Below, in pieces: positions 1 to 27,192 of a stretch of 27,192 nucleotides of DNA. The stretch lies in the IMG/VR virus record IMGVR_UViG_3300023174_000554, positions 1 to 27,192 of that record, one strand, 5' to 3'. The stretch's first letter is position 1. Every line of letters begins with the position of its first letter. The notes below the pieces were generated by a model. It did not search any database. It saw only the letters and a list, made by a program, of their open reading frames with translations, and was not told the DNA's origin. The stretch comes from a virus. Made by a program: the position numbers and the translations under genes.

Positions 1-112
1 GATCTAGGGCAATCATGTATCCAATCTTAAATCCCTCTCTCATGTTTTCTACAATCTTGGAATCTTGAGCAGTTCCAAGTTCTGCTGTGTTGGTTGCTGT
101 TTCTGTTGTCAT
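1..112 (-). CDS. Unrecognised protein, N-terminal part only
   Basis: An open frame starts with ATG at 112 and runs for 37 codons off the left edge of the window. It begins MTTETATNTAELGTAQDSK and continues with an amphipathic stretch, which reads like a real polar N-terminus, but no family is recognisable. It is the first gene after a 228-base gap that holds promoter-like sequences, so it probably heads a new transcription unit rather than belonging to the lysis and accessory operon. There is no clear Shine-Dalgarno sequence just before the ATG. A competing overlapping frame of 60 codons (27-209) begins with TTG and is Lys/Asn-rich, and looks like chance. Confidence 0.55.
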   Translation of the reverse strand, partial: MTTETATNTAELGTAQDSKIVENMREGFKIGYMIALD

Positions 113-140
113 GCTTTAAATATGACAAGTTTCCCAAAGA

Positions 141-146
141 TGTCAA
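141..146 (-). promoter_or_regulatory. TTGACA start-associated motif (gene at 112)
   Basis: The motif lies 28 bases before the ATG, farther than the other nine. Here it could also be a -35 box, with CATATT 16 bases downstream, but that would leave almost no leader. Confidence 0.4.
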
Positions 147-215
147 AGGTTTTTTAATCTTTTTTTTAAGGTGGGTTAGTTTTGAATTAACCTGTTTTTG
201 GGCTTTCAAATGGTC

Positions 216-236
216 AATAGGCGTAAGATGCCTATT
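216..236. promoter_or_regulatory. Inverted repeat, possible operator
   Basis: AATAGGC (216-222) and GCCTATT (230-236) form a perfect 7-bp inverted repeat around a 7-base spacer. Its right arm shares three bases with the promoter's -10 box and the repeat covers the predicted transcription start. That is where a repressor would bind. The short transcript hairpin has no T tract, so a terminator is unlikely. Confidence 0.4.
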
Positions 237-261
237 ATCAACACTTTATGTAAAATGTAAA
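234..261 (-). promoter_or_regulatory. Candidate sigma70-type promoter
   Basis: Reading the minus strand, TTTACA (256-261) is followed after 16 bases by GATAAT (234-239). Each hexamer matches the sigma70 consensus at five of six positions. Transcription would start near 226-228, about 115 bases before the ATG at 112. The position between two gene blocks supports the call. It rests on sequence match only. Confidence 0.5.
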
Positions 262-340
262 TCGTGCGAGGATTGGCTAGGCGTGGCGATGTTTTTCCGG
301 CCTTATGATGACACCATCCCCCAAACTGCAAAAACCAAAA

Positions 341-655
341 TTACTGCTTGCTGTTTGTTTTCTGTTTGCTACACGCTGATTTTTGAGCCAATCGATAGTG
401 GTCAATTGGCATTACCCTGCGGCCGCTGATGTCTGAAATTCTAAATTGTTTTTTTTCCAGAATACCTTTTTCAACCATGTCGATAAGCATAATGGAGCGA
501 CTTCCACCTCGCATATATTTTAAGCCCATCGCCCTTAATACATCTGGGGTTTTCTTCCATCCTTCTGGGACAACATCGGCTTGCATACTTATGTAACTCT
601 GCAAAGCAGACGCCCACTCTCCTTTGATTGGTTTAGACCATTTTCTATCTTTCAT
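341..655 (-). CDS. Small winged-helix-like protein, unrecognised
   Basis: 104 residues starting at an ATG at 655, three bases after the stop of the phosphoesterase gene. Around residues 30-80 there is a helix-turn-helix-like layout: a Trp-containing stretch (EGWKKTPDVLRAMGL), a Gly/Ser-rich turn with MLIDMVEKGILEKKQFR, then a basic strand ending GRRVMPIDHYR. This resembles small phage winged-helix proteins in which the third helix and wing read 'MVxxGxLExKxFRxxxGRRVxPxxHYR'. That is recognition by pattern only. The C-terminus is a Lys/Ser/Gln-rich tail. As the last gene before the promoter gap it could be a regulator binding the inverted repeat at 216-236, but that link is inference. Confidence 0.7.
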   Translation of the reverse strand: MKDRKWSKPIKGEWASALQSYISMQADVVPEGWKKTPDVLRAMGLKYMRGGSRSIMLIDMVEKGILEKKQFRISDISGRRVMPIDHYRLAQKSACSKQKTNSKQ

Positions 656-658
656 AAT

Positions 659-1402
659 TTAATAGGATTTGATTGTGGTTGGGATTGTGAATTTTCCATT
701 TCTTCTTTTTGCTTGAAACACATCATGGCTTTTTTCTCCAAGGTGAATCATTCCAAATGCCCAACCATTTTGCCATCGGAGCCTACGCATCTGCGACCTA
801 TTGTAGTTCGGCCCTAGCTCGGAAAGGCACCCGATGTTCCAAGCCTCTCGAAGGTCATGAGAAACACTTCTAAAATAATCAATAGCATGAGTATGCCCAA
901 ACAAAACATTTCCGTATGCATCAGAATGCTGTTTGGCTCCATGCATGGCGTGCCCATAACCATGAACAAAGGAAAGGCTCCCACAGGTATAAACACCGTG
1001 AATGCTGTCGTAGGGCAACATAGTTCCTCTTGTTTCCTTCATTATCTTTTCCACATTTTCAATCCCGCTGTTGGCATAGTCTCTGCAAATCCCGCTGGAA
1101 GTATTTTTTGCCAAATCCCAAAGTCGCTCGTCGTGATTGCCCCGCAGAAAGATTCTTTCCTCACCAAATTTAAAAAACTCCCTAATAAACTCTTCTCCAC
1201 AATCCCAATCCTCTTGCAAGCTAGAAGCCTGTTCCTCATCACCAGCACCCCTGCGGATCGCCTTGAAATCCCAAAGGTCGCCAATGCAAACGACAAGGTC
1301 TGGTTTAAAATCTTTGCAGAATGCGAGCAAAGCCTTAACACTTTTGGGGCATTGCTCGTTTCCGTGTATATCTCCGCAAGCTACAAATTTAATCGTTTTC
1401 AC
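659..1402 (-). CDS. Calcineurin-like metallophosphoesterase
   Basis: 247 residues with the full set of two-metal phosphoesterase motifs in order: GDIHG near residue 10, GDLWD near 41, GNHDE near 88, and GHTH near 169, preceded by a His in a VHGYGH stretch. These ligands normally hold a binuclear Mn/Fe/Zn site that hydrolyses phosphodiesters or phosphomonoesters. Phage members have been linked to nucleic-acid, nucleotide or protein phosphate hydrolysis, and the substrate cannot be told here. The start is a GTG at 1402 that overlaps the end of the MazG-like gene by 14 bases, so the two are probably translationally coupled. Length is normal for the family and no key residue is missing. Confidence 0.88.
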   Translation of the reverse strand: MKTIKFVACGDIHGNEQCPKSVKALLAFCKDFKPDLVVCIGDLWDFKAIRRGAGDEEQASSLQEDWDCGEEFIREFFKFGEERIFLRGNHDERLWDLAKNTSSGICRDYANSGIENVEKIMKETRGTMLPYDSIHGVYTCGSLSFVHGYGHAMHGAKQHSDAYGNVLFGHTHAIDYFRSVSHDLREAWNIGCLSELGPNYNRSQMRRLRWQNGWAFGMIHLGEKSHDVFQAKRRNGKFTIPTTIKSY

Positions 1403-1754
1403 TTGTTGGGTTTTTGTCTCCTGTAAGAGAAGTGTAAATAAGCTGGCAACACTCTCTTGCCTTGGGATTCGTCAACTCCAAATCTGTCATGCCCTCCTGT
1501 GCCAATGCGCATATAACCTTCATAGATTGCCTCAACGACATCAAATATGTTATCTGGTCGACAGCTTCATTTATGCCTTCTTCGACCATTCTCATTGCTG
1601 GCATTTCCCACAAGTTTGTCTGATATGCCTCTACACCTGCTGTATATTTTCGTTCAAGTGCTTCACAGGTTGCCGCTTGAATTTGAGTTAAATGATGAAG
1701 ATGTTTTTCATTAAAAAACTTTTTAGATGACGACACACTCTTTGTCGATGTCAT
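1389..1754 (-). CDS. MazG/DUF5664-like putative nucleotide pyrophosphohydrolase
   Basis: 121 residues from the ATG at 1754, seven bases beyond the endolysin stop; an in-frame TTG at 1790 would overlap the endolysin and is less likely. The central part reads KYTAGVEAYQTNLWEMPAM, then MVEEGINEAVDQITYL. This resembles the phage family with a 'KYxxGxxxxxxNLWE...EAxDExxDxxxYL' layout, often annotated as dATP/dGTP diphosphohydrolase or DUF5664 and related to all-alpha MazG enzymes. Those enzymes use acidic residues on two helices to bind Mg and cleave NTPs to NMP plus pyrophosphate, and the E and D residues of the second helix are present here. The family call is by pattern and the substrate is unknown. 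Confidence 0.6.
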   Translation of the reverse strand: MTSTKSVSSSKKFFNEKHLHHLTQIQAATCEALERKYTAGVEAYQTNLWEMPAMRMVEEGINEAVDQITYLMSLRQSMKVICALAQEGMTDLELTNPKARECCQLIYTSLTGDKNPTSEND

Positions 1755-1758
1755 CCTT

Positions 1759-2253
1759 TTATCTGCTAGACCACGGACGCTTACTAACAAGAGATTTGCT
1801 TGAGTTTTTCACCTCTTGTTTTTGTGTGGCAACCAACTCCCTCCATCCAGAAATTGTTCCGTCCTCCAAGTGTGGGGTTTCCCACTCGAGATGCCTTAAA
1901 TTATATTTCTCTGCTATTTTTTGGCAGATTGCATAGGTTGCATCATCTTCCCAAGAAACAATGAAATCCCCTGTGGGTGTTCTTGCCAGAGGCACAAAAT
2001 CAATAGCGTGCCCGCCAATGTGCAAAGATTGAGCAGGAATGCCCCTAGCATTTGTGACTTTCGGCCCCGGCTTGGTTCTACCCTGTGCGTAAAGTTCTTC
2101 TTGTTCCTGTGGCGTTCTGATTGAGCAATAAATTAAAACAGGTATTTTTTTATCCAGTAACTCAGAAAACCATTTAGCAACTCTAGCCCCAAAAGTAGCC
2201 TCTAATCGTTCGATATGCCCTCTGGAGCGTTCCGCCGCTTCTTTAAGGGTCAT
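1759..2253 (-). CDS. Endolysin, peptidase M15 (L-Ala-D-Glu / D-Ala-D-Ala type)
   Basis: 164 residues. The M15 layout is clear: an Arg/Glu-rich stretch RTPQEQEELYAQGRT (residues 46-60), the zinc motif SLHIGGHAIDF with His78 and Asp85, and the second motif WETPHLE with Glu125 and His128. In this family His, Asp and His bind zinc and the Glu is the catalytic base, and the enzyme cuts the peptide stem of peptidoglycan. There is no signal peptide, so a holin is expected to release it. The ATG at 2253 overlaps the lipoprotein stop (ATGA), and the whole lysis block is coupled in this way. The C-terminal 20 residues are basic and Ser-rich, which may help cell-wall or membrane contact. Confidence 0.85.
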   Translation of the reverse strand: MTLKEAAERSRGHIERLEATFGARVAKWFSELLDKKIPVLIYCSIRTPQEQEELYAQGRTKPGPKVTNARGIPAQSLHIGGHAIDFVPLARTPTGDFIVSWEDDATYAICQKIAEKYNLRHLEWETPHLEDGTISGWRELVATQKQEVKNSSKSLVSKRPWSSR

Positions 2254-2498
2254 TCTGCTTCAGACCTCGACTTGTATCGTTCTGCCTCTTCCATTGCTCT
2301 AGAAAGCGCTTTGAGCGTTTGCCCATACAACTGCCTGTATTCTTCTTTAGTGGCATGGGTTCTGTCGAGTTTGTCCCATCGCATGATGAAGTCCGAGATT
2401 GAGTCTTGGTTCGGCGTTTGCCCAATGTCGTAGGGTTGAGTTGTTACGCAACCAGCAAGAACGCTAGCGACGATGAATCCAAGAATCAACCTCTGCAT
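2250..2498 (-). CDS. Lipoprotein, putative outer-membrane spanin subunit
   Basis: 82 residues from the ATG at 2498. A basic N-terminus (MQR), a hydrophobic core and a lipobox LAGC with Cys17 predict a secreted lipoprotein. The mature part is short and polar, with a Gln/Pro/Asn-rich start and then an Arg/Lys/Glu-rich helix. The start lies inside the preceding small membrane-protein gene in another frame (35 bases shared). This recalls the Rz/Rz1 arrangement, in which the Rz1 lipoprotein gene overlaps Rz next to the endolysin. The frame stays open upstream to 2609, but only this start places the lipobox at a signal-peptide distance. Lipoprotein is confident; spanin function is inference. Confidence 0.7.
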   Translation of the reverse strand: MQRLILGFIVASVLAGCVTTQPYDIGQTPNQDSISDFIMRWDKLDRTHATKEEYRQLYGQTLKALSRAMEEAERYKSRSEAE

Positions 2499-2625
2499 CA
2501 CGAAGAGAACGCCTATATGCGATTTGTTCATCATCCCTTTCTCTACGGGTTTTTGCTCTATTAGCAATCCACCACCCGCCAATGCCAACCAATCCTGCAA
2601 TGATTGCAAGAATGGAAGTTATCAT
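2464..2625 (-). CDS. Small membrane protein of the lysis cassette
   Basis: 53 residues from an ATG at 2625 that overlaps the stop codon of the upstream gene (TAATG). Residues 3-21 form one hydrophobic helix (MITSILAIIAGLVGIGGWW), followed by a strongly charged tail rich in Arg, Asp and Glu. Gene position, one membrane helix and overlap with a downstream lipoprotein gene suggest an inner-membrane spanin subunit. However, it is much shorter than Rz, and the basic residues right after the helix would by the positive-inside rule favour a cytoplasmic tail. It could instead be a holin or antiholin. The frame and a clean stop are seen; the role is not settled. Confidence 0.6.
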   Translation of the reverse strand: MITSILAIIAGLVGIGGWWIANRAKTRRERDDEQIAYRRSLRDAEVDSWIHRR

Positions 2626-2786
2626 TAGTCAATATGCAATCCGAGGGTTTTTAGAACTGAAACAATCTTTTCAAGAACGCTGTCATCAGCTGGCGTTGGG
2701 GTCAGTTTCACAACGATGCGAGCGAGGACAACGACTGCTCCAACCACCGCCATAATGTTTGCAAAGTTTTCGGTAAGCCAGTTCAT
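2625..2786 (-). CDS. Small hydrophobic protein, putative holin
   Basis: 53 residues from the ATG at 2786, with a GGGCAAGG ribosome-binding region just upstream. After MNWLTENFAN comes a hydrophobic helix (IMAVVGAVVVLARIVV, residues 11-26), then a Pro/Asp-rich turn and a C-terminal amphipathic helix. Small one-helix proteins of this kind, starting with an NWL-type amphipathic segment, are common immediately before phage lysis genes. First in a coupled set with a membrane protein, a lipoprotein and an M15 endolysin, it is the best holin candidate in the window. Holins share little sequence, so the call rests on size, topology and position. Confidence 0.65.
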   Translation of the reverse strand: MNWLTENFANIMAVVGAVVVLARIVVKLTPTPADDSVLEKIVSVLKTLGLHID

Positions 2787-2796
2787 AGCCTTGCCC

Positions 2797-3471
2797 TTAT
2801 GTCAAGGTTTCACCAGTAGAGGTGTTGTAGGTTCCACCATAAGACCAATATTCAGTGCAAGTATAATGAAATAAAACATTTCCTTCAACATTTGAGTATT
2901 CCTCTGGAATTCTGTCCCAATAATACAAATTACTATCTAGATCATATCCATCAAAACTCATCCTCAAGGTTCCAACTTTTTCGGTAATTGCTTGCCCTCC
3001 ATTTTGAATTTTCCCACCCGTATCCAATTCAAAATATGGGTTAACTTTTGTTTGATTTAGGTACCCAGCAGAAAAGAATAAATATACATTAAAAAAACAG
3101 GAAAAGGTTCCATTATCTAATGTAATGAAGATATTTTGCGACGACATGTCTCTTATATAATCACCCAAGCACAATAAATTTTCTTCTGAACTTGGTGTAA
3201 TTCGATCGGTTGAAAAATAGGATGGTAAATAATCAGCTACAATTTCTCCGCCGCCAGAATAACTTGCCACTAAATCAGGCTGACCACCCGGCGAATTATA
3301 CAATCTATAACCACCAGAAGCATCAACCCTCCATTTCCTAGTTTTCCAATACAGAGACATTCCTTGCACAATCGTGCAATCTAAACCAAAACTTGTAGGG
3401 TCTGTTGCTGTCCCGTATGTAATACAGCTTGGAAACCATCCACTCCCTTGTGCAGATAAAACTTTACCCAT
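2797..3471 (-). CDS. Unrecognised structural protein, probably tail tip or fibre
   Basis: 224 residues, rich in Tyr, Gly, Ser and Asn and poor in Lys, typical of beta-rich virion surface proteins. It has seven cysteines, unusual for a phage fibre (in contexts such as FPSCITYG, GLDCTIV, NLLCLGDY, FSCFF and HYTCTEYW). No fold is recognised. It lies between the long fibre-like gene and the lysis cassette, the usual place for a receptor-binding or tip protein. The start is the ATG at 3471, with AAAGG 10-14 bases upstream in a small hairpin and the GAAATCCT motif immediately before it. Function is inferred from place and composition only. Confidence 0.65.
   Translation of the reverse strand: MGKVLSAQGSGWFPSCITYGTATDPTSFGLDCTIVQGMSLYWKTRKWRVDASGGYRLYNSPGGQPDLVASYSGGGEIVADYLPSYFSTDRITPSSEENLLCLGDYIRDMSSQNIFITLDNGTFSCFFNVYLFFSAGYLNQTKVNPYFELDTGGKIQNGGQAITEKVGTLRMSFDGYDLDSNLYYWDRIPEEYSNVEGNVLFHYTCTEYWSYGGTYNTSTGETLT
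2800..2805 (-). promoter_or_regulatory. TTGACA start-associated motif (holin-like gene)
   Basis: It lies 13 bases before the ATG at 2786 and includes the last codons of the upstream gene (Leu-Thr-stop). A GGGCAAGG SD region follows. Confidence 0.5.
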
Positions 3472-3479
3472 AGGATTTC
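3472..3479 (-). promoter_or_regulatory. GAAATCCT motif abutting the start at 3471
   Basis: The motif ends directly at the ATG. The nearest purine-rich SD candidate (AAAGG) lies upstream of it, inside a GAAA-loop hairpin. Confidence 0.4.
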
Positions 3480-3507
3480 AGCCTTTCGGCTCTCGGCTTA
3501 ATAGCCG
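3480..3507 (-). other. Two tandem small hairpins at a gene junction
   Basis: CGGCT-ATTA-AGCCG (3494-3507) includes the stop codon of the fibre-like gene. AGCC-GAAA-GGCT (3480-3491) carries a stable GNRA-type loop and contains the likely SD of the next gene. No T tract follows, so termination is unlikely. Control of ribosome access or RNA stability is possible. Confidence 0.4.
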
Positions 3508-5189
3508 ATGACGGAGATTCGGTAAGTGGCCGTGTTCACATCCCTAGAAACGCTATCAGCATTTACGCAAGACAAGCAAACAACATTTGAAGCATAGACA
3601 ACCCCTTGAATAATTGCACCTGCTGAAATTGCAGAAGGTAAGCCAACCAAAACTATGTCGTTCACAGCCGCACCAGTAACAACTACATCCCTATAATGCT
3701 GATCGTTGCCAGCTAGCGTTCCAAATGAAACAGATGTTAGCGTAGTAATGGTTCTTGGAGATTGTGGAAACACTCCGTAGGTTGTCCCATTTGCTATCAA
3801 TCCTACATTGATTAGGCCAGAAACAACATTGATGTTTGCGGGTTGTGTGATTGGGGTGGAGCCAAAGAAGGCAATCTTTGAGGCCGTGCTAACCCCAATC
3901 TTTGTTCCAGTTGTTGTGCCTACTCCCAAATTATATCCATCAGAAATTGTGATGGCAGTTCCAGATAAATCTAGAATTGTGGAGCCAGTTCCAATGGAGT
4001 TGTTCTGCCAATCTAGGAAAGCCGTTCCATAACTATTGTATAGCTTGCGGTTGGTTGCATCGACATTTGAGGTTAAGTCCTCGACAAAGAGTGCGTTGGC
4101 TTCTGCCTTGGTATAATACGATGCTTGGTCTGCGGGGACTACTGCCCCGGTTGTAATAAGATCACGGCGAACGCTAATAGACCCTTGATAAATTGTCTTG
4201 GGCGTTCCGCTCTGGGTAAGCTCGATCTCGATTGTGGGCGTGATGGTATCGGTTCCAGCTTCGGCAAATAGTTCGTCTAGTTCAGCCGTTGCCATTGTAA
4301 CCGATGTTCCTAGGTAAGAACCATAAACAACCCCAGAGGTGTCCAAAGTGAGTGCAGTAGTGACGGCTTGTAATCCCAATGAACGAACAAAGGAAATTGA
4401 ATAATCTCCGTCATTGTTTCCAGAGTCCACGGAAACATTATTTGCACCGATGCCAGTAACCGATGTGAGTGCTTCGGCAAAGCTGGCGGCACTTGCTCCA
4501 ATGGCGATAGCGGTTGTCGTGTTGGTTCCAAATGCAAGAACAACCGAACCACCCTCGGCATCTGGGCCGATAGCAAGGTTATAGATTTCATTGCGAGTTG
4601 TGGAGCCAACTTGTGTTCTAGTAAGAGCAACCACACCAGAAACCGATGATGCCGTGAAGGTATCAGAATAGACGGCTGGGTTACGGCGAAGTTTTATGAC
4701 TTGTTGGGCGGATATGCCGGAGGCAGGGAATCTTCGAGTATTAACAATAACCGAGCTAGTCGGGAACATCGTGAAGCTAGAACCACCAAACGACATTGCG
4801 GTATTTGCCGTGGCCGATGTGATTAAATAGGAATAAGGCTCGCTCGAATAGGAGGCAACAGAAGCATTGGTAGCGATTGCGGAAATTGCGGCATAAACTT
4901 GGCTTGTCGTTGCGTTGAATGAAATGGCGTTGGATGTGACGGAGTTTAGAACGAGCTTAAATTGACCATCACTAGGGCCGTCATCAATCCCGCCGATGCC
5001 GAGCTTTAGTGAAGCCCCTGTTGTGTCCAAATCACGGAGGAAATTGTTGGTGTCACGCTCTTGGAGGCGAACACGAAGATTATAGGTGTCGTTACGGGTA
5101 AAGGTAGGGAGAACGCCATTCTTGACCGAGCCAGCCGCCACAAGCGTCCCATTGGTCACATCAATAAAGAAGTCGATATTTTGTGCCAT
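3498..5189 (-). CDS. Fibre-like tail protein
   Basis: 563 residues, very rich in Ser, Thr, Ala, Val and Gly, with short hydrophobic alternations that suggest stacked beta-strands. The N-terminal 130 residues look like a separate beta domain (NDTYNLRVRLQERDT, then a GIGGIDDGPSDGQFKL stretch). Near residue 360 the sequence YYTKAEANALF matches the short trimerisation-type segment often found in phage tail fibres. The C-terminal 100 residues read as another small beta domain with a CLSC pair. It starts at the ATG at 5189, with AAGGGG 11 bases upstream. A role as side or central tail fibre is well supported by composition and position between distal tail genes and lysis. The receptor is unknown. 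Confidence 0.75.
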   Translation of the reverse strand: MAQNIDFFIDVTNGTLVAAGSVKNGVLPTFTRNDTYNLRVRLQERDTNNFLRDLDTTGASLKLGIGGIDDGPSDGQFKLVLNSVTSNAISFNATTSQVYAAISAIATNASVASYSSEPYSYLITSATANTAMSFGGSSFTMFPTSSVIVNTRRFPASGISAQQVIKLRRNPAVYSDTFTASSVSGVVALTRTQVGSTTRNEIYNLAIGPDAEGGSVVLAFGTNTTTAIAIGASAASFAEALTSVTGIGANNVSVDSGNNDGDYSISFVRSLGLQAVTTALTLDTSGVVYGSYLGTSVTMATAELDELFAEAGTDTITPTIEIELTQSGTPKTIYQGSISVRRDLITTGAVVPADQASYYTKAEANALFVEDLTSNVDATNRKLYNSYGTAFLDWQNNSIGTGSTILDLSGTAITISDGYNLGVGTTTGTKIGVSTASKIAFFGSTPITQPANINVVSGLINVGLIANGTTYGVFPQSPRTITTLTSVSFGTLAGNDQHYRDVVVTGAAVNDIVLVGLPSAISAGAIIQGVVYASNVVCLSCVNADSVSRDVNTATYRISVIGY

Positions 5190-5204
5190 TTTAACTGCCC
5201 CTTA

Positions 5205-5210
5205 TGTCAA
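5205..5210 (-). promoter_or_regulatory. TTGACA start-associated motif (gene at 5189)
   Basis: It lies 15 bases before the ATG and directly before TAAGGGG, the SD. The site at 2800-2805 has the same TTGACATAAGGG core. Confidence 0.5.
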
Positions 5211-5212
5211 TG

Positions 5213-5476
5213 CTAGGCCGTAGATGGTCCGTAAACTTGAATTGTTGCAGGTGTTCCATTGGAGCAAACATTAAGGTCGATGGTTTTAAATCCACCAGCA
5301 CCACCCAAAGCCCCCAAAGATACAGCAACCTGTATTCCATCCTCTTTTTCTGTAAGAGTGATTCCATCACCAGCAATCGGCTTTGTGCATTCAATGCGCC
5401 TAATAAGGCTATTAAAAAATCCAAGTGCAAGACGAGAGCTTCCCTTTAGCTCAATAAGACGAGGTTCTTTTGTCAT
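5213..5476 (-). CDS. Unrecognised small tail-region protein
   Basis: 87 residues beginning MTKEPRLIELKGSSR. It has a helical first half ending in RRIECTKPI, a Gly-rich turn, a short beta segment (GDGITLTEKEDGIQVAV), a Gly/Ala run and a beta-like C-terminus. The ATG at 5476 overlaps the stop of the upstream tail gene (ATGA), so the two are probably made together. The segment 'GDGITLTEKEDGIQ' resembles short repeats at the shafts of phage fibres, so it may be a fibre adaptor or tip component. No family is recognised. Confidence 0.6.
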   Translation of the reverse strand: MTKEPRLIELKGSSRLALGFFNSLIRRIECTKPIAGDGITLTEKEDGIQVAVSLGALGGAGGFKTIDLNVCSNGTPATIQVYGPSTA

Positions 5477-6150
5477 GTTTGTGTTGCGTAGGCAAATGCA
5501 CCGATTCCAAATTGTTTTTCTTTGAATACTGCTTTAGCTACCAAGAATTGACCCCTTCTTGTAGAGTCCAAGTTGTCCATACAATATCCATAATAAGTAA
5601 TGTTTCCATCTTTGTTTGATTGCACGACTCCAAGTGGTCTTGGCTGGCTTGGTAGTGTAAGCCCATTTAATTGCGATGGCATTGTAAGAAATCTTCCCAA
5701 ACCAACATTTGTAAATTGCTGATTTGTTGGAACACCTTTTACCAATTGCCCATTTGCAAACTCGCTCTCCACTAAATCTGTTATAAACTCAATTTCAATG
5801 GTTAATGGTGGGCCGTAGATGCCAGCACCAGTTGTGGGAATCATTCTAACTACTGGTTTGGGCAACCCGGTGGAAGCAGTAAGCCCAACATAAACAACGG
5901 ACATAGAACTTAATCCACCATCTTCTTCACCAAAGCTAATGGTTTCCACGGCCATCCTAGCATATTTAGAACTAGAGGATGAGAACGAGGCATGGGTTGT
6001 ATCTTTTGCCGGAGCAAGAGTAAGCCGATCTTCTGTTCTAATTTTGTAATTCTCTGTTATGGTTTCAAGTCCGTTAATGTCTCTCTGATAGTCTTGCCGT
6101 TGCAAAACTTTCCCGCCAGAGATAGGAGAACCAACTATTACTGCACTCAT
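5473..6150 (-). CDS. Unrecognised distal-tail protein
   Basis: 225 residues, of mixed beta character, with a Ser run near residue 57 (HASFSSSSSKYARMAVE). It follows the tape-measure gene, where siphoviruses usually encode the distal tail protein, then hub and fibres. The length fits a Dit-like protein, but no Dit signature is visible and this is position-based. The start is ATG 6150, which overlaps the tape-measure stop, and GGAGG lies 7 bases upstream, the strongest ribosome-binding site seen in the tail block. Confidence 0.6.
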   Translation of the reverse strand: MSAVIVGSPISGGKVLQRQDYQRDINGLETITENYKIRTEDRLTLAPAKDTTHASFSSSSSKYARMAVETISFGEEDGGLSSMSVVYVGLTASTGLPKPVVRMIPTTGAGIYGPPLTIEIEFITDLVESEFANGQLVKGVPTNQQFTNVGLGRFLTMPSQLNGLTLPSQPRPLGVVQSNKDGNITYYGYCMDNLDSTRRGQFLVAKAVFKEKQFGIGAFAYATQT

Positions 6151-7532
6151 TTAGAACCTCCAGCACCAGATGTAACCAATGGTGCGCCCATCAATGCGTT
6201 TAATGCATCAATCATAGCTTGCATTGTCTTGCTTATTTCACCCTTCCAAGAATCACCCGCTTGATCTGCTGGCGCAGGAGCCATTCCACTACTAATAGCT
6301 TGTTTTTGAGCTACATTTGAAATTGCAACTTGCTCTGCACTCATTCCAGTTGCTTGAGCTTGAGCTTGTTCGGCAAGTGTTGGGGCTTGGGCGGCGGCCA
6401 CTTTCTCGGCCTCACGAACACGCATATCTTGTGCCGTTACTGGCGGCAATCCTTTTGCACTACGCTTTAAGTTTTCTTGTTTTGCTTGGTCTGCATAATA
6501 GGCGTCTTGAGTTTTAAAGTTTTCTTGTTTTGTTTGGCTTGCCCTTTGTTTTTGTGCCGCTTCCATTGCCGTTCGTCCAGCTTGTGATGAACCAAGCATA
6601 CCCCCACCAAATGATTTTGTAGCTTGAGCGGCCTTGTCCCCCTCTGCTTTTTGTCTTTGTATTACGGCTAATTGTGCTTGCATTGTTTGAAGTTTTGCTT
6701 GATCTAATGATCTTTCAGCTTTTTTAATAACAAGTTCGTCTTCTTTTGCATTTGCTACTTTAATAATTTGATCGTATTCTTTTTGTGCAAGTGCTTGTCG
6801 ATCCCTTGCAAGATGCAAATTATCACTTTCTTCACTTCCAAGTAAACCGGCATTTCTTAAAATTTTTGCTGAAATACCATCTTCTGCTTCAAATAATTTA
6901 TTTCGCAAAACAGATTTTTTATTAGATTGATCTAACCAATAAGCATCTTCCTCATTTTTTTTAACAATATCTTCAATTGCCTTAACTTGTTTCCGCCTTG
7001 TTTGAAGCATTGCAATTTGCTTATTGGCAATTTCAATGTTTGCTTCGTCCATAGACGAACCCAAATCCATGCCAGAGAACTTTTCAATTCCCTTGAGTAA
7101 TAGCCTTAATGGGTCAAATTTCTGTCCTTTTCTCTCCAGCTTATCTATTTCATCTTTAATTGTATCAATAGATGATTGAACCGCATCGGAAGTTGTTCCA
7201 GCAAATCCAGCATTAAAAGTTTTATCTAAACTTTTTCCTGTTGCTTGGGCTTCTGCTGAAACATCATATAATGCATCACCAAAAGCCATCGCACCTTTAA
7301 CAGCACCAACTCCAACCAATCCTAAAGTTCCGGCTCCAGCTAAACTCTTAAAGCCTTTGCCAAGGGCAGATGCCCCACTATTTGCAGATAACAAACTTTT
7401 TGCCAGTTCCTTAACCGAGGCATTTGCACCTTGTGCGCTTTTCCCAAGGTCACCCGTGCTCTTGGCGATCTTTTTCATGGATGCATCAGCGCCCGTGCTG
7501 TCTGCAACAATTTTAAATTTTAGTTCTTCCAT
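6147..7532 (-). CDS. Tape measure protein
   Basis: 461 residues, mostly alpha-helical and rich in Ala, Gln, Lys and Glu. The N-terminus (MEELKFKIVADSTGADASMK) is the usual tape-measure opening, in which an ADxxGADASMKK-type stretch leads into heptad-like helices. A Gly/Ala hydrophobic segment lies at about residues 64-88, and long charged coiled-coil regions cover roughly 110-350. It sits after the G/GT chaperone genes, separated by one gene, as expected. Tail length scales with this protein at about 1.5 angstrom per residue, so the tail would be about 70 nm, which is short for a siphovirus. It has no lytic or peptidase domain that I can see. Confidence 0.8.
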   Translation of the reverse strand: MEELKFKIVADSTGADASMKKIAKSTGDLGKSAQGANASVKELAKSLLSANSGASALGKGFKSLAGAGTLGLVGVGAVKGAMAFGDALYDVSAEAQATGKSLDKTFNAGFAGTTSDAVQSSIDTIKDEIDKLERKGQKFDPLRLLLKGIEKFSGMDLGSSMDEANIEIANKQIAMLQTRRKQVKAIEDIVKKNEEDAYWLDQSNKKSVLRNKLFEAEDGISAKILRNAGLLGSEESDNLHLARDRQALAQKEYDQIIKVANAKEDELVIKKAERSLDQAKLQTMQAQLAVIQRQKAEGDKAAQATKSFGGGMLGSSQAGRTAMEAAQKQRASQTKQENFKTQDAYYADQAKQENLKRSAKGLPPVTAQDMRVREAEKVAAAQAPTLAEQAQAQATGMSAEQVAISNVAQKQAISSGMAPAPADQAGDSWKGEISKTMQAMIDALNALMGAPLVTSGAGGSK

Positions 7533-7536
7533 TTTG

Positions 7537-8247
7537 TTATACCGCTTTAATTTTTCCTTTTATGCCATACCAATCTTTAGCAAGCCTTGGTATAATATAT
7601 TTATACATATTTTGAATTTCCGCTTTAATGCCCTTTACCAAGCCCGGCTTCCCAACCTCAACTGCCCCTGTTTTTGCCCTTGGTCTGCTTGGTTTATATC
7701 TGGTGTCTGCAATACCAGCTTTATTAAAGATTTCAGCAACAACAACACTTGCCGGAACTGCTGGTGTTCCGCCACCCAATTGCCTTTTTGTTTTTTCATT
7801 GGGAGTTGGTTCTTTGGGTTTAGTTTTAAATGCTTTAGCCGCATGAACCCAACCAATCCTTATCCACCTAGCAGAATTTGCCCGTCTATTTACAAACTTC
7901 TTTGAAAAACCAGTTGCCTTATTTTTTCCGAACTTTCCGCCAACTGGTTTAAGATTGGAGTTTTTTCTTTGCCAATTCATCAGTTTATACAAACCAACAA
8001 ATCTAGTGTCTCCACTTCTTTTTACTCCACCATCTTTTGTAATTGGCATGCTTACAAGTTGTTGCTTGATCTTTGCTGAAGCAACAGATTTTGTTGTTGT
8101 TGGTTCAGTAAATTGAGCCGATTTATAGGCTATATTTGCCATTTTTTCATTAATGGCTTCCGCCATAGTTTTCTTATTTAGACGCAAATAGAGGTCAAGC
8201 GCCTCATTAAATTGCTTGTCATTAAGAATTACGTGTTCAGCTATCAC
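7537..8247 (-). CDS. Unrecognised basic protein between tail chaperone and tape measure
   Basis: 236 residues, strongly basic: many Lys and Arg, with clusters such as FGKNKATGFSKKFVNRR and SRPRAKTG. The first 60 residues are helical (LNDKQFNEALDLYLRLNKK), the middle is Gly/Lys-rich and the C-terminus returns to a helix. It lies between the GT frameshift product and the tape measure, a place where lambda has no gene. It starts with GTG at 8247, with AGG 10 bases upstream; the next in-frame ATG lies well inside. It could be a minor tail or tail-completion protein. Nothing in the sequence identifies a family. Confidence 0.65.
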   Translation of the reverse strand: MIAEHVILNDKQFNEALDLYLRLNKKTMAEAINEKMANIAYKSAQFTEPTTTKSVASAKIKQQLVSMPITKDGGVKRSGDTRFVGLYKLMNWQRKNSNLKPVGGKFGKNKATGFSKKFVNRRANSARWIRIGWVHAAKAFKTKPKEPTPNEKTKRQLGGGTPAVPASVVVAEIFNKAGIADTRYKPSRPRAKTGAVEVGKPGLVKGIKAEIQNMYKYIIPRLAKDWYGIKGKIKAV

Positions 8248-8262
8248 AAATTTGACCTGTTG

Positions 8263-8849
8263 TTAAATGCCCATGATCGTATTTATGTGGGCAATATCAG
8301 ATACATTCATTGACCCCTTACGCCTACACTTTCTACCAGATGACCAGATAAAAAAGTGAGATGCTTGGCACATAAGAGACAATGGAACATTCCATAAAAT
8401 ATAATCAATGTTCCAACCTGTTTTTTCTGCCAGAGAGAACAAGAATGCTGAAGTTCCCCCCGGCGTTAGGCGTTTCCCAATTGTTCAGATGCTCCTGCTG
8501 TTGGGACAATTTCAACCTGTCCCTTGCTTGCTTCTTCTATAATGGAAGATGCTAGGGTTGTTGCTCTTTCCCTGTCCTCTTGTGTTTTATTGTCTGCCCA
8601 CAAAAACAATTTTTCTCTAAAAAGATTCTTGTTCCAAGCAAGTTTGATTGCCTCTTTTCTGTCTTTTGCGAGTTGAATATGCATATAAACAAAAGCCCAA
8701 ATAAAGTAAATTGAACTATCTTCATCGTCTCTAACCTGTAACAGCAAAAGCCTCGACCCCTCTGTGTATGGGGCTAACTTTTCGCCCATAAATTCCCGTT
8801 CTGGTGATACAAATGATGAATTAAGCTCTTCGTCTAATGTCATGCTCAT
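8263..8849 (-). CDS. Tail assembly chaperone GT, made by -1 frameshift
   Basis: If ribosomes slip back one base at GGGAAAC (8472-8478), the G reading frame continues for 69 more codons to a TAA at 8263-8265, giving about 195 residues. The extension has no stop in 69 codons and contains TGWNIDYILWNVPLSLMCQ, which resembles the T-domain pattern of lambda-like GT proteins. In lambda, GT is made at low frequency at GGGAAAG and binds the tape measure and tail tube protein to start tail assembly. No AUG or ribosome-binding site precedes the extension, so a separate gene is unlikely. The product is joined: residues 1-126 come from 8849-8472 and the rest from 8472-8263. Confidence 0.85.
8466..8849 (-). 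CDS. Tail assembly chaperone G
   Basis: 127 residues, acidic and largely helical, from an ATG at 8849 that overlaps the stop of the upstream gene. It starts MSMTLDEELNSSF and ends two codons after the slippery site. Several Trp and aromatic residues sit in the central helices (YFIWAFVYMHIQLA). Size, place two genes after the tail-tube-like protein, and the frameshift signal at its end all fit lambda gpG, which coats the tape measure during tail assembly. Sequence similarity to gpG itself is not evident. Confidence 0.8.
   Translation of the reverse strand: MSMTLDEELNSSFVSPEREFMGEKLAPYTEGSRLLLLQVRDDEDSSIYFIWAFVYMHIQLAKDRKEAIKLAWNKNLFREKLFLWADNKTQEDRERATTLASSIIEEASKGQVEIVPTAGASEQLGNA
8472..8478 (-). 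other. Programmed -1 frameshift site GGGAAAC
   Basis: In the G frame it reads TTG GGA AAC, the X XXY YYZ form. It lies one codon before the G stop codon (TAA at 8466-8468). Both tRNAs can re-pair in the -1 frame (GGG and AAA). A GC-rich stretch with six G follows, but I see no clear stem-loop or pseudoknot. Confidence 0.85.
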
Positions 8850-9223
8850 AAGTGTTTTAATATCGCTTTCTTTAGTTCTGGCTTTGCATTTTCAGCAACA
8901 AACAATGTTTGATTTCCACGCTTAATAACTCTTATCGGTTCTGCCCTTTTAACCAAACCAAGCAGAGTTTCACGATTTTCTAGAGCGGCACGAATATATC
9001 TAATGGGTGATTCTATGTCACTTTGCATATCTGCCCAACTTCTTTCCATTTCTGCTCTAGCTTTATCTCCAGCACCATTAGATTCAAACCAAAAAGTTAC
9101 TTGGCGACGCCCGTCCTCAAAAATTTGATAGGTTACAGGGTCAATTGCTCTTGGCTTGGCACCGTAAGTCGCCACAGCAGAAGCGACTTTAATGTTTGTT
9201 GTTCCCCAGAATGCTTCAGACAT
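8846..9223 (-). CDS. Unrecognised tail-region protein
   Basis: 125 residues. The first half has a Trp and beta-like stretches (MSEAFWGTTNIKVASAVATYG, QIFEDGRRQVTFWFES). The middle is a charged helix (KARAEMERSWADMQSDIES), and the end is helical and basic. It lies between the tail-tube-like gene and the tail chaperones, where lambda has no gene. The last codons overlap the start of the chaperone gene by four bases (ATGA). It could be a minor tail component. No family is recognised. The leader carries the GAAATCCT motif and no clear SD. Confidence 0.65.
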   Translation of the reverse strand: MSEAFWGTTNIKVASAVATYGAKPRAIDPVTYQIFEDGRRQVTFWFESNGAGDKARAEMERSWADMQSDIESPIRYIRAALENRETLLGLVKRAEPIRVIKRGNQTLFVAENAKPELKKAILKHL

Positions 9224-9229
9224 TTTTAA

Positions 9230-9237
9230 AGGATTTC
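9230..9237 (-). promoter_or_regulatory. GAAATCCT motif before the start at 9223
   Basis: It ends six bases before the ATG. The leader otherwise holds a short hairpin (9244-9258) and no purine-rich SD. Confidence 0.4.
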
Positions 9238-9243
9238 AGAAAG

Positions 9244-9258
9244 AGGGTTAGAACCCCT
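9244..9258 (-). terminator. Weak hairpin after the tail-tube-like gene
   Basis: On the minus strand AGGGGTTCTAACCCT can fold into a 4-5 bp stem and is followed by CTTTCT, not a clean T run. It lies just after the stop at 9260-9262. It may slow transcription or protect the 3' end of an abundant message, but it is much weaker than the terminator at 17106-17137. Confidence 0.3.
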
Positions 9259-9259
9259 A

Positions 9260-9607
9260 TTAAGTTACGTTAGGATAACCGGTAGCAGAAATATCTACGG
9301 TAATAAAACCATCATTTGATTTATTGATGGTTATAGAATCAATCCTAGTGGAGCCTGTGGTTTGTGCGGCATTAGCGATTGAGATTGCACCACCAGCAGA
9401 AGTAGAGGTAAATGCAGTTGTAGTGGTTAGAGAAAGAGAATAGGCAGTTGTTGCATTGTAATAAGCAATTCCAACAATGTCGCCCACGTTATTGCGAACT
9501 TCATTTTTTTCAACATTTCTTGCTTCAGAAAATGACTGAACAAGCCCACCAGTTTCAGTTGTTATTCCGAAGGTTAAGTTAGCATATCCAATTGTTACGG
9601 CGGCCAT
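9260..9607 (-). CDS. Tail-tube-like protein
   Basis: 115 residues, rich in Thr, Ala, Ser, Ile and Val, predicted all-beta. Early in the protein the sequence EKNEVRNNVGDIVGIAYYN followed by ATTAYSLSL resembles small phage tail-tube proteins, where a charged hairpin 'xEVRNxxGDxVxxAxYN' precedes the strands of the tube barrel. It sits just before the chaperones, as lambda V precedes G/T, and is preceded by the strong AAAGGA ribosome-binding site expected for an abundant virion protein. Length is short for gpV but fits minimal tubes. The family is recognised by pattern, not by search. Confidence 0.65.
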   Translation of the reverse strand: MAAVTIGYANLTFGITTETGGLVQSFSEARNVEKNEVRNNVGDIVGIAYYNATTAYSLSLTTTTAFTSTSAGGAISIANAAQTTGSTRIDSITINKSNDGFITVDISATGYPNVT

Positions 9608-9623
9608 AGTATTTAATCCTTTC

Positions 9624-9629
9624 TGTCAA
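9624..9629 (-). promoter_or_regulatory. TTGACA start-associated motif (gene at 9607)
   Basis: It lies 16 bases before the ATG, directly before GAAAGGA. The following AAAGGATTAAATAC is also found before the decoration-protein start at 18537. Confidence 0.5.
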
Positions 9630-9630
9630 G

Positions 9631-9864
9631 TTATGGTTTTGATAGGAATTTACTCTTGATAATTTCCCACCCAATAGTGAAAAGAAAGCCAGCAACAGCA
9701 ACCATGCCAAGCATTCGATGCTTCAATACCTCTAATGCGCTAACCCTATTTACAAGATCGGCATATCTAGAAAGACTCATTTCAAGCATTGTGGAAATGT
9801 TCTTTTGACGTTCTTCCATCCGAGCAAGCCTTTCCTTAATCTCGCTAGTGTCATTCTCACTCAT
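9631..9864 (-). CDS. Coiled-coil membrane protein, holin-like
   Basis: 77 residues. An acidic, polar N-terminal half (MSENDTSEIKERLARMEER) forms a predicted coiled coil to about residue 45. It is followed by one hydrophobic helix (MLGMVAVAGFLFTIGWEII) and a basic tail ending KSKFLSKP. This is the layout of XhlA/hemolysin-type small phage membrane proteins, which work with holins. It lies in the neck/tail region, far from the lysis block, so it could also be an assembly or superinfection factor. The ATG at 9864 overlaps the stop of the preceding small gene. Confidence 0.6.
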   Translation of the reverse strand: MSENDTSEIKERLARMEERQKNISTMLEMSLSRYADLVNRVSALEVLKHRMLGMVAVAGFLFTIGWEIIKSKFLSKP

Positions 9865-10010
9865 AGTTTTGCTCCTGCTTCTGTAACTCTAATAAACCAT
9901 TCTCCATCTTTATTTTGATATGGCTCAATAAATCCTTCGTCAAAAAGGTATGATAATGCCTTAATTTTTTCTTCATCAGATACTTTAGCCCAATCAACAT
10001 CCCTGCTCAT
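9861..10010 (-). CDS. 49-residue winged-helix-like protein
   Basis: A small frame from an ATG at 10010 that overlaps the stop of the lipoprotein gene, and that in turn overlaps the next start (both ATGA). The residues KIKALSYLFDEGFIEPYQ, then DGEWFIRVTEAGAKL, look like the last helix and wing of a winged-helix domain of the kind that ends 'W-x-x-T-E-x-G'. It would be only the recognition half of such a domain. Its place in a chain of coupled small genes supports expression. The function is unknown. Confidence 0.6.
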   Translation of the reverse strand: MSRDVDWAKVSDEEKIKALSYLFDEGFIEPYQNKDGEWFIRVTEAGAKL

Positions 10011-10150
10011 AGAGACCCCTTTGAAGCTCTTTCAACATCTCCCATTGTGGGTGTTTCTGGGTATTTACTAGGGCAATTGTCTGTCTGTATTTGAACGGGT
10101 GAGCACGAGCAAACCACAAAAGCTAATGCAATAAATATAATAGTTTTCAT
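10007..10150 (-). CDS. Small lipoprotein
   Basis: 47 residues from an ATG at 10150 that overlaps the stop of the upstream gene (ATGA). The N-terminus MKTIIFIALAFVVCSCSPVQ has a hydrophobic core followed by a weak lipobox V-C-S-C, so Cys16 would be lipidated. The mature part is short, Pro/Thr-rich and acidic at the end. An in-frame extension to 10192 would add 14 residues that spoil the signal peptide and overlap the upstream gene. It could be a second Rz1-like spanin subunit or a lipoprotein that blocks superinfection. No family is recognised. Confidence 0.6.
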   Translation of the reverse strand: MKTIIFIALAFVVCSCSPVQIQTDNCPSKYPETPTMGDVERASKGSL

Positions 10151-10569
10151 TGCGGTGTTGCATAAACATTTAGTGTTAAGCCTCTTTGCCATGCCCTTTT
10201 GTCTGCTCTAATCGTTGGGTTTTGGCTTATAATTCTAGCCATGTGAACCCTTGTGGACACTATAACATTTTGCAATTTTGTGGTTAGTGTAGGGGTTTCA
10301 GAGTAAAAAGCCTCAAAAATACTACAATATGCAGAATCAAAGGATGCTTGGCTTATTTTTGCCGATGTATCTGAATAAATTACATCTACATTTAAATCAT
10401 AAACTCCACTATAAGGAATTATGAGTTGCGAGTTTATTGAGCAAGTAATTGCTACAAATGGAAATAGCCTAGCACCAACCCTGTTTGTTGTATAAAGATT
10501 AAGTCCAGAAACACCAGTTAAAAGGCTTGAAACTGCATCCTCTACCCGAAGCTGTGTTGATTGGCTCAT
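10147..10569 (-). CDS. Neck/tail-completion protein, tandem paralogue B
   Basis: 140 residues. It shares its layout with the gene immediately upstream: an N-terminal helix followed by G-[LV]-N-[LF]-[YF]-T-[TS], an AR-x-[LF]-P motif, a [PI]-[YF]-SGV motif near residue 53, a helix with [FA]-D-[SA], and a C-terminus with R-x-W and a beta strand ending TA-type. The pair arose by tandem duplication. The place between capsid and tail-tube genes fits tail-terminator or head-tail joining proteins (lambda Z and U), but neither is recognised by sequence. It starts at ATG 10569, overlapping the upstream stop. Confidence 0.6.
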   Translation of the reverse strand: MSQSTQLRVEDAVSSLLTGVSGLNLYTTNRVGARLFPFVAITCSINSQLIIPYSGVYDLNVDVIYSDTSAKISQASFDSAYCSIFEAFYSETPTLTTKLQNVIVSTRVHMARIISQNPTIRADKRAWQRGLTLNVYATPQ

Positions 10570-10982
10570 TTTTTAGCAGTTGCAGTTATGTCCAAGGTAA
10601 TTTCCTTATTCCAAGTCCTATTAACAGAAATGATGCTTGGGCTTTCTGCTATTACATTTGCAATATAACAAGTGATATTAGAGTTGCTGGTAATATAACT
10701 AGCCAAATCTGGGCTTCTGTATAGTTGAGCCATTATGCTTTGAAACTTTGCATCAAATTCTGTCCTAGAAATTGTATCTGCTCTAGCTGTATATGTAAGG
10801 CTTGATGGGGTTTTAAATACCCCGCTAAATGGTGTTATTTCCTCTGAACCAATTGAGGATTTAGCAACCACATTTGGAAGCGTTCTAGCTGTGCCACGTT
10901 CACTTGTAAAAAAATTTACCCCTGTTACTGCGGAGATGGCATTGAGTAGGGCAGACTCAACCTCTCTCTCTATGGATGCCAT
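10566..10982 (-). CDS. Neck/tail-completion protein, tandem paralogue A
   Basis: 138 residues, with a helical N-terminus (MASIEREVESALLNAIS), then TGVNFFTSERGTART, the ITPFSGVF motif, a charged helix with ISRTEFDAKFQSI, and a beta C-terminus with VNRTWNKEITLDI. The parts match paralogue B one by one. Mixed alpha/beta proteins of this size between head and tail genes are typical tail terminators or neck proteins. Two diverged copies may serve different ring positions or form a hetero-oligomer. The start overlaps the upstream stop as TAATG. Confidence 0.6.
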   Translation of the reverse strand: MASIEREVESALLNAISAVTGVNFFTSERGTARTLPNVVAKSSIGSEEITPFSGVFKTPSSLTYTARADTISRTEFDAKFQSIMAQLYRSPDLASYITSNSNITCYIANVIAESPSIISVNRTWNKEITLDITATAKK

Positions 10983-11299
10983 TAGGTCGTGATGTCCGCT
11001 AATTCAATAGTGTAAGAAACATCATCGGTTGCCCTGCTAAATGCGGCAATCATTCTTTCAATTCCAGAAACCGAACAAAGTTGGCCTATTGATGGGGCTG
11101 AAATAGATGATGATTTAACTACCAAACTTTGTGTAACTTTAATTATATCTCCACCAATATCTAATTCTTGAGCAGTTCCAAGGTCTGTAACACTTGCTGA
11201 AACCGCTGAAGAACCCAATCCTGTGACACTAGCCCACAGGTCTCCGATCATGTAGGTTAAATCCGTGGATAGATAGGTTGTGTCAATTGTTCCAGACAT
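10982..11299 (-). CDS. Unrecognised neck-region protein
   Basis: 105 residues, rich in Ser, Thr, Ile and Val, predicted beta-rich. It has a central stretch with LGTAQELDIGGDIIKV and a C-terminus SYTIELADI. It begins the neck block after the modification cassette and is coupled to the two paralogous genes that follow. A head-tail joining role (lambda FI/FII position) is plausible from place and size, but not shown. The start is the ATG at 11299, with AAAAGG only two bases upstream. A 17-base stretch encoding LGTAQ is identical to one in the partial gene at the left edge. Confidence 0.55.
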   Translation of the reverse strand: MSGTIDTTYLSTDLTYMIGDLWASVTGLGSSAVSASVTDLGTAQELDIGGDIIKVTQSLVVKSSSISAPSIGQLCSVSGIERMIAAFSRATDDVSYTIELADITT

Positions 11300-11312
11300 A
11301 ACCTTTTAGGTG

Positions 11313-11318
11313 TGTCAA
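11313..11318 (-). promoter_or_regulatory. TTGACA start-associated motif (gene at 11299)
   Basis: It lies 13 bases before the ATG and contains the TGA stop codon of the GT9-like gene. A second copy at 11281-11286, inside codons 5-6 of the same gene, is the only copy in the window not before a start. Confidence 0.45.
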
Positions 11319-11986
11319 TCAGCTTTTATAAGTCCGTCAAAGTCCCAAACATTATCGGCCTCAAACCCATTTCTTTGAGGGAAAAACATCGTTTCTTTCC
11401 CCTGCCTAACTGCGGAAGCCAATATCATTGGCGAACTATTGATTCCCCAGAAATTCTCTGCCCCCCGGATAGCCCTTGCCATCTCCGCAACGCTTGGAGC
11501 CGTGTAGGTGTCTAGCCCTTGAATCTTAATATCTGGCGGAGTTAGCACATAGAAGTTGTCTTTCCCAAGTTGTTGCCTTGCGTCCTTAATGATTAAAAGA
11601 GGATTGCGGTAGTCGCTTTGGCTTGCTCCAAATGGAGCAACTAGATTGTATGTTTCTGGAAGTCCTTTTGCTGGCTTTTCGTCTAGCTTATCAAGAATAA
11701 TCTTTGTCTTTTCTGCATCCTTGATTTCTGGGCGATCATAAACAAAATCGTGCCAAGGCTTACGGCTTGCCCTAAAAGCATCGTAACGATTAGGCCAAAT
11801 CTGCAAGTCTATTTGATCGCCTTGGTTGCCTTTCTTGCAATAGGATACCATTTCAAAAACACCCTCGTATTGATCATAGCAATCAATAAAAACTTCATTC
11901 CCACGATCTGCCAATAACTTTGCGGCTGGCAAGCACCGAAGCACATCCCCTAGCCTTTCTTTATATATGATAGTTTTAGCAGTCAT
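11315..11986 (-). CDS. GT9/heptosyltransferase-like glycosyltransferase (short)
   Basis: 223 residues from the ATG at 11986, which overlaps the end of the upstream gene. The N-terminus ends a strand with RLGDVLRCLPAAKLLADRG, close to the 'xxGDxLxxLPxxxxLxxxxxxxV' opening of ADP-heptose:LPS heptosyltransferases (GT-B fold). A C-terminal segment ENFWGINSSPMILASAVRQG resembles the 'xxGxxSxxxHLAxAxxxP' sugar-nucleotide site of that family, with the usual His replaced. GT9 enzymes normally have about 320-350 residues, so this is a shortened form that may lack part of the N-terminal domain. It probably transfers a sugar to a glycan or protein. Acceptor and donor are unknown. Confidence 0.6.
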   Translation of the reverse strand: MTAKTIIYKERLGDVLRCLPAAKLLADRGNEVFIDCYDQYEGVFEMVSYCKKGNQGDQIDLQIWPNRYDAFRASRKPWHDFVYDRPEIKDAEKTKIILDKLDEKPAKGLPETYNLVAPFGASQSDYRNPLLIIKDARQQLGKDNFYVLTPPDIKIQGLDTYTAPSVAEMARAIRGAENFWGINSSPMILASAVRQGKETMFFPQRNGFEADNVWDFDGLIKAD

Positions 11987-12743
11987 CAGCAACGCTTTTA
12001 TCTGCTATAAATGGCATATAATCTGCAAGCCTTACCGGCCCCTGTGTTTCTTGTAGCTTTTCCCATCCCTCTACAAGCCCTTTATATCCATAGAAATCTT
12101 CTTTAAATTGCACCTGTTCTTTTGTTGCGTATGCAAAATGTTCAAAGGTTAAACCCCATGCCTCGGTCATTCCTCTTGGAATCATAAGTCCATTTACATT
12201 TAGCTTGGGAGGTTCATGACTTACAAACTCAATGCCTTTACCCCACTTCCAAGCTCTAAACCATTCATACCAGTTCGACCCAAAACCCTGTTTTGTTACA
12301 ACTTTTTTGTTTTGCCCAACATAATAATTGCAATGGAACTGCATAGCTCGCCCTTCCTCGCACCCTTTTAAATGTCCATAAATTGCGTCTATCTGATCTG
12401 CTCTCCACATTTCATCTGCATCCACTTCCATAACCACACCCTTTTCTACTCCATGCAAAGCCTCCTTAATCATTTCTAATTTTCCTGCAAATGGTTTTGC
12501 TTGCCAATATACTGAAACATTCGGCTGGTTAATACTATTTAGGTATTCGTGTGTTCCATCCACGCTTACGAAATTCTTGTGGTATTTTTCTGGAACTTGC
12601 TTGCACCAGCGGGTGCATCCCAGAGGTTCTGAAACTCCCTCTACAATACGCCATTGCCAAGGAATCTTTAGCTTCTTGAACTCATCGAGATGCCGATTGA
12701 TATAGGGCATCCCATTAAGAACGATGGTAAAGATTGTTAGCAC
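11976..12743 (-). CDS. GT-A type glycosyltransferase
   Basis: 255 residues. A DxD-type metal-binding motif sits in VVMEVDADEMW (Asp108, Asp110), after a Rossmann-like N-terminus (MLTIFTIVLNGMPYINRHLD) in the style of family-2 transferases. The second half has several Trp and Tyr (GSNWYEWFRAWKWGKG), which may form an acceptor site. The start is GTG at 12743, seven bases before the upstream stop, so the genes overlap. It is likely to transfer a sugar from a nucleotide donor to a glycan or protein. The target is unknown. Confidence 0.75.
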   Translation of the reverse strand: MLTIFTIVLNGMPYINRHLDEFKKLKIPWQWRIVEGVSEPLGCTRWCKQVPEKYHKNFVSVDGTHEYLNSINQPNVSVYWQAKPFAGKLEMIKEALHGVEKGVVMEVDADEMWRADQIDAIYGHLKGCEEGRAMQFHCNYYVGQNKKVVTKQGFGSNWYEWFRAWKWGKGIEFVSHEPPKLNVNGLMIPRGMTEAWGLTFEHFAYATKEQVQFKEDFYGYKGLVEGWEKLQETQGPVRLADYMPFIADKSVADDC

Positions 12744-13348
12744 AATTCAAAAATGGCGGCACCATTTCGCACCGACCAATCCTCCCAAAGCAATTTTCCA
12801 AATAGGCTTAACTTATGATAGTTTTTCCAGTTTTTAATGTCGTTGGTGTCGTCTAATGCTATAATTGTTTTCTTTGCCAAGAACGGCCTAACACAACGAA
12901 GTTCTGCTTCTCCAGAAAAAGGAGAACCATCAATAAGCACAAAATCAAAATTCACATTATATTTAAAGTTAATATCTTCGATTGAATTAGTCTGATATGA
13001 TTTAGCAGTTTCAACACACTCATCATGCCATCCTAAAACCATTTGTAGTGGGTATTGATTAAGGTTGGTTTTAGTTGTGCGATAGAACTCTGCAACATCT
13101 TGTTTATTCATCCATAAATCAGACACAACTGCTGTTCCTTGCACAGATACGCCACCCTTTGCCTCTAAATTCATGCGATGACGCCCAATCCGATCTGGAT
13201 GGTTTTCAATAGAAAAGAGTTTATCTGTTAGAATGCATTGAGTGGAACCGTCTCCAGTTCCGCCGCCAATCTCTAGCCCAATACCAAGACCCTTGGTATA
13301 TTTTGCCAATGCTTCACCAAATGAATCGTTAATGGTTACTTCTTGCAT
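12737..13348 (-). CDS. SAM-dependent methyltransferase
   Basis: 203 residues with the class I SAM fold: motif I LGIGLEIGGGTGDGST (residues about 20-35), an acidic residue at the end of the next strand (SIENHPDR) that would bind the ribose, and FDFVLIDGSPFSGEAEL further on, typical of O-methyltransferases of the Methyltransf_24 group. C-terminal residues include TIIALDDTND. It lies between two glycosyltransferases, so methylation of a sugar is plausible. The ATG at 13348 has AGAGGAAA 7-9 bases upstream, a good SD. It overlaps the upstream gene by 13 bases. Confidence 0.8.
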   Translation of the reverse strand: MQEVTINDSFGEALAKYTKGLGIGLEIGGGTGDGSTQCILTDKLFSIENHPDRIGRHRMNLEAKGGVSVQGTAVVSDLWMNKQDVAEFYRTTKTNLNQYPLQMVLGWHDECVETAKSYQTNSIEDINFKYNVNFDFVLIDGSPFSGEAELRCVRPFLAKKTIIALDDTNDIKNWKNYHKLSLFGKLLWEDWSVRNGAAIFELC

Positions 13349-13563
13349 TTAATCTTTTCCTCTAAAGCCTTGCGAATAACATAGGCAATCACAGCTTCTT
13401 TATCATGTTTTAACGCCATCATACCAGCTTTAAATAAAGCATTTTCACACTTCTCTTCATAACTAACATCTACTTCAACCATCTTTGGGGCTTTCCTAGC
13501 CTTTCCAAAGATAAGACTTCCAAGGTCTTTTTTACGCCCAATTATTTGCTTTGCGGTTTTCAT
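13336..13563 (-). CDS. Small basic protein, unrecognised
   Basis: 75 residues from an ATG at 13563 that lies inside the end of the long glycosyltransferase gene (32 bases shared), with AAGG about 7 bases upstream. It begins MKTAKQIIGRKKDLGSLIFG, is followed by a Lys-rich stretch, and ends in a helix (DKEAVIAYVIRKALEEKIK). It looks like a small helical accessory protein. The frame also stays open upstream, but that part is antisense-like and overlaps the glycosyltransferase, so I do not include it. Function is unknown. Confidence 0.6.
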   Translation of the reverse strand: MKTAKQIIGRKKDLGSLIFGKARKAPKMVEVDVSYEEKCENALFKAGMMALKHDKEAVIAYVIRKALEEKIKCKK

Positions 13564-15184
13564 AGATGGCCTTGCCTTTTTCGTAAAACTCTGGCTTGTT
13601 GTGATTTTTAAGCTGTTCGTCTGGTTTGCCTTTTGTGAACATTGGGTTTTCATGCTTAAACTGAATGTGCTTTGCCTCAATAACCACCCCATCGGCATAG
13701 GCTCTCTCGGTATGCTCATTGTCTGAATAGATGCCGTCTGATTCTTGATAGTCTGGATGGAACATGTAACCCTGCTTGTTTAGCCTAGATTGAGTTAGAA
13801 TAGCCATACAAAGCAGTTTGTCTTGGCGAAGCCCATCTGATACTGCCAGCACTTTCTCGGCCTTTGTGTCGCCAATAGCGTTCAAAATTAGGGCATCCCA
13901 ATGCTTGCAAGGCGACCAATCATCGCTCATCTGGATAATTACATCCCCCTTGGCGTGTTTTGACCCCTCGTTCCAAGCGTTAATGATTCCTCCGGGGTTG
14001 CACCTAATAGCTTGGTGCGGGGTGTAGTCCACCTTCTCATCGTGATCTACCGCAAAAATCCATTGAATCTCTAATGGCTTTTGGGCAAGTGAAAGCCATT
14101 GATAACGCCTCTGCCAAGCTAGTTGCGGTCTGCCTCTGGTTGCGTGAACCAAAGTGATTTTAGGAGTCGGCCACATCTTGAGCATCTTCTCGGATTCTTC
14201 GGTGTTTCCAACGCACACGCAAGCGATCTGGTAAAGGTCTAGGGTTTTCCAGTCATAGACATCCTCGACTTGATTCCAGTAGTGAGTTTTTGGCCTATGC
14301 AGGGTCATCGCACTTCTACTAGACGCATAAGCCTTGTTCCATTGTCCACGGCTGGCATATTCCATCGCCGTGTAATAGTGTGCTTCTCTGCGGTCTGGTT
14401 GAAGCGTGATTGCTTGCCCCAACCACTTTAGCCTTTCGTCTTTCCCTGTGCATCGTCCCAAGTTGCAAAGCACATCGTAGCGGAGCGTATCATCCAGTTC
14501 TGGGAACATCAAAGCTCTTTTGCTGTAATCAATGCAACGCTCGACTTGGTTGGATAGGTAGGCTTCTTGAGCCGTGTAATAAAGTGAATTGGGTGCTGGT
14601 TCGAGGGTATCTGCCAAGATGCGAAAGTTCCTATCAGCACTTGTCTGCTTGTATCCGTGGGGCTTGTGGATTCTGAAAGTGTGATCTACGGCCACCAGCT
14701 TATCTGGTTCACTTGCCACAAGCATTTCGTGAACCCGGTTCCTCCAGCGGCACTTACCCTTCTTGCTGAAAGTTTCTCGAAGCGGTTTGAGTCCGGCGTT
14801 TGCCACATCGTAACGCATCGCAACCAACCACTTGTCTTGCTTCTCTGCTTCGTCCAAAGCTCGATCAATCGCATCCTCGCATCCCTCTGCCATCACATCA
14901 TCGGCATCCACCCAAGCCGCCCACTCGCACGAACAATTATCTAATGCCAAATTACGAGCCTCCGCAAAATCGTCAATGTGGTTCCAATCAGTTCGTTTAT
15001 TTTTGTAGTGAACGACCTTCGCTCCAAAGCTCTTGCAAATTTCCTCTGTCTTGTCCGGAGTCTGGTTTCCCCTAGCGATTGCAACAACAAACTCCTTCGC
15101 AATGGGCTTGAAACTTTCCAAGCATCTACCAATGTATTCTTCTTCATTTCCGGCTATGAGATAAATTGATAGGTCGTGTTTCAT
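13532..15184 (-). CDS. Two-domain glycosyltransferase with TPR-like middle
   Basis: 550 residues. The N-terminal third is a family-2 GT-A domain: an opening strand SIYLIAGNEEEYIGRCLESF and a DxD motif in WVDADDVM (about residues 91-98). The middle (about 200-330) contains helix pairs typical of TPR arrays (YYTAQEAYLSNQVERCIDYS, and EAHYYTAMEYASRGQWNKAY). The last third opens with ITLVHATRGRPQLAWQRR and has IIQMSDDW near residue 415, a second GT-A-type domain with its own Asp-Asp. One chain could add two sugars in series, with the TPR region holding a partner or acceptor. It starts the modification cassette and is preceded by the GAAATCCT motif without a clear SD. Confidence 0.8.
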   Translation of the reverse strand: MKHDLSIYLIAGNEEEYIGRCLESFKPIAKEFVVAIARGNQTPDKTEEICKSFGAKVVHYKNKRTDWNHIDDFAEARNLALDNCSCEWAAWVDADDVMAEGCEDAIDRALDEAEKQDKWLVAMRYDVANAGLKPLRETFSKKGKCRWRNRVHEMLVASEPDKLVAVDHTFRIHKPHGYKQTSADRNFRILADTLEPAPNSLYYTAQEAYLSNQVERCIDYSKRALMFPELDDTLRYDVLCNLGRCTGKDERLKWLGQAITLQPDRREAHYYTAMEYASRGQWNKAYASSRSAMTLHRPKTHYWNQVEDVYDWKTLDLYQIACVCVGNTEESEKMLKMWPTPKITLVHATRGRPQLAWQRRYQWLSLAQKPLEIQWIFAVDHDEKVDYTPHQAIRCNPGGIINAWNEGSKHAKGDVIIQMSDDWSPCKHWDALILNAIGDTKAEKVLAVSDGLRQDKLLCMAILTQSRLNKQGYMFHPDYQESDGIYSDNEHTERAYADGVVIEAKHIQFKHENPMFTKGKPDEQLKNHNKPEFYEKGKAIYENRKANNWA

Positions 15185-15186
15185 TT

Positions 15187-15194
15187 AGGATTTC
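15187..15194 (-). promoter_or_regulatory. GAAATCCT motif before the start at 15184
   Basis: It ends two bases before the ATG of the two-domain glycosyltransferase. No purine-rich SD is seen in this leader. Confidence 0.4.
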
Positions 15195-15213
15195 AAGGGT
15201 GATTATTTTTAGC

Positions 15214-16032
15214 TTAAAGTAAAGCGTTAAGTGTGGTCATTAGGGTGGTTACTCTGGAATCTAGTGAAGAAAGAGTTAGGCTTTTTCCTATTGAGTAGAA
15301 AGACATTCTTGCCGCAGAAAATGTTGCCCCAGCGCCAGTTGCAAAAACACCCAATAATTCATTGCTTCCTGCGCCAGAATTTATTGTAGTTGTGGCATCT
15401 GAAATGCCACTAGCAGTAGTAAATCTTCTGCTAAAGTTAGCCGAGTTATTTCTTGTGTTTCCTTGAAATCCAATCGGTGCAAGCGTAAGCGTGGAAGCAG
15501 TTATAGCTCTGTTTTGAGTGGATATTTGTGTAGCTGATCCGTGACGCAGAACTAACCTGTTGCCAATACCACTTGCTGTTCCAACTAAAGTTCCAGTAGT
15601 ATTTGTTTGACTTGCTGAAACATAACAAGAAATATGCGAATCGTTTTGTGGAAAGTTTTGTCCACTTCCACTTTCATTGTTATTATATCCAGTAGCAAGA
15701 TATTTACTTGTCCCGTCTCCTAATAGCCCAAGTTTCCTGCTATAATCACCACTACCAAAAGCATTGTTTGTTGGTGCATTTCCTTTAAGTGGGACTAAAG
15801 CACCAGTATAGGTTCTAGCCCCAGCCATAATACAAGAAGCAACAATCGCATCCCAAATCCCGTCAGTCTTGCATCCCACAACAAAAGTATTGATGGCAAT
15901 CTTAACAGAGTTTTCCAAGGCTTGCCCATCGGCGGCCTCTACTGCGGTGAGATATGCCAAGGCATCGGCATCGTAGGTATTCTTAATGGATAGGGAGCCA
16001 ATACCACCAATTTTTGTGTTTCCAATTAACAT
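15214..16032 (-). CDS. Surface or fibre-like virion protein
   Basis: 272 residues, rich in Ser, Thr, Ala, Gly and Asn. A helical stretch follows a short beta N-terminus: residues about 22-60 read YDADALAYLTAVEAADGQA and then ENSVKIAINTF, a layout seen at the start of several phage proteins that display a lectin-like domain. The remainder looks like a beta-sandwich (RTYTGALVPLKGNAP, then SHISCYVSASQTN). It is near the LamG protein and may belong to the same appendage. No catalytic motif is visible. The start has both the TTGACA and GAAATCCT motifs, but no SD. Confidence 0.65.
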   Translation of the reverse strand: MLIGNTKIGGIGSLSIKNTYDADALAYLTAVEAADGQALENSVKIAINTFVVGCKTDGIWDAIVASCIMAGARTYTGALVPLKGNAPTNNAFGSGDYSRKLGLLGDGTSKYLATGYNNNESGSGQNFPQNDSHISCYVSASQTNTTGTLVGTASGIGNRLVLRHGSATQISTQNRAITASTLTLAPIGFQGNTRNNSANFSRRFTTASGISDATTTINSGAGSNELLGVFATGAGATFSAARMSFYSIGKSLTLSSLDSRVTTLMTTLNALL

Positions 16033-16040
16033 AGGATTTC
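16033..16040 (-). promoter_or_regulatory. GAAATCCT motif abutting the start at 16032
   Basis: It ends directly at the ATG. This is the only start that carries both motifs, and it lacks an SD. Confidence 0.4.
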
Positions 16041-16051
16041 TATTGATTATG

Positions 16052-16057
16052 TGTCAA
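16052..16057 (-). promoter_or_regulatory. TTGACA start-associated motif (gene at 16032)
   Basis: It lies 19 bases before the ATG, just after the stop of the LamG gene. Confidence 0.45.
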
Positions 16058-16060
16058 TTA

Positions 16061-16786
16061 TTAAAAGGGATAGGTCTTTCCAGCCCCAGCGTTGTAAAGA
16101 GATGTGATTTCTGCGCCAGTTAAGGCTCGACTCCAAGCTCCATATTCGCAAATGCTGTAATCTCCTTGTGCATCATCACCAGCAGAATTTGCACCTATTT
16201 CTAGTCCAACTCCGCTTCTTGCCGATCCCTCACCTCCATCAGTAATATATAAAGAATTATTGATATACCAATTTAATCCAGATGAATCTTGAGTTATGCA
16301 AATATGATACCAGCTTCCATAGCTCCATGCATAAAACTGACCATAATTATTTGCAGGATTGCTTGAATAAAGCCAACCACCAGATTTTTGATTTGAATCA
16401 AATTCAACTAAAGCAACGACTGTTCCAGAATTTGTTCCAGAAACATAAATAGATGGAAACTCTCCAATCGAATTATCTGTAATTATTTTAAGCCAAAATG
16501 AAATTGTCCAAGAATTTGGAAGTGAAAAATCTGTTTTTCTTAAATATGTTCCATTATAATTAAATCTGCTTGCGTTTGTTATTTTGCCAGATTCTATTGT
16601 AATGTTTGAACTAGGGCCGTTTGCGACTGAAAGCGTATTCCCATTCCCACTTGAATCTAGCCAGCTATTTGTGTTGAGCTTCCAGTAGGCTAGTAATCCA
16701 GTAAGTAGGTCGATCGGCGTTGATGCTATTGTGGCAGAAATTATTCTGCCTTGCACCAAGGAACGGCCATAACCGAACCTAGGCAT
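16061..16786 (-). CDS. LamG/concanavalin-like domain virion protein
   Basis: 241 residues. From about residue 28 to the end it follows the LamG-like (Laminin_G_3) pattern: LLAYWKLN and WLDSSGNGNTL, the 'WTISFWLK' strand, 'SWYHICITQD' and 'LNWYINNSLY' strands, and the closing 'YGAWSRALTGAEITSLYNAG'. This domain folds as a jelly roll and binds carbohydrates or proteins. In phages it is often found on head fibres, decoration proteins or tail tips. The first 27 residues are a basic N-terminus, perhaps for attachment to the virion. It lies just after the capsid terminator, so it is more likely a head or neck appendage than a tail-tip protein. SD GGAG lies about 8 bases before the ATG. Confidence 0.82.
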   Translation of the reverse strand: MPRFGYGRSLVQGRIISATIASTPIDLLTGLLAYWKLNTNSWLDSSGNGNTLSVANGPSSNITIESGKITNASRFNYNGTYLRKTDFSLPNSWTISFWLKIITDNSIGEFPSIYVSGTNSGTVVALVEFDSNQKSGGWLYSSNPANNYGQFYAWSYGSWYHICITQDSSGLNWYINNSLYITDGGEGSARSGVGLEIGANSAGDDAQGDYSICEYGAWSRALTGAEITSLYNAGAGKTYPF

Positions 16787-16788
16787 CT

Positions 16789-17085
16789 TTAGTCTCCAAT
16801 AGCGAGGACTACGCCAGAATGAAGGGTGAACCCGGTGCAGGTTCCAGCAAGATAAACACCAGTATCAATGGTTACTGCATTGCCAGCAGTAGAATTTGCA
16901 AGACCAGAAAAGCCAGTTACGACAGAGGAAATACTTGAGAACTTCGCCTGTGAAACAACATAAAGACCAGCAAATTCGCCCGGAGTAGTAATCGCCGTCC
17001 CGGTTGTAGTTACATACCGAGTGCCGGGTCTGGCGGCGTGGGAGATTTGATCGTAATAAGGTTCGGAATTTGTAAGGTCTGCCAT
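16789..17085 (-). CDS. Small beta-rich virion-type protein
   Basis: 98 residues. The N-terminus is polar (MADLTNSEPYYDQISHAARP), and then Gly/Thr/Val-rich strands follow (RYVTTTGTAITTPGEFAGLY, and VYLAGTCTGFTLHSGVVLA). This composition suggests a compact beta protein such as a head spike, a decoration subunit or a small collar protein. It is the first gene after the capsid terminator and has the good SD AAGGAA 5-6 bases before the ATG. No family is recognised. Confidence 0.6.
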   Translation of the reverse strand: MADLTNSEPYYDQISHAARPGTRYVTTTGTAITTPGEFAGLYVVSQAKFSSISSVVTGFSGLANSTAGNAVTIDTGVYLAGTCTGFTLHSGVVLAIGD

Positions 17086-17101
17086 AGTTTCCTTGTGATT
17101 G

Positions 17102-17107
17102 TGTCAA
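17102..17107 (-). promoter_or_regulatory. TTGACA start-associated motif (gene at 17085)
   Basis: It lies 16 bases before the ATG. Its first two T belong to the T tract of the capsid terminator, so the motif directly follows it. Confidence 0.5.
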
Positions 17108-17137
17108 AAAAAAGGGGGAGAGCTTTCGCCCTCCCCC
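17106..17137 (-). terminator. Rho-independent terminator after the capsid gene
   Basis: On the minus strand a 10-bp stem (GGGGGAGGGC with GCTCTCCCCC, one G-T pair) closes a GAAA loop (17124-17127) and is followed by eight T. It lies 31 bases after the stop of the major capsid gene. The structure is textbook, and probably sets a high ratio of capsid to downstream structural proteins, with some read-through. Confidence 0.92.
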
Positions 17138-17168
17138 TTCTTCAAGGAACCAACCAATGAACCAATCT

Positions 17169-18137
17169 TTAGCTATATTGAGTGGTGATACGAACACCAG
17201 CATTAGCGTCAATGATCTTCTCTGCGGTGTTCATGCGAACACGGAGAACATTGCTACGGCGGGCTTCATCACGATAGCTTTCAGAAACAAAGCCACCCGG
17301 AGCATCATCAGACCAAACCAAGGTGCGACCCAAACCACCAGCGGTGAACTGCCCACTAGAGATATTGGCAACAATCAATTTGCTGTCCGGAACAATGAAG
17401 GAACCAGAATAGCTCTTGTTTTTGTTGGCAGTATTGTAAGCGGCCCGACCAACCAGCACCTTATCAACACCAAACGCCTGTGCAATCTGGCTTTCATCCA
17501 GCAAGCGACCACCAGTATTGGAAACCGTTCCATAAAACTGATTTTGCAGGAGGGTTGAGCGGCGGATACGTTCATAAACATTGGCAGACATAACGACTGC
17601 ATTTGCTTCGTATCCAAGTTTATTCAAGGCCAATTTGCCAGCGGCCACGTCAGCAGGGGCATTGATAGTGGCAAGGTTGGCTTCTGTATAGGCGATGCTA
17701 CCAGTTGCAGTTAAATCAGCCGTGGTGAATGGAGTAGTGGTTGCAAACAACAAGTCAGCAACACGCTTCTCATGGGACAGCTTCACCTGACGGAGCAAAA
17801 ACTTTGCAGTTTCGGCCTCGATGGCGAAGAAGCGGCTAGCGTCTGACCGGAAAGAATCATCCAACAATTCTTCGAGTCCCGTTTCCACGCAATCATAGGT
17901 ATCAGAGGTGAATTTGCGAACAGCACGAGCGTATTCAGCGCCAGCATTACGCTTGGCCGCATCAGCATTCAACAGATCGGCATCAGCCGTCTGAACCTTC
18001 AGATAAACACCACTTTTTGCCGAAACAGGCAAGAGAGGCATGACTTCTGCACCAATCATTCCAATTTGTGCAGGGGCTTCGATCAACGCTTGGTTGATAT
18101 CGGCCCGAATAGTTGTTCCGCCACTAATAAAACTCAT
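17169..18137 (-). CDS. Major capsid protein (HK97 fold, lambda-E-like)
   Basis: 322 residues, close to lambda gpE (341). The opening part places LIEAPAQIGMIGAEVMPLLPVSAKSG, in two pieces, before a strand with GVYLKVQTADADLL. This is the usual start of the family: an N-arm, then 'A..vfP...V...sg.Y'. A spine helix follows (FFAIEAETAKFLLRQVK), then the P-domain and a C-terminal 'WSDDAPGGFVSESYRDEARR' type stretch. Order protease/scaffold, decoration protein, capsid matches lambda. No cleavage site at the N-terminus is evident. The next downstream element is a strong terminator. Leader with AAAGAAAGA, no perfect SD. Confidence 0.88.
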   Translation of the reverse strand: MSFISGGTTIRADINQALIEAPAQIGMIGAEVMPLLPVSAKSGVYLKVQTADADLLNADAAKRNAGAEYARAVRKFTSDTYDCVETGLEELLDDSFRSDASRFFAIEAETAKFLLRQVKLSHEKRVADLLFATTTPFTTADLTATGSIAYTEANLATINAPADVAAGKLALNKLGYEANAVVMSANVYERIRRSTLLQNQFYGTVSNTGGRLLDESQIAQAFGVDKVLVGRAAYNTANKNKSYSGSFIVPDSKLIVANISSGQFTAGGLGRTLVWSDDAPGGFVSESYRDEARRSNVLRVRMNTAEKIIDANAGVRITTQYS

Positions 18138-18174
18138 TGTATTTTATTCTTTCTTTGTTTGTTGTTTGTGTTGT

Positions 18175-18537
18175 TTAGAACAATGGAACTGCAATTTCAA
18201 TAACTGCTGAAGTTGCTGTGGCCGCCTCAAGAGCGATACCAGCAGTCGACAGGTTGGCCGCCAACGTTGTCACTTGGCCGGCCGCATCAAAAAACACGGT
18301 GTTGCCAACTGCACAAGTTCCGGAGACGGTTGCGAAGAAGGTGGGGTGTAGCATCTTAATTGTTACAAAACCGCCAGCGGGAGCATCTTCTTGAGTCACG
18401 CCAATGGTTTTGTTAGCACCAGAAACCGACACATTTACGAAACCCGCCGTGGTGGTATCAGGGGTCACGAAACGATAAGCTGAAACAGCGGAGGCTGTTC
18501 CAAATGTGCGGAAAACATTATCAACTTGAGTGGACAT
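18175..18537 (-). CDS. Head decoration protein (gpD/DUF2190-like)
   Basis: 120 residues, all-beta and rich in Ala, Thr, Val and Gly. It begins MSTQVDNVFRTFGTASAVSA. The central GVTQEDAPAGGFVTIKML and VGNTVFFDAAGQVTTLA stretches follow the pattern of DUF2190 and gpD-type proteins, where a 'GV...dA.aGd.v.v' strand is followed by a 'Gd.l...a.G.vt' hairpin. Trimers of such proteins clamp the capsid surface. It lies between protease/scaffold and capsid genes, like lambda D. A strong AAAGGA SD lies about nine bases before ATG. Confidence 0.8.
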   Translation of the reverse strand: MSTQVDNVFRTFGTASAVSAYRFVTPDTTTAGFVNVSVSGANKTIGVTQEDAPAGGFVTIKMLHPTFFATVSGTCAVGNTVFFDAAGQVTTLAANLSTAGIALEAATATSAVIEIAVPLF

Positions 18538-18555
18538 TGTATTTAATCCTTTGTG

Positions 18556-18954
18556 TTAGATTTTAGTAATGCCACGGCTTTTGGCCTCGGCATATTCTTG
18601 GGGGTTTGAGAGCATCACGGCTTGCATAGCCTTGAGTTTCGAATTGCTGTAATCGCTGTGGGCGGCTACGAGTTCTTCAAAAGTTTTGGGTTCGACCTTT
18701 GCAGGTGCTTCAACAACAGGGGAAGCAGAGATGGGCTTAATGCCAAATTCAGTTAGAACGGCTTTGAGCTTTTCGGCCATCTGGCTTTCGTCCTTCTTGA
18801 CCTTATCTTCGGGCGAAGGAACATCAGAAACAGGCTTTCCCTCTGCCGAATCTTCGGCTTGGTCTGCGGCTTCATCAGCGGGTTTCATGAGGGCTTCGAG
18901 AGCCTCCAAGCGAGCCTTCATCTGGCTCAATTCATCCATGTAGTTCTTTTCCAT
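18556..18954 (-). CDS. Nested scaffold protein (in-frame internal start)
   Basis: 132 residues identical to the C-terminus of the protease. The ATG at 18954 is preceded by AAAAAAGGAGATAAAACT, with AAGGAG seven bases before the start, the best SD in the head region and far better than that of the full-length gene. It starts MEKNYMDELSQMKARLEALE, a coiled coil, then an Ala/Asp/Glu-rich linker and a helical end. In lambda, Nu3 scaffold starts inside the C protease gene in the same way. The frame is seen and the analogy is known; expression itself is inferred. Confidence 0.8.
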   Translation of the reverse strand: MEKNYMDELSQMKARLEALEALMKPADEAADQAEDSAEGKPVSDVPSPEDKVKKDESQMAEKLKAVLTEFGIKPISASPVVEAPAKVEPKTFEELVAAHSDYSNSKLKAMQAVMLSNPQEYAEAKSRGITKI

Positions 18955-19764
18955 AGTTTTATCTCCTTTTTTGTCAAGTATTGGGTCGCTCTCGACAATT
19001 GCTTGTTTAATATCAGAGGGAATACTTTGCCCCCCTGCATTATATCCCAAATTTTCTTCAGCTTTAACACAAGAGCCGGGCTCATAGGGTGCAACACCCT
19101 TTGCCGGCTTGTATCCTTCCCAACATCTAAATTTTGTTCCAACAGCAAAAACAAGCATTTCAGATTCATTGCTTTGAAAGTCTCTAAACTTTTCATTGCT
19201 TGCTGGACTAGAAACCAAATCAGCAGATTCAATCCTTTGCGGGCGGATGTAATCCTTGCCTCCAATGGTTTCTGATTCATTCATAAAAGCCAAGCTAACT
19301 CCGAATTGGTCTGGTGCTTCATTTGCCATTTCCTTGACCAAGGCATAATGAGGGGAACTTTTAAGAAGATGAAGATCGGCCAATAATTTATCACCCTCAA
19401 TGCGAGGGTTTCTGGCAAATCCCAAAACCGCATCTAAACCGCTTCCGTGATTCATCTTAACTTTCACGCCATTGGGAGCCTTCGACATTAGTTCATAGGC
19501 TTTTTCAAGAGAGGTTTTATCAATAAACAAATCATGACCCCTAGCTTCCCCTTGGCTTAAAATATAGACATTGGGAATAATGGTCGAATCTTCTTCAAGC
19601 CTAGCTTCTTTGCGTTGGTTTTTCTTTGCATCCCTATAAGTCTGATAAGCAACTGCAACCCTTTGTTTCTCATCTGGAAAGTCTTTTACAGCAGTTGTAT
19701 GACCCATGAAACGACCAACAAAGTCTTTGCTTTTCTCGCCTTTTTTAGGTGTGAGTAGGGGCAT
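18556..19764 (-). CDS. Prohead maturation protease fused to scaffold
   Basis: 402 residues. Residues 1-50 are a Lys/Gln/Arg-rich helical module (DFVGRFM, FPDEKQRVAVAY). From about 60 to 195 is a phage prohead serine protease domain, with His106 in KMNHGSG, Ser157 in FGVSLAF and Asp182 in ESADLVSSPA as the likely catalytic triad. A short Cys module (CWEGYKPAKGVAPYEPGSC, 214-232) follows. The last 130 residues are a Glu/Ala/Lys-rich coiled coil, a typical internal scaffold. Lambda C and Nu3 are arranged the same way. An internal start at 18954 can produce the scaffold alone. The gene starts at the ATG at 19764, with no clear SD. Confidence 0.85.
   Translation of the reverse strand: MPLLTPKKGEKSKDFVGRFMGHTTAVKDFPDEKQRVAVAYQTYRDAKKNQRKEARLEEDSTIIPNVYILSQGEARGHDLFIDKTSLEKAYELMSKAPNGVKVKMNHGSGLDAVLGFARNPRIEGDKLLADLHLLKSSPHYALVKEMANEAPDQFGVSLAFMNESETIGGKDYIRPQRIESADLVSSPASNEKFRDFQSNESEMLVFAVGTKFRCWEGYKPAKGVAPYEPGSCVKAEENLGYNAGGQSIPSDIKQAIVESDPILDKKGDKTMEKNYMDELSQMKARLEALEALMKPADEAADQAEDSAEGKPVSDVPSPEDKVKKDESQMAEKLKAVLTEFGIKPISASPVVEAPAKVEPKTFEELVAAHSDYSNSKLKAMQAVMLSNPQEYAEAKSRGITKI
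18972..18977 (-). promoter_or_regulatory. TTGACA start-associated motif at the internal scaffold start
   Basis: It lies 17 bases before the scaffold ATG, inside the protease reading frame (codons for Leu-Asp-Lys). Its presence here, within coding sequence, supports both the motif and the internal start. Confidence 0.55.
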
Positions 19765-19768
19765 ATTA

Positions 19769-20146
19769 TTAAACTAGGGTTAAAAGATACTTTAGCTGAT
19801 TTACATTTCCAAGAATCTCATCTCGGATATTCAATAAGTCTGTATCACCTTCATTTAGATAGCTTGGTATTTCTTCTGATAAGAATGAAATGAAGTCATC
19901 ATTATACTCACTAAAGGAATCGGAGTAGTTATCTAGGCTAATATCAAAAGTAGAAGCAGAAAAGATTCGGCCATACTTGCCCATGAAAGTTTCAATAAAC
20001 TCATCAATGTTTTCTGTAAGAGATTCATAGATTTCACCAAAACTTTTGTGCTGGCTATAACTCTTTGTCTGCCAATGAAATATCTTGTATTGATTCTGAT
20101 ATGTCAGAAAGGTCGTTAAAATTGTCTCGCCGTTGGCGTTTTCCAT
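19769..20146 (-). CDS. Dps/ferritin-like protein (DUF5856-like)
   Basis: 125 residues from the ATG at 20146, four bases after the stop of the preceding gene. The first helix ends FHWQTKSYSQHKSFG. Dps-type iron sites have His-Trp in helix A and His, then Asp and Glu in helix B. Here HW is followed by a second His, then NIDEFIE with Asp 15 and Glu 19 residues after that His, the spacing of Dps. The one other Dps ligand, an Asp four residues after the second His, is Gly. The C-terminal helix is like Dps helix D. DUF5856 proteins of phages and large viruses have the same HWQTKSYxxH pattern. Iron binding is therefore likely but not shown. A role in the virion is inferred from position. Confidence 0.65.
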   Translation of the reverse strand: MENANGETILTTFLTYQNQYKIFHWQTKSYSQHKSFGEIYESLTENIDEFIETFMGKYGRIFSASTFDISLDNYSDSFSEYNDDFISFLSEEIPSYLNEGDTDLLNIRDEILGNVNQLKYLLTLV

Positions 20147-20150
20147 AAGG

Positions 20151-20315
20151 TTATGGTTTCTTGTCAATTGAATCGTTACAAGTGCAATCTGGTTTGTCGC
20201 AAAGTTCTTCTTTGTCTGATTTCTTTGAATCTTTTATTCCATAAAGGTTTTTTAGATATTCGTCCATTGCCTCTTCATATTCTTTTTTATTAAAAAGTTC
20301 TTTTGGAATAATCAT
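20151..20315 (-). CDS. 54-residue Cys-containing protein
   Basis: A small frame from ATG at 20315, overlapping the last codon of the portal gene (ATGA). Residues 1-30 are an acidic helix (KEYEEAMDEYLKNLYG). The rest is charged, with three Cys in LCDKPDCTCND (39, 44, 46), a possible metal site. No family is recognised. It is coupled between the portal, which has a six-Cys module, and the ferritin-like gene, so a link to metal is possible. Confidence 0.6.
   Translation of the reverse strand: MIIPKELFNKKEYEEAMDEYLKNLYGIKDSKKSDKEELCDKPDCTCNDSIDKKP
20162..20167 (-). promoter_or_regulatory. TTGACA start-associated motif (ferritin-like gene)
   Basis: It lies 15 bases before the ATG at 20146, within the end of the 54-residue frame (Ile-Asp-Lys codons). 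No clear SD follows it. Confidence 0.45.
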
Positions 20316-23300
20316 TTTAGTTCCGGCCCTTTATAGATTTTATACATATCATAAACATCCTTATCAAATTTCTTGCCTGCGATATGACCAGCAAATGTTT
20401 CTGCCACAAACTCCATTGGATTTGTTTGAGCATATTCACTCACTTTACCGGCTATTGCTTTTCTTTGTTTTGCAATTTCTCCAGTTCCAAATTTGCCGGT
20501 CCTATATCCATCTGCCTCAATGTATCCAATTTGTTCTTTATGCAATACATGACCATATTCATGCACCAAAACATCGTTTGTTGTAAGCCAGCCTTCTTTT
20601 ACATTTCTTTCTGTTGATCGCATTAAACCATTTGTTGAATTATTATCAAATTTGCTATTATAAATAATAAGTTGTCTTTTGTGCTTCCCTGTTGTTATGT
20701 CTGCTTGCGCTCTTGCAAGCGCATAAGCATTTCTGTTTCTTCCTGTAATTCTTGTTGATTCAATAGCGCTAGGTGGAGGGATTTTGTAACCCTTTTCAGT
20801 AAGCTGATCATATTCTTTTTCTATTTTTGTAACAATTTCTGGGTCGTTTGGAAGATGCACCCATACTTTATTACCTTGACTTATTTTATCAGTAATTCTC
20901 TTTCTTTCTTCTTCGGATGAAGGTTTGTCTGAAACTTTTGGTGGTGCTGGCTTTTTAACTGATGGAACGGGTGGTGGTGTTGGAGTGGTCTTTGTTGATT
21001 GTGGTTTTGAGGTTGGGGGTGTAGGGGTTTGAGGTCTTAATTTTATCTTGGGCATTTTTTGTTTTTCGGAACCCTTTGATTTTGGCCTACCATATCCAAC
21101 AGCGCATGTGTTTTCTTTGTCGAACGTTCCATCCTCAATTTGTCCGCAAGGATTTAAAACCTCATCTGAACTAGTAGATGCAAATTCAGTTTCTACTTTT
21201 TTTTTATTGTCTGTAAGTGGTCCGCCTACAATCCAAGCATCGCAAGTTCTTTTTGCGGCACATTTGAAGTCAAAGATTTCACAATAGCCAAGGTTTCCAC
21301 CAATAGCGACTTCGTTGGCATCTTCTCCAATACCCTTCTTGATACATTCAAGAACTTTGCTGGTCTGATTAAAGGCGGCACAATTACCACAAAGCATTTT
21401 CTTTGCAGTTGCTACATCACCTTGAAATTCATTTGCCTTTGCTTTCCAATAAGCATCATTTGGCTCATTGGGGTTAGCAGGTCCGTAGTTGGCATCATCC
21501 ACAGCATTTTGCCTGTTGGCTAAATTGGTTTTAATGTCTTGGGTTGCAACTGGACAAGATGCAGGTTCTTCTAGCTTTTCATCCCTGCTATCCATTTGCT
21601 TAATAACTTTTCTAACCCAAGCGTAACCAGCATCACCGCCCCACCCATTCCATGCTTGCCATCCTTTGCCTTGCTCATCCCATCCAGCACCTTTCTTATC
21701 GACCTCATGGCGACTAAAGAATGAATGCATTCTGCGAATGGTGTCGGGTGAAAGTGCCTTGCCTGCGATCAAATCCCTAGCCCTTGCAATTCCAACTGCT
21801 GTCATTCCCCTCTGACTTGCTGGCTTTTTGCCTCTTACATCTAATGCCCTTTTTGCGGCTTCTCTTGCTCCCTGTGGAGGTGTGAAGTCAATGTCGGAAT
21901 ACTTTCCAAGTTCGCAAGCCTTGAGCATTCCAGAAATTAACATCTTAATGCTGTTATTATCTAGCTTGGAAAGTTCTTGTAAATTATCCTCAATTTGCCT
22001 TGCACCAGTTTTTTGCGTGTCCTCAGTTGCGCCTTTTTCAGTTGGTTCACGCTCCTCACCAACATCAATATCCCCATCACTTCCAGTTGTGCGACTAGAT
22101 GTATCCTGTTCTTTAATTGGGGGGACTACAACAACTGCATTTTCATCTTGTGGTTCATCTTGCATTTGCTCTGGTGCGGGTGAACCACCGCCCGGTGCTG
22201 GCATTGGTGCTGGTTTATTAATGTCTGAAATTGTCTCTGGCGGAACCCCATACTGCTCGGCAAGGTCTTTAACCAGTTTTGCCTCTAATGCTCTTTGACG
22301 CATTGAACTTTCAAAATCCAAGCCCTTCTCTGCATAAATAGAACTTGCTGTGGTTAGTCCGGCCTTAAACTCTGCAATGTTGGCTTGTGACTCACGGCCA
22401 AGGTCGATGGATACATTTGCACCAAAATTAAATACTCCCTTGGTGCTTTTGCTCCCAAGGTTGTTTGGAATTAATCCCCTAGCAACTCCATCTGCAATTA
22501 CGATATTCTTGAGCGGGCGAAGCACACGATCTTCCAAAAGTTTTTGGTATCTGCGGAAAGTTCGTCCAGCTTGTTGCATTTCAAGCCTAGCAGTTGGGCC
22601 GGACATTGAGGATGGGTCGACAGCAAATGAATAGGGAATGCCAACACCCATGCAAATGTTACGCAGAAGAATCCTATGAAATTCTGCAAATGCACCAGAA
22701 GGACGGCTTGGACCGTCAGGGAAAACGATGTCCTCATTGACTTCTAGGTAACTGATTTTACCCGGCTCAATAGTTTCCAGCTTAATGCCTTGATTGTCTG
22801 CGTTTAAGTCGTTGGTTAGAGTGGACAAATCAGAGGCATTATTATTGTTTCTTTTAACAATTCCAGCTTGCGAACTTGCCAGCTTTGCGGCCATCTTTTC
22901 AGAGGCAATGATTTCATACAAATCTACGCAATCATTAATGGCAGTATGGAAAGCAGAAATCCCTCGGTATTGGTCAATGCGAAGCGGGTCATAAAGGTGA
23001 AATGCTTGGCTTGCTGGAATTGTGGTTTGGAAAATGTATGCATTCCCAAATGTGCGAAGGTAAATGTCATAACCAGTAGGGGCGCCAGTTTCTTGGTCAA
23101 TATGAATACCGCTGATAAGATTAAGGCTTGTATATGTTCTGTTTGGGTCGCCAACTCTGTCTGCCTCAATTCCCTGTAATTTTAGATTTCCCTGTTGATC
23201 ACGCACGAGAACAAACAAAAAATCACCATCCCGAAGCATCGACATCATTGCAATCTGCATTAGGAAAGAACCTGTATTCCGTCCAGATAGGTCACATTTA

Positions 23301-23656
23301 TCCCACCATTCATTCCAATAAGCCTCTACATCTGTATTGACTCTGGGGCTTTCAGTTCTGGCTTGATATGAAATGTTGCCAGCACAATGACTAGCAAACT
23401 TCATTAGCAAACCACGAACCAATCCAACATTTTCTGCCAAATCCCTTGAACGCTTCAGCAACTCAACTCGATCATAATTTGATCTGAAACCTTCAGCACC
23501 AGACAGAGAAGACGGCCCGCGGCGCTGGCGATTATATTGAACTGCGTCATATTCAAAAGATGTAAGTTTTGCCCTAGAAACTAGGCGATCAACTGCGGCT
23601 TGCGGATTAACAAAGGCAATCGCCTTATCGAGAAAGTTCAGCCCAATCTTTTTCAC
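20312..23656 (-). CDS. Portal protein fused to Cys-rich module and C-terminal metallopeptidase-like domain
   Basis: 1114 residues, twice the usual portal length. Residues 1-480 are a lambda-gpB-type portal (clip and stem region near DGVARG, PFam Phage_portal_2-like). About 481-595 is a Pro/Glu-rich linker. About 596-690 is a helical module with MHSFFSRHEVDKKGAGWDEQ and a W-rich GWGGDAGYAW motif, found in many phage head proteins. About 750-810 holds six Cys (756, 759, 771, 792, 799, 805), a HiPIP-like or zinc module. CGxxxxGxFxxxNTCA (837-851) follows, then a Pro/Thr linker. About 915-1114 has VHEYGHVLH (His1032, Glu1033, His1036) and FVAETFA (Glu1086), a gluzincin-type HExxH...E site. It starts with GTG immediately after the gpW stop. 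Ends by overlapping the next gene. Confidence 0.88.
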   Translation of the reverse strand: MKKIGLNFLDKAIAFVNPQAAVDRLVSRAKLTSFEYDAVQYNRQRRGPSSLSGAEGFRSNYDRVELLKRSRDLAENVGLVRGLLMKFASHCAGNISYQARTESPRVNTDVEAYWNEWWDKCDLSGRNTGSFLMQIAMMSMLRDGDFLFVLVRDQQGNLKLQGIEADRVGDPNRTYTSLNLISGIHIDQETGAPTGYDIYLRTFGNAYIFQTTIPASQAFHLYDPLRIDQYRGISAFHTAINDCVDLYEIIASEKMAAKLASSQAGIVKRNNNNASDLSTLTNDLNADNQGIKLETIEPGKISYLEVNEDIVFPDGPSRPSGAFAEFHRILLRNICMGVGIPYSFAVDPSSMSGPTARLEMQQAGRTFRRYQKLLEDRVLRPLKNIVIADGVARGLIPNNLGSKSTKGVFNFGANVSIDLGRESQANIAEFKAGLTTASSIYAEKGLDFESSMRQRALEAKLVKDLAEQYGVPPETISDINKPAPMPAPGGGSPAPEQMQDEPQDENAVVVVPPIKEQDTSSRTTGSDGDIDVGEEREPTEKGATEDTQKTGARQIEDNLQELSKLDNNSIKMLISGMLKACELGKYSDIDFTPPQGAREAAKRALDVRGKKPASQRGMTAVGIARARDLIAGKALSPDTIRRMHSFFSRHEVDKKGAGWDEQGKGWQAWNGWGGDAGYAWVRKVIKQMDSRDEKLEEPASCPVATQDIKTNLANRQNAVDDANYGPANPNEPNDAYWKAKANEFQGDVATAKKMLCGNCAAFNQTSKVLECIKKGIGEDANEVAIGGNLGYCEIFDFKCAAKRTCDAWIVGGPLTDNKKKVETEFASTSSDEVLNPCGQIEDGTFDKENTCAVGYGRPKSKGSEKQKMPKIKLRPQTPTPPTSKPQSTKTTPTPPPVPSVKKPAPPKVSDKPSSEEERKRITDKISQGNKVWVHLPNDPEIVTKIEKEYDQLTEKGYKIPPPSAIESTRITGRNRNAYALARAQADITTGKHKRQLIIYNSKFDNNSTNGLMRSTERNVKEGWLTTNDVLVHEYGHVLHKEQIGYIEADGYRTGKFGTGEIAKQRKAIAGKVSEYAQTNPMEFVAETFAGHIAGKKFDKDVYDMYKIYKGPELK

Positions 23657-23914
23657 TTACGCCATTCCAATTGAACGAGCTGGACCGAATTTTGCATAGG
23701 TAGTTCTAATTCTTTGTCCAGTTCCAGATTGTATTGCAAGAGTTAATTCCGCAATAGTGTCGCGAACTTCACTTAAATTTGCCCTAGAAAAAGACCTTCC
23801 AGCAATGGAATAGCTTGAACCCGCCACCGCAATAGCTTCAAGACAGGTAACATACTTATCCCGTAAGGAAGTTAGGGTGGTTAGGGGTAGTCCAATGAAA
23901 TCACCCTTCGCCAT
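23657..23914 (-). CDS. gpW-like head-tail connector
   Basis: 85 residues from the ATG at 23914. The layout follows lambda gpW: a helix (LTSLRDKYVTCLEAIAVAG), a beta hairpin (SYSIAGRSFSRANLSEV), a second helix (VRDTIAELTLAIQSG) and a basic, flexible C-terminus (KFGPARS). gpW sits under the portal and closes the channel after packaging. It is between the large terminase and portal genes, exactly as in lambda. I chose 23914 over an in-frame ATG at 23929 because GAGG lies nine bases before 23914, and the first five residues of the longer form look like upstream coding sequence. It overlaps the terminase by 14 bases. Confidence 0.82.
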   Translation of the reverse strand: MAKGDFIGLPLTTLTSLRDKYVTCLEAIAVAGSSYSIAGRSFSRANLSEVRDTIAELTLAIQSGTGQRIRTTYAKFGPARSIGMA

Positions 23915-25694
23915 TATTCTCAACCTCATCTGTCAAACTTGCAGGGGAAATGTTCAATAGCTTGTGCAAACTTGCACCCACTATGTTCATGCATTCGCAA
24001 TCTAGCAAGTGATTATCCTTCCCTATTTGTTTCCATACCAACCTAGTTCTTCCCGTCATCGGGTTTTTGACTGAAACTTTTCTTTCTGCGTTAATGTGTT
24101 CCCTCCAAACTTGAGGAACATCGTCAGCAACAAACCCGTCAGACTTTAAAAGATTTGAAAGAATATCCTTAATCGTTGGATTAGACCAACGCCAAACAGG
24201 AGCCAATCGCCACTTCCAACCCTCTTTAGAACTTTTGACTCGACCCGAGAATGGGTCACCATTCATAATTCTAGCAAATGGTCTGGCAATTCTCTCTTGA
24301 TTGATAATTTCTGAAAAACTGGTTTTATCCGAACCAACAAGACCAAGCCAACCCATCTTGCAAATCATCTCATAGCATAATCTGGTTTGGTCTCCTGTAT
24401 CAATTAACACGCATCTAGGCTCAACTTTAAACTCTTCTGCCTTTGCTGATACATCACCCCAAGTTTCTAACCTTCCAGCCCAAACCATTCTTGATTTCCC
24501 TTCCTTGCTATATGCACGAACTAAAGCCCAAGTGTGGAAACCGCCAGATTCTTGCACGTCCACGGACATAATACACCTTTCACCCTCTCTGACTTCTCCC
24601 ATGTTGTAGCCTCCCGCCTTAATTTCAATCCTCTCTTGTTCATGCTCAAGCCAAGGTTCGGCCAAAATGCGATTAACAAAGTCTTGCAATCCAATAATAC
24701 CACTATGCTTATCCTGTAAGAACTTAACTGCTAGTGAACCAAATGTAACCCAAGGGGCGTAAAGCCCATTCAAATGATAGGATCGGCGTGCTGGTTCACC
24801 TTTTGGATTGGTTGCAACCCATTCCCCCCCACGAAGCATTGCTGTTTTCTGTCCATCTGTAATCTTTCCTTTGCAGTTCTCGCACTCATAATAAGCCGAT
24901 GACTTAACCAATTTGAAATCGTAAACTGCTTCTTCAAGTTTTGCGGCATCATCCCACTTAACCTGTCCCCAAATTAGTTTTTGCTTATGATTGCAATGTG
25001 GGCAAGGCACAAAGAAAAACCTCATGTCTCCTTTTTGCCATTCGCTCCAAATTGTAGATTCAGCAGTTGTCGGTGTAGATGTTGCGATAATCAAATGATT
25101 GGGATAAGTTGCAACTCGTGCCTCTGCCAACTGCAATGCTCCAGCTTCAGATTTGCTTGAACCCGCATCTGGGTATTTGTCCACCTCATCGAGCATTAGA
25201 AGTGATACCGACCTAGATGCAAGATTTGCGGGACTATTTGAACCTACAAACCAAAGCGACATTCTTTTAAAATGTTGCTCTAGTATTTTAATTTTGTCGG
25301 TGTTGTCTGGCTTTTCTTTTGCTAATGCTGGGCAATCATCCACCATCGGCAACCATCTAGTTTCAGAAAACGACCTAGCCAAAGCCTCTGATGGCATTAC
25401 CCAAAGACTAGGGCAAGGCCGTTCAGCAAGCCTATAAGCAAGACCAGCAAGAATTGTGGTTGTCTTGGATGTCTGCGCCCCCCATACCAAGGTAATTCTA
25501 CGAACTGAATCATCACCAAAAGCCTCAAGCGGCTCTTTTACATAGGGCGTAAGTTTTGTTGAGTATGCACCGGGAATATTTGTTACCCTAGCTGATAAAG
25601 TAAGATTTTTCTCTGCCCATTCTGGAATCGAGAGTTTTTCCCTTGGTTCAAAGATTGTTCGAGCAAATTCCTTAACATTTGCAATTTGATTCAT
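23901..25694 (-). CDS. Terminase large subunit, GpA type
   Basis: 597 residues, near the 640 of lambda gpA. A Walker-A-like loop is at 71-80 (WGAQTSKTTT) and Walker B at 165-172 (LLMLDEVD), the ATPase that drives DNA packaging. Next is a Zn-type pair, CPHC at about 230 and CENC at about 272, common in this family. The nuclease half carries Asp residues in MSVDVQESGGF and CVLIDTGDQT, the likely metal ligands for cutting concatemers. It begins with ATG at 25694, overlapping the HNH stop (ATGA). With an HNH gene and small terminase upstream, a cos-type enzyme is expected. Confidence 0.93.
   Translation of the reverse strand: MNQIANVKEFARTIFEPREKLSIPEWAEKNLTLSARVTNIPGAYSTKLTPYVKEPLEAFGDDSVRRITLVWGAQTSKTTTILAGLAYRLAERPCPSLWVMPSEALARSFSETRWLPMVDDCPALAKEKPDNTDKIKILEQHFKRMSLWFVGSNSPANLASRSVSLLMLDEVDKYPDAGSSKSEAGALQLAEARVATYPNHLIIATSTPTTAESTIWSEWQKGDMRFFFVPCPHCNHKQKLIWGQVKWDDAAKLEEAVYDFKLVKSSAYYECENCKGKITDGQKTAMLRGGEWVATNPKGEPARRSYHLNGLYAPWVTFGSLAVKFLQDKHSGIIGLQDFVNRILAEPWLEHEQERIEIKAGGYNMGEVREGERCIMSVDVQESGGFHTWALVRAYSKEGKSRMVWAGRLETWGDVSAKAEEFKVEPRCVLIDTGDQTRLCYEMICKMGWLGLVGSDKTSFSEIINQERIARPFARIMNGDPFSGRVKSSKEGWKWRLAPVWRWSNPTIKDILSNLLKSDGFVADDVPQVWREHINAERKVSVKNPMTGRTRLVWKQIGKDNHLLDCECMNIVGASLHKLLNISPASLTDEVENNGEG
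23931..23936 (-). promoter_or_regulatory. TTGACA start-associated motif (gpW-like gene)
   Basis: It lies 16 bases before the ATG at 23914, inside the terminase reading frame (Leu-Thr-Asp codons), directly before GATGAGG, the SD. Confidence 0.5.
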
Positions 25695-25996
25695 CTTTTA
25701 ATCATGTAATCCTTTGCGTAAGCCCAAGTTGGATTCTGATGAATCTTGTGATGACATTCAAAGCACACGGCCAAGAAAAACTCTGTCTCGTTCAACCTGT
25801 CTCCAAATCTTCCACGGCGATGATGCACTTGGCTTGCCATCTTGGATTGGCAAACTTGGCAAATAGAATTATTCCCTAAAAATTTCTCCCTAACATCTTT
25901 ATAGACCTCATTTTGCACTTTTCTCTTTTTAGATACTTGACTTAGCTTGCCGCCTCGCTTTAGTGGTGTTTTGCGTTTTAGTGGTGAGCGTTTCAT
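25691..25996 (-). CDS. HNH endonuclease
   Basis: 101 residues. The basic N-terminus (MKRSPLKRKTPLKRGGK) fits DNA binding. The nuclease motif has CQVC (46-49), HHR (58-60), then CFECHHKIH (78-86), the ββα-metal layout with a structural Zn. In HK97-like phages an HNH protein beside the terminase helps cut at cos during packaging, which fits the place here between small and large terminase genes. It starts at ATG 25996, overlapping the stop of the 27-residue gene, and the next gene overlaps its end. Confidence 0.88.
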   Translation of the reverse strand: MKRSPLKRKTPLKRGGKLSQVSKKRKVQNEVYKDVREKFLGNNSICQVCQSKMASQVHHRRGRFGDRLNETEFFLAVCFECHHKIHQNPTWAYAKDYMIKR

Positions 25997-26076
25997 TTTA
26001 ATATATCATCTAGAACGGAACCAAGAATGCAGACTACAACTAGACCAACAAGCAAAAGAAGAAAACTCTCATTCAT
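25993..26076 (-). CDS. 27-residue single-helix membrane peptide
   Basis: From the ATG at 26076, overlapping the small-terminase stop (ATGA), to a TGA that overlaps the HNH start (ATGA). The peptide reads MNESFLLLLVGLVVVCILGS followed by VLDDILK. It is one strongly hydrophobic helix with acidic ends. Both junctions show the same four-base overlap as the other genes here, which makes the peptide likely to be translated. It is too short for most annotation pipelines. The function is unknown. Confidence 0.6.
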   Translation of the reverse strand: MNESFLLLLVGLVVVCILGSVLDDILK

Positions 26077-26672
26077 TTAAAGGCTCCCTCTGCTTTTTGA
26101 ATTGTTACAAAAATTTGATCTACCCCTTCTTGAATTGCTTGTTTTGCACATTCTGGGTCGCTTGGGTTTGCTCTTGCTGAAAGTGAAGCTGGCATTGCAT
26201 CCATTAAGTTTCTAATTGAGCCTAGCCATTTTCCAAAAACTTCTCTCACCTCATCCATTCTTATTACCGACCTTGTTGCTTCCTCAAATTGGGCGTGCTC
26301 CATTTCTGCTTCACTTGCCCTTTTTTTGGCTTCTCCCCATCCTGCGATTGCGGCGCGCATGGCTACTGGATTTCCATCCCTGCTTGCCCTTGCGACCAAT
26401 GAGTAGGCAACTAGTTCCGCCCTCTTTGCCCGAATCAATCGTCCAAGCGAGTTTTCCGATTTCAACGACTCGGAGTCCGCATTTTCTAATGTCTCTGATG
26501 AGTTTGTTGAAGGGGGCAAGATTGGTTGAATCCGACTTGGTCTTTTTTGATTTGCCAGTTTCCACCTGTATGCATCTGCTTCGCTGGTTAGGGGCATTCC
26601 ATCCTTTACCATTTTGGATATTTGTCCCCTGTCCATTCCCCATTTTTTTACCAAATCTGCTTGTCGAATCAT
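26073..26672 (-). CDS. Terminase small subunit-like
   Basis: 199 residues. The N-terminus has a helix-turn-helix (MIRQADLVKKWGMDRGQISK, then MVKDGMPL) with a 'kWgvdr.qISkmvkdGmPl' look typical of Nu1-type small terminases. It is followed by a polar, Pro/Ser-rich linker and a second helical domain from about residue 75, with LIRAKRAELVAYSLVARASR. The small subunit binds cos and loads the large subunit. It lies directly upstream of the HNH and large terminase genes. Its ATG at 26672 comes three bases after the stop of the ParB-like gene, without clear SD. Confidence 0.78.
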   Translation of the reverse strand: MIRQADLVKKWGMDRGQISKMVKDGMPLTSEADAYRWKLANQKRPSRIQPILPPSTNSSETLENADSESLKSENSLGRLIRAKRAELVAYSLVARASRDGNPVAMRAAIAGWGEAKKRASEAEMEHAQFEEATRSVIRMDEVREVFGKWLGSIRNLMDAMPASLSARANPSDPECAKQAIQEGVDQIFVTIQKAEGAFK

Positions 26673-26675
26673 TTA

Positions 26676-27140
26676 TCACAAGGGTCGCCCACAGGTTCCA
26701 CACTTTTCACCTGTTGGCTCATCCCTATCCTCTGGGGTTGTTGCCTCCATCATTTGTGCAATCTCTTCTTGCCCAAATCCTGTAATATCTAAATCAATGT
26801 CCCCTGTATCTAAACCTTCAAATAAATCCTTTAATGCTGGCAAATCAAATTCACCACTCAATTTGTTCAAAGCTATGTTTGCGGCTTTTTCCTGTTGCTC
26901 ATCCAACCAAACCGCCCAAACCTCAACTTCATCTTTGCCAAGTGCTGAATAGCACTTTAAGCGCTGATGACCTCCCACAATGTTTCCTGTTTTTGCATTC
27001 CATGTGATCGGCTGAAGATTCCCAAGTTCAGATAAACTTTTTGTTAGTCTGCCCAAAGAATCGCTCGTGATTTTTCTTGGGTTGTATGAAGCTGGAGAAA
27101 GTTCAGAAACCTTCTTGGTTAGTAGGCAGGGATATTTCAT
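26676..27140 (-). CDS. ParB/Srx-like nuclease domain protein
   Basis: 154 residues. The opening part reads VSELSPASYNPRKIT, then LxxSLSELGNLQPITWN, and IVGGHQRLKCYSALG near 54-68. These are the hallmarks of ParB/Spo0J N-domains (box I and the 'GxRR/GxHR' CTP-handling box II), here in a small phage-type version. The C-terminus has CGTCGRPL, a Cys pair. Phage proteins of this family often lie before the terminase genes, and their job may be to nick or bind DNA during packaging or methylation; this is not settled. The start at 27140 has AAAGG nine bases before it. A GTG at 27170 in the same frame would add ten residues. Confidence 0.78.
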   Translation of the reverse strand: MKYPCLLTKKVSELSPASYNPRKITSDSLGRLTKSLSELGNLQPITWNAKTGNIVGGHQRLKCYSALGKDEVEVWAVWLDEQQEKAANIALNKLSGEFDLPALKDLFEGLDTGDIDLDITGFGQEEIAQMMEATTPEDRDEPTGEKCGTCGRPL

Positions 27141-27192
27141 TGATGTAAGCCTTTGCGACTCAACTTGCACAGAAATCCTTCGCCGCGGAACC
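27137..27192 (-). CDS. Possible C-terminal end of an upstream gene
   Basis: A frame runs from the right edge to a TGA (27137-27139) that overlaps the ParB-like start as ATGA, reading FRGEGFLCKLSRKGLHQ. The overlap is the same kind that joins most genes here, but only 17 codons can be seen and the ParB-like frame is also open to the edge. Confidence 0.35.
   Translation of the reverse strand, partial: FRGEGFLCKLSRKGLHQ

What the first reader, a model, noticed from the sequence alone, without database searches (positions are those of the whole stretch)
20312..23656. Portal protein carrying a six-cysteine module and a C-terminal HExxH metallopeptidase domain
Known: portal proteins of this family have about 450-550 residues, and head-associated extra domains are usually on the separate MuF-type minor head protein. 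Seen: one unbroken frame of 1114 codons joins a lambda-B-like portal, a conserved helical W-rich module, six Cys (residues 756-805), Pro/Thr linkers and a gluzincin-like site (His1032, Glu1033, His1036, Glu1086). Inferred: a protease would be present in twelve copies at the portal vertex. It could be injected with the DNA to cut a host protein, act in head maturation, or be cleaved off. I know of no described portal with this layout.
Basis: partly seen in the sequence, partly recalled or inferred. Interest (0 to 1): 0.85.

Follow-up and report, generated by a model that had tools for sequence, protein, structure and literature searches.

The report
Phage portal with swappable enzyme tail
In a large group of uncultured, mostly freshwater phages, the ring protein through which DNA enters and leaves the head carries an exchangeable tail, here a zinc protease, that is probably carried in the virus particle and delivered to the bacterium, and a short cysteine-bracketed peptide marks where each such tail is attached.

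Summary
The 1114-codon frame is real (minus strand, 20315-23656) and not a chimera. It holds a lambda-family portal (1-480), a W-rich head module, a Cys module with seven conserved cysteines, and an intact zincin at 915-1114. The same layout recurs on contigs from many metagenomes. The zincin is predicted with high confidence (pLDDT 95), resembles lethal-factor/PPEP-type peptidases, and evolves under purifying selection. Its third metal ligand is probably Glu1082, not Glu1086. The protease is one of several interchangeable C-terminal cassettes: zincins of four groups, two ADP-ribosyltransferase-like groups, ParB-like and unknown domains, or none. Phages with 92-98% identical portals differ in the cassette; two identical portal proteins carry different ones. 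A Cys-bracketed tag (CGQIEDGTFDKENTCAVG, 837-854) lies upstream of 95/95 recognised effector domains but in only 7/120 short-tailed ORFs, and recurs in unrelated portals, MuF proteins and prohead proteases. Best reading: a polymorphic, virion-borne effector tethered to the portal and injected at infection. Portal-effector fusions and zincins in packaged phage proteins are already described (Iyer 2017, 2022). New here are the polymorphic portal clade and the tag. Packaging, cleavage and targets are untested.

The parts
20315..23656 (-). Whole ORF: portal with appended modules, 1114 aa (stop codon 20312-20314)
   Evidence: same layout on many independent contigs
22217..23656 (-). Portal core, residues 1-480, lambda gpB family
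   Evidence: PF05136 E 1.1e-51, phrog_21 E 2.8e-57; 89-98% identical relatives with other tails
21902..22216 (-). Acidic/Pro-rich linker, residues 481-585; site of insertions in relatives
   Evidence: inserts of about 60 to 590 aa here in relatives
21557..21901 (-). W-rich module, residues 586-700 (phrog_2859)
   Evidence: a similar module starts the protease-capsid polyprotein of Roseobacter phage CRP-831 and a capsid maturation protease of phage DSL-LC01
21182..21556 (-). Cys module, residues 701-825, seven conserved Cys
   Evidence: 40-row alignment A4; in a stand-alone head gene of phage DSL-LC01, annotated HiPIP; no Pfam match
20150..21180 (-). Exchanged cassette: no alignable homology with near-identical phage L157, flanked by about 80% DNA identity on both sides; holds tag, linker, zincin, stop and short spacer
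21095..21148 (-). Cys-bracketed tag CGQIEDGTFDKENTCAVG, residues 837-854
   Evidence: pattern hit; the tag lies upstream of 95/95 effector domains in the family
20915..21094 (-). Pro/Thr/Lys-rich linker, residues 855-914
   Evidence: translation
20315..20914 (-). Zincin metallopeptidase domain, residues 915-1114; HExxH 1032-1036, Tyr1075, Glu1082 (probable ligand), Glu1086
   Evidence: AF2 pLDDT 95.2, pTM 0.92; VIA Z 10.5 to lethal-factor zincin domain, Z 7.8 to PPEP-1; invariant residues; dN/dS 0.03-0.31 among relatives
19769..20167 (-). DUF5856 gene, fixed downstream neighbour of the cassette in this sub-clade
   Evidence: PF19174 E 1e-18; synteny
18556..19764 (-). Probable prohead protease plus scaffold; candidate enzyme for release of the tail
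   Evidence: position and sequence; no Pfam or PHROG match; conserved position
23657..23929 (-). Head-tail adaptor-like gene
   Evidence: phrog_118 E 8e-9
23901..25694 (-). Terminase large subunit (GpA type)
   Evidence: PF05876 E 1e-63
17169..18137 (-). Major head protein
   Evidence: phrog_1005 E 1e-35

Best explanation
The gene encodes a 'polymorphic portal'. A conserved core (portal, W-rich head module, Cys module, about 820 aa) builds the DNA-entry ring. To its end phages of this group attach one of many exchangeable effector cassettes, each made of a Cys-bracketed tag, a linker and an enzyme. In this genome the enzyme is a lethal-factor/PPEP-type zinc protease. Most likely mechanism: portal C-termini face the head interior, so up to twelve copies of the cassette sit inside the head next to the DNA exit; the tail is set free, probably by cleavage at or near the tag by the phage's maturation protease; and it enters the bacterium with the DNA and cuts a host protein, probably a defence or takeover target. 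Shown: gene structure, fold class and conserved active site, purifying selection on the enzyme, en-bloc exchange between close relatives, association of the tag with the cassettes, no detected integrase. Inferred: position in the head, cleavage, injection, proteolytic activity and target.
For: Exchange: 116 portal cores need at least 38 changes of tail class on their tree; window, L157, L134, L002, L004, L044, L045 have 95-98% identical portals with zincin type 1, unknown tail, a diverged zincin type 1 (34% identical), zincin type 3, ART-like, zincin type 2 and none; L005 and L009 have identical portal proteins but zincin types 3 and 1. DNA homology stops at the end of the Cys module and resumes at the next gene (window/L157); L002 and L169 share 94% DNA on both sides of a 1.7-kb cassette that L169 lacks. 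Enzyme: pLDDT 95 zincin, fold match, invariant catalytic residues, dN/dS 0.03-0.31. Cargo logic: the same zincin domain is found C-terminal in MuF proteins, one of which also has an ART domain (L137), in another minor capsid protein (L151) and in a MuF protein of Halorubrum phage Hardycor1. Tag: upstream of 95/95 effector domains and in 17/19 unknown long tails, against 7/120 short-tailed ORFs (Fisher p 3e-53, not corrected for relatedness). Precedent: packaged and injected effectors such as T4 Alt, and portal/MuF-effector fusions (PMC5512222, PMC9503650). About two thirds of the closest relatives have no cassette, so it is not needed to build a head.
Against: No virion proteomics or activity data; the window and its relatives are metagenome contigs. 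Portals stay in the particle, so injection needs a cleavage that has not been seen. Most close relatives lack any cassette, so the benefit is conditional. The prohead protease assignment rests on position and sequence look, without a Pfam or PHROG match. The ART and ParB-like labels of other cassettes rest on weak matches or motifs.
Confidence: 0.62

Rival explanations
1. The zincin is a processing peptidase: it cuts the portal's own tail or other head proteins during maturation, or frees domains after injection, as Iyer and colleagues proposed for zincins in polyvalent proteins.
For: Proposed for this kind of domain (PMC5512222); zincin and other enzymes sit in one protein in L137, L063 and L037.
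Against: In most cassettes here the zincin is the only enzyme and the last domain; ART-type and ParB-like cassettes on near-identical portals lack any zincin, and many phages lack both. A maturation enzyme would be expected to be constant.
Confidence: 0.2
2. The tails are structural or decorative (packing aids, decoys), with enzymatic folds reused for binding.
For: The W module and Cys module are head-associated and fixed; tails may simply fill space in the head.
Against: Catalytic residues are invariant in 40 diverse zincins and substitution is strongly purifying; several unrelated enzyme folds are exchanged at the same place.
Confidence: 0.08
3. Assembly chimera joining two genes.
For: None found beyond the unusual length.
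Against: Same architecture on many contigs from different metagenomes, with conserved flanking genes.
Confidence: 0.01
4. Polymorphic toxin in the MuF sense: the cassette harms competing bacteria or steers lysogeny.
For: Exchangeable C-terminal enzyme on a head protein, shared domains with MuF proteins.
Against: MuF toxins are tied to temperate phages (PMC5576092), whereas no tyrosine integrase (0/20) or serine recombinase (0/24) was found in long records of this group, though records may be incomplete; no gene that varies with the cassette follows it, the next gene is fixed.
Confidence: 0.09

Closest known systems
Polyvalent proteins and portal/MuF-effector fusions (Iyer et al. 2017, PMC5512222; Iyer et al. 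2022, PMC9503650)
   Same: Head proteins (portal, MuF, prohead protease) fused to effector enzymes, including ARTs; zincins frequent; predicted to be packaged and injected.
   Different: Those papers list portal fusions to PBECR, 2H, InPase, Nudix and ART associations; in the passages read here no portal-zincin fusion, no polymorphic portal clade and no Cys-bracketed tag ('linker' and 'cysteine' do not occur in the 2017 text).
MuF polymorphic toxins (Jamet et al. 2017, PMC5576092)
   Same: Conserved head-associated N-terminus, exchangeable C-terminal enzyme; minor head protein near the portal.
   Different: Carrier is the portal itself, no MuF domain; no integrase detected, while MuF toxins belong to temperate phages.
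T4 Alt (packaged ADP-ribosyltransferase; described in PMC5512222)
   Same: Works-like model: enzyme in the head, injected with DNA to act early in infection.
   Different: Alt is a free internal protein; here the enzyme is covalently part of the portal gene product.
Lethal-factor/PPEP (ATLF, M34) zincins
   Same: Fold (Z up to 10.5, 166 residues, 13-16% identity), HExxH, Tyr and Glu seven residues apart.
   Different: Sequence similarity is only marginal (PF07737 E 0.03, below cut-off); different carrier and, presumably, bacterial substrate.
Portal proteins of Synechococcus phages S-CBS1/3 and Roseobacter phages CRP-8xx
   Same: Nearest isolated phages by portal plus W module (about 27-31% identity).
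   Different: In CRP-831 the W module is on the protease-capsid polyprotein and the portal ends at about 500 aa.

Membership tests
Lambda-family portal (PF05136) | Profile match over the portal domain above the curated cut-off | tested here: met
   176.5 bits against cut-off 32.9, profile 20-354 of 354
Lambda-family portal (PF05136) | Genome position next to terminase and head-tail adaptor, before protease and capsid genes | tested here: met
Polyvalent / virion-packaged effector proteins | Virion structural domain fused to effector enzyme domains, with domain exchange among relatives | tested here: met
Polyvalent / virion-packaged effector proteins | Packaged in the virion and injected | not testable with these tools
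   needs virion proteomics and infection assays
MuF polymorphic toxins | MuF domain at the N-terminus | tested here: not met
   No MuF match in the window protein (Pfam, PHROGs)
MuF polymorphic toxins | Temperate phage carrier | tested here: inconclusive
   No PF00589 in 20 and no PF00239 in 24 long records, which may be incomplete
Lethal-factor/PPEP (M34, ATLF) zincin | Profile match to PF07737 | tested here: inconclusive
   E 0.029, 14.5 bits against cut-off 27.4
Lethal-factor/PPEP (M34, ATLF) zincin | Fold, HExxH, third ligand Glu seven residues after catalytic Tyr | tested here: met
   Z 10.5 and 7.8; residues aligned and conserved
Lethal-factor/PPEP (M34, ATLF) zincin | Metal-dependent proteolysis | not testable with these tools
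   needs an assay
High-potential iron-sulfur protein (name used for the Cys module in public records) | HiPIP profile match or fold | tested here: inconclusive
   No Pfam match; structure model too poor to judge (pLDDT 59); no convincing PDB sequence match

The most novel reading that the evidence does not exclude
The Cys-bracketed tag (C-G-x(n)-G-x-F-x(3)-N-x-C-x-x-G, 12, 13 or 16 residues between the cysteines) is a general, so far undescribed signal of tailed phages that marks effector domains carried on head proteins (portals of two families, MuF proteins, prohead proteases) and directs their release or delivery; the polymorphic portal is one use of it.
Probability: 0.35. Interest if true: 0.88.

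Novelty: new variant of a known kind. Interest (0 to 1): 0.73.

Why it matters
If true, an abundant phage group varies a weapon placed at the DNA exit of the head, and swaps it as a cassette between nearly identical phages. That gives a natural series of near-isogenic phages for asking what injected effectors do in phages that appear virulent. The tag offers a simple sequence handle for finding virion-borne effectors in any phage genome, including the many whose tails match no known family, and makes the open question of how portal- and MuF-borne enzymes get loose from the head directly testable.

Tried and rejected
Assembly chimera: rejected by many independent contigs. First query frame for sub-domains was wrong and gave stops, corrected. 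Close-relative scan with the window zincin alone found nothing; the family alignment found 79 loci. HiPIP identity of the Cys module: no Pfam match, poor model, not accepted; the weak SURP-like match (E 0.05) is taken as chance or convergence. Calponin match at 612-625 (E 0.03, below cut-off) rejected. Host: the single genome-collection match to the portal, a contig in an Akkermansia MAG at 34% identity without a long tail, does not tell the host. Tag in isolated phages: tblastn with a 21-residue tag gave nothing (too short or masked), and the tag is absent from the stretches of phiPsal1, DSL-LC01, CRP-831 and Hardycor1 that were read. Literature searches found no description of the tag or of polymorphic portals, but only open-licence papers are held.
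Full report
Observation. The window is a 27,192-base viral record. The finding is one open frame on the minus strand, 20312-23656, GTG start, 1114 residues. Residues 1-480 are a lambda-family portal (PF05136 E 1.1e-51; phrog_21). Residues 582-725 match phrog_2859, and the C-terminus carries HExxH at 1032-1036. The neighbours fit: GpA-type terminase, head-tail adaptor-like gene, portal, DUF5856 gene, probable prohead protease with scaffold, small head gene, major head protein.

It is not a chimera. Scans of IMG/VR with the Cys module, with a zincin alignment and with the portal core gave relatives on many contigs from many metagenomes. More than 50 loci carry this zincin at the C-terminus of the same portal, or on the fragment of it that they hold.

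The protease domain. Forty sequences align over the domain; His1032, Glu1033, His1036, Glu1082 and Glu1086 are invariant. The profile aligns to solved lethal-factor-type zincins so that Tyr1075 and Glu1082 fall on the known catalytic Tyr and third zinc ligand (residue roles in those proteins from general knowledge). AlphaFold2 gives pLDDT 95.2 and pTM 0.92. The closest solved folds are the lethal-factor zincin domain (Z 10.5, 166 residues, 3.7 A) and Pro-Pro endopeptidases (Z 7.8); the Foldseek E-values themselves are weak. Among predicted viral structures the matches are phage minor capsid proteins and lethal-factor-like phage proteins. Pairwise dN/dS of related zincins is 0.03-0.31, so the domain is kept functional. 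Sequence relatives outside this group are C-terminal in MuF proteins (Hardycor1; L137 with an ART domain, L145, L151) and on a DUF2213 protein (L139).

The tail is exchangeable. In a sample drawn with the portal core alone, the constant part for the window's own sub-clade is portal, W module and Cys module, 816-819 aa where no insert is present. Of 37 complete ORFs at 89% portal identity or more, counting the window, I count 13 with an added cassette and 24 without (my count). Cassettes are zincins of four groups, ART-like domains of two groups (weak DRAT, ART and ADP-ribosyl matches), a ParB-like tail (L014, read from the sequence) and unknown domains. Across 116 portal cores the tail class changes at least 38 times on the portal tree. 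L005 and L009 have identical portal proteins but different zincin types, and L018 and L049 have identical portal proteins with and without an insert. DNA alignments show en-bloc exchange: window and L157 share 83% up to the last codon of the Cys module and 80% again from the start of the next gene, with nothing alignable between; L002 and L169 share 94% on both sides of a 1.7-kb cassette; L117 has a 949-bp cassette between W and Cys modules that L033 lacks. Order also varies: Cys before W in the L003 group, Cys in a separate downstream gene in others. The flanking genes do not change.

A tag marks each cassette. In the window, residues 837-854 read CGQIEDGTFDKENTCAVG. The pattern C-G-x(2,7)-G-x-F-x(2,5)-[ND]-x-C-x(1,2)-G lies within 200 residues upstream of 95 of 95 recognised effector domains and occurs in 17 of 19 unknown tails of at least 100 residues, but in only 7 of 120 ORFs without a long tail. 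The Fisher p is 3e-53, without correction for shared ancestry. Shuffled proteins give none, and 1688 other frames of the same loci give three. In the window/L157 and L002/L169 comparisons the breakpoint lies just before the tag, so tag and enzyme travel together. Among 43 non-redundant tagged ORFs outside this group, 6 match PF04860 portals, 4 PF05136 portals, 6 the prohead protease PF04586 and 1 PF14550, 2 MuF, and several ART, ART-PolyVal and Zeta_toxin. Several ORFs carry two to four tags between domains. No Pfam match overlapped a tag in the proteins of this family whose tables were read. What the tag does is unknown: a release site, a redox-sensitive loop or a linker are all open. Both Cys, F and N are kept in every cassette, which argues against a neutral recombination scar, although the search pattern itself requires those letters.

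The other modules. The W module is a head-assembly element: a similar segment starts the protease-capsid polyprotein of Roseobacter phage CRP-831 and a capsid maturation protease of phage DSL-LC01. The Cys module is a separate head gene in DSL-LC01, annotated as high-potential iron-sulfur protein, and at least 599 IMG/VR stretches encode it. I could not support the HiPIP name: no Pfam match and a poor model.

Lifestyle. No tyrosine integrase in 20 and no serine recombinase in 24 long records. Records may be incomplete, so this is suggestive. It contrasts with MuF toxins, which are tied to temperate phages (PMC5576092).

Mechanism. From general knowledge, portal C-termini face the head interior. 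Twelve tails could therefore sit beside the DNA exit. An enzyme fixed to the portal cannot leave, so release by cleavage is needed; the tag at the junction and a probable phage protease encoded two genes downstream are candidates. The released zincin would enter with the DNA and cut a host protein. Everything after the gene structure, fold, selection and exchange is inference.

Compared with what is known. Fusions of portal or MuF domains to PBECR, 2H and InPase domains, Nudix fusions to portal, MuF and prohead protease, and ARTs in head contexts are described, as are zincins in polyvalent proteins with processing or effector roles (PMC5512222, PMC9503650). So the kind is known. The variant is new as far as these searches reach: a zincin on the portal, a portal clade with en-bloc cassette exchange, and the recurring tag.

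Noticed in passing
window 11315-15184 (-): Block of glycosyltransferase-, methyltransferase- and heptosyltransferase-like genes (225, 255, 203 and 550 aa) inside the structural operon, judged by sequence; Pontimonas phage phiPsal1 has two glycosyltransferases and a methyltransferase in the same region.
   Followed up: partly
window 19769-20167 (-): DUF5856 gene, matching a PHROG named starvation-inducible transcriptional regulator (Dps-like?), sits between portal and protease in the window's sub-clade.
   Followed up: partly
window 18556-19764 (-): Probable prohead protease plus scaffold has no Pfam or PHROG match and holds another Cys-bracketed segment, CWEGYKPAKGVAPYEPGSC, at the apparent protease/scaffold junction; 27 frames of related loci hold the same kind of segment.
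   Followed up: partly
L063:47-4752: One locus with three zincins: two on the portal (types 2 and 4) and a third on a separate W-module gene just downstream.
   Followed up: no
L411:1516-10655: PF04860 portal with ART tail followed by two further large ORFs, eight tags in three neighbouring genes.
   Followed up: partly
window 21182-21556 (-): N-terminal half of the Cys module resembles the SURP motif of splicing factor SF3A1 in a profile search, E 0.05; probably chance or convergence.
   Followed up: no
L023, L045, L169 and other tail-less relatives: About two thirds of the closest relatives end right after the Cys module and have no recognised effector gene in its place, so the cassette is dispensable.
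   Followed up: yes
window 16061-16786 (-): LamG/concanavalin-like protein next to the capsid genes, by sequence look only.
   Followed up: no
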